Positions 1 to 64,000 of a stretch of 64,000 nt of DNA are shown here, one piece after another. Source of the DNA: Vulcanisaeta distributa JCM 11217 (GTDB taxonomy: Archaea > Thermoproteota > Thermoprotei > Thermoproteales > Thermocladiaceae); contig NZ_BBBJ01000010.1 in NCBI RefSeq assembly GCF_001316005.1, positions 1-64,000 on the forward strand, written 5' to 3'. The position numbers were made by a program, and so were the translations under genes. Each line of letters begins with the position of its first letter. Within the stretch, counting starts at the first letter, position 1. Below the pieces are notes generated by a model. That model searched no databases, was not told the DNA's origin, and was given only the letters and a program-made list of their open reading frames with translations.

Positions 1-2165
<2,165 letters not shown>

Positions 2166-2398
2166 CCAGGTGCGGGTGGTGGGGGGGTTTAATGGGTGGG
2201 TGCCTGGGTGTGGTTGGGGGGGTTGGGTTGCTTTGTTCATGTTTTCTGTCTGAGTTGCGTTTTAGCTGTGTGGTTGTTTGTTGGTGGTTTGGGGGGGAGT
2301 TTAAGGGTGTTGTTTGTGATGCTGAAGTTTTAAGGGGGGGGTTCTGTGGTGTGGGGGGGGTTTGATGGTTGTGGGTTTGAGGGTGGGGGGGGTGGTTT
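2166..2398 (+). other. GT-rich spacer between 23S rRNA and secreted protein gene
   Basis: About 230 bases of almost only G and T on the plus strand, with at least six G runs of seven or eight. No 5S rRNA or tRNA is visible. The tract could end 23S transcription (T-rich stretches around 2225-2300) and could fold into G-quadruplexes, but the G-run lengths are unreliable. The start of the downstream gene may lie in here, in a frame hidden by G-run errors. Confidence 0.5.
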
Positions 2399-3232
2399 TT
2401 GGTGGCTGTGGTTGTTGTGGCTTCTTTGTTTGTTTTTAGGTTCTTTATTACGAGGCCTGTGGGTTTGCCAACCCCCGTCCCCAGCGAGGTTTCCTATGGT
2501 TACCTCCTTTGTTATGGTGATTATGTGGTTATTCCCGGCAACACCATGGTCATACTTTACTTTCACCCGCATGGTTCTGTGGTGGTTAATGGTGTTGGGG
2601 GGGTTTTCATAGCCTTCCCGCTGGGTATTATTAATGAGACCCTGTCTGCCTTATCGAGGTTGCCTAGTTGGGAGGGTTCGATGGTCATGGGTGTTTACGT
2701 AAATGGTAGGTTAATCGCCATTAATGATAATCAGTCTGTGCCGACTGAGTCGCTTATACACGCCGTTAACCAGCCATACCCATATGCCCAGGGTAACACC
2801 ACGCAGCCCAGTCTCACCACGTTCTGGCAATTCGCGAGGTCTGTGAACTTGCCGGCGATATACACGGTGTTCAGTGTTGGTTTTTCGGCGATTAATGTTA
2901 CGCCTGGCGACACAATCGCCGTTGTTATTTACTCCGCAGTGCCCTACGCACTGCCGGTGTGTAACATAACCAGTGAGGCTGAGGAGGTTCAGCTCATGGT
3001 TGGGAATGGGTGGATCGGCCACGTTGGCCCACCACCAAACGCAACGCCAACCGCGGAGCAGCTCTACATGGAGGGTGAGTACGTGATTGAGGAGCCCGTG
3101 ATATACGTAGTCAATGCCTCAGGCTCCGTGCTGGGGGCTGCCTCGGGTGTTGTCGAGTGGTGCGAGGCCGTATGCCGTGGGTGTGGCGCCATCCTACGGG
3201 ATAGGGCTGGCGTTGCCTCGGGGGTAAGATAG
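2399..3232 (+). CDS. Secreted or membrane-anchored surface protein, paralogue of 41225-42108
   Basis: A 277-residue protein. The first 20 or so residues (MVAVVVVASLFVFRFF) form a signal/anchor helix; the rest looks extracellular, rich in Val, Asn, Pro and Tyr. No family is recognised. It shares a clear set of blocks with the protein at 41225-42108: VIPGNxMVIL, GVYVNGxLIAxN, IYSAVPYALPxC, and NATPTAxQLY followed by xEGxY. The two are therefore diverged paralogues. The start is a TTG; an earlier ATG near 2365 in another frame may be the real start because a G8 run lies between. The last 30 residues (WCEAVCRGCGAIL) do not match the paralogue and may follow a frameshift near 3130. Function is unknown; a cell-surface role is inferred. 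Confidence 0.7.
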   Translation: MVAVVVVASLFVFRFFITRPVGLPTPVPSEVSYGYLLCYGDYVVIPGNTMVILYFHPHGSVVVNGVGGVFIAFPLGIINETLSALSRLPSWEGSMVMGVYVNGRLIAINDNQSVPTESLIHAVNQPYPYAQGNTTQPSLTTFWQFARSVNLPAIYTVFSVGFSAINVTPGDTIAVVIYSAVPYALPVCNITSEAEEVQLMVGNGWIGHVGPPPNATPTAEQLYMEGEYVIEEPVIYVVNASGSVLGAASGVVEWCEAVCRGCGAILRDRAGVASGVR

Positions 3233-3332
3233 TTGTGTGTAATGCAACTGGTGGTTTCGGGTCATTGCCTTAGCTCCGGGCTTATCCCCCCCGGCTTCTT
3301 TCTCGTGTTGTTTCGTGGGTTGTGCGGGTAAC

Positions 3333-3342
3333 GCTTTTATAG
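3333..3342 (+). promoter_or_regulatory. TATA box of mtnP
   Basis: The sequence gcttttatag is centred about 26 bases before a GTG at 3363, the spacing expected for an archaeal TATA box driving a leaderless transcript. This placement supports the GTG start of the phosphorylase gene. Confidence 0.5.
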
Positions 3343-3362
3343 TTTGTTTTCCCGGCATTACC

Positions 3363-4221
3363 GTGGTTGGGGGTTAGGAAGTTGACGGTTACCAAGGCGC
3401 CCGTTGACCCGCGTGAGTTGGGTCTTGATGCCCTGCCTACGTGGGTGTTATTGGTGGTAGTGGGCTTTATGAGGCTGGTTTCTTCAGTGAGTATTTTGAG
3501 GTTCAGCTTCACACGCCCTATGGCTTGCCAAGCGATAATGTCGTGATTGGTAGGGTTGGTAATGAGTGGGTTGCCTTCCTGCCTAGCATGGCCGTGGGCA
3601 TAGGTACCCGCCGCATAAGATTCCGTATAGGGCCAATGCCTGGGCCTTGTGGGCCCTTGGTGTTAGGGCTGTGATTAGTGTTAGTGCTGTGGGTAGTCTT
3701 AGGCAGGACTTCGCGCCTGGGGGGGATTTCGTGATTCCTGACCAGTTCTTTGATGCTACGAAGGGTAGGGAGTACACGTTCTTTGATGGTCCTAGGACCT
3801 GCCACATACAGATTGGCCTTGAGCCTTCAACCCAGTCATTAATCAATTGCTCTTTGAGGAGGCTAGCAAGGTTAATAGGACTCACCTCGGTGGTTGCTAC
3901 GTGTGTATTGAGGGCCCGAGGTTCAGCACAAAGGCTGAGTCCAGGGTTTGGAGGGATGTCTACGGCTGTGACATAATTGGCATGACGCTCGTGCCCGAGA
4001 TAAACCTGGTGCGTGAGTTGGGCATGTGCTACTCATTGCTTGCCCTGGTGACTGACTACGATATTTGGGTTCCGCACCAACCCGTGACTGCCGAGCTTGT
4101 GGAGAGGGTCATGAGTGAGAAGCTGGAGCTAGCCCGTAAGGTACTCATAAACGTGATACCTAGGATACCAAGGGACGTGCACGTCAAGTGCGAGGAGGCT
4201 TTGAAGAACGCCTGCGTCTGA
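3363..4221 (+). CDS. mtnP: S-methyl-5'-thioadenosine phosphorylase (frameshifted)
   Basis: Cleaves methylthioadenosine with phosphate to adenine and methylthioribose-1-phosphate, for purine and methionine salvage. It belongs to the trimeric/hexameric nucleoside phosphorylase family. Visible motifs are [11 protein letters not shown] at the N-terminus, [10 protein letters not shown] followed by [30 protein letters not shown], and [18 protein letters not shown]. The chain is broken near 3445, near 3595 (a lost G in the region that should read [11 protein letters not shown]) and near 3832 (a lost T). At 3718 a G7 run inserts an extra Gly before DFVIPDQ. The leaderless GTG at 3363 is in frame only if the G5 at 3369 is four. 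It ends 1 base inside the start of the next gene (TGATG), so the two are coupled. Confidence 0.9.
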
Positions 4222-4808
4222 TGGCCATGGTTGTTAGGCAATTCGGCGGTAAATTCCCCCCCGCCACCTCCCTGGATGAGTTGGAGGCCCTGTTTAGGGC
4301 CTCGAGTGTTGAGTTGGGTAGGAGGTTTGGGGGGGCCCGTAGGGTTGGTGATAAGTACCTACTGCCCATTCAGGCGGTTCCCTGGTTTACCCTCGTAGAC
4401 CTGGGCCGTGAGTACCCAATAAGTGGCCTCACCATTAGGGGTGTGGTGGTTGAGGGGCCCGTTGACAAGCCCTGGTTTGACCTGGTCCTTGGCTTTCTCG
4501 TTGGTGACTACGTGATTGGCGTCTCGGTGGTTGGGCGCAGGGCCGTTGGCTGTAGGTCACGCCCACTCAACCCACCGCTCGATCTTTGGGACCTCCCAGG
4601 GGCCTTGACTTCCCGAGGCCCATGGCGGTCACGAGGGATGTGGGTGGCGGCGTCGTCGATATCTCGGCCCCCCATGGACTGCGTGATGGGGGGGCTTGGG
4701 CTTAGCCCAGCCTCATTAACGCGCTTCCTCCTTGTTTACGTGGGCCTCGTTAGTGTTGGTGGTAGGGTCTTCATCGACCTCAGCGGTTCGTCGATTCTCG
4801 TTTCGTGA
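4221..4808 (+). CDS. Hypothetical protein, coupled to mtnP
   Basis: About 195 residues. The start ATG ([14 protein letters not shown]) overlaps the mtnP stop in TGATG, which argues for a two-gene operon. It begins with a helical stretch (SLDELEALFRASSVELGRRF), then beta-rich segments (GDKYLLPIQAVPWFTLVDLG, GLTIRGVVVEGPVDKPWFD). No catalytic motif or family is recognised. The part after about residue 125 has an odd Arg/Ser composition, so a frameshift near 4590 is likely and the C-terminus is uncertain. A role near methylthioadenosine metabolism or in a general house-keeping operon is only suggested by position. Confidence 0.55.
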   Translation: MAMVVRQFGGKFPPATSLDELEALFRASSVELGRRFGGARRVGDKYLLPIQAVPWFTLVDLGREYPISGLTIRGVVVEGPVDKPWFDLVLGFLVGDYVIGVSVVGRRAVGCRSRPLNPPLDLWDLPGALTSRGPWRSRGMWVAASSISRPPMDCVMGGLGLSPASLTRFLLVYVGLVSVGGRVFIDLSGSSILVS

Positions 4809-4832
4809 TGCCGTCCTTTCCTGGACGCAAAA

Positions 4833-4842
4833 GATATAAATA
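4833..4842 (+). promoter_or_regulatory. TATA box of the SUI1 gene
   Basis: The sequence gatataaata is preceded by purines (gcaaaa) resembling a TFB recognition element. It is centred about 29 bases before the ATG at 4867, so the transcript is leaderless or nearly so. Confidence 0.6.
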
Positions 4843-4866
4843 CATGCATTACTTACTTACCGGTCC

Positions 4867-5226
4867 ATGAGTGGGGGGGAGGGTCAGGGAGACATAGTTG
4901 ATGAGTTGCTTTCGTCGGTGCTTGGTGGTGAGAGTACGGCTGAGGCGGAGATTGCGAAGGAGCAGGCGTTGGTTAGGGTTAGGGTTGAGAGGAGGAAGAG
5001 GCATTTAGTTACTGTTATTGAGTTTGATAGTTCTGATGTTAAGGCTATAGACATCAATGGCATTGCCAAGGAGCTTAAGCGCAGGCTTGCGGCTGGTGGT
5101 ACTGTTAGGGATAATGCCATTGAGGTTCAGGGTGACCAGAGGCAGAGGGTTAAGAAGTTGCTCGTTGAGATGGGGGGGTTTAGGGAGGAGAACATATTGA
5201 TTGATGAGACTATCGTTGAGGCATGA
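4867..5226 (+). CDS. Translation initiation factor 1 (SUI1/eIF1 family)
   Basis: Acts on the small ribosomal subunit in start-codon selection. It is 119 residues with a mobile acidic N-terminus (MSGGEGQGDIVDELLSSVLGG) followed by the SUI1 fold. The diagnostic segment AAGGTVRDNAIEVQGDQRQ is at residues 77-95, then VKKLLVEMGGF. In relatives the last motif is EMGF with one Gly; the extra Gly comes from a G7 run and is probably artificial. It is unbroken. The stop overlaps the next gene (ATGA at 5223), and a strong TATA box lies just upstream, so it heads an operon with the 5223-5636 gene and perhaps rpo7. Confidence 0.93.
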   Translation: MSGGEGQGDIVDELLSSVLGGESTAEAEIAKEQALVRVRVERRKRHLVTVIEFDSSDVKAIDINGIAKELKRRLAAGGTVRDNAIEVQGDQRQRVKKLLVEMGGFREENILIDETIVEA

Positions 5227-5636
5227 TGATTAGGAGGGATGAGGCGTTAATTAAGTACCTTAGGGATGAGTTGCCGGGTAGGATAAACGAGGCTCTCAGC
5301 GGCGATGGTGCATCAATAATCAGGGGCCTCTCGAGGCTATGCATCGAGGCGTTGAACAGGTCCTGCGGCGCCCTGGGCGTTGATTGCGGTGGTGATGAGT
5401 TGGTGAGTGCCTGGAGGGTTATGGAGAGGGTTGTTGAGTTGAGTGGTGAGTTTGTCCTGGCTAGGTACATGGCCATTGCCACCTCCTCAAGCCTCATAGC
5501 CTCCGTGGCGAGTCCAGCGATTGCGGATATGCTTGGTAGGGACCTGCTCACGTGTGTTGAGAAGGTTAGGGTTATGATACTTAGGATGGTTGAGGAGGGT
5601 AGGCCGTGGAGGGAGATTTACGGGTTGGGTGATTAG
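5223..5636 (+). CDS. Hypothetical helical protein between SUI1 and rpo7
   Basis: 137 residues, starting in the SUI1 stop codon (ATGA), so it is translationally coupled. It appears mostly alpha-helical, with charged ends and a moderately hydrophobic middle (ARYMAIATSSSLIASVASPAI). It has two or three cysteines (CIEALNRSCGALGVDCGG) that do not form an obvious zinc site. No family is recognised. Its place between an initiation factor and an RNA polymerase subunit suggests an information-processing role, which is only inference. The frame is intact, there are no membrane segments, and codon use matches its neighbours. Confidence 0.7.
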   Translation: MMIRRDEALIKYLRDELPGRINEALSGDGASIIRGLSRLCIEALNRSCGALGVDCGGDELVSAWRVMERVVELSGEFVLARYMAIATSSSLIASVASPAIADMLGRDLLTCVEKVRVMILRMVEEGRPWREIYGLGD

Positions 5637-5646
5637 TTTTTTAAAG
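5637..5646 (+). promoter_or_regulatory. TATA box of rpo7
   Basis: The stretch ttttttaaag directly after the upstream stop codon is centred about 27 bases before the ATG at 5669. This suggests rpo7 also has its own leaderless promoter. Confidence 0.45.
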
Positions 5647-5668
5647 GGTTTATTAAAACGAACCCTGC

Positions 5669-6273
5669 ATGTTTAGGGTTTTGACTCTCGAGGACTACAT
5701 CAGGATCCCACCCAGCAGGTTTGGGGGGGAGCCGCTGGAGAGGGTTGCCTTTGAGGTTTTGTGGGGGGGTGAGTACGTGGGTAGGGTTGAGAGGGACGTG
5801 GGCGTCTACGTGGCGATATTCGACGTCGAGGTGAGCAAGAGGGGGGGTGTGATAATATTTGGTGATGGGGGGGCCACATACAACAGGGTTCGCTTTAAGG
5901 CCCTTGTCTACACGCCGTTGATTAATGAGGTTGTTGAGGGTGAGGTGGTTAGGACTGAGGACTTTGGTGCATTCGTGAGGGTTGGGCCATAGACGCCTTG
6001 ATACATAGGACTCAGATGATGGAGGATAACGTGGTTCTTTATGACAAGCAGAGCGGTGCCTTTGTTGGTGAGCGTAGTAGGCGTAGGCTTGGTAGGGGGG
6101 GTGACGTTGTTAGGGCTAGGGTTGTGGGGGGGGTTAGCTATGTGACGGCGGGTAACAGGGACGTGGTTAGGGTTAGCCTAACCCTTAGGCAGCCAATGCT
6201 TGGTAAGCTTGAGTGGATTGAGGAGGAGTTGAGTGGCTCGAGGAAGGGTCAGAAGGCCCAGCAGAAGCAGTGA
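5669..6273 (+). CDS. rpo7: DNA-directed RNA polymerase subunit Rpo7 (RpoE'), frameshifted
   Basis: Stalk subunit of archaeal RNA polymerase that pairs with Rpo4 and binds nascent RNA. The N-terminal tip domain runs through residues 1-80 (MFRVLTLEDYIRIPPSRF). The S1 domain follows (VVEGEVVRTEDFGAFVRVGP, then a histidine-rich IHRTQM loop and a C-terminal LTLRQPMLGKLEWIEEEL). The frame breaks once at about 5990, where ccata should read cccata. Four G7 runs each add a Gly compared with what the family normally shows. Repaired length is about 200 residues; the C-terminal Lys/Gln tail is typical of crenarchaea. It is probably co-regulated with the SUI1 operon just upstream. Confidence 0.92.
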
Positions 6274-6282
6274 CGTGGTTTG

Positions 6283-7858
6283 TTAGGCATTTTTGCAAGC
6301 CCTAAGTAACCAGATTAGGGCTAGGGCTAGCACCATTGTCTCCACGGCGCCCGTGATCACAAGCGCCATTGTTGAGTAGGTAATGCTCATGGTCAGCACC
6401 TGGGCAGTAAAGAAGGCTATGATGGGTATTGAGGTTGCGGTGATTATGAGCACCGTGTTCACCAGGTTAAGTAATGCCAATGCCTGGGAACCACTTAGGT
6501 AGTCCCTAACCTCCAGCTGGAACACTATGGCCGACATGACAGTGGAGGCGAGGGGGGGCGACACTGCGAGGGCTAGGACCGGCGGTATGGCGAATGAGCT
6601 GTGGAGGGCCGCCAGTATGGCGATCATCGGTGCCGCCAGCGCGTAGTAAGCCGTGACGGCCATGGGGATCTTAGCCAGCATCCTCCTAATCGGCGTTACC
6701 GGTATCGTGAGTATTATGGGTAATGCCGAGTACTCCGCGTTATACATCATGACTGGTAGGAACGAGGTTATGAAGGCGAGGGGCGCGGCGTAGGCCATGA
6801 CGCCCATGACCAACCCAAACTGGGTTAGGCCCTTCATCGAGGTTGCCAGGGAAATATATAGGAATGCAGCCATCAGGAGCCCGCCAATAACCATGCCCAG
6901 GGAACCCCCCCTGGCACTGAGCAGCTGCCTCATGTAGTACCTAACGAGGCCGATAAACGCACCCCCCCTAAACCTGAAGCCCCCCCTGAATGGCTTGTTA
7001 GTGGTGATTAGGGACTCGGGACCACCTGGGATCCTCGGCATTAATAGCCTCGACCCAGCATTAATCACTAAGTATGCGTCGACGGTGGTTAACACGGCTG
7101 TTGTGGCCACGGAGTTTATGAGGGCCGTTGGGTGGCTCATGATTAGTGGATCGCTGATTAACGGTATGTACTGGGCAATCCCAGGGCTTATGATGCCGGG
7201 GGGGTCCTCACTGAGCATTAGGAGAGCCATCGCTATTACCCAGGGTATTGAGTTTGTGACCACCACCAGGGACCTTGTCAGGAACGCACTCACCGAGCCC
7301 CCTCCTCCTGACCACGGTGTCCAGGGCCACAATACCCATTAGAGGGCCAATGAGACCTAGGAGCAGGGCCTGCACGGTGATTAGTGCTGGGGGGGTTGGC
7401 GTGTGAATCACGGCCGTTATTGCCGCGGCTGTGGTTAATGACGATATTAACGGCGCGTCCACGGCCCTTATAATGGCCATTGTGGCTGCGAGCCTTATGG
7501 AGCCCTCATCAAGGCCCAGGGTCCTGAGTAGGTCGCCGATAACTGGGTAGCCCATTACAGAGGTTATCATTGGTGAGAGTAGCATGTATGTCATTAGTAT
7601 TATGAAGTACATGGTCATGTACTCATACGGTGGTGATTGATACAGGTTAATCACGCCTCTCAGGTGCATGGTTGAGGCAATGATTAATGGTGTAATTAGG
7701 TAGGCGACCATTAGTATTGATGCTACGGCCTTAATAACCCTATAACCGCCGACAACCCTATCAATCCTGACGGGCCTAGCCCCAGTCCTCCTGACCTGGG
7801 TTATTGCCTGGACAAGCAACTCCCTATAGACCAGATCACCGAGCTCCCAGGGATTCAT
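6283..7858 (-). CDS. ABC transporter permease (ABC-2-like), frameshifted
   Basis: A large hydrophobic protein of about 520 residues with ten or more predicted membrane helices, for example VIKAVASILMVAYLITPLII and MTMYFIILMTYMLL. It starts at an ATG (MNPWELGDLVYRELL) 23 bases inside the end of the preceding ATPase gene, so the two are translationally coupled and should form one exporter. The frame breaks near 7290, where a G5 should be G4: the join VALDTVVRRRG to SVSAFLTRSL is evident. The substrate is unknown. The size and the pairing with a single ATPase resemble ABC-2 or Fts/exporter permeases, not importers; there is no binding-protein gene nearby. Confidence 0.8.
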
Positions 7859-8598
7859 GGTCACAAACCCTCCAATAAGCCTTAATCTCGTCCTCAGCCT
7901 AATGGCCCTTAGGAAGGCATCCTCGAGACTACCCGCGTTGACTGCGTTCATTATTTCCATGGGCGTACCCTCCACGATCAACCTACCCGCGTTTATTATA
8001 CCAATCCTGGTGCAAACCCTCTCGGCAACCTCCATTATGTGAGTAGTGAATAGTATCGAGCCCCCCCCAGACTCTAGGTGCCTCTGCATTAACTCCTTGA
8101 CGATCCTCACGGACTTAGTATCGAGGTAGTTGAATGGCTCATCCATGAGCAGGAGCCTAGGCCTATGCATTAGGGCAGCCACTATGGCCACCTTCTGCCT
8201 ATTACCCGCCGAGAGGGACATTATGGGCTTGTCAATGAACTCCTCAAGTCCCAGGGCCCTAACCAATGTCTCCACGTACCTCGAATCCCTAACACCCCTA
8301 ACAGAGCCCACGAACTCCAGGAAGTCCCTTGGGCTCAGGGTTTCAAGGACCAACGGAGTCTCCAGGACAGCACCCACGTTGTTCATGACCTCGGGCCTTG
8401 GTGGTCCCATGCCCAGTATGTCTATGACCCCCTCATACCTCACGAGCCTAGCACGGCCTTAATAGTCGACGTCTTACCAGCCCATTAGCCCAGGAGGCAG
8501 TAGGTCTCTCCCTGCCTTACGCAGGTGCTTAGGCCGTTAACGGCGACCTTACTCCCGTACCTAACAGTCAATTTTTCAACTCTCAATGCACAACCCAT
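7836..8598 (-). CDS. ABC transporter ATP-binding protein, frameshifted
   Basis: Powers the permease encoded just downstream. Starting at the ATG at 8598 the protein reads MGCALRVEKLTVRYG. The Walker A region near 8490 is damaged by indels but resolves to LLGxNGAGKT. The signature SLSAGNRQKVAIVAALMHRP, Walker B LLLMDEP with FNYLD, and the H-loop LFTTHIMEVAERV are intact. As written, the reading frame runs without a stop into the permease (…LIGGFVTMNPWELG). With one G added near 7900 it reads AEDEIKAYWRV and stops at 7836, which is the more likely natural end. At least three indels lie in the first 60 codons. Confidence 0.85.
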
Positions 8599-8706
8599 TC
8601 AATTAATCACCAACACACCCACTTATATTGCTTTATTGGGTCATCACCCCCCCAATCTAACGGTGATTATGCTTAAATCGGTGATTCCCCCCCTCGCCCA
8701 GTTAGG

Positions 8707-9901
8707 ATGCACAGGAGTGTTTACCTGATTTTATTTGTTAAGGGGTTGAGGACCTTTGTCTTCGGCATGGTCAGTGTGCTGACGCCGATTTACCTGGCAA
8801 TGCTGGGTTTTTCACCAATCTATGTTGGTGCATCCATATTCCTGGTAGTCCTCGGTAATGTCTCCTCAAACATACTACTTACGTGGTTTGGCGACGTGAT
8901 TGGTAGGAGGAGGTTATTAATCATTTTTAGTCTCCTCACGTTCGTCTCCGGCATCCTCCTATCCTCATCCTCGCTATACCCCCCCATACTAGCCCTGGCG
9001 CTGTTCATGGGCAACATAAGTACGACAGGGACTGAGGCGGGTCCCTTCCAATCCATTGAGGTTGGCGTACTGCCCAGGTTCACGGGCAATAGGTTGGGTA
9101 GGGTCCTGGGTATCTACAACCTAATCGGTTACACCTAATCGGTTACTCAGCATCATCCCTGGGCGCCCTCGCATCATCAATACCGGCCTACCTGGGGGAT
9201 AAACTGGTGCTTGTTAGGTCGATGTACCTCATATACGCCATGGCCGGTTTGTTCATGGCGATAATCTACAGTGCGTTGGGTAATATTGAGGCTGGGGGTA
9301 GGAGGCCTGGTTGAGGAGTTTGGGTAGGGCTGCCGTTGTTGATATTAGGAATTTATCGATACTGTTCTCGGTGGATGCCTTTGGCGGTGGTTTGGTTACT
9401 CAGTCCCTACTGTCCTACTGGTTCTATGTTCGTTATGGGGTGACCCTGAGGGAGTTGGGGTTGGTTTTTATGGTTGTTAATGTGGTTACCGCGGTCTCGC
9501 TGGTTATTGCGCCGTTGATTGCTGAGAGGATTGGTAATTTGAGGACCATGGTCTACACGCATTTGTTATCAAACGTATTCCTAATCCTAGTGCCACTCGC
9601 GGGCTCCTTCATGGGGGGGAGTCTCGCATTCCTCCTACTTAGGCAGAGCGTTTCCCAGATGGATGTGCCGACTAGGCAGGCGTTCATGGCGCAGATATTC
9701 AGTGATGAGGAGAGGGTCCCGGCGAATGCAGTGACGAATACCGCGAGGAGCATAGGCTCCCTGCCCGGTCCATTAATTGTTGGTGATTTAATATCCCAGG
9801 GGGGGCTCTACTCCCTACCATTCATAATCAGTGGGTCCATGAAGATCATGTATGACTTGACGATTTACCTAATGTACAGGAATAGGGTTGTGGGGGGGTA
9901 G
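8707..9901 (+). CDS. Major facilitator superfamily transporter, frameshifted
   Basis: About 395 residues with twelve membrane helices in two halves. The motif between helices 2 and 3 is visible (TWFGDVIGRRRLLII). The substrate is unknown. The frame is broken near 9130, where 14 bases (cctaatcggttaca) are present twice in tandem and shift the frame, and again near 9305. The second half starts at LRSLGRAAVVDIRNLSIL. The stop at 9901 follows a G7 run; with a shorter run translation would continue about 25 residues to a stop near 9975. It is a single gene with its own start ATG and no evident partner. Confidence 0.8.
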
Positions 9902-9997
9902 TGAAGCTGGGTATTGATGGGAATGACGCATTAGGGAGGTTGGGGGGGTATCTAGGTAATGAGGCTGAGACTTAAAGTGCAACCGCAGTAGTTAACA

Positions 9998-10472
9998 GTG
10001 GCTATGCTTGGGTATAAGCTCTATGTGCGTAGTTACTACGAGGCCCTGGGCACCAGGTACCTGGAGCTTTACCTAAGGGATAGCGTGCTTGGCTACCTAG
10101 GCGCCGCGGAGGCGCTGGGTGTTAGGGGGGGGTGCGAGGGTGTTGGATGTTGGTTGTGGGGGGGTTGGCGTGGGGGGGGCCGGCCTTCTGTCTGGTTCGG
10201 CTAGGCAGTACGTGTGCCTTGACATCGCCTGCGGTGTGCTTAGGTACGCCAATAACCTGCCAAGCGTTGACGTGGTGTGCGCAGACGCTGCATTATTACC
10301 CATTAGGCCTGGCTCTATGGACTACGCCCTGTTGATTAATGTGGTTAATGCGGAGGCCGATGGTGAGCAGGTGCTTAGGGAGGCCCTGAGCCTCGGTGCC
10401 CGCGTCTATGCGGTGTCGCCTAGGGCTGTGGATAATGAATTGATTAGGCGCTTGATTTTTCATAGTCTTTAA
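9998..10472 (+). CDS. Class I SAM-dependent methyltransferase, small, frameshifted
   Basis: The SAM-binding motif I (ARVLDVGCG, then VGV and AGLLSGSA) is followed by an acidic strand end (YVCLDIA), motif II (VDVVCADAALLPI) and a post-II strand (MDYALLINVVNAEADGEQV). This is the order for Rossmann-fold methyltransferases. At about 155 residues it is shorter than most, lacking the C-terminal strands, so it may be truncated. Motif I is cut by G8, G7 and G8 runs at 10127-10180, which shift the frame. The start is GTG 9998 or ATG 10004 (MLGYKLYVRSYYEALG). The substrate cannot be told; the N-terminus resembles UbiE/COQ5-like methyltransferases. Confidence 0.75.
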
Positions 10473-10577
10473 TGCAGTGCCAGTTGGTGGTTTGGTAATG
10501 GGTTCTAAAGAGGTGATTATGGTGTTGAGGGACGGAGGGCCAGGGGGGGATTGGGAGGGCTGGATACACTCACCCCA

Positions 10578-12357
10578 TCAATCATCCAGGAACGTCAACC
10601 CCCCTAATCTCTTCAATCCCTCTGAGTAAGCCTTATTCATGCTTTCCATGGTTAGTATCCCCAGGAATTCACCATTATTTACCACAGGCACCCACGTGGT
10701 GCCTGACTCACTCATCACACCCAATGCATCATAAAGCGTCGACTCCGGCGTTACGTAGCGCATGGGCTTCACGTAATCACGTACCCTACCCCCCCTGCCC
10801 CCCCCACCCATGTCGTAGAGGTTCACCACACCTATGAACCTGCCCTCAGAATCAACGACAGGTAGTGCTGTGTACCTGTACCTAAGCATTTTATTTAGTG
10901 CTGTGGCCGCATCCTCATCGGCGTGGGCGATGGGCTCCTTAACCAACCCGCACTCACCAACCCTAATCTCCATTAATAGCGGCACCCTGTACTCATTAAC
11001 ATGAGCCGGTGAATCCCTCCTCGTGGGCACCTGCGCCCTATAAATCGTGTAGTCACCTGAGATTAGGTAAGCTATTGCCACGGCAATCATTGCGCCGGGC
11101 AGTAGTTGATAGCTACCCGTCATCTCAACGACCATGAACATCACCGCCAACGGCGCCTTAGCCGCGGCGCCAAAGAGGGCTAACATGCTTATTATCACGA
11201 ATGGGGCTGGGTCCGAGGCTAGGCTTGGCACCAGGTAGTGGAAGATCAACCAGACGTCAAATCCGGTGAACGCCCCCCCAATGACTATGCCTGGAGCAAA
11301 GACACCGCCACTACCCCCCCCGAGCCTATTGAGAATGACGTGGCCACTATCTTGAGGAAGGGTAGTAATACGAGGATTATCAACGGCGGTAGCGCGATTA
11401 CCGGTGATATGAAGGCATTGGCAACGTTGAACTCCGCCAGGTTTAACCAACCATAACTCGTGCCCAGAACCTCGGGAAATAGCAACCCAATTAACCCGGT
11501 CACGGCCCCCCCACCCACCACGGGCTTTACGTAATTATTAACCCTCCACCTCTTGAACGCATCATGTACTGAGTAGAAGGTCTTAACGTAGAGCATCGCC
11601 ATTAACCCATCGATCACGCCGAGCACGGCGTAGAGCGGTAGCCTCAGTGGGTTAAATGTACCGGTGTAATAACCAAATATTGGTGTGAAGCCCACCACCG
11701 AGCTAAATATTACGTAGCCCACCGCAGAGGCTATCAGGCTGGGAAGAGGACCTCCGACTCAAAGTCCCTCTTGTAGAGTATCTCCGCAGCCAGTATTGCA
11801 CCGCCTATTGGCGCCTTGAATATTGAGCCTATGCCAGCCCCAATACCCACGGCAACGGCGACCCTCCTATCCTCAGGCGTTAGGGAGAATAGATCGGCAA
11901 TGATAGACCCAATACCGGCGCTTAACTGGGCCGTGGGCCCCTCCCTACCAGCACTGCCGCCAGACCCAATGGTTATTGCCGAGGCAATCAACTTAATCGG
12001 TGGTATCCTCCTCCTAATCCTACCCTGGAGCCTATGGAATGCGTTTATGGCCGCATCAGTTCCGTGGCCCTCGGCCTCGGGAGCCCAGGTATAGACTATA
12101 AGCCCCGATAATAGGCCGCCGAGCACCGTTGATAATGGTATCAACCAAACACGCTTCGCATGAAATACGTAATTTAATGAGCCACCCTCACCAAGGGGCT
12201 CGGGTATCTCATAACCAACAAGCCTCCCCCCCATGAATAAGGACTCCATGAGCTTAAGCGTGAAGTAGAAGGCCAGTGCTGAGAACCCGGCCACAACACC
12301 AATTACAATACCCAATATGAACCACTTAGTGAAGTAGGGTAGCTCCCTAATCCTCAT
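10578..12357 (-). CDS. ClC-type chloride channel/transporter with C-terminal CBS pair, frameshifted
   Basis: Moves chloride (usually exchanged for protons) across the cytoplasmic membrane. The selectivity-filter motifs are [34 protein letters not shown] and [18 protein letters not shown]. The membrane domain covers about 430 residues. Two CBS domains follow ([40 protein letters not shown]), which in this family bind nucleotides and gate transport. Breaks lie near 11730 and 11310, the latter at a C8 run where [12 protein letters not shown] should be continuous. The start is an ATG ([16 protein letters not shown]) with no operon partner. The last residues GGLTFLDD are normal for the end of a CBS domain. 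Confidence 0.92.
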
Positions 12358-12453
12358 TGCCGGGAAGACTAGAGTATCACTCTTAAAAGGTCTTTCTCCC
12401 TACAATAAAGGATTAATATTTAGGGAAGTTGGGACTTAGAACGTGAAATCCGC

Positions 12454-13253
12454 ATGACACAGGTAACTACGGCATTACTCGCAACCATATACTTAATCAC
12501 AGCCTCCGCCATAACCTACGTCCTATTCAGTAGGTTTGCCTGGCGTGGTAAGGCTTCGTGGATTTTAATTGGCATTGGTTTCATGCTACTTTCACTGGCG
12601 CTGCAGGTTGTTGTTCAGGCAGTTCCATTCCTCATATTAATCCTTACTCACATTAAGGATGTGTTGATTAATGTCTCATCAGCCACAAATGTGGTGTTGG
12701 GTTTTGTTAAGTTGAACATTTACCTGGTAACCATTTACACGGGTCTCGTGGCGGGCGTGTCCCAGGAGGTCTTTAGGTACTTGGCCGTTAGGGTCGTGAA
12801 CTCAAGTCAGCCCCATACATTGGTTATGGCTTCGCCCTCGTGGACGTGGCATTCACGATAATGAGTGTGGTATTGCCATTGTTAATACCCACACCAATAA
12901 ATCCCAGCATTAAGTACACCACGGCAATACCCATCATAAGCCTGGTCGGCCTTACCATTCAGCCCATTGTCTCCTTCCTATTCCACCCAGGTTCGTCGAT
13001 GCTCCTTAAAGCCTATCAAACCGTTAACAGGGGGTTGAGGGGCTTAGTGCTCATGATCCTAGCTCACGCATACATGGACTCATTTACCTGGTACATGGAC
13101 AATGCCATCATCCTCGGACTCATTAATTCATCATTAATAATGCCCCCCCTATCCATGGCCTACTTCATCACCGTGGTTTCATTGTCGGTGTTTATCTTTA
13201 TCGTTGGTTTTAGGGTGCTTGATTACGTAATTCGCAGGGCGCATTTTAACTGA
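12454..13253 (+). CDS. Polytopic membrane protein, YhfC-like, frameshifted
   Basis: About 265 residues with seven or eight membrane helices. The pattern GLVAGVSQEVFRYLAVR (glutamate and arginine inside a helix, residues 103-119), then PYIGYGFALVDVAF and ILAHAYMDS, matches the layout of the YhfC/CPBP-like putative intramembrane protease group. That assignment is by motif resemblance only. The frame breaks once near 12830. The ATG at 12454 has an A/T-rich region upstream. It is followed at 45 bases by a surface-protein gene on the same strand, which could be its substrate or partner. Confidence 0.6.
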
Positions 13254-13297
13254 ACTCTCAAGTTAAAAAAGAGTCTTGGGTGGTTTAATGATTGGTT

Positions 13298-14680
13298 ATG
13301 AGACGAGTAATCTATGCCCTAGTTAGTGTTGCGGTGGTGATTGTTGCCATATCCTTAATGCAGCTTCACATGTCTCATGGGTCTATGGTGAATAATAGCA
13401 ATGCCCTCTCTGCCTTACTCAGCAGTGTTCCTAGGCCTACAGTGTGTATTGTCGGCTCCTTGAGCAGCCCATACGTGGCTAGCATTGCTAAGGGCCTGGG
13501 CATGGTTAATGCGCCCTTCACCGTGGAGTCTGAGCTTCCGGGCAATGCCTCGTGCAACATGATTGTTATTGAGGATGACTTACTAAGTCTGAATAGTAGT
13601 TATTATCGGCGTGAAGTGATCAACTACTTAGGGCGTGGTGTGTCCATTGAGGTTGTTGGCCCCCCCAACGCAGGTAATGCATTACTGAATTTAATAGGTG
13701 GTTTTATCGGTGAAAGAGCCACCGTGGTTATTGGTGAGCCCGGCCCCCCCAACAAAACCGTTATATCTAGGTTGCCGAGTGATGTCACTGCGGTAATGAT
13801 TATAATGATGCCATCAAAGAACGCCAGCAGATTTGTGACGGGTTGGGACATTTTTGAGGGGTTACCGTTAAACAACCTGACATATGCTGTGTTGAGGGGC
13901 TGGAGGGATTATAATAGTATGCTGACAGACATGAACAATAAGCTTTATGTCCCAGCATCAACCTTAATGCTCGGAGTCCCAAGGATTGAGTTTCAATCAA
14001 GCGCGACGTCAACCACGGTATTCATTGAGGGATTCGCATTCGTGGGCTACGTGGGTTGGTACTCATCAAGCACCTACGATTGGTTTGGCGAATTGGCGGG
14101 TGAGCAGTGGGCCATGGTCAAGTTCTACTACGCCTATCAGCAATCCCCTGGCCCGTACTGGTGGTTCCTAAACCTAATACAGCATGAAGTGGAGGGTTTC
14201 CCAACGAGTGATCCCAGTCTTGGTTTTGTACCATGCTACGCAGATGAGGGCGTTAATGCATATTCCAATATCTATCCAGGTCAGGTATTCTGGGGCGCCG
14301 CACCGACAGGCTCATCATCCAGTCAGCAAACAATATCATACACACTTAGTGCTGGCCCATCCGGCGTCTATGTGCAGGTGTCTGAGACTGTTACCCAGGG
14401 AACGATTGGTTGGGGCTACTCAGGCAATCCAAGCCTTGGTCAGGACTTATGGACTTGGAACTTCAATAATCCAGAGATTGGTTATACTTATGTCGTGATA
14501 CCCAGCGACATATTTATGCTTGACCCAAGCAAGCCTGGTGGTTATCCGCCGCTTTATGAAACTATAAACTTCACGTCAACCTTTGGCAACTTCCTAGGAT
14601 GTTTCAATAGCCCGTCGCCAATAACGGTTACAGTTGATGTATTTACCAATCAGGTAACGGTGATTAGTTCAAGCACATAG
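13298..14680 (+). CDS. Large secreted surface protein, unknown family
   Basis: About 460 residues, intact. An N-terminal signal/anchor helix (VIYALVSVAVVIVAISLMQL) is followed by an extracellular chain rich in Ser, Asn, Tyr and Gly with many N-x-S/T sites. The first 150 residues form an alpha/beta-like domain (VCIVGSLSSPYVASIAKGLG, VEVVGPPNAGNALLNLIGG). The second half is beta-rich (TISYTLSAGPSGVYVQVSET, TIGWGYSGNPSLGQDLWTW). Only two free cysteines are obvious in the second half (VPCYADEGV, LGCFNSPSP), and these could form a disulfide. No known family is recognised. It resembles the protein at 42108-43891 in style (single anchor, beta-rich, ISY…IGWG pattern), but homology is not secure. Confidence 0.7.
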   Translation: MRRVIYALVSVAVVIVAISLMQLHMSHGSMVNNSNALSALLSSVPRPTVCIVGSLSSPYVASIAKGLGMVNAPFTVESELPGNASCNMIVIEDDLLSLNSSYYRREVINYLGRGVSIEVVGPPNAGNALLNLIGGFIGERATVVIGEPGPPNKTVISRLPSDVTAVMIIMMPSKNASRFVTGWDIFEGLPLNNLTYAVLRGWRDYNSMLTDMNNKLYVPASTLMLGVPRIEFQSSATSTTVFIEGFAFVGYVGWYSSSTYDWFGELAGEQWAMVKFYYAYQQSPGPYWWFLNLIQHEVEGFPTSDPSLGFVPCYADEGVNAYSNIYPGQVFWGAAPTGSSSSQQTISYTLSAGPSGVYVQVSETVTQGTIGWGYSGNPSLGQDLWTWNFNNPEIGYTYVVIPSDIFMLDPSKPGGYPPLYETINFTSTFGNFLGCFNSPSPITVTVDVFTNQVTVISSST

Positions 14681-14789
14681 CGCATGGTGGCGCTGCGTCA
14701 TTGCATGGTATTAAAAATCGTTTTATTTTCTATTCCCCATTAAAAACCACCGAAGTATTGTTTATTAAGGCGAATACTCGACGTAGCCT

Positions 14790-15994
14790 GTGCCCGCTGG
14801 CGAGGCTATTTTCCTCACGCTCCTTGAGGTTAGTATCCTGGTGCTACTTGCTGACTTGGCGGGCGGTGTCCTCGCTAGGTATGGCTTTCCAAGGGTCGTT
14901 GCCGAGCTCCTCATTGGGCTTACCCTAAGCCCATACGCCCTGGGCTCCATATTGAACGCGATACTCCACATGGGGGGGTTATTCGCGATTAATGACTACC
15001 TGTTATTCCTGACCAACCTCTCGGTGATACTGCTATTATTTGCCTCGGGCCTTGAGCATGGCCTATCCACACTTAGAGGGTGGTGTCTATGGCATATTAG
15101 CCGCGGTATTCGGCGCCATAGTCCCCCCCTACACCCTGGTATACTGGGTCCTAGTAAATATGGGTCTGTCATTTGCTGAATCAACAATCATTGCCCTATC
15201 AACGGCGCCCACAAGCCTAGCCGTGGTTGCCGGGATCATTGAGCGTGAGGGCTTGACTGGGCTACCAAGCACTAAGGTTTTGATCACGGCTGCCTCCATT
15301 GACGATGTCGTTGCCCTAATACTCCTCTCCATGTCCACCGCGGTGATTGGCGCCGGCGTTTTTACATACGGCACCCTAATCACGGCAATCAAGATAGTCA
15401 CCCTCTGGCTATTGATATTTCTACTCTCCGTATTATTCATACCGAGGATCCTAGATAGGGTTGGTGAGGAGACCATTGTGTATGCATCCCTGGTGGTCCT
15501 CTTTGGTATTGTTCTCATAATGACGACCATGGGCTTCTCCGAGGTCATTGCCGCGTTCATAGCCGGCGTGGCTGTTGCCGAGAGCAGGTTTTCGCAGAGG
15601 GTTAGGGAGGCCGTGAACGTGCTGCTCGCCATATTCGGTTCAATATTCTTCATAGTCATGGGCCTCCAGCTAAACTTTAGGTATATGCTTAACGTTGAGG
15701 TCTTGGTAATGGCTATCGTGGTCTCTATCGTGCAATCATGGGTAAGGTCATTGGTATATACCATTCGCCTACCTGAGGCTTCGTAATCGCCGTGACTCAA
15801 TAATCGTTAGTTACGGCATGATACCCAGGGGGGGTGAGATGGGCCTTGTGGTCGCGTCCATTGGGTTGAGTAGTGGGTTTATTACCATGAGTGACTTCGG
15901 AGTTATAATACTCATGGTGTTGATAACCACCATAATAGGCGCCGTAGCCTATAGGCGGGAGGCCTGCAGGTTCAGGTCAGTGAGGACGCGCTAA
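14790..15994 (+). CDS. Na+/H+ antiporter, CPA2 (KefB/NapA-like), frameshifted
   Basis: A cation/proton antiporter of about 400 residues and twelve or so helices. Family features are the N-terminal LLADLAGGVLARYGFPRVVA, PLxPYALG-like helix 2 (LTLSPYALGSILNA), the LFASGLEHGL motif in helix 3, and the functional Asp pair in ITAASIDDVVALILLS. The C-terminal part (YGMIPRGEMGLVVASIGL) carries the conserved Arg-Gly-Glu. The start is a GTG. Frames break near 15080 and near 15775, so the chain appears as three pieces. Transported ions (Na+ or K+) cannot be decided. It stands alone and could serve pH or salt homeostasis. Confidence 0.88.
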
Positions 15995-16093
15995 ACGGTG
16001 ATGAGTGAGAGCTTTGAAGATTGGCCAACTCGTTGCTTATTACCTCAGCGTGGTTTATTAAGTGTGTTATGGGACTAAAGAAATATCGGCTCA

Positions 16094-16230
16094 TCAACCC
16101 CCCCTCATTAGCGGCTCAACCATGGCCGCCTCCTGTTCATTAATCCCTTCATAATGCATGTGAATTGCGTTGACGTGGATCAAGGCCTCCTTTCAATTAC
16201 TTGCTTAAGCCTGTTCAGTACCTTCCTAAT
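16094..16230 (-). pseudogene. Possible C-terminal remnant of a small helical (HEPN/PaREP1-like) gene
   Basis: On the minus strand two short frames join with a one-base repair to give LNRLKQVIERR then VNAIHMHYEGINEQEAAMVE. The pattern …LHxxxYEGxxxEExA is like the end of HEPN-type PaREP1 proteins abundant in Thermoproteales. The upstream part of such a gene is not present, so this would be a decayed copy next to the PaREP2b gene. The similarity is weak and by eye; it may also be noise. Confidence 0.25.
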
Positions 16231-16386
16231 AGTGACTTATTAGTTTGGTTGTGTATTAGGCTTACGGATGATTCATGGCTCTTGAAGCCATTAAACCAAG
16301 GATCTGTTGGGGGAGTAAAGGATAAAGGCTCAAAGAGGCTTAAATGCGGTGAGGAAGTCGATGACCCAAGAATCGTTGAAGAAACA

Positions 16387-17782
16387 ATGAAGTTAATCAA
16401 TGAGTTCCTCAATAGGGTCGAGAGGTATGAAGCTTGTTGTTAAGCGATGAGAACACGCCATTTGATAAATCAATAAGGGCATTAAATAATTGGTTGCAGG
16501 AAATCAAGGCGAAAATTAAGAAGGGCTATGATGAAAGCATCACTAAGCTAAGGAGGGCGATTCTTGACGTTGGCAAGAAGATGCTGAAGCAACTAAAGCA
16601 GGCAAAGAAGAAGTGGTTTAAGACGTACAGGCAGGAGCTTGAGGAGTTGATTGAAAAATTGAGGAATGGCAAAGCTAAGGTAATCATTAGCGGTGACCCA
16701 TTTAATAAGGATAGGGGCTTCATAGCGTACTTATACGCGGGAAACTTAGCGATTGAGGTGGCAAGGGTAGCTGGCTCAGGAAGCATAACAATGCGCATAG
16801 CACTTACTGGTCTTAAGGGTGTACACGTAATTACGCCCAAGCTATTCGATGATAGTGAGCTAAGGGCAATGCAGTATGGACTATTACTGACTGACGGTTC
16901 AATTCACAAGAAGGGCTATCTAGTGATGGATACGAACCAGCTTTGGCAAGCCATCGCCTGGCCACTGACTTGGCCTGGGAAGAACCACGTGTACGTGCAC
17001 GGCATAAGTCTCAATGACAGTAACGTGGACATCACATGGCATTTAACAGCAATGGAATACAAGGATTCACTCGAGAGTAAGGCTGTGGTTGCCGAGGAGG
17101 TTAGTAAATTAAGCAATGAGGAATTTCTATTGTTCCTACTATTTGCAATACTCGGTGATGGCGATGTAAATATTGAGAAGAAGAGAGTTAGGCTTGCGAT
17201 GGGTAAGTCGAAGCACAAACTCTGGGGGGGTGAGGCCATTAAGAGGCTTGAGGGCTTGGGATTTAGGGAGAATGATAGAGGGCATGTAATCAATTACGTG
17301 GTTAAGTCCTCGAAGGCCGTCGATTTAGCTAGGAGGACGCTTAGTGATTTATTAATCAAGGCATTAATTGATGACTTGAGCGCCTTGCCTGATGCGGAGA
17401 AGCTTAGGCGATTAATAACGCTGGTGGGCATGAGGATAAAGCCAAGGGGCAGGTTTTTAATTGAGGTTGCTAGCATTAAAATGAGCGTCTACGTGAATAA
17501 CAGTGGTTGCGTTGAGGTTAGGGTCATGCGTAAGGACTATGGGGGAAGCCAAAGCCATCTTAGAGAGGTTGAAGGGCGCTGGTTACGAGGAGGTTGAACT
17601 GGGTAAGTGGGGGCAATTATTTCGTGGTATACATGGGCATGGACACAATAAGGAAGCACCCAGAGCTCACCACCAAGGTATGTGAGGTATTGAAGAGAAT
17701 GCATGATGAGGTAATACGTGAAGGCAACGTCGAGAGGGCTTGGAGGATAGCCAAGGCAATGAAGAACCTAGGTTGCCAATAA
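16387..17782 (+). CDS. PaREP2b-family protein (Thermoproteales paralogous repeat family), frameshifted
   Basis: About 460 residues. A coiled, Lys-rich N-terminal part (residues 20-80, IRALNNWLQEIKAKIKKGYD) is followed by a domain with LLLTDGSIHKKGYLVMDT, then LLFLLFAILGDGDVNIEKK. This is the pattern I associate with the PaREP2b family, whose members are multi-copy and variable in Thermoproteales. The LTDGS and LGDGD blocks also recall LAGLIDADG-type homing endonucleases, so a mobile origin is plausible. Frame breaks lie near 16440, at 17541 (G5 for G4, DYGEAKAIL) and at 17609 (G5 for G4, KWGNYFVVYMG). The start is unresolved; coding potential reaches back to about 16200. Function is unknown. 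Confidence 0.65.
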
Positions 17783-17907
17783 CCCGCCCAAGGCCCACGG
17801 GTCCGGTAAACCACATACCTGGAATAATCATTTTTATTGCGCCCAAAGTACATTAACCTTAGGAATATCAATGATTCATTAATAAATATTTAAAATGCAA
17901 AGTGCAC

Positions 17908-18315
17908 TTATGAAACATCAGTGATTAGAGGTATCTTAACCCTGCCCTGAGCTGCATTCTTAACCTCCTTCTCGAGTTTCGCCCCCCCATCCTCACCGGC
18001 TTCGCTGAATCCACCACTAATTACTATAGCCGCCCTAACGCCCTTCGCCACGCACTCGCTCATTATCCTTGGCACGGTGGGTGCCGGGGTAACTATTACG
18101 GCTAGGTCAACCTCATCGGGTATCTCAAGCACGGACCTGTAGACCCTATGGCCCAGTAGCTCCGTGTAGCTTGGGTTAACTAGGTAGACCCTGCCCCCCC
18201 GGAACTTCGTGAGTAGGTTCCTGGTTATTACACCGCCAACGCTCCCCTCCCTCGCCGTGGCGCCTATCACCGCTATTGACCTGGGATTGAATAGGTAGTT
18301 AAGGCCCTCACTCAC
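17908..18315 (-). pseudogene. Truncated acyl-CoA synthetase (ADP-forming) alpha-subunit, CoA-binding domain only
   Basis: 135 residues matching only the N-terminal CoA-binding Rossmann domain of ADP-forming acetyl/acyl-CoA synthetases. Visible blocks are LFNPRSIAVIGATAREGSVG, VYLVNPSYTELLGHRVYRSV, VDLAVIVTPAPTVPRIMSEC and AAIVISGGFSEAGEDG. Full subunits are about 450 residues and continue with RxxGPNCxG and the phosphohistidine domain. Here the chain ends at IPLITDVS and the next 100 bases are AT-rich non-coding sequence, so the loss is real and not a simple frameshift. It lies beside the PaREP2b gene, where rearrangement is likely. It could alternatively be a stand-alone CoA-binding protein, but the loss of the GPN motif argues against function. 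Confidence 0.65.
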
Positions 18316-18340
18316 GGCTTATGAATGTGGGCTGGGCTTA

Positions 18341-19213
18341 TTACGTATTACTCAATTGCATGGGCGCTATATACACAGGGAACCAGTCCTCCCTCCTAAT
18401 CACTATGTTGTTGTATGCGTATACGTACCTCAGGGCGAGGTTCAGGTAGAGGAGCGTTGGTAGTGATGTTGTTGGTGTCGCGTTGCAGTAGTACCAAGTA
18501 CCCAATGGCTTCAGTGTGCCGTTTATTGAGGATATGTTTATTGCGAAGTACGTGGGGGGGCCACTCGGCAATACCGGTATTGGCTCACTGACGTTGCACC
18601 TAACCTCACCAATCACCTGCCAAGGGAGACCAGGTTGAAACCCGTGATGTTCGTACTCCCCATTGGGGGGCCATCTGGAATATGTAGACCCCGAGGATCG
18701 GTTTCGAGAGGTTCGTTATCAACGGTACCGCGTATACAATGCCTGAGTCCTGGGTCGTTAATTGAAAGAGCTCCCTCTTAACCACGCCGTAGACTAGGGC
18801 TGTGGCGTTGAATTCATAGGCAATCCCCCCCGACTTGGTTAGGTTCGACAAGTCCCCCCTGGATAGCCAGTCACGCTTAGCCCTGGGGCTATGATTACGG
18901 TGTTATTCAGCCCCCCCTGGTAAACCATGACTAGGAAGTATGAGCCGCTGGGTATTTTACCGCTTATCGTTATGTTCGTGCCAGTCCTGGGTATGTAAAT
19001 GTTTAGTTCCGTTATTGGGAAGTTGAAGTTGTTTGTGCCCATTATCACGAGAAGGTTACTCCCAAAGCCTAGGTATGCATTTGCGGTTAGGTTTAGGTAA
19101 CCAGTCACGGTGGTTAGTGGTGACGGTATTGAGATTATGAGGGTGAGGGATGCTATGAATCCCACGAGTATTATCAAGCCACCGAGGGCGTAGGCCGGTA
19201 TACCCCTAGCCAT
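18341..19213 (-). CDS. Membrane-anchored surface protein, unknown family, frameshifted
   Basis: About 290 residues. The N-terminus (MARGIPAYALGGLIILVGFI) continues as one hydrophobic helix, then an extracellular, Asn/Thr/Tyr-rich chain (LNIYIPRTGTNITISGKIPS, VKRELFQLTTQDSGIVYAVP). Frames break near 18850 and 18625 at C-run errors. The start resembles archaeal flagellin/pilin-like type III signal peptides only loosely; no KG cleavage site is clear. No enzyme motif is seen. It sits directly downstream of rad50 on the same strand but 29 bases away, in the place where nurA is often found, so it is not an obvious member of that operon. Confidence 0.55.
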
Positions 19214-19241
19214 AACCTCAGGCTAATGATTCAGTTTGCAG

Positions 19242-21710
19242 TTATAAAATTACTTCTTCATCATGAGTTTGCGAACATACTTTCCCCCCCCTCTCATTAA
19301 CGAAGCCAACCCTAATCACGTTATCGGCTATTGTCTCCAACGCGTCGACGTGCGACGTTATTATGACGGTCCTAACACCATTACTAAGGCTCCTAATCCA
19401 ATCACCAACCCTACGCCTATGCTCCTCGTCCAAGTGCTCCGTGCTCATCAAGTATTAGTACTGGTATTAGGCCCATGACTACCCTGGCGATTGCGTACCT
19501 AAGCATTAGGGAGACTAGGTTCCTCTCACCTATGGACAGCGCCTCAACGGGTAGTGAGACCCCCCCGTCGTTCCTCCTGACCACTACCTCATACTCCTCA
19601 TTAACTTCCATGGACGCGTATGAGGCCTTATGCATTAACTCCTTCATCATCACATTCAACTCCTCATTAACGGAATCAAGGAATATCCTCCTAACCACGG
19701 GCTTAACATCATCAAGAACCTGCTGAAGCCTACTGAGAACATCCGACGCACCGACATACCTATTCAACTCACCCCCCCTAACCCTACTCACCTCCGATTC
19801 CCTACTCGCCAACTCACCCCCCCTCAACTTCTCAACCCTATCCCTAAGCGCGTTAACCCTACCCCCCCTCAACTCCCCCCCCAACCTCCCTCATCAACGA
19901 ATCCCTCTTCGCACTCAACTCCTTAATCTTAGCCCTCACACCCTCAAGCTCCTTAATCCTCCCCCCCTCCAACTCCCTAAGCCTACCCTCAACACTCAAC
20001 TTCTCACTACGTATACCCAACAACCTAGCCTCACCATCCCTAACCCTCCTCTCAAGCTCATCAACACTCGCCAACTTACCCCCCCTCAACTCAGCGAGCT
20101 CAACCTTAGCCCTACCTAACTCCTCAAGCTCCCTATTCAATTTACCCAACTCATCCTCAATACCCTCCAACTCCCTCTTTAATGAGTCCTCATCATAACC
20201 ACCAATCCTCGATAACTCCTCAACCAATGAGTTCCTCCTATTACGCAAATCCTCAAGGGATGCCCTAATCACGTCCTCCCTACCCAACTCACCCTCAATA
20301 CTCCTCAACTCACTCTCCAACCTGCCCAACTCCTCAGCCTCATCATTAAGCCTACCCAACCTACTCATTAACTCCTCCCTCCTCCTCATCAACTCCCTCA
20401 ACCTAACCTCCCTACTGCTCACAAGCTCCTGAGCCAACTCACTATCCAGTGGCCTACCGCACAACGGGCACCTCTCGACAGAGCCGCCCCTTAGTAGGTT
20501 CAGTTCCAGTTCCACGTGCTCAATCTCCGCATTAACCCTCGCCAGCTCCTCCCTAGTGCTGTTAATCTCCACGTCTATTGACGCCCTCCTACTTAGTTTC
20601 CTCCTCAACTCATCCGCCCTCGCCTTAAGTCCATTAATCCTATCCAGTTCATCATTCAACTCCTTAATACTCACATCAATACTCTCCAACTCCCTCCTAA
20701 TCTCCTCAACCCTCCGCCTATAGTTCTGGGCGAGCGTTAACCTAGACTTAACATCATCCCTCCTCCTCATTAACTCCTCAAGCCTAGCCCTTAACTCACC
20801 CTCCCTCGAAACCACAGACTCAAGCTCAAGGACCCTAGCCCTTAATTGACCCAGTTGGTTTAGGGTACTCCTCAAGGTATCCAACTCGTTCATGACCCTA
20901 CCCTCCTCCTCACCGAGCATGGAGAGCCTCTGCCTCAACTCCACGTACTCACCCTCAAGCCTCTCCAACTCCTCCTCACTACTCATTAACCTACTCAATT
21001 CCTCCTCAACGGACTTAAGCTCGCCCTCCTTCTCACTCAATGTCTTCTCTGCACTGGAAACCTCGCTCTCCAACCTACTTAATTCCTCCCTCCTACTGTT
21101 CGATTCACGTTCAAGGACCTCAAGCCTACCCCCCCTAAGCCCCCCCTCGGTAATGCTGGTCACGGCCCTAAGCCCCCCCTCCCTAACCACGTCCTGCCTA
21201 GCCCTCTCAATGGCATCAAGCTTAGCAGGGTATCAAGCTTAAACTCACCCCTCCTACCACTCCTGAGTATCTCCCTAATCTCTCCCTGTCTCACGTAGAG
21301 GAGTTCCGAGAATGTGTCAATGTCGATGCCCGTGGTCCTAACTACGAATTGCGTGACCTCCCTATCCCTAGCCGCAACCCTCCTACCGCCCTCATCGAGG
21401 ACGTAGGTCTGCGACTCAAGGGTCTTCTCGGTGCTAAAGGCCCTCTGTACCAGGTACTTACGCCCATCAATCCCCCCCACGTACTCTAGGCGAATAATGG
21501 CGCTGGATGCGCCGCGCCTCACGAGGTCACTAAGCCTATACCTACCCCCCCTAACCCACTCAGAGCCGTAAAGGCTATTGCGATTGCCTCGAGTATGCTC
21601 GTCTTACCGGAGCCGTTTGGCCCATGTATGAAGTTAATGCCCTCAGTGATTACGGCCCTACCCCCCCTAATTATTGACCTAAAATTCTCAATCTCAATCC
21701 TAGTGATCAT
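19242..21710 (-). CDS. rad50: DNA double-strand break repair ATPase Rad50, frameshifted
   Basis: ATP-binding cassette ATPase with long coiled coils; with Mre11 it processes DNA ends. The P-loop FIHGPNGSGKTSILEA is near residue 30 and the Q-loop region is LLYVRQGEIREIL. Coiled coils (hundreds of residues of heptad Leu/Glu/Arg) flank the zinc hook ERCPLCGRPLDSE, whose CxxC joins two Rad50 molecules. The signature LSIGERNLVSLMLRYA, Walker B VLILDE and D-loop region HLDEEHRR close the head. Breaks lie near 21540, 21225, 19870 and 19445 (a 2-base loss just after Walker B). The ATG at 21710 overlaps the Mre11 stop (ATGA), giving tight coupling. Repaired length is about 820 residues. Confidence 0.95.
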
Positions 21711-22970
21711 CTCTGAACACCCAACCAATCAGTGATTGATTTACTACCCCTGAGTGGCACGCCGACCAAGTTCTCCAGTGTCTTCAGGGCACCATCCTCA
21801 TCATCAGCCCTAACCCTCTCAATTATGTCCATGACAGCGCCCACCAACTCATCATTACCCAGCCTCGACTTAAGGGCTTGCCTAATTATCTCATTAATAC
21901 CACCAAAAACCCTAATTGACCTCTCACCCTCACCGACCTGCCTCTCCAGGCTTAGCCTAATGTCGACCCAAGCCCTACTGAAGAGCTTCCTAAGCTCATT
22001 GGCGTTGAAGTCCCTCGTGGAGTAGCCGCCGGCTACCCTACCCTCGATCTCAAGGATTATTAACGAACCCCCCCTCTGATCCATGTTACTGGCTATGTAT
22101 GACACGTCACTCCTAACGACACTGGGCTTGGCCTCCTCATACCTAACCCTCACCCTGACAAGTCTCCTGGAAACCCCCCCAAGCCTAACATCGCTGACCC
22201 TAACGCCATTACCACCAACGTCAAGTAGTAGGAAGCCCTTTGGGTCCACATCCTTAACCTTCCTTAATTTTCCGTTGGCGTACTCATAAACCTCGAACTC
22301 CCTGGCATCCCAAACCTCGAGGGAACCTGGGTAAACAGCGTTAATCCTCGGGTGCCTAAGCCCATGCTCGTGTATGTGCCCCCCCACGGCGAAGTAATCA
22401 ATGCCCAACTGAGCCAGTGGCTTTTCATTAATCATGAAGACATCCACGTTAGGCATTGGTATATGTACGGCGCGCCCTCAATGTATTGGTGAATAACGGC
22501 TATGTTAATGCCATTGCCCCCCCTCAAGGCATTTAATGAGTTAACTAATTTGTTCTGCATGTCCGTATACACCGTGCCAACACCGATCAGCCTAACACCA
22601 CCCAGGTCCACGTAGCCATTATCCAGGTACTGAATCAAACCCATCTGATGGAGTACGGCAAGTGGGTTCTCGATTGGGTTTATGACGGATGAGTCGTGAT
22701 TACCCCCCCTAATGACTATGACCCTGATACCAACCTCCCTAAGCCTTGTTAACCCCCCCCTAATCGCCGTTATGTATATGCTGGGCGACGGCCTCTGGGT
22801 GTCGAAGAAGTCCCCCCGCTAATAATCACGGTATCCAACCCCCTCTCCTCCCTGAGCCGTACCAGCTCATCGACTGCGTTCAGGAATGCCCTGTTGTAAT
22901 CCTCGAGCCTCTCCTCTAGCCCGTACTGCCGATGGCCCAGGTGTATGTCGGCTAATTGCGCAATTAGCAT
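21707..22970 (-). CDS. mre11: Mre11 nuclease, frameshifted
   Basis: Manganese-dependent 3'-5' exonuclease and endonuclease of the Mre11-Rad50 complex. The phosphoesterase motifs are in order: AQLADIHLGHRQYG, SGDFFDTQRPSPS, RGNHDSS, IAVIHQYIEG and VGGHIHEHGL. A capping domain and a C-terminal Rad50-binding helical region (RSIRVFGGINEIIRQALK) follow. It is broken near 22815, where a C6 run should be four (the SGDFFD motif), near 22630 and near 22460. The start is the ATG at 22970, one base after the HerA stop. The stop overlaps the rad50 start. Repaired length is about 415 residues, normal for crenarchaeal Mre11. Confidence 0.95.
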
Positions 22971-22971
22971 T

Positions 22972-24905
22972 CTAACCAACCTTCAGTAATCCATCCTTAA
23001 TTGCTTTTGCTGTCAGTGCTATTACGTGTGGGCATGGCTCATACGCAGAGCCACACACTTCGCAGCTCCAGGTATTCTCGCCAAGCCTCACCTCAACATG
23101 AACATCACCAACCCTGCCGCTGAGGACTCCCGTGTCCATACTCACATCATTAACCTCACTGATTAATGGGGGGGCCGCCTCAAGCACGCTCCTTGCACTA
23201 ACCCTGGTGCTCAGGGCTTTCTCGACCTTATCCCTCAACTCCTCAATACCTAGATTGACCTGGGTGTTCCATGCCTCGCTCAGGTCTATGTCTGAGCCGC
23301 CGTAATCAAGCACCCTATCCCTAAGCCTAATCACCAGTGGCAGCGGTGTTATTGGGCCCACGACTATTCCCTCACCAACGTCAAGCATGGGTATTAACCT
23401 GCCCAGCTCCTCATTAAGCACCTCACTGGCGCTGAGTACGGCCATTACGTCCCTCTGATTAACAAGCCTCAGTATTATCTGACTATTGCACTGACTGAGT
23501 ACGTCCGGGTCAACCTTAGACGGCCTCTGGGTTATCACGACTAGGTAGACGCCGAACTTACGTCCCTCACCAGCTATCCTAGAGATAATGCCAAGGCTCA
23601 GTGTTGACTTAACGGCCCTGGGCTGGGCGAACCTATGGGCCTCCTCCAGAATGATAACCACGGGGGGGAATGGGTACCTAGGCCCTGGCAGGTTCCTCAC
23701 GTAATTAACCCTAGCCCTAAACACCCTACTCAGTACGTGGTACACAACGTGGTCCTGAACCTCGTCACTTAAGCCGGCGAGGTTGATGATCGTTACGGAG
23801 CCAGGCCTTAGAACCTTATCAAGTGGTAGTGACCAATACGTGTAAAGCCCAATCCTCCTAAGCCTCCTTAGATAAACCCTGGTGCTAACGAGAAGCGCCT
23901 TCTTAGTCTTACTATCTATTAAATCCTCGAGCTCCTTCAACACCTTCTCCGCCTTCCTCCTACCCTCATCATTAAGCGATGCATTGAGCTTCTTAAGTAT
24001 CCTATCAATGCTCGTGTTTGTTCCATACTCAAGAATCTCATTAATGACCTTAATCATTGAGTCCAGGGTACCCAATTGCCTGGCACCGCTGTACTTAACG
24101 ATGGTCCTGACGAGGGTGTGGACCAGGTATATGACGTACCTAATCTTGGAGGCACCCCCCCTCGGAACGCCGGCGACATCCGCCAGGACCTCCGGCTGAA
24201 CCTTCATCGTGTTTATCCTATACCTCAAGTCACCGGTACCGACCTCGGACGCCGTTATCACAATGACCTTATCGAGGAATTGAGGACCAAGCCTTGAGAT
24301 GCTACCCTTTATGTGTACGTATTCGCCGTGCGGGTCTATGACGAGCACCGTGGCGCCCTTCTTCAGTAACTCCTCAATGAGTATTACCGAGGACCAGGTC
24401 TTCCCAGAGCCCGTGGATGCTATTATGGCTAAGTGCTCCTGAGACCGTTCATGTCTATGCAGTAGGGCACGTCGGACCTAAGGGAGAGCCTACCAATGCA
24501 TAGGGCCCTCTCTGGGTCTACCTTCACGAACTCACTAACCATGCCTGCGTCGGCTAGGTACACGGGCGTGCCCACGGCAGGTGTTGTCCTTGGCATGTAT
24601 ATCTTATCGCCGTACTTATAACCGAGCACCATTACCCTGGCCTGGACAACCTCGACGATGCTTTCCCTGGGCATGTCGTCCAGGACGTCGGCCACGTAGC
24701 CGTCAACCCCCCCAACCCTATATGGTTCACGCCTTATCCATAGTACCTGCCCAAGCACGTTGACGCTGACCTCCTTACCATCGACGTAGTCCCTCATGGG
24801 TATGTATACGTAGTCATAGCGGTTAACGCCACTGTTCCTCTTTATGGAAACCACGTACACCAACGGGCTCTCCACATTGACGATAAAGCCAACCTCATTG
24901 GCCAT
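22972..24905 (-). CDS. herA: HerA helicase/translocase with extra C-terminal Cys/His motif, frameshifted
   Basis: Hexameric bipolar DNA-pumping ATPase that works with NurA and Mre11-Rad50 in end resection. The N-terminal HAS-barrel covers residues 1-110 (VYVVSIKRNSGVNRYDYVYI). Walker A ASTGSGKTWSSVILIEELL lies at the frameshift near 24430. Further motifs are VIDPHGEY, Walker B VVIILEEAHRFAQP and the arginine-finger region AGEGRKFGVYLVVITQRPSK. After the usual latch region (VVGPITPLPLVIRLRDRVLD) about 110 residues follow and end in SCEVCGSAYEPCPHVIAL, a C-x2-C-x6-C-x-H arrangement like a SWIM or zinc finger. I do not know this tail from other HerA proteins. The gene heads the herA-mre11-rad50 operon. 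Confidence 0.93.
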
Positions 24906-25012
24906 GGCTTAGCAAGCAACTCTCGAATCACTGGGTATTTAACATGATGCTGACAGGCGTTATGTAGAGCAGGACAAAACTTTTACCCTTATAATTAATC
25001 ATTAACTGAGGG

Positions 25013-26167
25013 ATGAAATTCGGCGTAAGACTCAGGTGCTTGAGGTGTGGTTATTCGGGACCAGGTGATGGCCCATTGTGCCCCAGGTGCGGCTTCCCGT
25101 TGATAACGGAGCCGAGGAGTGCATTGAGGATTGATAGGGAGAAGCCGAGCATCCTTAGGTATGCATCGGCGTTGAATTACGGCGATAGGGTTGTATCGCT
25201 TGGTGAGGGTTTCACGAGGATTAGGAGGGTTAATGGCGTGCTCATTAAGGATGAGTCTAGAAACCAACGGGGGGGTCCTTCATGGATAGGGGGGGCTCAT
25301 CAGTACTAATTAGTAATGCGGAGGGTGAGGTCAGGGTTTTGTTTGAGGAGGACTTCACGCTGTCAATAGCCACCTACGCCAATGCGGCGGGTATTAATGT
25401 TAGGGTTTATGTGAATCCTGACAGGGTTGGTGCCTACACAGAGCTCCTCAAACTATCAACCATGGGTAACGTGGTCATTGAATTCAGCGGTGGGAATGGC
25501 ATCAACGCATCCTATGGCGAGCCCTATTCCTTGATGGTGTTAAGACCATCGCCTACGAGCTTTATGAGCAGGTTGGTGAGGTTGAGGGCGTAGTGCTACC
25601 CATGGAGAGGGGTTACCTAGCCCTGGCAGTTTATGAGGGCTTTAGGGAACTGCGTGAATGGGGGGGCTTCATTGGTGACCTGCCGAGGCTAATACTCGTT
25701 AAGCATAGGGCTGGCAGAATGACGGAAATCAGTGATTGGCTTGTCAGGGCTGCTGGGGCTAGGGTTGTCGATGTTGGCGATGAGGAGACCATAAGATCAA
25801 TGATCGAATTGGCCAGGGATGGGATGTACGTTAAGCCCGTGTCCGCCATGGCATACGCCGTGGCCTCAACACTTGGTAGGGATTACGTGGTTGTTATAAC
25901 GGGTACGGGGGGGTTAAGGAGTACAGGGTTGGTAGGGAGCTCGGTGGGTTAACGAAGCTTCAGGAGGCCATACTCGGGGGGGTTTTGGAAGGCTCGAGAC
26001 CGTTAACGGCATACGAGGTTTGGGAGAGACTGGGTGGTGCGGCGACGGTTCAAGGCGTTTACAAGGCTTTGAACTCGCTCGTGAGGCGTGGCCTAGTGGT
26101 CTTTGATTACGAGGTTCGTGGTAATAAGAAGGTCAGGGTTTATCGTTCATTATCGAATTATAAATAA
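25013..26167 (+). CDS. Threonine-synthase-like protein lacking the PLP lysine, with zinc ribbon and winged helix
   Basis: Repaired length is about 375 residues. The N-terminal zinc ribbon (LRCLRCGY…PLCPRCGFPL) and fold-type-II PLP core (YGDRVVSLGEGFTRIRRVNG, LIKDESRNPTGSFMDRGSS) are those of threonine synthase. The family motif is SFKDRG with the PLP Schiff-base lysine; here it is SFMDRG. The phosphate-binding SSGNAG loop is replaced by EEDFTLSIA. Catalysis is therefore not expected. After the PLP fold comes a winged-helix region (LEGSRPLTAYEVWERLGG, VYKALNSLVRRGLVVFDYEV). Breaks lie at 25268 (a lost C), 25540 and 25920. It could be a regulator that kept a dead enzyme as ligand-binding domain. 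A true enzyme altered by base-call error is unlikely because two motifs are gone. Confidence 0.75.
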
Positions 26168-26225
26168 TTAAGGATAATTATTAATAATGGATTATTGGGC
26201 CCGTGGATTCTGCGGTGAATAAAAA

Positions 26226-26238
26226 TTATATAAATATT
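26226..26238 (+). promoter_or_regulatory. TATA box of the CBS/HTH regulator gene
   Basis: The sequence attatataaatat lies about 40 bases before the ATG at 26273, in a strongly A/T-rich gap after the threonine-synthase-like gene. Transcription would start near 26258, giving a short leader of about 15 bases. Confidence 0.5.
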
Positions 26239-26272
26239 TTATTATTAATTAGTCTTGGTTGAGGTGGTTGGT

Positions 26273-27172
26273 ATGATGATTGAGAAGCTGCCTTCGACGT
26301 ACGCCTCAATACTTAATGCGCTTGTTGAGTTGTACATGATGTCTAAGAAGCCCGTTAAGTCTAGGGATATTGCTGAGAAGCTTGGTATTAATGAGGGTAC
26401 GGTTAGGAATTCCATGGTCGCCCTGAGGGCCATGGGGGGGTACATAGAGTCTAAGACTGGGCCTTACGGTGGCTATGTGCCGACGCAGAAGGCCCTTGAG
26501 TATGTTAAGATGCCTGCTAACACGGTCTTTGCTCTGGACATAGCCCCCCCCATATCGATTAATAAGTTGCCCACGAACCTGTACGTGACTGGTATTGAGC
26601 TACTCGACGTAATTAACCCGTTCAGTAATAGGGCGCTTGTGAGGGTTATTGGTGATATGAAGAATATTAGGATTGGTGATAATGTTAGGATTGGGCCTAC
26701 GGCGAATAGTAGGGTGATTATTGAGGGTGTGATTACGGAGAAGAATGAGGGGTTGAGGGAGTTGGTGGTCGCCATTAATAAGTTGATAGCAATACCGAAG
26801 GTTAAGGTTGAGATGTTGATGAGTAAGAACGTGATAACCATAAGGCATGACTCACCACTTAAGGAGGCGGCTAAGGTATTTGCCGAGAGGAAGATCAGGG
26901 CTCTCCCGGTCATTGATGATGAGGGTAAGATAGTTGGCTTAATAACGACTAGTGAAATAGCCAGGGCTTACTACGAGGGTAACCTAAACGCTAGGGTTGA
27001 GGATTATGCGAGGAGGGATGTGCCTACGATTGATAAGGAGGCCGACATATACGATGCTATGAGGCTCATGACGGCTAACAAGATCGGTAGGTTAATAGTG
27101 GTTAGTGGTGGTAAGCCCGTGGGCATAATAACAAGGACGGACATACTGCAGTACCTGGCATCACTTGATTAA
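26273..27172 (+). CDS. Winged-helix transcription regulator with CBS domain pair
   Basis: About 299 residues, intact. The N-terminal winged helix (residues 5-70: ILNALVELYMMSKKPVKSRD, then IAEKLGINEGTVRNSMVALR) is followed by a linker domain (ALVRVIGDMKNIRIGDNVRI). Two CBS motifs follow (VEMLMSKNVITIRHDSPLKE and VEDYARRDVPTIDKEADIYD), which in this archaeal group sense adenine nucleotides or similar ligands. The start is the double ATG at 26273/26276; earlier TTG/GTG codons are possible but lie at the predicted transcription start. It is followed after 11 bases by a zinc-finger gene on the same strand, so these may be cotranscribed. Targets are unknown. Confidence 0.88.
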   Translation: MMIEKLPSTYASILNALVELYMMSKKPVKSRDIAEKLGINEGTVRNSMVALRAMGGYIESKTGPYGGYVPTQKALEYVKMPANTVFALDIAPPISINKLPTNLYVTGIELLDVINPFSNRALVRVIGDMKNIRIGDNVRIGPTANSRVIIEGVITEKNEGLRELVVAINKLIAIPKVKVEMLMSKNVITIRHDSPLKEAAKVFAERKIRALPVIDDEGKIVGLITTSEIARAYYEGNLNARVEDYARRDVPTIDKEADIYDAMRLMTANKIGRLIVVSGGKPVGIITRTDILQYLASLD

Positions 27173-27183
27173 GTATTTTAAAA

Positions 27184-27492
27184 ATGCAATACTCCTTGTC
27201 AAGCATTAGGTCAGTCCACATATGCGAAATTTGTGAGGAGAAGCCGGCGGTGATTAGGTGCCGAGTTTGCGGTAGGTACGTGTGCAGCGACGACTTTGAC
27301 TATTCAATGAGCGTTTGCAGGGCCTGCTCAGCAACGCTTTGTCAGGTATGCCACTCAAGGCTTGCCGTTGGGCATTGCGCTAGGTGTGGTAGGTTGGTTT
27401 GTAGGAGGGATAGTGTTAGGGTTGGGCTTAGCAGGTACTGCATTGACTGCGCCAGGGAGTTGGGCTTAATCAGTGAGGTTAAGAATAAATAA
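27184..27492 (+). CDS. Small double zinc-finger protein (B-box-like)
   Basis: 102 residues with a dense Cys/His pattern: HICEICEEKPAVIRCRVCGR, YVCSDDFDYSMSVCRACS, then LCQVCHSRLAVGHCARCGR, LVCRRDS and YCIDCARELG. The pattern repeats, which suggests two similar zinc-binding units like archaeal B-box/AN1-style fingers. There is no enzyme motif. It lies in a probable operon: 11 bases after the CBS regulator and 15 bases before the next gene. A role in protein-protein or nucleic-acid contact is inferred. Confidence 0.8.
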   Translation: MQYSLSSIRSVHICEICEEKPAVIRCRVCGRYVCSDDFDYSMSVCRACSATLCQVCHSRLAVGHCARCGRLVCRRDSVRVGLSRYCIDCARELGLISEVKNK

Positions 27493-27507
27493 GGGGGGGT
27501 TCATGCA

Positions 27508-27893
27508 ATGGTTAGGTTGATGAGCGAGGGTAAGCCAAGCGAGAGTAAGCCTGCGAGGAAGCTTTTGATACCGAGCTTCCTAACGCCGAGCGGGATCAAG
27601 CCTGAGGAGAAGAGGGAGAGGCGTGAGAGGAGGTTGAGGATTAGGCGTAGGAGTGATGTGGATGAAGGTAAGGCGAAGATGAACCCGGAGACGATGAAGG
27701 AGTTGGAGATTAGGGACAAGGTCGAGGTGGTGCTCGTTGGTGGCGGCTCCAGAGAGAGGAAGTACGTGTTCACGGTGATACCGAGTGAGGATGTGCCGAG
27801 GAACGAGGTTTGGTGTAATGAGGAGGAGATGAAAAAACTTGGTGTTGCAGATAATAGCATAGCGACTGTTAGGGCCCCCCGAGGGAGTAAACA
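27508..27893 (+). CDS. Small basic protein with double-psi barrel-like domain
   Basis: About 125 residues. The first 50 residues are strongly basic and probably unstructured (ERRERRLRIRRR). The rest (MNPETMKELEIRDKVEVVL, KYVFTVIPSEDVPRNEVWCN, EEEMKKLGVADNSIATVRAP) has the MNxxTMxxLxIxDxVEV pattern found in the double-psi beta-barrels of the Cdc48/VAT N-domain. The end is uncertain: a C6 run at 27872 decides between stops at about 27893 and 27902, and the later in-frame residues written into the endA start are unlikely. It sits just upstream of EndA in the same direction. RNA or protein binding is inferred. Confidence 0.65.
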
Positions 27894-27913
27894 CGCAATG
27901 ATGTTTATGGGGT

Positions 27914-28506
27914 TTGGTTTTAATAGCCGTAATGCATTACAGTGACGTGTTCAGGGGTTACCTGGTGGGTGGTGCTGTGGTTGTTACGGACATTAACGAA
28001 GCCAGGAAACTCTACTCAATGGGGGGGTTCTACGGTAAGTTCGTTAATGAGGATAAGGTTAAATTAAGCGAGGTTAACAACGTCAACTCACCACTGCAGC
28101 TCTCAATTGTCGAGGCCCTATACCTGGTGGATAAGGGATTACTGGAGGTCTTTGATGATAATGGCAATAAATTGACGAGGGATGACTTGGTTAAGGTTGG
28201 GCGGAGCACAGTGGTTAACTTTGACCAGGTATACACGATTTATAGGGAATTGAGGGATGGGGGGGCTTCGTCGTAAAGAGCGGGCTTAAGTTTGGCTCGT
28301 TATTCGCGGTTTACGAGAGAGGACCTGGGATTGACCACGCACCGGTCCTACTTCACTTCATAGAGCCCAGGAGGGCCGTGAGCGCCCTAGACATTACGAG
28401 GGCCGCGAGACTCAGCCACAGTGTAAATAAGAGGTTTGTCCTGGCTACCCAGAGTGAGGCTGATGGTAAGATGCACTACATAGCCTTTGAATGGTGGAGA
28501 GCGTAG
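27914..28506 (+). CDS. endA: tRNA-splicing endonuclease subunit EndA, frameshifted
   Basis: Cuts introns at bulge-helix-bulge motifs in tRNA and rRNA precursors. The N-terminal domain has YLVGGAVVVTDINEARKLYS and SMGGFYGKFV. The catalytic domain has FGSLFAVYERGPGIDHAPVL with the catalytic Tyr and His, then SVNKRFVLATQ with the Lys, and the C-terminal end HYIAFEWWRA. The frame breaks at 28260: a G7 run where five Gs would keep DGGFVVKSGLKFG in frame. The start is TTG 27914 or ATG 27932 (MHYSDVFRGYLVGG). Repaired length is about 190 residues, normal for crenarchaeal subunits, which need a second paralogous subunit not seen here. Confidence 0.9.
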
Positions 28507-28598
28507 GACTTTTCTCATTTACTCCCCCCCAGCGTTTATTGATTATTTTTGTATATTCAGGGATATGCTTATTAAGTAATGTGTTGATTAATGCGCCG

Positions 28599-29104
28599 AT
28601 GAGTTCTCAGGAGGATATTAGATCGCAGGTACTCTTGGCTTTGTTGGTTCAATACTCATGCTAATACCCTACGTAAGCATAGTGGGTGATATACTAGTCC
28701 TGATAGCCCTATACAGGCTATCAAGGGCTTATGGGAACAATGCGATTTGGAATAATGCCCTTTACGCGTTGATAACTGCGATAGTTGGTGGTTTAGTCCT
28801 GGCATTCATACTGGCGGGTACGACCTACCTATCGCTCATTTACATGGGCCCTGGCGCATTGAGTAAGCTGGGTATAGCCGCGGCATTCTTCGTGGCCTTC
28901 TACATAATTATTTTGATAAGTGGTTTCTTCCTAAGGAATGCCTATAATGAGTTGGGCAGGTCGAGTGGCGTTGGCGATTTCTCAAATGCGGCTAGGTGGT
29001 ATTGGCTTGGCGCAATATTGACGATAATAATCGTCGGCTTCATACTCTACATAGTGGCTGATGTATACGCCATACTCGGCTATAGTAAATTGAGGGGGGG
29101 TTAG
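28599..29104 (+). CDS. DUF996-type membrane protein, frameshifted
   Basis: About 167 residues with four or five membrane helices. The arrangement GTLGFVGSILMLIPYVSIVG, then DILVLIALYRLSRAYG and LGAILTIIIVGFILYIVADV, is typical of DUF996 proteins of crenarchaea, where a small Tyr/Gly-rich helical bundle recurs. The start ATG (MSSQEDIRSQ) is at 28599 and the frame breaks just after it near 28630. Its stop is at 29104, 4 bases into the end of the convergent thermopsin gene. Function is unknown. Confidence 0.7.
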
Positions 29105-31301
29105 TGCCTTCGTATTAATCGTGTAATTACTAATATCGCAATTAAAAACACGGCAATTACCAGCGCAATGCCGTAGTAACCAATCACCGGCGCTTCGACA
29201 ACGCACCCAGCATTAATCGGCACTAGCAATTCCTGGGTTACTCCATAGGCATTTGTTACGCCACTTAGCTCCTGAACGCCGCACTTAATAATGACTTGTG
29301 TGAAGGGCTCGGGTAGGCCCAGGGCATCCCTAACGCTGAACTCCCTGTACTCTGCATTAAGCACTGCCGTGTCATTCACACCGCTTATGATTAACGGAGT
29401 CCTCAACTCGTAGGTGATGCCGTTAATGCTCACGTTAGTCAACTCCTCACCATACCTAACCCACCCCAGGTATACCGTGCCGACGTAAGCCCCATTAATG
29501 GTGTATAGGGTTAACGAGGCGTTGTACTCCCTGATCCAGTTAATGGTGACGGTCACGGGCCTATCCATGAGTAGGATAAGCGTATTATTCATAATGACGT
29601 AGTGCGTGGCGTTTGTGGTGAAGCCTGCGAATACAAGCTTGTTTCGTTACCTAGGTAAATAATTGTTTTGGGTAAGGTAATGTTGACTATGCTATCCTCA
29701 TTATACCAACCACTTAGGTTCGTGAGCTGGTTCGACACGTCGACTATGTCTAACCTGTAATACCTGGTCCATAGGTAATTAACCACGTATGACTGGTTCA
29801 TAATCAACATTAGCTCCGTGGAATTGACGTACTCATTATTAATGAGTAAACCCGCCAGCCTAAGTAACGTGTTATTCCCTAGGTAGACATCCCGTGGGGG
29901 GGTCGTTACGACTACCCTGGAATTAACGGGTAGTGGTAATTCTACCGTGGTCATGCTTTGATTATTGATTAGGTAGTCACTGAGTATGAGGAATGCCAGG
30001 TAATCAGCGTTGATTAGGGGGGGCCCGAGGTACTCATCGCCGGTCGTCACCTCCACGGTACCTGGAGCGATGGCGTAAGCCCTTGCATTAACCACAGTCT
30101 CACCAGTGTCGCTGCCCATGCTCCAGGCGCTCGGTATCGGCAGTAAATCGCCACCGGGTCCCCCCCTGTAATAAAGGGACAATAATGCATTTAGCTCATT
30201 AACCCTCACCATAGCCCCCCCACAACCTGGACCCCCCCAATCACGAACTCGGCATCAATTAGGTAACCCAATGGCGAGTACTCTGAGCCGTTCACGACTA
30301 GGTACGGGCCCCCCCACGAAGGGGGGGCCATTAGGAATGTGACATTATCAACAAGTGTATTGACGCCACCCATTGAGTAGCCAATGAGTACCTGGGGGGG
30401 AAGCCATTAACGGTCTTATTCGTCATTATTGTCAGGTTCACGGTTAAGGGCATTTCATATGGCGTCCAGTTACCCATGTATGCGTAGACCTCGTTATTCA
30501 TTACCGACCCACGCCCAACGATGAATAGCGGATCCATGAATAACTCAGCACTACTCATGTTCCAAACATTCACAAGCGGTGCCATTAAGCCGTAGGCGGG
30601 GGGGTCGATAATTAAGACATCCTGGACCCAGTAATACTGGGTTTGATTGTTAACCACCATCTCAAGCACAGCATTTAGTTGGAGCGAGAAGGAGCCAGGC
30701 GGTAGTGGGGGGGGCAGTTGGTTAGTGGTTGAACGCCAATACTCAGTATCCTCGCCTCACCAAGGAATTCACTTGTTGTGTATGAGTATGGTATGTAACC
30801 CACCTGCGAGGGCGTTAACCCATAATCAACAATACCAATTGGCGCGTTAATAATCGGTGTTGAATAGTTGCGGGTTGTCGCGAGCATTACCTGAGCCGTT
30901 GCTGAGCCATTGTTGATAACGACAATGTAGTACTCACCACTGGGTAATTCGATGGTGGCATTGAGTTCCTGCCCATAATAAGCAAATAATGGCTTAACCG
31001 TGGCTCCAGACTTCAACTCACTGAAACCCTGACCACTCAGTATAAGCAATAGTACATTGGTATTCGACGTTAAGTACAACCCCCCCATTGATCCAGGACC
31101 GTAGGCGTTCACCGAGTAGTACGTGCCTGGGGCTATCGTCATTAAATACGTGCCTGAGCCAATCACGTGGTTGTAAATCACGGCATAATTAATTGGGTAT
31201 GTGTAAACCCCCCCATAGTTATTAATTAATGGGCTTACCTGGTACGTGGTGCCGTTGGGTAGCATCACGAGTATTGCCAGCAGTGTTAGTGGGTCCAGCA
31301 C
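29101..31301 (-). CDS. Thermopsin-family acid protease with C-terminal membrane anchor, frameshifted
   Basis: An extracellular pepsin-like acid protease of family A5. The signature region reads NAPIGIVDYGLTPSQVGYIP, YSYTTSEFLGEARILSI, LQLNAVLEMVV, YYWVQDVLIIDP and GNWTPYEMPLTVNLTIMTN, as in thermopsin. A hydrophobic N-terminus (LDPLTLLAILVML) serves as signal. The chain goes on for about 350 residues beyond the catalytic unit, with many N-x-S/T sites. It ends in one helix and an Arg-rich tail (GIALVIAVFLIAILVITRLI), so it is anchored with the protease outside. Breaks lie near 30705, 30400, 30215 and 29650. Start GTG 31301, about 28 bases after an A/T-rich ttttaa on the minus strand. Confidence 0.85.
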
Positions 31302-31383
31302 ACGATTGATTAACAGGACCGCTTAAAAGGGTGTCTAACTAATGGAATAACTTATAGAGTGGTGTCACCTGTCAATTGATTGA

Positions 31384-32532
31384 ATGGAATTAAGCAATAA
31401 ACTCGCCCTAATAGGCGCCGTAAGGTCACTGGGTGGTTCACTGCTTTGGTCATTTACGGGATTCGCACTATTCCAGTACTATAAATTGCCCCCTAACCCT
31501 GGTCTCCCTATTCTACGTGGCCCAGGCGGTGGTCAGCTCGATAGCCTTCATGATAGGTGGCTACTTAGCGGACTTCCTCGGTAGGGTCCGGACAATGGTC
31601 ATTTCAGCGGTGGCGTCGTCAATAGCCCTACTCATCGCCTACGCAGTTAATAAGCCACTCATTGTCGTTCTAATGGTGCTCACCCAATCATTCTTCAACA
31701 ACGCCTATGGTGTGGCTAACACGTCGATAGTCGGGGGGGGACTACGCTAGGGAATTCACATCGCTTGTTAAGTACTTCAGCAAGCTTAGGGTGGGAATTA
31801 ACGCTGGGTGGGCAGTGGGACCAGCCATTGGTGGTCTACTCTATGAAGTCTACGGCTTCAGAATACTCATGCTCCTTGGCTCGGTAATACCGCTGGCGGC
31901 ATTACCACTATTAATGACTCTGCCAGAGCCCAACTACACGGTTGAGGCTGGGTTAACATTCCACGTGAATAGGGCATTCGCGCTGTTCCTAATACCGTCC
32001 TTCCTAACATTCCTGGTAATGGGCCAATTAGGCTTCCCGCTACTAACATACTACAACATGCATGACGGCTTAACCACCTTCCAGGTTGGTCTGCTGTACA
32101 TGGAGAATGGATTACTTGTGGTCTTCCTCCAGGACCTCATTGGCAGGTACTTAAGGAGGCCAAGCCTGATATCGCTTGGCATGGTTATTTACGGCGTGAG
32201 TTACCTGGCGGTGGCCTTCATACCAGGCTTTACCTGGCTGTGGTGGACATGTTCTTCATAACGCTTGCCGAGATGGTTGTTTCACCGCTATCGCAGAGCA
32301 TAGCCAATGCCCTGGCAGACCCAAGGTCCAGGGGGGGTAGGTACATGGGCCTATACTCACTCATTACCGGCCTGGGCCGGACCCTGGCATCATCAATCTC
32401 CGGCGTGCTCCTAACCTACGCAATCAAGCAACCACTCGCACTGTGGGGGGCTTTGTATTCGCGGTTGCCCTATCATCATCGGGCCTCTACTCAATCATCA
32501 TTAAGGATGCCCTGGTGATTTCCCGGACGTAA
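31384..32532 (+). CDS. Major facilitator superfamily transporter, frameshifted
   Basis: About 380 residues, twelve helices. The helix 2-3 loop GGYLADFLGRVRTMVIS and the helix 4-5 area VGINAGWAVGPAIGGLLYEV (motif C-like) show MFS membership. The second half has GRYLRRPSLISLG and GRYMGLYSLITGLGRTLASS. The substrate is unknown; it is not closely like the MFS protein at 8707. Breaks lie near 31490, 31735 (a G8 for G4 at SIVGDYAREF), 32238 and 32445 (G6 or G7 at ALWGFVFAVAL). The stop TAA at 32530 is reached only after the last repair. It is transcribed toward an EamA gene 32 bases on. Confidence 0.82.
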
Positions 32533-32564
32533 CACTCATTAAGAACGCCCACATCCACTGCAAC

Positions 32565-33415
32565 GTGGGCAGTAGGGGTGGACTGTGGCCTGGACTTTAC
32601 ATAGTGGCTGCGGCGGCGCTTTGGTCAACAATAGGCGTGGCCAGCGTATATAGCGGGAACCCAATTATGCTTGGTCTCTTTAGGTCCTTATTCGCGTCCC
32701 TGGTCTCATTGTTTATACGGAGAGTCCTTAATAGGGCCTCTGTATTGACGGGCATAGCTCTCGGCATATTATTCTCAGCATACCCATTGGCGGCCGTAAC
32801 GGCCGGCGTGGGTCTCGCGGCCTTCCTACTCTATACGGCACCCCCCCTATGGACGACGCTGGTGGCCCTTGGCATGGGTGAGAAGCCCAGTAGGCGTGGT
32901 GTTGTCGGTGTTTCGTTGGTGATAATTGCAATTACATTAATTGGTGCTCAGGCGATTAAGGGTTCGATAAGTCTCATTGGTGTGCTTCTGGGCCTGCTCT
33001 CGGGCATCTCCTATGGCTCATACATAGCCCTAGCCAGGAGGTTTGCAGGTGGGTAATGAGGTTGATGTTTCCTGGGGGCGCGATACCATATACCTTAATA
33101 ATCACGGCACCGACAGCCATAACCTACTCAATAATTACAGATTCATGGAGGCCAATAGTCAATCCAGCCCTGTGGGGTGTTTATCTGGGCATTGTGACCA
33201 CAGTGATACCCTATAGACTCTTCGCAATGGGTGTGTCTAGGGTAAGGGCCTCCACGGCCTCGGTCATAGCCACGGTGGAGCCCGTGCTGGCGGCTCTTTG
33301 GGGATTTCTGCTCTTTGGTCAGGTGCCCACGGCATTGACATTGATAGCCTACGCCCTAATAATAGCTGCGTCAATAATAGTGTCCTTTGAGGGGGGGCTT
33401 AATGGGGTTTTATGA
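32565..33415 (+). CDS. EamA/DMT-family transporter, frameshifted
   Basis: About 280 residues with ten helices in two EamA repeats. Repeat 1 has YIVAAAALWSTIGVASVYSG and GLFRSLFASLVSLFI; repeat 2 ends with TASVIATVEPVLAALWGFLL, the usual EamA closing motif, and LTLIAYALIIAASIIV. The break is near 33055, between ALARRFAGG and the second half. The start is a GTG at 32565 preceded by the MFS gene, so a two-transporter transcription unit is possible. Substrates of such proteins are typically amino acids or metabolites; nothing here decides. Confidence 0.85.
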
Positions 33416-34860
33416 GGATGGGCAGAGCAGTCTTAGTAATTGGGTGTTTGCGTGTAGGTGCATTATTGATGGTAATACGAATATTGCGAGCATTAGGTTC
33501 ATGAATACCACGGCCGTTATGAATACGTAGAGCCAATCCCTCTCCATTGCGAAGGACGCAACGCCAAGGGCTACCCTGAGCACTGGGGGGGTTGCTATCA
33601 GCACCATGAGGCCAAGTATTATGAATGAGAGTGGGTCGAGGTTGGGTAGTCTAGATAGGGCGTATGCGGCGGTATTACCGTGGTGTTTATTGGGGGGGAT
33701 GTTGGGCTCATGACTAGGGATTCGCTGCATCCAAGGGCCTCGCCCTTAACGTGGAATAGGGCAATACCGATTAGTATTAGGGCTATGCTTATTATCACGC
33801 CGTACCTAAGGGTTAAACCGATTACGTAGTCCATATCCCACTTAGGCATTCCCACCACCCCCCCTACCGCAGTCCTCTTCTCATTCCTAGCCATTAACAC
33901 GCCATAGCGGTAGTAGAGTATCGTCATAACTATCGCCGTGAATATTATACTCAATATGTACTGGGTTGCCACGGCTATCGTTATTATGTGGTCCAGGTAT
34001 AGACCCTTCAGCAGCATCTCCATGCCGAGGAAGGCGAGTATTGCCAGGAAGACCCACCTAACCTGCTTATTCGTAATCCTCACCAGTATCTTCGTACCAC
34101 TCATGGCCCCTATCAAGACGCCTATTGCCGTCACTGCGGCCAACATTGGCTGTATATAACCGAAGTACCAGTATAGGGCACTACCTGTGGCGGCGGTCAC
34201 CCCCCCTATCATGAAGTTGCTTGTTGTTGTGCTCACCTTCATTGGTAGGTTCATGGCCCAATCCATACCGAGAACCTTGAGTGCGCCGCTACCAATACCC
34301 AACAAACCACTAATAAAGCCGGCGAAGAACATTATTAATTCGCCAAGCCACCAACGAACACCCCCCCAGTACTTAACCTCCATCTTAAGGGCATCATCGT
34401 AGTAACTACCATATAGCTTAAACACCCTCGTGGTCCAATCAGGCTTTCTTGGGTCTGGAATCTCGTACTTACCCCCCCTCTGGGCCGTTGGTATTATTGA
34501 GGTTAATATGACTATGCCGAACACCACGTACACGATCCAGGCAAGCCCGTGGCTATATATGTAGGCTGCCGTTAATGAACCAACTATCGAGCCCGTTGTC
34601 GTGGCTATCTCGAGGCCCATGCCAATCCTCACGTTTGTTATCCTATCCCTAATGTAGGCGCTGGCTGCGCCGCTCGAAGTGGCTATTGTGGATATTAACG
34701 ATGCGCCGGCGGCGTAGGCGATTGGTATGCCAAGGAATAATGTAAGCAATGGCACAAGGACAGTACCACCTCCCAACCCAGTTAGTGAACCGAGCAATCC
34801 AGCTATTATGCTAAATACAAGCAATTCAATATAACTCTCTATTATTTTAAGCAGGACCAT
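33410..34860 (-). CDS. TauE/SafE sulfite/sulfoacetate-exporter-type permease fused to DUF1634
   Basis: About 480 residues. Residues 1-330 form a TauE/SafE (TSUP) permease: GLLGSLTGLGGGTVLVPLLT, the second-half GFISGLLGIGSGALKVLGMD and VTAIGVLIGAMSGTKILVRI. From about residue 355 (MPKWDMDYVIGLTLRYGVII) a second membrane unit follows with four helices, the pattern of DUF1634, which relatives encode as a separate gene next to TauE. Here the reading frame is continuous across the junction, even if the G7 there is four. One break near 33700 splits the DUF1634 part. Substrate candidates are sulfite, thiosulfate or organosulfonates, in keeping with sulfur metabolism. The stop overlaps the convergent EamA gene. 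Confidence 0.82.
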
Positions 34861-34887
34861 GGCTACCTATGCTGATTAGAATGACCT

Positions 34888-34919
34888 TAAAAAACTAACT
34901 TGCCCCCCCGAGGGGGGGC
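34888..34919 (-). terminator. GC hairpin followed by U-run between amidohydrolase and TauE genes
   Basis: On the minus strand gccccccc-tc-ggggggc forms a perfect stem (34902-34919) followed by aagttagtttttt, which looks like an intrinsic terminator for the upstream amidohydrolase transcript. Arm lengths are uncertain because both are G/C runs of seven; a four-base core would still pair. Confidence 0.4.
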
Positions 34920-35035
34920 TTGTTGTGCATTCTACGTGCGTTATTAAGGAATTTTCAAATTTAAGACATTAAATAGGTTCATGCCTTATAAACCTCCATA
35001 TTCCTATTATTTTACTTAAGTAAAATGAAATGCCA

Positions 35036-36377
35036 TTAAACCATATTACTCAATTTCCCATGAATCTCGGGAATCACGTCATACAGCTTCTCAATCAATT
35101 CCCCCCCCTCATCAATACTGACTAATCCGCCATCCCTCACCACAAATCTCCCGCCAACAATCACGTCATTAACACTGTGGCCATTCAGTAATGACACTAT
35201 GGATTCCACTGGGTCGTATATGGGCAATGCCCTGACATCATCTAGCCTAAGCGTTATTAGGTCGGCCCTGAAGCCTCATTAATCACGCCCACATTATCCC
35301 CCCCAACCAATAGTCCACCCCCCCAGCCTGTGAGTGCCCTGAGCATCGTTACCGAGTTAAAGGAGGACTTATCATAGGTCATGCCAACTGTAAGTGCCTT
35401 ACCCACGGCCCTAGCAACCTTAACCTCATGGAGAATGTCAAGGCTTGTGAACGCACCACCATCACTGCCAAAGCCAAATAACACGTCGCTAAACATTGGT
35501 AACCAATGCTGACCCATCACCAGGGAGTCGACTGTTGGGCACCAGGCAATTCCCAAACCCCTATCCCTGACAATTGCTCTCTCCCTATTTGACAGGTAAA
35601 CCGCATGCGCAATAACCGTGGGCCTAATCAACGTCAAGCCCAACCTATCAAAGACCTCAAGTGGCCTGGCGCCGTACCTAGTGAGCGCATAGTCTACCTC
35701 ACCCTGATACTCGCCAAGGTGGTAAGTCACGCCCAAGCCTCTGCTTAGGCAAAGATCCTTTAAACCGAGGAGTAAGTCCTCGGTAACCATCATTATCTGC
35801 CTAATTGAGCACCAAACCCTGACCCTCTCGTTAACCTCAGGTAGTAGCTCCTCAATCCTACGTATTACTTCCTTAGCATTGATTACATCGTTATCACGTA
35901 AGTTGAAGGTTGAGGGCGTGACCACGCCCCTAATACCAACCTCATTAATAGCCCTAATCAACTCCCTAGGTTTTGGTGCGCCTGCCTCTATGAAGTATGT
36001 AATGCCATTCTTAGCCATGGCGGCAACGCTCACTAGGATGATAGGCGTGCTAAGTCATCGGTTAGTAAATCCTCAAAGGGTATTAGGAGCTTAACCCATA
36101 TCGGAGGTAACGCAAGCCTCTCATCACTAATGAACGACCTAAGCAAGACTTGTTGGGTGTGGGTGTGGGCGTCGATGAGGCCCGGCATCAGTATGTGCCT
36201 ACCCCCCCTATCAATGACCTCCTCACCCCCCCTATATTGACTGAGTACCTCGCTCGCCTTACCCACGGCCTTGATTAAGCCGTTATCTACGGCTACGGCC
36301 CCCCCATCCTCAATAACCATCGGATTTGACATTGTTACTACGTACCTAGCCCTAATGACTAGGTCAACCCGCTCCAT
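35036..36377 (-). CDS. Amidohydrolase (TRZ/ATZ or cytosine/SAH-deaminase-like), frameshifted
   Basis: A metal-dependent hydrolase of about 445 residues. The metal motif is LMPGLIDAHTHTQQVLLRSF near residue 65. The next His is in LGVTYHLGEYQGEVDYALTR, then VIAHAVYLSNRE. The catalytic Asp lies in FGFGSDGGAFTSLDILHEVK (normally SDG/TDG). The N-terminal (VIRARYVVTM) and C-terminal (VNDVIVGGRFVVRDG) beta-barrel pieces are typical of dehydrohalogenating or deaminating members. Breaks lie near 36050 and 35265. The start is the ATG at 36377, 11 bases after the APC permease stop, so the two are an operon. The permease may import the substrate, perhaps a purine, pyrimidine or modified amino acid derivative. 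Confidence 0.82.
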
Positions 36378-36387
36378 CAATAATCAC

Positions 36388-37922
36388 TCAGGCGGTATCT
36401 CGACGTACGCCACGGAAATGTCCATGCCATACCTCCTCAGGTATATGGACCTAGCCACTAGGTAGGCAATGACCCCCCCAGTACGAAGGCGCCGATTATT
36501 ACACCGTAGGCGAGCCAGTTACCACCCCCCCAAATCTGCGGGTAGGCTAGGAACTCATAGTCCAGGTAAATGAACACCAGGAATTGAAGAATGCCGGCAA
36601 CGATGAGTGCCGCCTTAGCCCTGCCACTCAGTTCATAGTTCTTCCTGAGCGCTATTATCACTGCAGCAATACCTACAAATGCCAGGTACGTTAATGGCCC
36701 GACCTCAGTACCGTAAAGCGCCGTGAACGTCCCGTAAAACAACCCAGTAACCGCAATGAGGGCTGAGGTAACGATTAAGTCAAATAAATGGGCGTATATT
36801 GGTGTTCCGAATCTTGGGCTTACGTAGGCGAAGGCGCTCGGCCAAACTCTATCAAAGGCGAGGGCGAACCAGTATCTAACGATGACTATGGCTCCGTAGG
36901 CGAGTATTGCAAGGTACCAGGTAACCGATGAGATTCCAATGAACCACTTAAGTACGTAGTTATTGGATAAAACCATAGCAATCGTCCAGAAGTTAATAAC
37001 ACCATTAACGTTGGGGTTGGATAGGGCCTCAGTAACGAAGTTAAAGCCCAGGGAGTAATACATGGCCTCAAACCCTATGGTTGCCATTACCATGGTGATG
37101 AGGGCTGCGACAGGTACGTTGTACTTAATCGCGCTTTTACCCCCCCTTATTTCAGAGGCTATTGCAGGCCCTGCCATTAGCCATGGGTATACGTAGAGGG
37201 CGAAGAAGGGTATTACCATGAGTACGCCACTTAATGTGGCCTCAGGCCCCCCTATAGCTACTGGCCAGTGATGAGTATGTGTAGCCGCTTGGTAGTAGAT
37301 TATTAATTGCTGCTATTGCCGTTTGCCTTGGTGTTAGGAGCATTATGGCTATCGCGATTACTAACCCAATCATCGATATCGTGGTTAGTATGGTCATTAA
37401 CCTAAAGCCGTACTTAGTGCCTAATATGTTAGCCAGGACTATGACGGCGAAGAAGGCTATGGCTACGGCCACCACGTCCCAGGTACTAAAGGACGTATTT
37501 AAACCCAGTATGGTAGTACCGACTCGAGCTGGAAAACTCCGGCTATCGCAATGAGCGCGTAGTACGCCAATGCCTGTATAACGAATGCCATGACCAGGCC
37601 ATTAACGAGCCAAGCAACCCTAGGCCCAAAAGCCCTTGTTAACCATACATAATCGCCGCCGGTGCGTGGTATTAACGTGGTAAGTAACGAATAGACAATT
37701 ACCTGGGGTATTGAGAGCAGGAACGCAATTAATGATGCATATACGAAGTTAACGCCAACCACCGTTGGTAGAGCAGCCAGCGTGAAGCCTGCTGTGCCGA
37801 GGGCAGCGCCTATTGACATGTTGGCGATATTTATCGACACGGCATCCCAAAAACCAGCCTCCTTAACCAAACCCGTGGATTCCCTAAGGAATACGCCCTG
37901 TTTAGCCCCCCCATTGTTCCAT
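36388..37922 (-). CDS. APC-superfamily amino acid/nucleobase permease, frameshifted
   Basis: About 510 residues with twelve to fourteen helices. The first helix region (VSINIANMSIGAALGTAGFT) and the following IPRTGGDYVWLTRAFG are the APC consensus; GISSVTWYLAILAYGAIVIV and YVSPRFGTPIYAH mark the second half. Breaks lie near 37900 (a run of C7 where six would keep MEQWGAKQGVF in frame), 37505, 37240 and 36465. The start ATG is at 37922; the tail AYVEIPPE stops at 36388. It is transcribed ahead of an amidohydrolase, divergent from guaA with a 180-base A/T-rich gap holding a perfect palindrome. Confidence 0.85.
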
Positions 37923-37980
37923 CGAGAATTGGAATATTTAAAAATCTTTCGCGTGAGAATCTACGATTTTTCATTTAAAT

Positions 37981-38005
37981 AATTAATTAAATTGTTTAAT
38001 TAATT
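37981..38005. promoter_or_regulatory. Perfect AT palindrome in divergent permease-guaA gap
   Basis: Arms of 11 bases (aattaattaaa and tttaattaatt) surround ttg. It lies about 60 bases upstream of the APC permease start and about 70 upstream of the guaA TATA box. It could be a regulator operator serving both promoters; AT richness makes a chance palindrome possible. Confidence 0.35.
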
Positions 38006-38068
38006 CATTAAACAATAAATCGATAGCAATACTGTGCCAATTGCGTGGACCTGGCTTATTGTTGATGA

Positions 38069-38081
38069 AAAATATTTAAAT
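38069..38081 (+). promoter_or_regulatory. TATA box of the GuaA amidotransferase gene
   Basis: The sequence aaaatatttaaat is centred about 27 bases before the GTG at 38102, consistent with a leaderless message and supporting the GTG start. Confidence 0.55.
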
Positions 38082-38101
38082 AGTTATGAAGTAGTTATTC
38101 C

Positions 38102-38680
38102 GTGGTTGTTGGGATTCTTGATTTCGGTGGTCAATATAATCACTTAATACTTAGGCGTGTGACTGAGTTAGGCTTTAGGGGGGGTGAGTTTTTAAGTCCA
38201 GGCGAACCGCTTAATAGGATCAGGCAGTTATTTGATTGCTTAATTATTAGTGGTGGTCCGTGGAACATACCCGAGGACCTGCCCAAGACAGGCAATGCCA
38301 TTAATTACATTCTTGAGTTCCCAGGACCTGTGCTTGGTATTTGCCTTGGGCATCAATTAATGGCATACGCATACGGTGGTGAGTTGGTTAGGGATAGGCC
38401 CGAGTTCGGTGGTGTTAGGGTCTATGTCGATAAGGAGGACACAATACTTAGGGGGGGAGTTCCCAGGGAGTTCATTGCCTGGGAGAGCCATAACATAAGC
38501 GTTGCCAGGCAGCCCAGGGGGGGCTTTGAGGTAATTGCGCATAGTGATGCCGTGCCCGTTGAGGCAATGGTTAATGAGGGAATTAATAGGTTTGGTGTTC
38601 AGTTCCATCCCGAGGTTAGGCATACGGAGTATGGGCTCGTGATCATGAGAAACTTCCTTGAGCTATGCCATCGCGCATGA
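38102..38680 (+). CDS. guaAA: GMP synthase, glutamine amidotransferase subunit
   Basis: Supplies ammonia from glutamine to the ATP-pyrophosphatase subunit for XMP to GMP. It is 192 residues, intact. It is a class I amidotransferase: ILDFGGQYNHLILRRVTELG at the start, oxyanion segment IISGGPWNIPED, nucleophile PVLGICLGHQLMAYAYGGEL with Cys near residue 82, and VQFHPEVRHTEYG with the catalytic His and Glu. Three G7 runs add Gly residues (FRGGEF, LRGGVPREF, PRGGFEV) where relatives have one Gly each. The leaderless GTG start is supported by a TATA box. The partner subunit follows 97 bases downstream, as in many archaea where GuaA is split. Confidence 0.95.
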   Translation: MVVGILDFGGQYNHLILRRVTELGFRGGEFLSPGEPLNRIRQLFDCLIISGGPWNIPEDLPKTGNAINYILEFPGPVLGICLGHQLMAYAYGGELVRDRPEFGGVRVYVDKEDTILRGGVPREFIAWESHNISVARQPRGGFEVIAHSDAVPVEAMVNEGINRFGVQFHPEVRHTEYGLVIMRNFLELCHRA

Positions 38681-38777
38681 TATGGTATTATTTATATACT
38701 TGATTAAATAATTAACTGGGTAATACGGGGATTTATGAGGCTAAGGTATTTAAACAATCCATTGAACATAAACTAAC

Positions 38778-39918
38778 ATGGAGTTGACATGGATTGATAA
38801 GGCGGTTGAGGACATTAGGTCATTGCCCATTGGGTGCGCGGTCGCGGCAATATCGGGTGGTGTTGATAGTACTACGGCAGCGGTCCTGATCAGGAGGCAA
38901 TCGGTGATAGACTTAGGGCCGTATTCATAGATACGGGCTTCATGAGGCTTAACGAGCCGGCGCACGTTAGGGAGTTGCTTAGGGATGTCCTTCCAATAGA
39001 GATTATTGATGCGCATGATAGGTTTTACCGTGAAATGCTTGGGCTCGGTGATGCCGAGGAGAAGAGGATTAAGTTTAGGGAGGTTTTCTATGGAGTTCTC
39101 TCCGAGATTGCCAGGAGGTATGGCTGTGATTGGCTTGTCCAGGGTACAATAGCCCCCTGACTGGATTGAGACGAGGGGGGGTGGAATTAAGACGCAGCAT
39201 AATGTGCTTGAGCAAATAGGCATAGACACCGCGTCTAAGTATGGCTTTAAACTCCTCGAGCCACTTAAGGAGCTTTATAAGGACCAGGTCAGGGAATTAG
39301 CCAGGGCGCTTGGTGTGCCGGCTGAAATAATTAGTAGGCAGCCATTCCCAGGGCCTGGACTTAGCATTAGGGCTGTGGGTGAGTTAACGCTTGAGAAGCT
39401 TGACGTTGTCAGGAGGGCTACGGAAATCGTTGAGAGTAAGTTGGAGGGCATGGGTTTGAGTCAGTGGTTTGCGGCTGCGTGGGAGTATGACTTGGCATAT
39501 AGTGAGGATCTCTCAAGGATGATTAATGGATTTGGCGGTTTAAACGCCTACCTATTCAGGGTTAGGGCTACGGGTGTTAAGGGCGATTCCAGGTCCTATG
39601 GAAATATAGCGCTGGTTAGGGGGGGCGACCCAGGTGATTGGGGCTTGATCTACGACCTATATAGGTACCTGGGTACGTCTCGCGAGGTCACCCACGTGGT
39701 CTATGAATTAATGGGGGGGAGGGGGGGTTCCGGTAAGTACTTCGTCTCAATAAGGGCTGTGCTCACCGAGGACTTCATGACGGCTGACGTGCCCCCCCGG
39801 ATACCGCGAGACACGCTTATGGAGGTTGCACAGGAAATACTGAATAATGATGATAGGGTTGCCGCGGTTGGTTATGACGTGACGCCGAAGCCCCCCGGCC
39901 ACGATTGAGTATGAGTGA
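38778..39918 (+). CDS. guaAB: GMP synthase, ATP-pyrophosphatase subunit, frameshifted
   Basis: Adenylates XMP and aminates it to GMP with ammonia from the amidotransferase subunit. The PP-loop is AAISGGVDSTTAAVLIRR. The following GDRLRAVFIDTGFMRLNEP, GCDWLVQGTIAPDWIE, FPGPGLSIRAVGELTLEKLD and the C-terminal EDFMTADVP region are all normal. Breaks are at 38900 (one G lost), 39152 (one C gained) and 39892 (one C gained, which moves the end from an early stop to TGA at 39916). The start is ATG 38778 (MELTWIDKAVEDI). Repaired length is about 377 residues. Its stop meets the end of the convergent phosphoribosyltransferase gene. Confidence 0.95.
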
Positions 39919-39919
39919 T

Positions 39920-40481
39920 TTAACGGAGGAGTCTCGTTAATTTAGTAACGAAGTCATCACCAAAATATTCGCTAAGTCTCAAATTCCTAATTACGGATTC
40001 AGGGTCTGAGCCCTGGGCCTGGTTCCTAACCACCTCACCAACCTCCCATGGGAATAAAACCCACTTATCCGTGACGCCGACGTAGTAATCAGGCTTAACC
40101 CTTGACCAGGCTTAACGTAGAGGGTTGCCACCCTAACCTCCCTGGCACCATAAAACCTAGTTAGATCCCGGGCGTGGCTAGGGTCTTACCCGTATCTGCC
40201 ACATCATCCACAACTAAAACGTTCCTACCCCTTAAATCACGTATTATTGGGTAGGTGACGACGGGTTCCTCACCCTGGCCGATCCTCGTACCATAACTCA
40301 CAAGCCCAAGCACCACCAAGTCATCAATGCCGAGGAAGTCAGAGACTAACTTACCCACTATATAGCCACCCCTTAATATCGCAATTATTGAGTCAGGCCT
40401 ATAACCCGATTCCTTAACCATCAACGACAAGTCCAGCGTCAAGTCAACAAGCCTCTGCCAATTAAGGACTAAAAACTCCAT
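39920..40481 (-). CDS. Purine-type phosphoribosyltransferase, frameshifted
   Basis: Transfers phosphoribose from PRPP to a base. The PRPP loop VLVVDDVADTGKTLATA (residues 95-111) and upstream IIAILRGGYIVGKLVSDFLG are typical of xanthine/guanine (GptA-like) enzymes of crenarchaea. The C-terminal part (VATLYVKPWSRVKPDYYVGV, WVLFPWEVGE) is reached after repair near 40170 and 40110; WxxFPWE near the end is the hood motif that stacks on the base. About 185 residues. Start ATG 40481 (MEFLVLNWQRLVDL) or TTG 40493. It sits tail to tail with GMP synthase, so it is functionally close to purine metabolism. Confidence 0.88.
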
Positions 40482-40585
40482 TAACCAACTCAATTAAACA
40501 ATAATGTTAAAAGGCTTTCCTCAGTTAGTTGCTGATCTTTACCACAAGCAATTAAATAATAATTGAGATCAAGAATTTTGCCCCC

Positions 40586-40657
40586 TGCATGACCCACACC
40601 ATTGGGTCCCGCGGCCCGGTTTTGCCGGGTCGTGGGTGGCCCAATGGTGTGAATGCA
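40586..40657. ncRNA. Long near-perfect hairpin, possible structured RNA or MITE-like element
   Basis: The arms cacaccattggg + cccgcggcccgg (40595-40619) pair with ccgggtcgtggg + cccaatggtgtg (40625-40651). There are only two G-U pairs and a small interior bulge, with a tttg loop. An outer tgcat/atgca pairing (40586-40590 with 40653-40657) extends the stem. It lies alone in a 290-base gap between divergent genes. No coding potential is seen. The strand of transcription, if any, is unknown. Confidence 0.5.
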
Positions 40658-40773
40658 AGGCAGGTATGGGCTTTTTCTCTACTGTATTTGTCTCTTAGTT
40701 ATTTATATTAATTATCCCTGGCCTATTGTCTATATTATCTATAAATTATCTTTAGATTATCCATGAGATACTT

Positions 40774-41070
40774 ATGTATGTTCGTGATCTCTTTTTATTT
40801 TACTTTTTATTTGGGATAGAAAATAATTTAAGCCTATCTGGAATAGAAAATAATGTGAAGAAGTCCCTTAGGTGCCTTGGCACGGAATTGGATAAATTCC
40901 TTGATTGCGCATTTAGGGCTGTCATTGAGGCTAAGCTTGGTCTCGTGGATAAGGACGAGGCGCTAGACGCGCTTTGGGAGTACCTCGTGAACATAGATTA
41001 TGAAGTAAAGATTCTCGAAAGGAGGATCGGCATAAGCGATAACGTGAAGAAGGAAGCCAATAGTGGCTAG
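40774..41070 (+). CDS. Small hypothetical protein
   Basis: 98 residues. After a hydrophobic start (LFLFYFLF) with a short internal duplication (two GIENN segments encoded by similar 16-base repeats) comes a well-formed helical region (CLGTELDKFLDCAFRAVIEA, then KDEALDALWEYL and YEVKILERRIG). This later part looks like a real small helical domain. The start is doubtful: translation might begin further in. A TATA-like stretch (tctataaatta near 40738) precedes it. No family is recognised. Confidence 0.5.
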   Translation: MYVRDLFLFYFLFGIENNLSLSGIENNVKKSLRCLGTELDKFLDCAFRAVIEAKLGLVDKDEALDALWEYLVNIDYEVKILERRIGISDNVKKEANSG

Positions 41071-41130
41071 GCGTATTCAAATCAATGCTCTCAATCATCG
41101 AATACCTCGCCTAAGGAGTACGTTAATGAG

Positions 41131-41192
41131 CGGGTATTCATAAACCGTAAAGCCTACTCAACCTCATTCGACTCACTTTTTATGAACACCCG
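41131..41192. promoter_or_regulatory. Inverted repeat upstream of surface-protein operon
   Basis: Arms cgggtattcataaa (41131-41144) and tttatgaacacccg (41179-41192) match at 13 of 14 positions as an inverted repeat with a 34-base spacer. The second arm ends about 12 bases before the TATA-like gcatatttatt that precedes the ATG at 41225. Candidate operator for the two surface-protein genes. Confidence 0.45.
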
Positions 41193-41224
41193 AAGTAAAA
41201 AAGTCTGCATATTTATTACTCTTG

Positions 41225-42108
41225 ATGGGTATGGGTTCTAGATCAGGGCTTTTGCTTATTATTGCCGTGTTCGTAGTCGCCATTGCCGTCATCTCATTCG
41301 TGGTTAGGTACTTCCTCATACCCAGGCACTTCCTCCCATCGTATGTAATGCCTAAGGCCATTGATTACGGCTTCCTCTATTGCAACAATCACTTCATAGT
41401 TATTCCTGGAAATTCAATGGTTATCCTCCGTTATCACGTTCATGGTAATGTAACCATTAATGGCGTAGTCATCTACATGGCTTTCCCAGCCGACTTAATT
41501 AATGCATCCTTAAATGCCTTCTCGAGACTGCCAAATCCGAGTGATGCCATGATGCTTGGTGTCTATGTTAATGGCAAGTTAATTGCCGTGAATAATGACT
41601 CGTCGCCAATCCTTGGTTTAAAGACTTCTGTGAGTATACCATACCATTACGGTAATGAGACCGTGACCTTCTGGCAACTACTGAGCCTTAGGAATGAAAC
41701 ATACGCCCTAGTTGAGTACACAAGCTATGGAATCGCCTCCCAACAATCAACCTAACGCCAAGTGATAACTTAACGGTCATCATCTACTCAGCAGTACCCT
41801 ACGCACTACCCTCGTGTGCTATGACCAACGAGAGTTCTGAGGTTGGGTTAATGGTTAATAATGACTGGATTGGGTTGATCGGCGTTTACGGCGTGTCCAA
41901 CGCCACACCAACGGCTAAGCAGCTCTACGTGGAGGGTAGGTACATAACAGAGGTGCCCATAATCTACGTAATAAACGTTACAGGCCCAATAAGCCAATTA
42001 CCGCAGGAACTAACACCAGGACTACTCACCAATGCAAGGCCACTCGCCATTGGGTACGCGCCATCATTCGCAATCGGACAAACACTACCACCAACAGGCA
42101 ATGGGTGA
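41225..42108 (+). CDS. Membrane-anchored surface protein, paralogue of 2399-3232, frameshifted
   Basis: About 290 residues. A signal/anchor helix (LLLIIAVFVVAIAVISFVV) is followed by an extracellular part with the same blocks as the 2399 protein: IVIPGNSMVILRYHVHGNV, MLGVYVNGKLIAVNNDS, VIIYSAVPYALPSCAMTN, NATPTAKQLYVEGRYI and PIIYVINVTGPI. One break near 41745 (NLTPSD region). Many N-x-S/T sites. The start is the ATG at 41225 after a TATA-like element. The stop overlaps the next ATG in TGATG, coupling it to the 42108 surface protein, so the two products may act together. No known family is recognised; unlike its paralogue it keeps a longer Pro-rich end (LPQELTPGLLTNARPL). Confidence 0.72.
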
Positions 42109-43891
42109 TGGACATGGTGAGCAAGCTCATTATGGGCCCAGGAATAAGGTGGTTGGTTGTGATGGTTCTGGCGTTCTCGGTATTATCGGTCTTGTTGGTT
42201 GCGTTCATCGCCTTTAGCCAACAGCCTAGGGCTGGCTTGAGGCCATTCATGGTGATTAATAGGACTGATTATCAGGTGGATTACTACGGATTATCCGTTG
42301 GTGAACCGACGATAGTGATTAGGGGGTGTGTATGATGGTTCGCCTGTACCAATAACCGTTAGTCTCTTCGCCATCACGCCCGGCAAGCTATACGTCGTTG
42401 GCTATTACTACGGTAATGGCGCCGTGTCAATAAACCTCACGGGTAGCCTAATCACTCACGTGGCCAATAGGTGGCTTAGCAGGTATGGTGAGGCCCTATG
42501 GCCGTCATTAATAGCCTTCATAACGTATACCTCAGGCAATAAGTCGTGGACTGTAATCACGGCAATCCCTACGACCCATCTTGGGTAGTCACGAGGAAGC
42601 CCGTATCAATTGCGGTCGCGACTAAGCTCGATAAGGTCAAGCCGGCAATACTTAAACCGGTTACGTCACGTACGAGCAGTGACGCCATAAATAACGCATC
42701 TAAGGTGGAGCCCGCGGTGATTACTGGCAGTGGTAGGGGGGGGAGCTACTTCGGTTATTTATACGTTGGTAATTGCTTGGGAAACGGCGAAATCAATAAT
42801 GTGGCTAATCAAATACCCACTGACACAGCTGCAGCGTACTGGGTGCCTAAGCAGTGCAACGAGCTTGAGGGACCAATACCGCTGATGTTCGTTGGCTGGG
42901 GCCAGAACGCGATACGAAGCAGCATATCCGCCATTGATCTTGATTTCGCTGGCACTGCGCAAAAGGGTTCTGGGCTTTACGGCATTATCGACTTATCGTA
43001 CCCCCCCGATACATCATCCCTAACGTCGCAATTATTGCTCGTAGGCCCAACAATAACATTTAACAATAACTACTATTTAGAAGGCGAATATGCATCCTTT
43101 GTTGGTGGTTATGTAAACAATGAGGGAGGGGGGGTTGGAGTTGTTGTCGTTGAGCATGGTTCATCAACGAGCTCAACACTGTCGGGGGGGACGGACTTGA
43201 CATACACAACCCCCCCAGGCCAGGGCTTCGTCTATCTAGGACTCTACGGCAATATTTCCTATGTATCCTTTGAGGAGTACGTGCATGGCCGGCCGTTAAA
43301 CGACTGGGCCAATGGAACGCTACCACTATCAATCTCCCCAAGTGAGATCTCCGGTAACGTGCTTTTCGTATATCCAGGCCTTGACACTGGTAATGGACCT
43401 ATCACGGGGGGGATGTTCACGGCAGTACTGTATGACTATAAAATAACTGGTCAATTACCAATAAGCCTATTGGACGGATACTCATACCCAGTAAACCACC
43501 AATGCAGTAATGCACCGCCGGCGACGCAAACCGGTTCGAATCAGATATCCTACATCTTAAGCACCGTGACTAATACCTACTCGCCTAGCCCCATTGGGTG
43601 GGGGGGCTTCCTGACGGGTTCCCTAGTAACTGGAACATTCCCTACTGATTTACCTTGGCGGTTACAAATGACTGGCGGTCCAGCAATTTTAGGTGTTTTC
43701 ATACTCACCAACTTATACTACAATCAATTCGCGCTGCAAGCCACCGTAGTCATCAATTATTACGTCTCCCCACCAATTCGTTCTACGTCACGTTCCTAGG
43801 CACGCAGCAAGCCTCCAATGCCCAGGGCTTCCACTTAATGGGCATGATAATAAACAAGACCAATTACTACTTAGGCATTCAGAGTTGCTAA
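42108..43891 (+). CDS. Large surface protein coupled to the paralogue gene, frameshifted
   Basis: About 590 residues. An N-terminal anchor (WLVVMVLAFSVLSVLLVAFI) is followed by beta-rich extracellular regions with many Gly, Ser, Tyr and Asn (FGYLYVGNCLGNGEINNVAN, GLYGIIDLSYPPDTSSLTSQ, YVSFEEYVHGRPLNDWANGT). It ends with QGFHLMGMIINKTNYYLGIQ and a final Cys. Breaks lie near 42330, 42580 and 43775. It starts 1 base inside the preceding gene's stop (TGATG). No homologous family is recognised. An S-layer-associated or binding role is inferred from composition and anchor only. Several G7 runs inside (GRGGSYF, STLSGGTDL, GWGGFL) add Gly residues of doubtful reality. Confidence 0.68.
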
Positions 43892-44278
43892 GGCTAATCA
43901 CTGGCAGGGTTAGTCGCCAAGACCTGTGAAGTACTCGGAAAAATGCTTAATGAGGCGATGAGTGAGGGCAAAGGCAATTAGGACTCAAACCATTAAAAAG
44001 ATTTCAATAGAATATTGAAAGAGCAGGAGATTACAGAAGGGCCTCCTTTAAGCGACTACACGGTTATGTTCGTGCAGTAATTAATTTCTTATGATGAAGC
44101 AACTAATAATTCTTAGATTGCAAATACGTGAGCCATGTAATTGCTCAGTCTCGCCCTCACGTTCAAAATCGGTGCTAGTTGCATGTGGTGTTGATTAGGG
44201 AATTTCTTAATTTAGCAGGTATACCTTTTAAATCATGGTTCCTTAATTGTTACTGATTGGCATTGATGATTATGATGT
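43892..44278. other. Intergenic region, no gene seen
   Basis: About 390 bases with only short frames. It holds A/T-rich stretches and, near its end, a TATA-like ccttttaaatc (about 44225-44235) that could serve the structured RNA candidate just downstream. No repeats or RNA genes are recognised in the rest. Confidence 0.4.
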
Positions 44279-44375
44279 GCGGGGGGGTGGGGGGGGTTAA
44301 ACCCGATGACGTGTGGTGGACCGCCTGAGTGATGATGATACGCCGGCACCGATGGGGGGGACCAGCCCACCCCGC
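44279..44375 (+). ncRNA. Candidate box C/D-like small RNA with closing stem
   Basis: A GC-rich island in AT-rich DNA. The ends pair perfectly (gcggggtggg with cccaccccgc, reading each G7 as four). Inside are cgatgac (C-like, 44303-44309), ctga (D', 44325-44328), an exact gtgatga (C', 44329-44335) and ccga (D-like, 44349-44352), with intervening stretches of about 14 bases that could be guides. D' and C' touch, which is unusual. The assignment is by motif only; another structured RNA or chance is possible. Confidence 0.35.
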
Positions 44376-44425
44376 TGTTTATGCTTTATACCTAAAACTT
44401 AATTAAGTTTCTCCTAAAGGGAAAA

Positions 44426-45002
44426 TCACCGACACGGCAAATATGGCGCATTCCTTAGGTACCAATTCCTAAGCTCCTCATGCTCAGGCAGCCAATAATG
44501 CTTGATGAGGGTTCTGTTCTCGCTTGGTGGTGCCCTATCCCGCAGGATATTCTCGATTAACTTCGGAACACCCTGCCAATTATCCAGGTCGTGAAGAACT
44601 TACGCGGTTCATAAAGCTTGAACTCACGGTTAAGAATTTGCTTAGCTGCGTCTTTAATCTCCTAAACTCCTCAAAATCTCAATTAGAAACAACGTACCTA
44701 CCACTAACAGAACAAACACACTAACCAAATAACGCTTAAGGTATGAAAGGAGTGAATCTCTAAACTCGGGATTGGCTTTAACCCTGGCGATAACCTTAAT
44801 GATATCGCTCACCATTGTCAGCTCAATTTCAGGAACCTCCTCAGCGAACCTACGCTTACTAGAGCGAATAATCGAAATAAAAATTAAGAGTCACGCCCAA
44901 ATCCCTGGCTTTAACACGCTTCTGCTCCATCACGCAATTAATGACCCTAACCCTAACATTACTAAGAATCCTCTTAAGGTCATAAAGCCCACAAGTAACC
45001 AT
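44426..45002 (-). CDS. Hypothetical protein with central membrane helix, frameshifted
   Basis: Joined from several minus-strand frames. It starts with MVTCGLYDLKRILSNVRVRV, then (A)EEVPEIELTMVSDIIKVIAR, a hydrophobic stretch (YLVSVFVLLVVGTLFLIEIL), an amphipathic helix (KDAAKQILNREFKLYEPR) and the C-terminal WLPEHEELRNWYLRNAPYLP. The continuity after repair, near 44870, 44680 and 44600, suggests a real gene of about 190 residues, not noise, but it may also be decaying. No family is recognised. It lies between the candidate small RNA and the tRNA gene. Confidence 0.45.
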
Positions 45003-45092
45003 ACCGTACAAGCTAATGCAGAATCCTATTCAAGTACTCTGTAACACGAAAACAACGAACTGTAATGTGGTAAGGAAGTCTGAACGCTATTT

Positions 45093-45173
45093 TGGTGCGG
45101 CCGCCGGGATTTGAACCCGGGTTCTGCGGCTCGGGGGGGGCCGCCATCCTAGACCAGTCTAGACCACGGCCGC
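45093..45173 (-). tRNA. tRNA, anticodon obscured by a C-run (possibly Gly-CCC), CCA encoded
   Basis: The acceptor arms GCGGCCG/CGGCCGC pair perfectly, followed by A and an encoded CCA. The T arm CCGGG-TTCAAAT-CCCGG and D arm (GTCT…AGGAT with GG in the loop) are canonical. The anticodon stem GCGGC/GCCGC closes a loop that reads C7-GA, two bases too long and lacking U33. The C8 run at this place is clearly unreliable. A loop CUCCCxA would give tRNA-Gly(CCC), which fits G1-C72/C2-G71, but this is a guess. Confidence 0.88.
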
Positions 45174-45257
45174 TGTGGGATTTACTTGTTTTGGAAATTT
45201 AAGTTTTCTCGGTTTTACCCCATGGCTATCGATTTGGGAATCAATAATAGCTGTTAA

Positions 45258-46796
45258 TTACCCTATTGCATGCCTTATTTGCGCCATCTCAACCATGTAC
45301 CTGGCCGTATCCTCCTCCTTACCTTCAATCAATGAGTTAATGAGTAATTGAGCCAATAATTCATGCTTTTTACCTTCATAATCCCTAGGCCCTGTCTTTA
45401 TGCCCATGTCCTCGAGCGCCTTAATGTCTCTCCTCACGGCATTAATTACCTCATTATCAACTCCAAAGACATCGCTAAACCTGGCCATTAAGTCAACGCA
45501 CTCATGGCATATGTAATTAGCGGCTCTGTTTAGGTCGTGCACCAGGTTTACGTAGGTCTCCCTCAGCGTTGCGTACTCCCCCTCACTAAGCTCATTAATG
45601 ACTGATGCGCCGAGTATCTCGGGTGGTATGCCCAATGAGTATAGCGCGGCCACGAAGGTTATGGCGCGGGGGGGCAGCACGATACCCCTGAAGCCCCTAC
45701 TATAGCCGAATAGGCCTATGTGTAGTTTCCTGGCCCTCCTCCTGGGCACGTAGTTTGAAACCCTATTTATGACGCTTGCCAAGCCCTCGATCTCCCTTTG
45801 GTAATTGACTACGTACTTATTGATTATGGTAATGAGAGTATCATGGTCAGGGATGGCGCAGTCATTGCTTGGCGCCCTATTGTTTAGCTTCGAAATGGCG
45901 TTAATAACCTCACCCTCTGGGTAATCATACCTAAACGCTGACTGCACAGTGAACGTGTGCACGCATGGGTACTCCCTAATGACGTTGTCCACATTATACG
46001 GCGTTAGGTGACCCCTAAATGGTGTGGGTCCAACACCAATTATTGGGTAAATCCCAAGCCCAAGCTCCTTACCCAAGTACAACGCCTTGCTAAGGGCTAT
46101 CTTAGCCATGAGGACTGCGGGTACTAAGCCGTAGTTCATTGCTGGGTCTGACCTGGCTATGAAGATCCTGAGGTAACTCGGCCTAACCGCTTTCCAATAA
46201 CCAATGATTATCTTATCAATACTAAGCATTGAGTTCAAGTCCTCTATGAGCGGTATCACGTCTATTGTACTCGGCTTAACGCTGCCCAGGACGTCCATGA
46301 CCTTGACGCTGGGAAGTAACTCAATGAAGGCCTTGCCGGAGACTACCTTCTCATAGTACCTATACGTAAATATGAGCTCCTCAGCCCTCGAGGTCAATGG
46401 AAGTATTACTTGGAATACCCCATTAATGTCGTCAGTGCCGTAGAATTCCCTAGCCACGTCATAGGCCGTGGGTATTAACTCAAGAGCCTGCGAGAATAAC
46501 TTCCTCTCGGCCGTCTCAGCCCAAGGATTAGGTAGTCTGAGTGTTAGGTATACGTCTCTACCAATAACGCGCTCCCTGAAGAAGTCCGGGTATCTACTGA
46601 GTAGTTTTCTGACCACGTAGATGTCCACGTCTTTACCCTCGAAGTCCCACATGACCTCATGACAGCCATATAGGCTGTAGGCCAGGTAGGCTTCGTGAAC
46701 CTCATCATCGCCCTGGATTATGCTATCCCTAGCCCAGCCAGGCACCCTGGCGTTGTCTGGGTGTTGCGTGCACATGCTCCTTGGAATGCGGTTCAT
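45258..46796 (-). CDS. ppcA: Phosphoenolpyruvate carboxylase, archaeal type
   Basis: Fixes bicarbonate onto PEP to give oxaloacetate, feeding the citrate-synthase and aspartate routes. It is 512 residues and intact, the normal length of the short archaeal PEPC family, about half of bacterial PEPC. The start MNRIPRSMCTQHPDNARVPG is the family hallmark. The C-terminal half has RRARKLHIGLFGYSRGFRGI and GIPPEILGASVINELSEGE. Only one G7 (LPPRAITF region) is seen. The ATG at 46796 is preceded by a TATA-like ttatataaa on the minus strand about 30-40 bases upstream. It stands alone in its direction, next to the tRNA gene. Confidence 0.95.
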   Translation of the reverse strand: MNRIPRSMCTQHPDNARVPGWARDSIIQGDDEVHEAYLAYSLYGCHEVMWDFEGKDVDIYVVRKLLSRYPDFFRERVIGRDVYLTLRLPNPWAETAERKLFSQALELIPTAYDVAREFYGTDDINGVFQVILPLTSRAEELIFTYRYYEKVVSGKAFIELLPSVKVMDVLGSVKPSTIDVIPLIEDLNSMLSIDKIIIGYWKAVRPSYLRIFIARSDPAMNYGLVPAVLMAKIALSKALYLGKELGLGIYPIIGVGPTPFRGHLTPYNVDNVIREYPCVHTFTVQSAFRYDYPEGEVINAISKLNNRAPSNDCAIPDHDTLITIINKYVVNYQREIEGLASVINRVSNYVPRRRARKLHIGLFGYSRGFRGIVLPPRAITFVAALYSLGIPPEILGASVINELSEGEYATLRETYVNLVHDLNRAANYICHECVDLMARFSDVFGVDNEVINAVRRDIKALEDMGIKTGPRDYEGKKHELLAQLLINSLIEGKEEDTARYMVEMAQIRHAIG

Positions 46797-46879
46797 GGCT
46801 AAGTGGTTAATGGAGTGCTGCTTAATAAGCTATACTTATTTTATATAAATTCGTCGATTGAGTATATAGAATTAGCCAA

Positions 46880-47878
46880 TTAATGAATACGGGATACTGG
46901 GTAACTACCCAATAACTTCACGTAAACAGCAACCCTACCCAACTCATTAAACGCTCCCGAGCACTCCTCATTGGACAATTGGCACTCCGCTTCAAGCAGG
47001 AAGTCGTAACCCCAGGGACTACCCCCTATTAGGCCTTGAGTAGATCATTGACAGGTTAATACCGAGTTCGGCAAAGGGCTTCAATGCGTTGTATAGGGAG
47101 CCCGGCCTATTGGGTACTGAGAATATCGCCAGCGTCCTATCCCCCCCAGACCTATTCATGTGCCTAGTTATTATCAGGAACCTGGTATAGTTTGGGTTAT
47201 CCTCAATGCCGCAAACCAGTGGTTTAAGCCCGTAGAGCTCAGCCCCCCCAATCCTAGACGCAATCGCTGCCCTATGCCTATGTCCCTTAACTAGCCTTAG
47301 TGCCTCTGACGTTGATTGTGTGTAACTTATTGAGGCATTAAGCCTGGAAATGAAGTTAAGTGCCTCATTAATCGCGTGTGGGTGTGAGTAAACCTCCTTG
47401 ATCTCTCCCAATTCAACGCCATCATTAACCACTAAGCATAGGGTCACCCTGTAATCAATTGCGTAATTTACGTAGACCCCCCCCACCTAAGCAGTGCCTC
47501 CATGGACTCCCCCCCAACAACCCCCCCGCCTGGTTATTCTCAATGGTATAACACCGAAGCCATAATCACCCTGATAAACACCCCCCCTAACCACATCACT
47601 TATGGACCTAAGTGGCGTGAGCATAGCCCCCCCACCGCCAAATAACTGAATCGCAACCTCATGGGAATAACTGCCCTCAGGCCCTAGGTAGGCAACCCTA
47701 TCATTATTAATCAGCAACTCATTCACGAACTTAAGGAGTAATGGTTCACGTATTGATTGCACAAGCTCAGTAATCCTCACATTACCTCCATGCTTAATCA
47801 ACAAATACCTCAACCTGTCCAGGTCCTCCTCAACCCTAATTATTGCGTCAATTAGTTCTGAAATTCCTGGTTAACCAC
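46880..47878 (-). CDS. pheA: Prephenate dehydratase with N-terminal helical domain and ACT domain, frameshifted
   Basis: Turns prephenate into phenylpyruvate. An N-terminal helical stretch (ISELIDAIIRVEEDLDRLRY) may be a chorismate-mutase-like remnant. The dehydratase domain has VAYLGPEGSYSHEVAIQLFG, IPIENNQAGVVGESMEALL and NPNYTRFLIITRHM with the catalytic Thr in TRF. The ACT domain, for Phe feedback, has LAIFSVPNRPGSLYNALKPF and YSRPNRGSPWGYDFLLEAE. Breaks are at about 47868 (start region), 47545, 47490 and 47020. The GTG at 47878 lies about 25 bases after a TATA-like atatttataaagtat, so it is a leaderless start, valid only with a one-base repair. Repaired length is about 330 residues. Confidence 0.88.
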
Positions 47879-47950
47879 GCAGTTGCCTATTGGCTATACT
47901 TTATAAATATTACCATGGCGTAAACTACTTATTATATTTTCAACCGGCAA

Positions 47951-50211
47951 TTACCTATAAAGTGCGTCTTCGCCGGCGAGCTTAACCATGAGCATATTCC
48001 TAACCCTACCACTCAACGCCCTGAGCAATTCCCTATTGCCAATTATTGATTGAAGCGAGTATATGCCGGCTGCGCCAAGGAGTTGGGCAATCTCCCTCTT
48101 AATACCCGTTAGGAACCTCATTAGCCTGAGCCTAAAGTCCTCAATACCCTCATAACCATGCAAAGCCCTCTCCACAAAACCACTTATGATAACCGCGTCC
48201 GCACCAAGGGCCACTAACTTAACAATATCGCCACTACTCCTAACACTGGGCATGTGTATTATCAAATCCACGTAATCCCTGACACCCCTCCTCCTAAGCT
48301 CCAAATCAAGCCTTACCAGGCTCACCTCTGGATGGTCATCATCAATGTCGATTATTACACCACTAAATCGACCATCACTGCTCACTAGCTTATTCACGGC
48401 ATTACCAACCTCACTGGCACTGGTGACCCTCAGGTACGTAGGTACGCCAACGCTAAACCCAGCCTGCCCCCCCACGTGATTCACCACAAGTGCGCCCAAG
48501 CCATCAACATACCTATCCCACATAACCCTCATTAAGTGCTTATTATCTACCACGTCCATACCCTCAAGGTCTATCATCACCGAATTAGCCCTTACCACGA
48601 ATTTAGCGGCTTTAATGAGTTCATCATCCAAGTCCTTGGTGGCCTAATTATCACCGGCATGGAGAGCCACAGCTTACCACCGGCGAGTATTGTTGAGACG
48701 TCTATGTCCTCCCTATATGGGTCTATGGCTGGTTTCGTGACCTGAGCACCGTCAAACCTAAGCCAGTCAATTAATCTCTTTGGAGGCTCAACCTCAGGAG
48801 GTCCATTACTACCCATACTAACTATTACCACGTCACCGCTCCTCACAAGCTGCGTTGCATATATTGAGTAGTCGGGGGGGGTCCAGACATCGCCCTGGCT
48901 CGTAATATCCCCCCCATCCCCCCCAGTATCGCAATCCACCTCTTTAATGCCCAACACCCTAGCCGTGATCTCATCAATGCAGCGACCCCGTAATAAATCC
49001 CTCCTACCCACAAGCCCTTTAACGTCATTAATGCCCAAGTGATCCAGGATTAACCTTAATTCCTCCATGAACGCCACCAGGAAGTTCCTTGAGGACTTTA
49101 GGGCGAAGTCGTGGTCGACAATCACAGACCCGTCTGCAATCTTACTTGTTATTCCCGCCGGGCAATTACCCCTATGGCATGTCCTAGCCATGACGCACCC
49201 CATGGATATCAGTAGGGCTGTTCCAAGGGCAACCGCGTCTGCCCCGAGGGCTATGAGCTTAGCAGCGTCATCCGACGTGGAGACCCTCCCAGAGACTATT
49301 AATGTGACCCTGTCCCTCAAATCCTCCTCCCTAAGCATCCTATCGGCAGAGGCCACAGCTAACTCAATGGGTATGCCCACGTTATCCCTAACAATCAATG
49401 GCGTGGCTCCCGTACCAGCTCCATGGCCATCGATTATCACTCCATCAGCGCCCATTCTGGCTATGCCCGTGACAATGTACGGCGTGTAATTCGTGGCGGC
49501 GATCTTTACAAACACAGGCTTGCCCGTCGCCTCCTTGAGTGCGTCAATCCTCTGCTTCAAGTCCTCTATGGAGTATATATCATGGTGTGGCGCAGGCGAT
49601 AGCGCGTCAACGCCTACCGGTATTCTCCTGACCTGGGATATGACCTGGGTAACCTTGGAACCAGGTAGGTGACCGCCAATACCAGGTTTCGCACCCTGCC
49701 CAATCTTAATCACAATGCCCATGCCCGCCATCAACGTGTTTATGTCAACGCCAAACCTAGCCGAGGCCCATTGAACGAATATCCTCCTGTGCCTAGCAAC
49801 CTCAGGGTGAAGCCCACCCTCCCCCAGTGCCGCTAATAAGCATTAACTCGTCCGCGAGCTCCGCCTCTACGATATTTGGGACTCCGGCGAGGGATCCGAA
49901 GGACATGTCGGCCAGGTATATGGGCGCGGACACCTCGATACCCCCCCTATGAATGATGTGAGGCTAGCCTTACCTCTCTCATTACCCGTCAGCTTGATTT
50001 CGTCAATCCCAAAATCAACATTATCAAGGATCCTAAACCTCCTAACGCCCCCCCTCCTAAATATCCTAATTGGCCTACCGTGCATCGCCATCTCCCTAAT
50101 CTCCTCAATAACGCCACTATACCAGAAATCGCTTGTTGGTCCCTTGTTCGTTAACCTAATGAAGTCTCTAATTACCTGCCTAGGCTTATATTTATTATAT
50201 AATTCATTCAA
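47951..50211 (-). CDS. Glutamate synthase: FMN domain followed by central-domain-like region, frameshifted
   Basis: Makes glutamate from 2-oxoglutarate with ammonia from the partner subunit. The first 430 residues are the FMN/[3Fe-4S] synthase domain: [79 protein letters not shown] and [16 protein letters not shown] with three Cys. After it come about 300 residues with [18 protein letters not shown] (bacterial central domain: VTNPPIDPxRE) and a TIM-like part ending [17 protein letters not shown] (bacterial MGISTLxSYxGAQ). So the central domain lies behind the FMN domain, not ahead. Breaks at about 49950, 49790 and 48640. The upstream gene supplies the amidotransferase. Confidence 0.88.
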
Positions 50212-50279
50212 TGATTAATAAATAACCTATTTATAAATATTACCATCCTATCTAAATAATATATCAAAATAATAAAGCA

Positions 50280-52282
50280 TTACTCAGCGGTTATAATTGT
50301 GTATTTAGAGCTTAGTAAATAATCAATTATTGACTCATTTAAGTTAAAGTCATGGGCAAATTTACGTAATATGGGCTCCAATTCCTTAACCTCGTCTTTG
50401 TTCAAGTCTCTATACTCAATACTATTCCTCCTGACATGTTCCGAACGCATCAACACACTAAGTAACCTATTAACTTCATCCTGTCCTAATTCCTCATCCC
50501 TTGACGCATCGAGGAATTCCCTGAGCTCAAAGTAGGGTATTGTTAAGCCTACCTTATTCTCAGGTACCCTGCCCCCCCTGATATATATCCTACCGCCCAC
50601 CATGCCACTACCCACGTGCTTACCTACCAACTGGGCATTACACTTATTCAATGCGTCAATACCGAGAACCATGACTACACCGCCTGCCATGTACTCACCG
50701 AGGTAATCATCGACCCTACCACCAATTATTAAGTAGGGCCTCCTATCACGGTACTCACGCATTTGAATACCAACCCTATTACCTGCGTTACCCCCCCTCA
50801 CGAAGACCTCACCACCCTGCAATGCCTGGGCGAGTATGTCCCTGGCATCGCCGTGTATTATCACTCTACCGCCGTGCATCGTGTCAGCGACATCATCCTG
50901 AGCATTGCCGTAAACCACGAACTCAACGCCATTATTGAGATTGGCTAATGAATTACCTGGAATACCATATATCTCAACCCTGACATCCCTTATGCCATGC
51001 CTCGGTAAGTTCACGCCTATGAATCTATGGCCCCCCCTAACGTTTATGACCCTGATGATCCTTTCACCGCTCAATGCTCTCCTCAATATTTCCTCATTTA
51101 GCTCCCTATAACTAAGGCCCTCAGCATTTATGGCGTCTCTACCAACATAGGTTGGGAATGACCTCTGTGGGAAGAAGGTATCAACTTCCTCCTTAGCCCT
51201 ACCCCCCCATGAAATAATGCCACGCCTTAATGAGGCTATGAAGTACCCACCGGGTTCGAGAGTCCAAACCCTGGCACTCGGTGACACGGTCCTAATGGCT
51301 GCCTCCTCGCTGGCCACGTAGTAATAATGATCATCCATGCCTATGACGAGGGGGGGTCTCAGCTTAAACCTATCGACCATCGCCACGAGGTAAAGGTCGT
51401 CATTATGGTATATGCCCATGAGTATTGCGAAGGGGGGGCCATCCAGCATGGCCCACCTAAATTGCTTAATTAGCGATAGCGCGTTACTGTCAACTGCGTA
51501 CTTAGGTGATGAACCAATTAGTACCTTTATGGCATCCTCAATGTCAAGTCCATGCACATTAATTAGATAATGCATTAGGTATGCGGCCACCTCACTATCC
51601 GTGCCCACGAATGAATTAAGGCCGTATTTATGGGATAGGGCATTCACGTGGTTACCGTAACTACTTAACTCACCATTATGAACCACGGCAATGTCCCCCC
51701 CACAGAAAATGGGTGTGACCAATACGGTAAATAGCCAGGTGAGTTAGTTGGGAATCTCGTGTGGGCGATCCATAGATCAGCCGTGTATCTCTCTATTCCG
51801 TAAACGGACGCTATCTCGCTTGGGTAACCAACACCCTTAAACACGTCAATATGCTCACCCCCCCAGTAATAAACCCTGCCAGCCCTATCCTCCCACAGTA
51901 AGTCGTTAATGGAATTAACAATACCTGCAAAATTAGGGCTAGGCTCAGCACTATTGAAGACCTTAACCTCCAAATCCACTATTGGCCCCCCCAGCTTATT
52001 CCTAACCCTCACATCCACCGAGTCAATACCGCTATCCCTCATCACAGACTTAATCGTGTCCACGGCATTATTCATCAACTCCTCCTTAACGAAAACACCC
52101 ATCCTAAGGCCCATGGATTCCCGATTGAGCAGTGCAAAGCCCGAACCCAACCCTGCACCTCTGAACTTAATGGCCTCCATAGCCCTAGCCACAAGATCGC
52201 CATTAACCCTATCAGAACCCTCACCACGCTTAATAACGCCAAATATTCCGCAATCCATTGGGTACTTAACGATAAATACCAT
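50280..52282 (-). CDS. Glutamate synthase: glutamine amidotransferase plus GXGXG domain, frameshifted
   Basis: Class II amidotransferase giving ammonia to the FMN subunit. The nucleophile Cys is in MDCGIFGVIKRGEG near the N-terminus, probably exposed by processing since the ATG at 52282 lies ten codons upstream (MVFIVKYPMDC). Other motifs are FRGAGLGSGFALLN, WIAHTRFPTNSPG, HNGELSSYG and GTDSEVAAYLMH. From residue about 420 a GXGXG right-handed beta-helix follows (VVYGNAQDDVADTMHGGRVI, GGNAGNRVGIQMREY, VGSGMVGGRIYIRGG). The break is near 51700. There is a 68-base gap to the FMN gene with a TATA-like element, so both are made together or in parallel. Repaired length about 660 residues. Confidence 0.9.
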
Positions 52283-52489
52283 ATGTATTGGCAATAAATA
52301 AGCACATGTAAAGAGTATTTAAGTTTTATATTTCCTAGGGAATTTGTAAATAAGTTATTTTTATTCCCTGAATATTTATATATTAAATAATGATGAAAAT
52401 AACCAGGAATGCATATGATTATTTTCAAAAATTTAACTATAATACTTAATTAAATATTTATTAATAATATTAACTATTACATTAATGAA

Positions 52490-53509
52490 TTAAATGCGTT
52501 TAATTACCTCCGTAGTAAAGGATTCGGTAGTGTAATTGCCTCCTAGGTCAGGCGTGTGTATTCCCTGGCTTAGGGTGTTAATTACGGCATCCTCAACCGC
52601 ACCTCCCGCCGCCACGTAATTATTATTCCCTGTCCTCTCCCCCCCATACCACCTGAGCATCCATGCTGCACTTAGTATCATTGCCGTTGGGTTTGCGATT
52701 CCCTTACCGGCTATGTCGAAGGCTGCGCCATGTATTGGCTCAAATAATGCCTTATTATCGCCCACGTTGGCTGAGGGTGCAAGCCCTATGCTACCGGTTA
52801 CGTAGGCCGCCAAGTCACTCAGTATGTCGCCGTATAAGTTCGTCGTTACTATGACGTCGAAGTCCTGGGGGGGCCTCCTAACGAGGTCCATGACTGCCGC
52901 GTCTATGTACATCTCATTAATCAACACCTCAGGGTACTCCCTCGCGACATTCCTAACGACACTTCTGAACAAGCCGTCTGACACCGTCAATACATTGGCC
53001 TTATGCACAATGGTGACCCTCCTGCGCCTAGCCCTCGCCATATTGAGGGCCACCCTGGCAATGCGTTCGCTAGCCCTCCTCGTTATCACTCTAAGGGCTA
53101 CTGCCGTATCATCATTAATCATGTACTCAGCCCTCACGTAGACATCCTCAGTATTCTCACGCACTATGACTAAGTCCACGCCATCCCTAACCGCCTTAAC
53201 CCCCCCTGGGTAATTCCTCGCTGGCCTAATATTGGCGTATAGGTCAAGCCCCCCCCTCCTTAGTTTGACAACAACATCACCCGCACTCTCACCCACGGGT
53301 CCCTTCAATATTGCATCTGCACCCTCTATTATCGGCCAGTACCTACTTGGCAATGCCTCCCCATACTTTCTAACTGCATTATCGCCGGCCTCAACGTAGG
53401 CAATATCGATGTTTAAGCCGTACTTAGACGCAGCCATCTTAAGAACCTCAATGGCGGACTTGGTCACCTCAGGTCCAATGCCATCACCCTCGATTACGGC
53501 TATCCTCAT
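52490..53509 (-). CDS. Isopropylmalate/homoisocitrate-type dehydrogenase
   Basis: NAD-dependent beta-decarboxylating dehydrogenase, 339 residues and intact. The motifs are VIEGDGIGPEVTKSAIEVLK, the substrate-binding RPARNYPGG (one Gly likely extra) and VIVRENTEDVYVRAEY. The catalytic Tyr/Lys pair is implied by ENTEDVY and VTIVHKANVL. The metal-binding Asp segment is VIVTTNLYGDILSDLAAYV, followed by PIHGAAFDIAGKGIANP. It fits 3-isopropylmalate dehydrogenase (LeuB) or homoisocitrate dehydrogenase; the neighbourhood (LeuA-type synthase, ilv genes) favours leucine synthesis. leuC and leuD are not in the window. The start is the ATG at 53509. Confidence 0.9.
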   Translation of the reverse strand: MRIAVIEGDGIGPEVTKSAIEVLKMAASKYGLNIDIAYVEAGDNAVRKYGEALPSRYWPIIEGADAILKGPVGESAGDVVVKLRRGGLDLYANIRPARNYPGGVKAVRDGVDLVIVRENTEDVYVRAEYMINDDTAVALRVITRRASERIARVALNMARARRRRVTIVHKANVLTVSDGLFRSVVRNVAREYPEVLINEMYIDAAVMDLVRRPPQDFDVIVTTNLYGDILSDLAAYVTGSIGLAPSANVGDNKALFEPIHGAAFDIAGKGIANPTAMILSAAWMLRWYGGERTGNNNYVAAGGAVEDAVINTLSQGIHTPDLGGNYTTESFTTEVIKRI

Positions 53510-53609
53510 CAGGAGTAATTACATAGCCTATTTTTATGCATTGCCAATCTATAGAAAATACTGACCATACTGAATTAGTACTTAAAAATCAAAATCATAT
53601 AACTAAGTA

Positions 53610-53960
53610 ATGGCCTACTTAAGTACGAGGAATCCAATTGGGAAAAGCTTGGAAACTTAATCTATAGGAAACACATGCACGGGCTCAGGGTGACGATTGC
53701 TCAATTCAAACTGTTAAAGGGCTCAGTCGTTAAGCCGCATTCCCACGCTCATGAGCAGGTCTCAATAGTGATTAAGGGTAGGTTAAGGTTTACCGTGAAT
53801 AATGAGGTATACATAGCGGAGCCTGGCGATATAGTTCATATACCCCCCAAACGCCATGCACAGTGTTGAGGCCCTTGAGGACTCGCTCGTAATTGATGTT
53901 TACTCGCCGGTTAGGGATGATTGGTTAAGGGGGGGTGAGGATAAGTATTTGAGGGAGTAG
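53610..53960 (+). CDS. Small cupin-domain protein, frameshifted
   Basis: About 116 residues. The conserved cupin barrel has the metal site VKPHSHAHEQVSIVIKGRLR (His-x-His with Glu), then AEPGDIVHIPPNAMHSVEAL with the second-motif His. The N-terminus is MAYLKYEESNWEKLG after adding one A near 53623. Another indel near 53856 must be repaired to reach the end DDWLRGEDKYLRE. Such single-domain cupins are isomerases, dioxygenases or ligand sensors; nothing specific can be said. It lies alone between the divergent LeuB-type gene and the convergent LeuA-type gene. Confidence 0.75.
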
Positions 53961-54012
53961 GTGCTTAAATTTTAAAAATAGAGTAAAATGTTCGCTATCA
54001 TAATCAGCCTTC

Positions 54013-55150
54013 TTAGTTCAATCTATCATCATGATTAAGCACCTCCATCACTATGCGACTAATGTCCTCCTCAGAGGCCCTAATGCCCATATCACCTAAC
54101 TCCTTAACCCTCCTGAGCACTGCATTAACAAGGTCATCACGCGGCTCGATGCCCATGGACTTAAGAACGTAAACTATTGAGTGCTTACCGCTGTGCTTTC
54201 CAACGACTATCCTCCTACTCATACCAACTGACCCAGGGTCTATTGGCTCGTAGGTCAGTGGGTTCGAGAGCACCCCCCCATGCACGTGAATACCAGACTC
54301 ATGCGAGAAGGCGTTGGCTCCAACAATGGCCTTGTTGGGCGGTACTGGTATTCCAAAGAGCTTAGAGACTAGGTCAGAGACCTCCTTAATTTTTTCGAAC
54401 TTAATTCCAACCTCGTAATTAAGCAAGAACCTCACGGCGGCCGCGATCTCCTCAAGTGCTGCATTACCTGCCCTCTCACCAACGCCATTTATGGTCCCAT
54501 GAGCTTGGTCAGCTCCAGCCTCAATCGCAGCCACGCTATTTGCCACGGCCATCCCAAAGTCATCATGGCAATGCACACTAAGTAGGTAATTACCCCCCCT
54601 AACATTCTCCCTAACAAACCTAACGAGCGACGCCATCTTACTCGGCCACATAACACCCACGGTATCCGCAATATCGAGCCTATCAGCGCCGGCATTAACA
54701 ACCTCCTGAAAAACCCTGACCAGGAACTTAGGGTCACTCCTCGTAGCATCCTCAGCGCTGAACTCCACGGTTAGGCCATGGGACTTCGCATAGCTTACTG
54801 CGTTCACGGCAGCCTCGACCACCTCCTCCCTACTCATCCTAAGTTTATACCTCATGTGCAGGTCTGATGTGGCTATGAAAATGTGTATGGCCTTCACGTC
54901 GGCATCAATCACCTTATTAATATCCTCCCTCCTGGTCCTCGCCAATGCAATAACCTCTGAATTACTTACCTCCCTAGCTATTGACTTAACGGCCCTAAAC
55001 TCACCCTCACTAACAATTGGAAATCCAGCCTCAATGGAGTCAACGCCCAACTCCTCAAGCTTTAACGCGATTAGTAGCTTATCCTCGGGCTTTAGGGCGA
55101 CACCAGGGGGGGTTTGTTCACCATCTGAGCGTCGTGTCTAGCAATCTCAC
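54013..55150 (-). CDS. 2-isopropylmalate synthase/homocitrate synthase-type enzyme, frameshifted
   Basis: Condenses acetyl-CoA with a 2-oxoacid. The N-terminus VRLLDTTLRDGEQTPGVALK is followed by LDIADTVGVMWPSK, LSVHCHDDFGMAVANSVAAI (metal-binding HCH), GTINGVGERAGNAALEEIAA and NAFSHESGIHVHG. At about 380 residues it lacks the long C-terminal regulatory domain of bacterial LeuA, so isopropylmalate, citramalate and homocitrate synthase are all possible. The ilv/leu neighbourhood favours leucine or isoleucine synthesis. The break is near 55110 (one base missing in LRDGEQ). The start is a GTG at 55150. Several members of this family are feedback-inhibited; no such domain is visible here. Confidence 0.9.
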
Positions 55151-55304
55151 GTATTTATTTCCAGGTGGGACCTAACTACGTCTCCCTGAGCAATCTAACC
55201 CACCGTATCATGTAATAAAAATACTTTATTTAAGTATTTCCCTAAGATATAGATTAACCATAACCAATGAATGATCCACATTACACTAGTTATATGGCGG
55301 AAAA

Positions 55305-55437
55305 GCTTAAATATTCTATAAATTGACTTATGTCTGATGAGGTGCTTTATTCTTTACGTATGATACGGATGAAAATAATAGGGAAAATAATGGGTTAAGT
55401 CCACGGTCAAACCACGCGGTGGTTATGCATGAAGTAA
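55305..55437 (+). promoter_or_regulatory. ilvB promoter and leader with small hairpin
   Basis: TATA-like sequences (gcttaaatattctataaat, 55304-55322) put the transcription start near 55335-55345. This leaves a leader of about 95 bases before the ilvB ATG, longer than usual in this window. It contains aaccac-gcg-gtggtt (55410-55424), a 6-bp stem hairpin 13 bases before the start codon. A 22-codon frame (55330-55398) begins near the predicted start and may be coincidental. Confidence 0.4.
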
Positions 55438-57290
55438 ATGCGTCGGGTGATTACGGTGCCTAGGGCCGTTGACTTACTGGTTAGGGAGATGGAGGGCATG
55501 GGTGTTAGGGAGGTCTTTGGCATTATTGGTGGCCAGATAATGCCGTTCTTCGATGCGTTATATAATTCTAATATTAAGGTTTATATGTTTAGGCATGAGC
55601 AGGGTGCAATACATGCCGCGGATGCCTATGGTAGGGTCATGAGGAGGCCCATGACCGTTGTCGTTACGTCAGGCCCAGGCGCCACAAACCTACTCACTGG
55701 GCTTGCGAATGCGATGATGGATTCATCACCACTAATAGCAATAACGGGCCAAGTACCAACAGCATTCTTCGGGAGGGATGCGTTTCAGGAGACGGACATA
55801 GTCGGCGCGACGATGCCCGTCACCAAGCACACGTTTATGGTTAAGAGACCTGAGGACCTGGTCCCCCCCGTGTATAAGGCTGCCTATGAAATATCAATTA
55901 ATGGTAGGCCGGGTCCCGTAGTCATAGACTTGCCGAGGGATGTGCAGTTGATGGATGTTGACCCGACGACTGTTAAAAGCAAGGTGATAAGGATAGCCAG
56001 AAAGGAAATCCCTGAGCCGGACCCCCCCTCATTAATTGCCTACGCACTTAAGCTGCTCCTAACTGCCGAGAGACCCGTGATGCTGGTTGGCGGTGGTGTT
56101 TGCTGGAGTGGAGCGACTGATGAAGTCTTGACCCTCGCCGAATTGATAGGCATGCCCATAGTCACTACGTTACCGGGTAAGAACTGCGTGCCCAGTAACC
56201 ACCCACTGGTTATGGGTCCCTCGGGGATGCACGGTAGGCTAGAGGCCGATGCAGCCATAATAAATGCCGACGTGATACTCGCCGTGGGTACGAGATTCAG
56301 CGACAGGACTGTGGGCAACTTCAACGAGTTTAGGAGGGGTAGGAAGATAATACACATTGACATTGATAGGAGCGAGATCGGTAAGAATGTCAAGCCCGAG
56401 GTCGGCATTGTTGGTGACGCTAAGGCGGTTCTATCGACTATGATTAAGCTAGTACCCAAGGCCCTTGAGAGGAGGCACGAGGCATTCATCAAGTGGTTAA
56501 GGGGGGGTATTAAGGAGAGTTATGAGGAGTATAGGAGGAGGGTTGATGTCAATGGGTTTGCGCCGTGGAGGGTCCTGAAGGTCCTTAGGGAGGTGATGCC
56601 GCCGCACTCAATAACTACGACGGGGGGGTTGGCAGCCACCAGATGTGGTGCGAGCTTCACTGGGACGTCTATGTGCCTGGGACCTTCATAACAAGTGCGG
56701 GCCTTGGTACAATGGGGGGGTTTGGACTACCCGCAGCCCTGGGCGCAAAGATAGCTAGGCCTGACGTGCCTGTGCTCGATATTGATGGTGATGGCTCATT
56801 CCAAATGACCATGCAGAACCTAGCCCTTATTCGTGAGTATGACCTACCCGTGATAGTGACTATATTTGATAACTCAACACTCATGCTTGTTAGGCATTGG
56901 CAGGTGATGCTGTATAATAGGAGGATAATTGCCGTAGACTTCAACGTAAACCCAGACTTCATGAAGATAGCCGAGGCCTACGGGATAGAGGGCGTTAGGC
57001 CGAGTAATTATGATGAGTTGAGGAGTGCCGTTGCAAGGGCCGTTAGGAATAATGAGGCGCTGATTGTTGACGTAACCATTGATAGGGAGAGGGACTTCGT
57101 CCTGCCCTTCGTACCCTCAGGCAAGTGGCTTGAGGAGGTCATATTCCCGGAGGGCTTTAAGGTCGACCTTAGGTACCGGGTGAGGGCTATGGAGGGTGAT
57201 TTCTCGATAGAGATCATAATGAGTAATGAGGTTAACCCGTTCGATGCCGTGGTTAGGGCTATGAACGTGATCAGGAGGGGGGCAAGATAA
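55438..57290 (+). CDS. ilvB: Acetolactate synthase, catalytic subunit, frameshifted
   Basis: A ThDP enzyme making acetolactate/acetohydroxybutyrate, first step for valine, leucine and isoleucine. ThDP PYR domain: GVREVFGIIGGQIMPFFDAL, MFRHEQGAIHAADAYGRV (catalytic Glu) and VVTSGPGATNLLTGLANAMM. The central FAD/acceptor domain has GRDAFQETDIVGATMPVTKH and GTRFSDRTVGNFNEF. The PP domain has LDIDGDGSFQMTMQNLALI with the Mg-binding GDG. The frame breaks at 56622-56628: a G7 where five Gs keep TTGVGSHQMWCELHW. As written, the second frame runs on past the usual end ([15 protein letters not shown]…) into the beginning of an ACT domain, either a fusion or a missed stop. Confidence 0.93.
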
Positions 57291-57475
57291 CAATTAGACA
57301 CATAGTGATAGACATGAGCGACTCAGTTATCAGGGTTTCTATTAGGGCAAGGGGGGGTGAGGAGGATGAGGTTAGGTGGGTTTGTAATAAGCTTGATAAG
57401 CTCTACGATGTGGTAAATGTTAAATATATGCCTGAAGAAGTACACATGAATAAGGTGGTGATTAGTAATGGCTAG
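57189..57475 (+). CDS. ACT domain, acetolactate synthase regulatory part (IlvN-like), frameshifted
   Basis: Regulatory ACT domain that normally confers valine feedback. The secondary-structure order fits: strand FSIEIIMSN, helix [17 protein letters not shown], strand [14 protein letters not shown], strand IRVSIRARG, helix [18 protein letters not shown], strand [12 protein letters not shown]6 at 57278 should be G4 to join the two halves. It starts at ATG 57189 if separate from IlvB, or is the C-terminal part of one IlvB-IlvN polypeptide. Its stop TAG overlaps the ilvC start by 8 bases, so it is translationally coupled. It is about 95 residues, shorter than bacterial IlvN (which has two ACT-like halves). 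Confidence 0.75.
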
Positions 57476-58465
57476 GATATACAAAGATGGGGGGGATGCG
57501 GACCTATCGGTGATAAAGGGTAAGGTAATCGCGGTGCTGGGCTACGGCATTCAGGGTAGGGCGTGGGCGTTGAACATGAGGGATAGTGGCGTTAAGGTCA
57601 TTGTTGGTGTTAGGCCGGGCAAGAGCTTCGACCTGGCTAGGCAGGAGGGGGGGTTTGAGGTTTACCAGGTGGGTGATGCGGTTAGGAGGGCTGATGTAAT
57701 AGCGGTCCTACTGCCCGACATGGCGCAGCCAAGTGTTTGGGAGTCGGAGATTGCGCCAAACCTTAGGCGTGGCATGACGGTGGTCTTCGCCCACGGCTTC
57801 AACATTAGATTCGGATTAATAAAACCGCCGAGTGATGTGGACGTAGTCCTAATAGCGCCCAAGGCGCCCGGTAAGGCCGTTAGGGATGAGTTCGTTAGGG
57901 GGGGTTGGGGAGTCCCGGCGCTGGTTGCTGTTCATCAAGACTTCACTGGAAATGCCCTAAAGACTGCGTTGGCTATTGCGAAGGCCAATGGGTTCACGAG
58001 GGTTGGCGTTATAGAGACGACTTTTGCTGAGGAGACGGAGACTGACTAATAGGTGAGCAGAACGTACTGGTTGGTGGGCTACTGCAGTTGTTAAGGTATG
58101 GTTTTGAGGTTATGGTGGAACTCGGCTACCAACCTGAGGTGGCGTATTTCGAGGCCATTAACGAGGCTAAATTGATAATGGACTTAATATGGGAGAGGGG
58201 GGGACTCACTGGGATGCTCCTTGGCGTGAGCGAGACGGCTAGGTATGGTGGCTTAACGGTTGGGCCTTACGTAATTAATGAGGATGTTAAGAGGAGGATG
58301 AAGGAGGCTGCTGAGAGGGTTAGGAATGGTGAATTTGCTAAGGAGTGGGTTGCCGAGTATCAGAGGGGGGGTGCGCCAAGGCTCAGGGAATTGCTTGAGC
58401 AGGTTAGTAATAGCCAGGTTGAGAGGGTTGGTGAATTCTTGAGGCAATTAATGAGAAGTAAATAG
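57468..58465 (+). CDS. ilvC: Ketol-acid reductoisomerase, frameshifted
   Basis: Converts acetolactate into dihydroxyisovalerate with NAD(P)H and Mg. The N-terminal nucleotide site is [20 protein letters not shown]; the following VGVRPGKS should bind the phosphate of NADPH or set NADH preference. [19 protein letters not shown], then (G)[12 protein letters not shown] and [13 protein letters not shown] are the metal-binding regions. The C-terminal helical domain has [20 protein letters not shown] and the acidic residue in [14 protein letters not shown]. Breaks are at 58046 (missing [15 protein letters not shown]). The extra Gly in [22 protein letters not shown] and ERGGLTG all come from G7 runs. 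Repaired length about 332 residues, normal class I. Confidence 0.95.
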
Positions 58466-58686
58466 GTCATCGTTGTAGTTTTAAGCAATTTATCTTGCTT
58501 CAAATGCATTTCCTCGTTTTACCTGGCTTGTGCTAAATAACCGATGTTACTGGTGTTTTTATTAATGATAAATCATGATTATGTATTATGAATAATTTTT
58601 AATAATTTAGAGCTTAGTCTATTGACTTATTAATCTTTTATTTTTGACTTAGGCAATTTTTAATCTATGGAGCGATCAATTAAACC
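58466..58686 (+). promoter_or_regulatory. AT-rich gap with hdrA promoter
   Basis: 220 bases of strongly AT-rich, non-coding DNA after ilvC. The TATA-like tttttaatct (58657-58666) is centred about 26 bases before a GTG at 58687, fitting a leaderless transcript for the heterodisulfide-reductase-like gene. Nothing else is recognised in the gap. Confidence 0.5.
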
Positions 58687-61600
58687 GTGGGTTATAGAGC
58701 GTTGGATATTGATAAGGTGAGGAGACCATTGGGTAAGCTTAAGATTACGCCGGAGATGTGTATTGGCGATGAACTATGCGTTAGAAGGTGCCCAATGAAT
58801 GTCCTGGAACTAACCAAGGAGGAGGTTAATCCGAGGGGGTTATCATTATGTCAGGGTTAAGCCTGGTAAGGAACTTGATTGCGTTGCATGTGGCATATGC
58901 GAGAGGGTCTGCCCAACGAATGCGATATACGTTGAGCGTGAGGAGGAGATAACGGTAAAGGATTACTTAACGAAGATTGGCGGAACTAAGGTTGTGCAGG
59001 AGGGCTTTACTAGTAATCGAGTTCTCATAATTGGTGGTGGTATTGCTGGTATTGAGGCTGCCCTTGCCCTGGCTAACATGGGTTATAAGGTAACGTTAAT
59101 TGAGAAATCAGCGACTATCGGCGGTAAGATGGCGATGCTCGACAAGACATTCCCAACCCTCGACTGCAGCATATGCATAGAGGGGGGGCCGTTGATGAGT
59201 GATACCTCGAATAATAAGAACATTGAGGTACTAACAATGGCGGAACTCCTGGAATTAAGGGGGGGTGAGCCGGGGGGGCGTTATAGGGCTAGGATCCTCG
59301 TCAAGCCTAGGTACGTGACAGATGAATGCACGAAATGCGGGTTGTGCGAGAACGTATGCCCCCCCATGACTACTCCAAGCGAGTACAATGCAGGTATTGG
59401 CCTTAGAAAGGCGATATATTTGCCATTCCCGCAGGCCGAGCCCGGCATCTATGCCATAGACCCAGACCTATGCCTAAACAAGCCCCCCGAGAACATAGCC
59501 TGCAATAGATGCGTTAGCGTCTGCGAGCCTAGGACCATACTATTCACGATGATGCCCAGGATAATCGAGAGAGAAGTGGCGGCAGTCATAGTAGCCACGG
59601 GCTACGAGTTAGAGGATGGCGAAGTACTGGCTAAGTATGGCTATGGCAAGCACCCAGACATACTCATCGCAATGGAGTTCGAGAGGCTCGTCAATGCCAC
59701 AGGGCCATCATTGGGCGAGGTAATTAGGCTAAGTAACCATGAGCGCCCGAGGAAGGTCCTATTCATATCCTGCATAGGCTCCAGGACAAATAAGGCTAAC
59801 CCATACTGCTCAAAGGTCTGTTGTGAGTACCTACTTAAGCAAGCCATTTACGCAAAGAATCACGGTATCGATGACGTCACCATATTATACATGAATGACG
59901 TTAGGACATACGGCAAGGGCTTCGAGAACCTATACCAAAGGGCTGTTGAGAGGGGGGGCGTTAGGATAGTCCATGGTAGACCAATGGTGATAACTCCGTT
60001 AATGGCTCAATAAGGATTAAGTATGAGGATACGCGGAGTGGGGGGGAGGTCAGGATCGAGGATTACGACATGGTAGTCCTGGCACCGACCATAAAGCCCC
60101 CCAAGGACCTGCGGAGATTAGCCAATGTATTGGGTCTCGAACTTGATAAATACGGTTTCATCAAGGCAAACCCGGCAAACCCTGTCGAGACAGGGATCCC
60201 TGGCATCTTCGTGGCAGGAAGCGCCTCTGGGCCCATGGACATCACGGAGTCGGTACTCATGGGCTTAGCAGCGGCGGCGCAGGCGGTGAGCTTCATGGGT
60301 AAATCAGCAATAGAGACCGAGGAGTTTAGTGAAACCATAGAGACGGAGAAACCGAGGATTGGCGTCTTCGTCTGCCACTGCGGCAGTAATATAGCCGGCG
60401 TTGCCGATGTGAACGAGTTAGTTAAGTTTTCAAGGGAATTACCCGGCGTGGTCCACGCCGAGGACATACCCTTTGCTTGCTCGAAGGCTGGGTTAGACCG
60501 CATTGCTGAGTCGATAAAGAAAAATAACCTTAATAGAGTCGTTGTTGCGGCCTGCTCGCCGGTCACGCACTTGAGGTTTTTCCAGGATGCTGCGAGGAGG
60601 GCTGGTCTTAATCCTTACCTCGTGGAGATGACGAACATTAGGAACCTGGACACCTGGGTCCACAACGACAGGAAGGTAGCCACAGAAAAGGCAAAAGACA
60701 TGATAAGAATGGCCGTAGCCAAGGCACCACTCATGAAGCCCTTCAGGCTGAGAAGCTCGGTATAGTCAAAAGGGCGCTGGTCATTGGCTGCGGACCAGCG
60801 GGACTTGCGGCCGTTAATGCCCTCGCCAACGCAGGCGTTGAAACAATAGTGGTTGAGCTAGGGAATAGATGCGGTGGTCCTTACCTAAACGATTTCGTAA
60901 TTAAGTACTTACCGGAGGGCACGAGGGCTAAGGAGGTAGTTGGTAAATCGCTTAAGGTCCTTGAGAACTCCAGGGTCAGGGTTTATTATGGAACCACGGT
61001 TAAGGAGGTCACGGGCTTCACGGGTAACTTCCACGTGGTCCTAAGCAACGGCGTCGAACTCGACGTTGGCGCAATAATAGTCGCCACGGGAGCCAACCCC
61101 ATCAATACCGTTAATTATAATGTTAGCGATGGACTTAATGTCATGACAATACACGACTTAATCAATAGGGGGGGCTTAAGTACTGGTAATGACGTATTAT
61201 TCATCGACGAGTGCAATAAGCCCTATTGCCAAGCCATCATGTTTAACACGGCATTAGCGTTGAGAAGGCTGGTAAGAACGTGTACGTAATCGTTAAGGAC
61301 ATCATGATGGTTGGTACGCAATACGAGGATTTATATAGGGAGGTTAGGAGGGCTGGCATTACAATACTTAGAGTCCCGAGAGGGTGACGTAATGAATTAC
61401 GTGTCACTTAATCATGATGTTGCCGTGATTAAGGATGTGGAACTCGGCGGTGATGTCTCGGTCCACGTTGATACGGTGGTGTTCAATACGCCCATGAGAC
61501 CTAACTCAGACGAGGTTTCTAAGATTTTGAGGCTTTCTAAGGATCAGGAGGGCTTTCTGATGGAGCTCACCCGAAGCTCGGCCCAGTGGACACGATGACC

Positions 61601-62390
61601 CCCAGGAATATTCATAGCAGGGGGGGCTGTCAGGGCTCATAGGGGGGCTTCGGTGAAGCCGTCCTGGAGGGTTACGCAGCGGCCGCCAGGGCGTTGACGT
61701 TATTGACTAGGGACTACATGATTAAGGAGGTCTCGGTACCGAGGGTGGATCCAAGTAAGTGCGTTGGTTGCTTGCTATGCGTTAAGGCTTGCCCGTACGG
61801 CGCCATTAAGGGTGAGCCCGGTAAGCCAGTTACGATAAACCCAGTTGCCTGTCAGGGCTGTGTTCATGCGTTGGCGAGTGCCCATACGGCGCATTAGACA
61901 TGGACTTACTAAGTGATGATGCTATTTTAGCTCAGGTTGAGGCTGCTTTGGCTGAGGAGCCTGAGAAGAAGGTTATAATGTTCACATGCGCCTACTGCTC
62001 CTACTACGCAGCCGATAATACGGGGGGGATACTAAAGCTTCAGTATCCACCGCATATCAGGATAATTAGGTTACAATGTAGCTCAAGGCTTAACTGGAGA
62101 CACGTTAAGCGTGCTTTTGAGCTTGGTGCTGCTGGTGTGTTTGTGACTGGTTGTAGCTTGGTGACTGCCACTACATAACTGCGAATTACAACACCGTCAG
62201 AAGATTCGAAAACTGGAAAAAGAGACTAAAAAACATAGGCGTTAGGGAGGAAAGATTCCAACTAAGACTATTCGGCGCACCAGATGTTAAGGATTTCATA
62301 GAGGCTGCCAATGAGGCGAAGAGAGTTGTCGAAACTGTGACTAAGGAGGAGATTGAGCAGACGAAACAAAGAATCAAGCAACTAAGGTGA
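58687..62390 (+). CDS. Giant HdrA-like flavoprotein: ferredoxin, two FAD modules, HdrA N-domain, ferredoxin and MvhD in one chain; frameshifted
   Basis: About 1,230 residues after repair. Order: 2x[4Fe-4S] (CIGDELCVRRCP, CVACGICERVCP); FAD module 1 (VLIIGGGIAGIEAALALANM, FPTLDCSICIEG, CTKCGLCENVCP); the HdrA Cys domain (IGVFVCHCGSNIAGVADVNE, VVVAACSPVTHLRF); FAD module 2 (ALVIGCGPAGLAAVNALANA); ferredoxin (CVGCLLCVKACPYGAIKG, CQGCGACVGECPYGAL); MvhD (VIMFTCAYCSYYAADN, LQCSSRLNWRHVKRAFELGA, TGCSLGDCHY). Breaks near 58840, 60010, 60765, 61275, 61380, 61590, 61660, 61870 and 62150. The join of modules 1 and Cys domain is inside one frame and secure; the others are inferred. Likely passes electrons between a thiol/disulfide partner, ferredoxin and NAD or a quinone; direction unknown. 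Confidence 0.85.
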
Positions 62391-62698
62391 TGGGGGGGAT
62401 GGCCGTGGCTAACCCCACACTTAAGGAGGAGTTACTTAAGTTTGAACCCACGGCGTCACTATGCTATCAATGCGGTACGTGCACCACGGTCTGCCCAATG
62501 TCCGAGTTCGGGTTGAACACGAGGTTGGTAATGAAGTTGGCGAACCTGGGAATAATAAATGATTGGGTGCGTAAAGCCGTGTGGCTATGCACGGGTTGCG
62601 GCCTATGCCAGGAAAACTGCCCAAACGAAATTAGAATACCCAACGTAATTAGGTTCATTAGGTCAAAGGTAATAATTGAACAACGAAGAGGAAGGTAA
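62390..62698 (+). CDS. HdrC-like iron-sulfur protein
   Basis: About 102 residues, intact, with two [4Fe-4S] motifs: SLCYQCGTCTTVCPMSEFG and WLCTGCGLCQENCPNEI. It matches the HdrC subunit that shuttles electrons between HdrA and the catalytic HdrB/HdrD. The start ATG overlaps the HdrA-MvhD stop in TGATG, so the two are coupled. HdrB (the CCG-domain catalytic subunit) or a membrane HdrE/QmoC-type cytochrome is not visible: after this gene comes a 69-base gap and citrate synthase. A G7 in the first codons (MGGMAV) is probably shorter. Confidence 0.88.
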   Translation: MGGMAVANPTLKEELLKFEPTASLCYQCGTCTTVCPMSEFGLNTRLVMKLANLGIINDWVRKAVWLCTGCGLCQENCPNEIRIPNVIRFIRSKVIIEQRRGR

Positions 62699-62767
62699 TG
62701 CGGTGTTTATCATTATTAAAAATAAACAAATTTTATCAAAAAAGACCCACACTCTACATAGAACCTC

Positions 62768-63926
62768 ATGACCCTCAAGCCCGAGATTAAGTGGGGATTA
62801 GAAGGTGTTTACGTTAAGGAAAGCAGCATATGCCTAATAGACCTTGATAATGCCAAGATATACTATAGGGGTTATGAACTGAGTGACCTAGCCCTTAAAT
62901 CCACGTTCGAGGAGACTGCGTACTTAATACTCAGGGGGTAAATTACCGAGTAAGGCGGAGTTGAGGGAGTTCACGGATGAATTAGCGTCGAATAGGGAAT
63001 TACCTAAGGAATTACTGGCATTCCTCAGGGGGGGTTTGCCCAAGGGCCTTAGGCCGATTGACGTACTTAGGATAAGCATCGATTACCTAGCACCCTTGAT
63101 GGGGGAGGCCGCGGCCAAGGGACCCAATGAGGAAGTTAAAGCAATTAGGTTAATAGCCATGGCGCCAACCATCGTTGCGACATACCATAGATTGACCGTG
63201 GACGGCTCAGTACCGAGACCCAGGGCGGACCTAAGTCATGTAGCCAATTATTATTACATGTTTTTCGACAGGGAACCCGGTGATGAGGAGCTTAGGGCTT
63301 TGGAGACCATGTTCATAACTTACATGGAGCATGGCATGAATAATTCCTCATTCACCGCCGTTACCGTGGCATCCACGTTAACTGATATATACTCAGTGAT
63401 CGTGGCAGCCATCTCAAGCCTAAAGGGTCCATTGCATGGTGGTGCGAATTTCGAGGCTCTGAAGACGATAATCGAGGTTGGCGATCCGAGCCGCGCGGAG
63501 GAGTACGTAATTGATAAGGTAAGGAGGGGGGGTGAGAAGATAATAGGGTTTGGACATAGGTGTATAAGAGGTTTGCGGACCCAAGGACGGTTTATTTAAA
63601 GGATCTTGCCAGGAGGTTGGCGGTGAGTAAGGGCGGTGATTACTTGAGGCTTTTTGAGACGGCTAGGGCGCTTGAGGATGCGGTTGAGAAGCACCTGGGC
63701 CATAAGGGCGTGCACGCCAATACCGATCTCTACGCATCCCTAATCTACTACATGCTGGGCTTTCCAATGGAGTACAACCCAGCCAATTTTGCATTAGCTA
63801 GGATAGTTGGTTGGGTGGCTCACGTGCTTGAGTATTGGAATATGGGGGGGTAGATTAATAAGGCCCATGGAGTATTACGTGGGTCCACGCGACTTAAAGT
63901 ACTCGCCAATTAATGAGAGAGAATGA
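62768..63926 (+). CDS. gltA: Citrate synthase, frameshifted
   Basis: Condenses acetyl-CoA and oxaloacetate to citrate. The N-terminus MTLKPEIKWGLEGVYVKESS is followed by IYYRGYELSDLALKSTFEET (the typical RGY). The catalytic His/His/Asp segments are FITYMEHGMNNSSFTAVTVA, LKGPLHGGANFEALK and IIGFGHRVYKRFADPR, then GVHANTDLYASLIYYMLGFP with the Asp. The end is PMEYYVGPRDLKYSPINERE. Breaks at 62935 (G5 for G4 in ILRGKLP), near 63570 (HRVYKRF) and 63845. Repaired length about 380 residues, normal for archaeal enzymes. With PEP carboxylase in the window it suggests at least part of an oxidative or reductive TCA cycle. Confidence 0.93.
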
Positions 63927-64000
63927 TGAAATCACATCCTTTATGTCGTGTTGGCCACGTAATCATTAATTGCATCAAAGGTTTTCTACAGTGGACTAAT

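Follow-up and report, generated by a model that had tools for sequence, protein, structure and literature searches.

The archaeal thiamin regulator ThiR uses a ThiN-like, non-catalytic enzyme domain as its sensor. In regulators of the MocR/PdxR type an enzyme-derived PLP-fold domain is combined with a winged helix, and these proteins control pdxST and B6 genes; their enzyme domain is a fold-type-I aminotransferase, and the family is described as widespread among Bacteria and absent from Archaea (PMC5320631). A survey from 2023 calls the B6 transporters of most species mysterious and leaves the regulators aside (PMC9997740). A cysH-thrC fusion is named in another article (PMC11237513). Literature searches revealed no title or abstract describing a regulator that resembles threonine synthase (TS); their coverage took in a minority of subscription papers and no bioRxiv preprints, and an earlier description is possible.

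Here we describe a gene of Vulcanisaeta distributa JCM 11217 which, like its short-form relatives in Thermoproteota, probably codes for a regulator, built on a dead TS, that controls the transcription of vitamin B6 genes. The window, i.e. the whole stretch of DNA analysed, comprises 64,000 nt of contig NZ_BBBJ01000010.1. The genome to which it belongs (G000, 2.08 Mb) has a completeness of 67%.

The gene in the window and its relatives

The following features, all on the + strand, were assigned within the window:

25013..26164, +, putative regulator gene with zinc ribbon, lysine-less TS domain and winged helix (ORF list; full-length alignment of intact orthologues)
25037..25090, +, Cys4 zinc ribbon, four Cys codons (Cys invariant in 19/19 aligned orthologues)
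25282..25284, +, Met codon (ATG) at the Schiff-base lysine position, NPTGSFMDR (non-Lys in 74/74 intact members)
25342..25359, +, FEEDFT stretch at the place of the SSGNAG loop (GN motif missing here in 38/38 short members)
25985..26164, +, C-terminal winged helix (TrmB E 3.4e-4, under the Pfam cut-off; orthologous piece modelled, pLDDT 85-91)
26051..26053, +, Gln codon at position 2 of the predicted recognition helix (covariation table; helix 151-163 of the model, Gln = 152 by count)

The frame of this gene shifts three times, and the ORF list gives pieces starting at 25013, 25282, 25593 and 25985; a profile search detected PALP matches at 25270-25494 and 25527-25901. Runs of exactly seven G or C occur at 33.1 per 10 kb in the window versus 0 in 39 kb from three one-contig relatives, and this excess looks like a systematic error of assembly or base calling by which genes are broken. 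Since such runs abound in the window and are absent in the relatives, the frame breaks are probably assembly artefacts. Relatives carry intact single-ORF copies of 364-413 aa with a conserved architecture of Cys4 zinc ribbon, fold-type-II TS domain and C-terminal winged helix. Over the entire window (1-64000) four-base G/C runs are depleted and seven-base runs are in excess.

The original prediction described a degenerate TS with Met instead of the Schiff-base lysine (SFMDRG). The ATG is indeed found at 25282-25284, and not one of the 74 intact members (38 short, 36 long) has the catalytic Lys at this position; orthologues with an intact lysine, named there as a refutation, were thus not found. 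The short members carry Ala (14), Met (13), Ser (6), Tyr (4) or Thr (1), the long members Arg (29), Thr (4), Met (2) or Phe (1). In the Vulcanisaeta group the ATG was identified by pattern in seven of eight loci, and the protein of the eighth (L071), which was missed by the pattern, reads SFMDR. The SSGNAG loop had rightly been regarded as replaced, FEEDFT being present at 25342-25359; the name "phosphate loop" given to it needs correcting. The Asn of the SSGN loop faces O3′ of PLP and the substrate, and the phosphate loop of TS is the later P-x-x-x-G stretch. GN is present at the SSGN place in none of the 38 short and in 35 of the 36 long members, and 35/36 long members also show G-x-G at the place of the phosphate loop. 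In the aligned short-form orthologues a Pro and a Gly are invariant at that place (19/19, matched to the TS loop by eye). Judged from these residues, the short branch appears more altered at the cofactor site than the long branch, which may hold PLP in the usual way still.

The alignment of 19 orthologues contains 41 invariant columns, including the four Cys residues of the predicted N-terminal zinc ribbon and five residues of the winged helix. Three short members match PF00291 (PALP) with 92.8, 90.4 and 57.7 bits (cut-off 35) and stay below every NCBIfam TS cut-off (best 144.7 vs 421 bits), while the long member L132 matches NF004170 with 698 bits (cut-off 421). The closest solved structures by sequence are threonine synthases, with at most 65 bits. 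A second, intact TS, for which the original prediction suggested a search, was traced in relatives: genes with both SFKDR and S-S/T-GN exist in eight of nine related genomes searched. In the own genome an NPTGSFKDR gene is located 11 kb past the window (L002, C10:75028), and its frame also seems broken.

A winged helix added at the C-terminus had been proposed from the window, and modelling of an orthologue bears this out. The last piece in the window reaches 20.8 bits with TrmB (Pfam cut-off 25.6; E 3.4e-4), and the long member L136 reaches 41.4 bits with PadR (cut-off 27). AlphaFold2, applied to a piece of a Vulcanisaeta orthologue, yielded a winged helix consisting of helices 121-130, 138-144 and 151-163 and strands 167-174 and 177-184. 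The pLDDT is mostly 85-91 over this part; the whole model has a mean of 59 and a pTM of 0.42, and its TS half, built on an alignment of five shallow rows, mostly stays below 50, so that only the winged helix is modelled with confidence. Foldseek returned a ScpB-like protein as best match (E 8.5e-4), and then winged helices, among them those of Stf76 (2mlg; TM by target 0.73, E 1.5e-3) and PadR (5dym; 0.61, E 5.4e-3).

A profile built from the 19 orthologues gave matches at E 1e-47 or better in 48 of 398 genomes of the phylum; among them are some long members as well as short ones from several families. In a tree obtained by quick search (90 rows, 323 columns) the 38 short members form one clade (SH-aLRT 100), and long members and true TS are not separated from each other. 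The TS rows were chosen by their SFKDR and S-S/T-GN motifs, and their Lys is therefore no independent finding. The window piece had no match in 11 genomes of genus g5, which we take to be Pyrobaculum, and no relative of the putative regulator was found on viral contigs.

Directly 3′ of the gene the window contains a CBS-pair protein with an HrcA-type winged helix (26255-27172, +; PF03444), an arrangement seen only in Vulcanisaeta-type loci. This neighbour had been pointed out in the original prediction and does adjoin the gene; it probably lies outside the system, and a link was rejected on account of its conservation in only 5/48 fetched loci, all Vulcanisaeta-type. A small archaeal protein (27184-27492, +) matches B-box-type zinc fingers barely above the Pfam cut-off (26.0 vs 24.1 bits).

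The palindrome and the genes behind it

Among 39 short loci fetched together with their flanks, 12 have the putative regulator gene immediately next to pdxS or pdxT (PLP synthase) and in the same orientation, and pdxS lies within 3 kb of it in two further short loci. Profile searches confirmed the identity of PdxS and PdxT on L115 and of PdxS on L290; other members were assigned by similarity clusters.

On reading upstream of pdxS a 12-bp palindrome, TTRAACGTTYAA, was first seen just 5′ of a TATA-like box; its form in the own genome is TTAAACGTTTAA. Exact copies of TTRAACGTTYAA precede pdxS in 18/22 regulator-positive genomes vs 0/33 genomes without a short member (Fisher 5e-11, kinship uncorrected), and copies with up to two mismatches in 22/22 vs 2/33. 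The region considered was 200 bp upstream plus 20 bp. As the genomes are related and thus not independent of each other, the Fisher p-values overstate the significance. Of the 33 negatives, 29 are more distant, three are Pyrobaculum-like and one further genome belongs to the window's family; a long member is present in three of the 33 (L185, L198, L220). L214 (upstream region N-masked), L196 and L204 (upstream region too short) and L215 (genome G001, with a site and no regulator found) were dropped from the comparison.

The own genome harbours exactly three exact sites, one each before the PPAT-like gene, pdxS and the permease gene:

C11:6848, 36 bp before the gene of a PPAT-like aminotransferase (in pieces), with a membrane protein encoded behind it
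C11:27686, 37 bp before pdxS
C13:29576, 38 bp before the gene of an amino-acid-type permease

The window itself has no site even at one mismatch, and autoregulation through this operator in the own genome was rejected. The closest NCBIfam family for a relative's aminotransferase is pyridoxamine-pyruvate transaminase (PPAT; 262 bits, cut-off 600). A membrane protein of about 500 aa follows the PPAT-like gene at L278:5228-6739 (+), with relatives in L271, L285 and L292. Neither Pfam (1e-5) nor NCBIfam (1e-15) gave a match for this protein, which resembles a permease by eye and is by its context a candidate B6 transporter.

The amino-acid-type permease, which matches amino-acid permease families (PF00324), is encoded in 21 of 60 genomes, namely in 20/42 with the regulator and in 1/18 without it, the latter being a draft. 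All 21 permease genes have the palindrome with at most two changes no more than 120 bp upstream. Of the 43 genomes with a short member, 27 encode PdxS; this permease occurs in nine of the remaining 16. G004, which lacks pdxS, has a one-base variant of the permease site at the usual place. Three more genomes without pdxS have transporter genes by the palindrome, of the ECF type in G055 and G082 and of the ABC type in G302. In G009, G033, G126 and G310 the regulator is present and no target was found; one G033 site ends about 130 bp from the contig end.

A search of 80 genomes for the exact palindrome detected sites in 31/44 genomes with a short member and in 13/36 without. Because sites also occur in these 13 genomes, it is the position of a site, and not merely its occurrence, that counts as evidence. 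Control counts revealed that several genomes contain many single-mismatch sites by chance. Among the fetched sites of short-member genomes, 20/31 precede pdxS, the permease gene, the PPAT-like gene, ECF S components or (G302) an ABC permease and binding protein, and 11/31 precede no such gene, five of them lying within genes. In the other genomes 0/7 fetched sites precede any of these target families. The identities of the targets were set by profile on representatives. Two drafts, G001 and G006 (84-87% complete), have a site before pdxS or the permease gene, and the regulator was not found in them. At L290:2999-5398 pdxS and thiC are divergent with a single palindrome between them; joint control of B6 and thiamin synthesis is possible at this locus.

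The promoter geometry was compared in 40 upstream regions, 21 of permease genes and 19 of pdxS, the latter taken from the 22 positive regions with the three most degenerate ones left out. The palindrome is followed by YAA and then by an A/T-rich block with the consensus TATAAA from the sixth base. As this block starts at the sixth base, the palindrome abuts the BRE/TATA region, a place that suits a repressor blocking TFB as well as an activator recruiting TFB.

A residue of the winged helix changes together with the half-site. With TTGAAC, 20 genomes have Arg and two have Lys as the residue before the G/A-x-Y-K motif; with TTAAAC, nine have Gln and four Leu, and the mixed site of G314 pairs with Lys. 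This residue is number 152 of the model by count, the second of recognition helix 151-163, and the Gln encoded at 26051-26053 is predicted to read the third base of TTAAAC. For L120, L121 and L137 no helix was obtained by pattern, and L011 was misread by one residue (doubled G); in all, three genomes that have a site were unreadable or misread in this way. Residue and half-site both change twice on the tree, together (sign test p 0.5); with only two paired changes the covariation cannot reach significance.

The long branch

The long gene is followed, on its own strand, by a gene of a single cluster in 21 of 29 loci; Pfam identified one member of this cluster as an ECF S component (PF07155). 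Genes for an ABC ATPase and a membrane protein come after the ECF S gene in nine long loci, and an AIRS-type kinase is close by in nine others. The long gene, an ECF S component and an ECF-type ATPase or AIRS-type (ThiL/HypE-like) kinase occur together in L132, L133, L136, L142, L221-L227, L229, L230 and L232-L239; this cassette is a candidate for vitamin uptake and phosphorylation. An intact thrC, encoded on the other strand, neighbours the long lysine-less paralogue in L232 and L233 and likewise in L163, L164, L169 and L172.

pdxS is present in 5/55 genomes with a long member vs 182/343 of the rest of the 398 (p 1.5e-10, kinship uncorrected), where the 55 are defined by an NF004170 score of at least 357 bits and weaker full-length matches are uncounted. 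Its rarity would fit a control of B6 uptake, but, given the intact thrC beside some long genes, threonine or another vitamin is also possible there. NF004170, named "threonine synthase", has matches over the cut-off in 12 of the 398 genomes, all 12 with Arg at the Lys position, and the name of this family (PRK05638) is probably a misannotation.

Use of the short branch's operator by the long branch was rejected, as the three sites fetched from long-only genomes (L302-L304) precede none of the target families; within 110 bp upstream of 29 long genes no common palindrome was seen by eye. A wider reading is that all lysine-less TS-winged-helix proteins serve archaeal B6 control, with the short form reading PLP non-covalently and governing PLP synthase, salvage and uptake, and the long form governing ECF-type B6 uptake in archaea unable to make PLP. 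We put this forward tentatively, at slightly less than an even chance. If it were true, the operator would point to still unknown archaeal B6 transporters.

Proposed mechanism and comparison with known systems

The original idea of a regulator derived from a dead TS is strongly supported by the comparison of relatives, namely by the loss of the lysine, the modelled winged helix, the operator and the covariation of residue and base. At the level of genomes the link between regulator, operator and B6 genes is well supported. We propose that a TS without the Schiff-base lysine, equipped with a winged helix at its C-terminus, would bind the 12-bp TTRAACGTTYAA directly upstream of the TATA-like box. 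TS is dimeric, and the regulator is presumed to be dimeric likewise. Its targets would be pdxS(T), the amino-acid-type permease as candidate B6 transporter and the PPAT-like gene; in some relatives that lack pdxS they would include genes of ECF or ABC transporters. The remnant cofactor pocket most likely holds PLP non-covalently, and the level of free PLP would be read out in this way, with plentiful PLP turning down the B6 supply. Threonine, homoserine phosphate and PLP had all been named as ligands; for the subfamily of the window the genome evidence favours PLP or vitamin B6, and PLP itself seems a reasonably likely ligand. Shut-down by the PLP-bound form is somewhat preferred to activation by the apo form, because of the analogy with feedback.

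The regulator might instead sense threonine, homoserine phosphate or another amino acid, so that PLP enzymes and amino-acid metabolism would be co-regulated and the permease would be an ordinary amino-acid importer. The TS fold, the PF00324 match of the permease and the intact thrC beside long relatives in some genomes would agree with this. We nevertheless regard it as unlikely, since the targets that recur in the short branch are pdxS, the PPAT-like gene and transporters, sites precede ECF S components or an ABC importer where pdxS is missing, and by cluster no intact thrC lies next to the 31 fetched sites, not every gene there being named.

That a different protein binds the palindrome and the TS-winged-helix protein merely travels with the pdx genes is highly improbable. 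The two drafts with a site and no detected regulator would be explained by it, and DNA binding by the regulator is deduced from genomes; both drafts, however, are only 84-87% complete, the exact pdxS site is missing in 33/33 genomes without a short member, including the three Pyrobaculum-like ones and the one of the same family, and the residue-base covariation speaks for the TS-winged-helix protein. The broken frame in the window could finally suggest a pseudogene or a functionless enzyme fragment. Such a reading is hardly credible and was rejected on the basis of the intact, conserved ORFs in relatives of several families; moreover, the frame breaks accompany the excess of seven-base G/C runs.

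With a B6 regulator as the preferred reading, the operator singles out candidate B6 transporters, and proteins named "threonine synthase" become predicted regulators. The central claim is testable with one protein and one short DNA duplex. The regulator would be an archaeal counterpart of bacterial PdxR, reached from an unrelated fold. It shares with PdxR/MocR an enzyme-derived PLP-fold domain and a winged helix, and control of pdxST and B6 genes is indicated here by gene order and operator. MocR proteins are of fold type I with an N-terminal GntR-type winged helix, whereas here the fold-type-II PF00291 domain is the only enzyme domain found, the winged helix is C-terminal, a zinc ribbon is N-terminal and the Schiff-base Lys is lost. 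With ThrC the regulator has in common the zinc ribbon, the PALP domain (PF00291, 92.8 bits for an orthologue) and the NPTGS-x-x-DR motif; it differs in the missing Schiff-base Lys, the missing SSGN loop, the extra winged helix and scores below the NCBIfam TS cut-offs. The architecture is the same as in NF004170/PRK05638, i.e. the long branch, but the long form is longer, keeps the GN loop and has another gene context. The C-terminal domain is of the same fold class as the winged helices of PadR and TrmB, for neither of which a fusion with a PLP-enzyme domain is known. Like ThiR, the protein would be an archaeal vitamin regulator with a non-catalytic enzyme domain as sensor. Vitamin and fold are different, and while the enzyme relative of ThiR makes the sensed compound, the enzyme ancestral to this regulator used PLP as cofactor.
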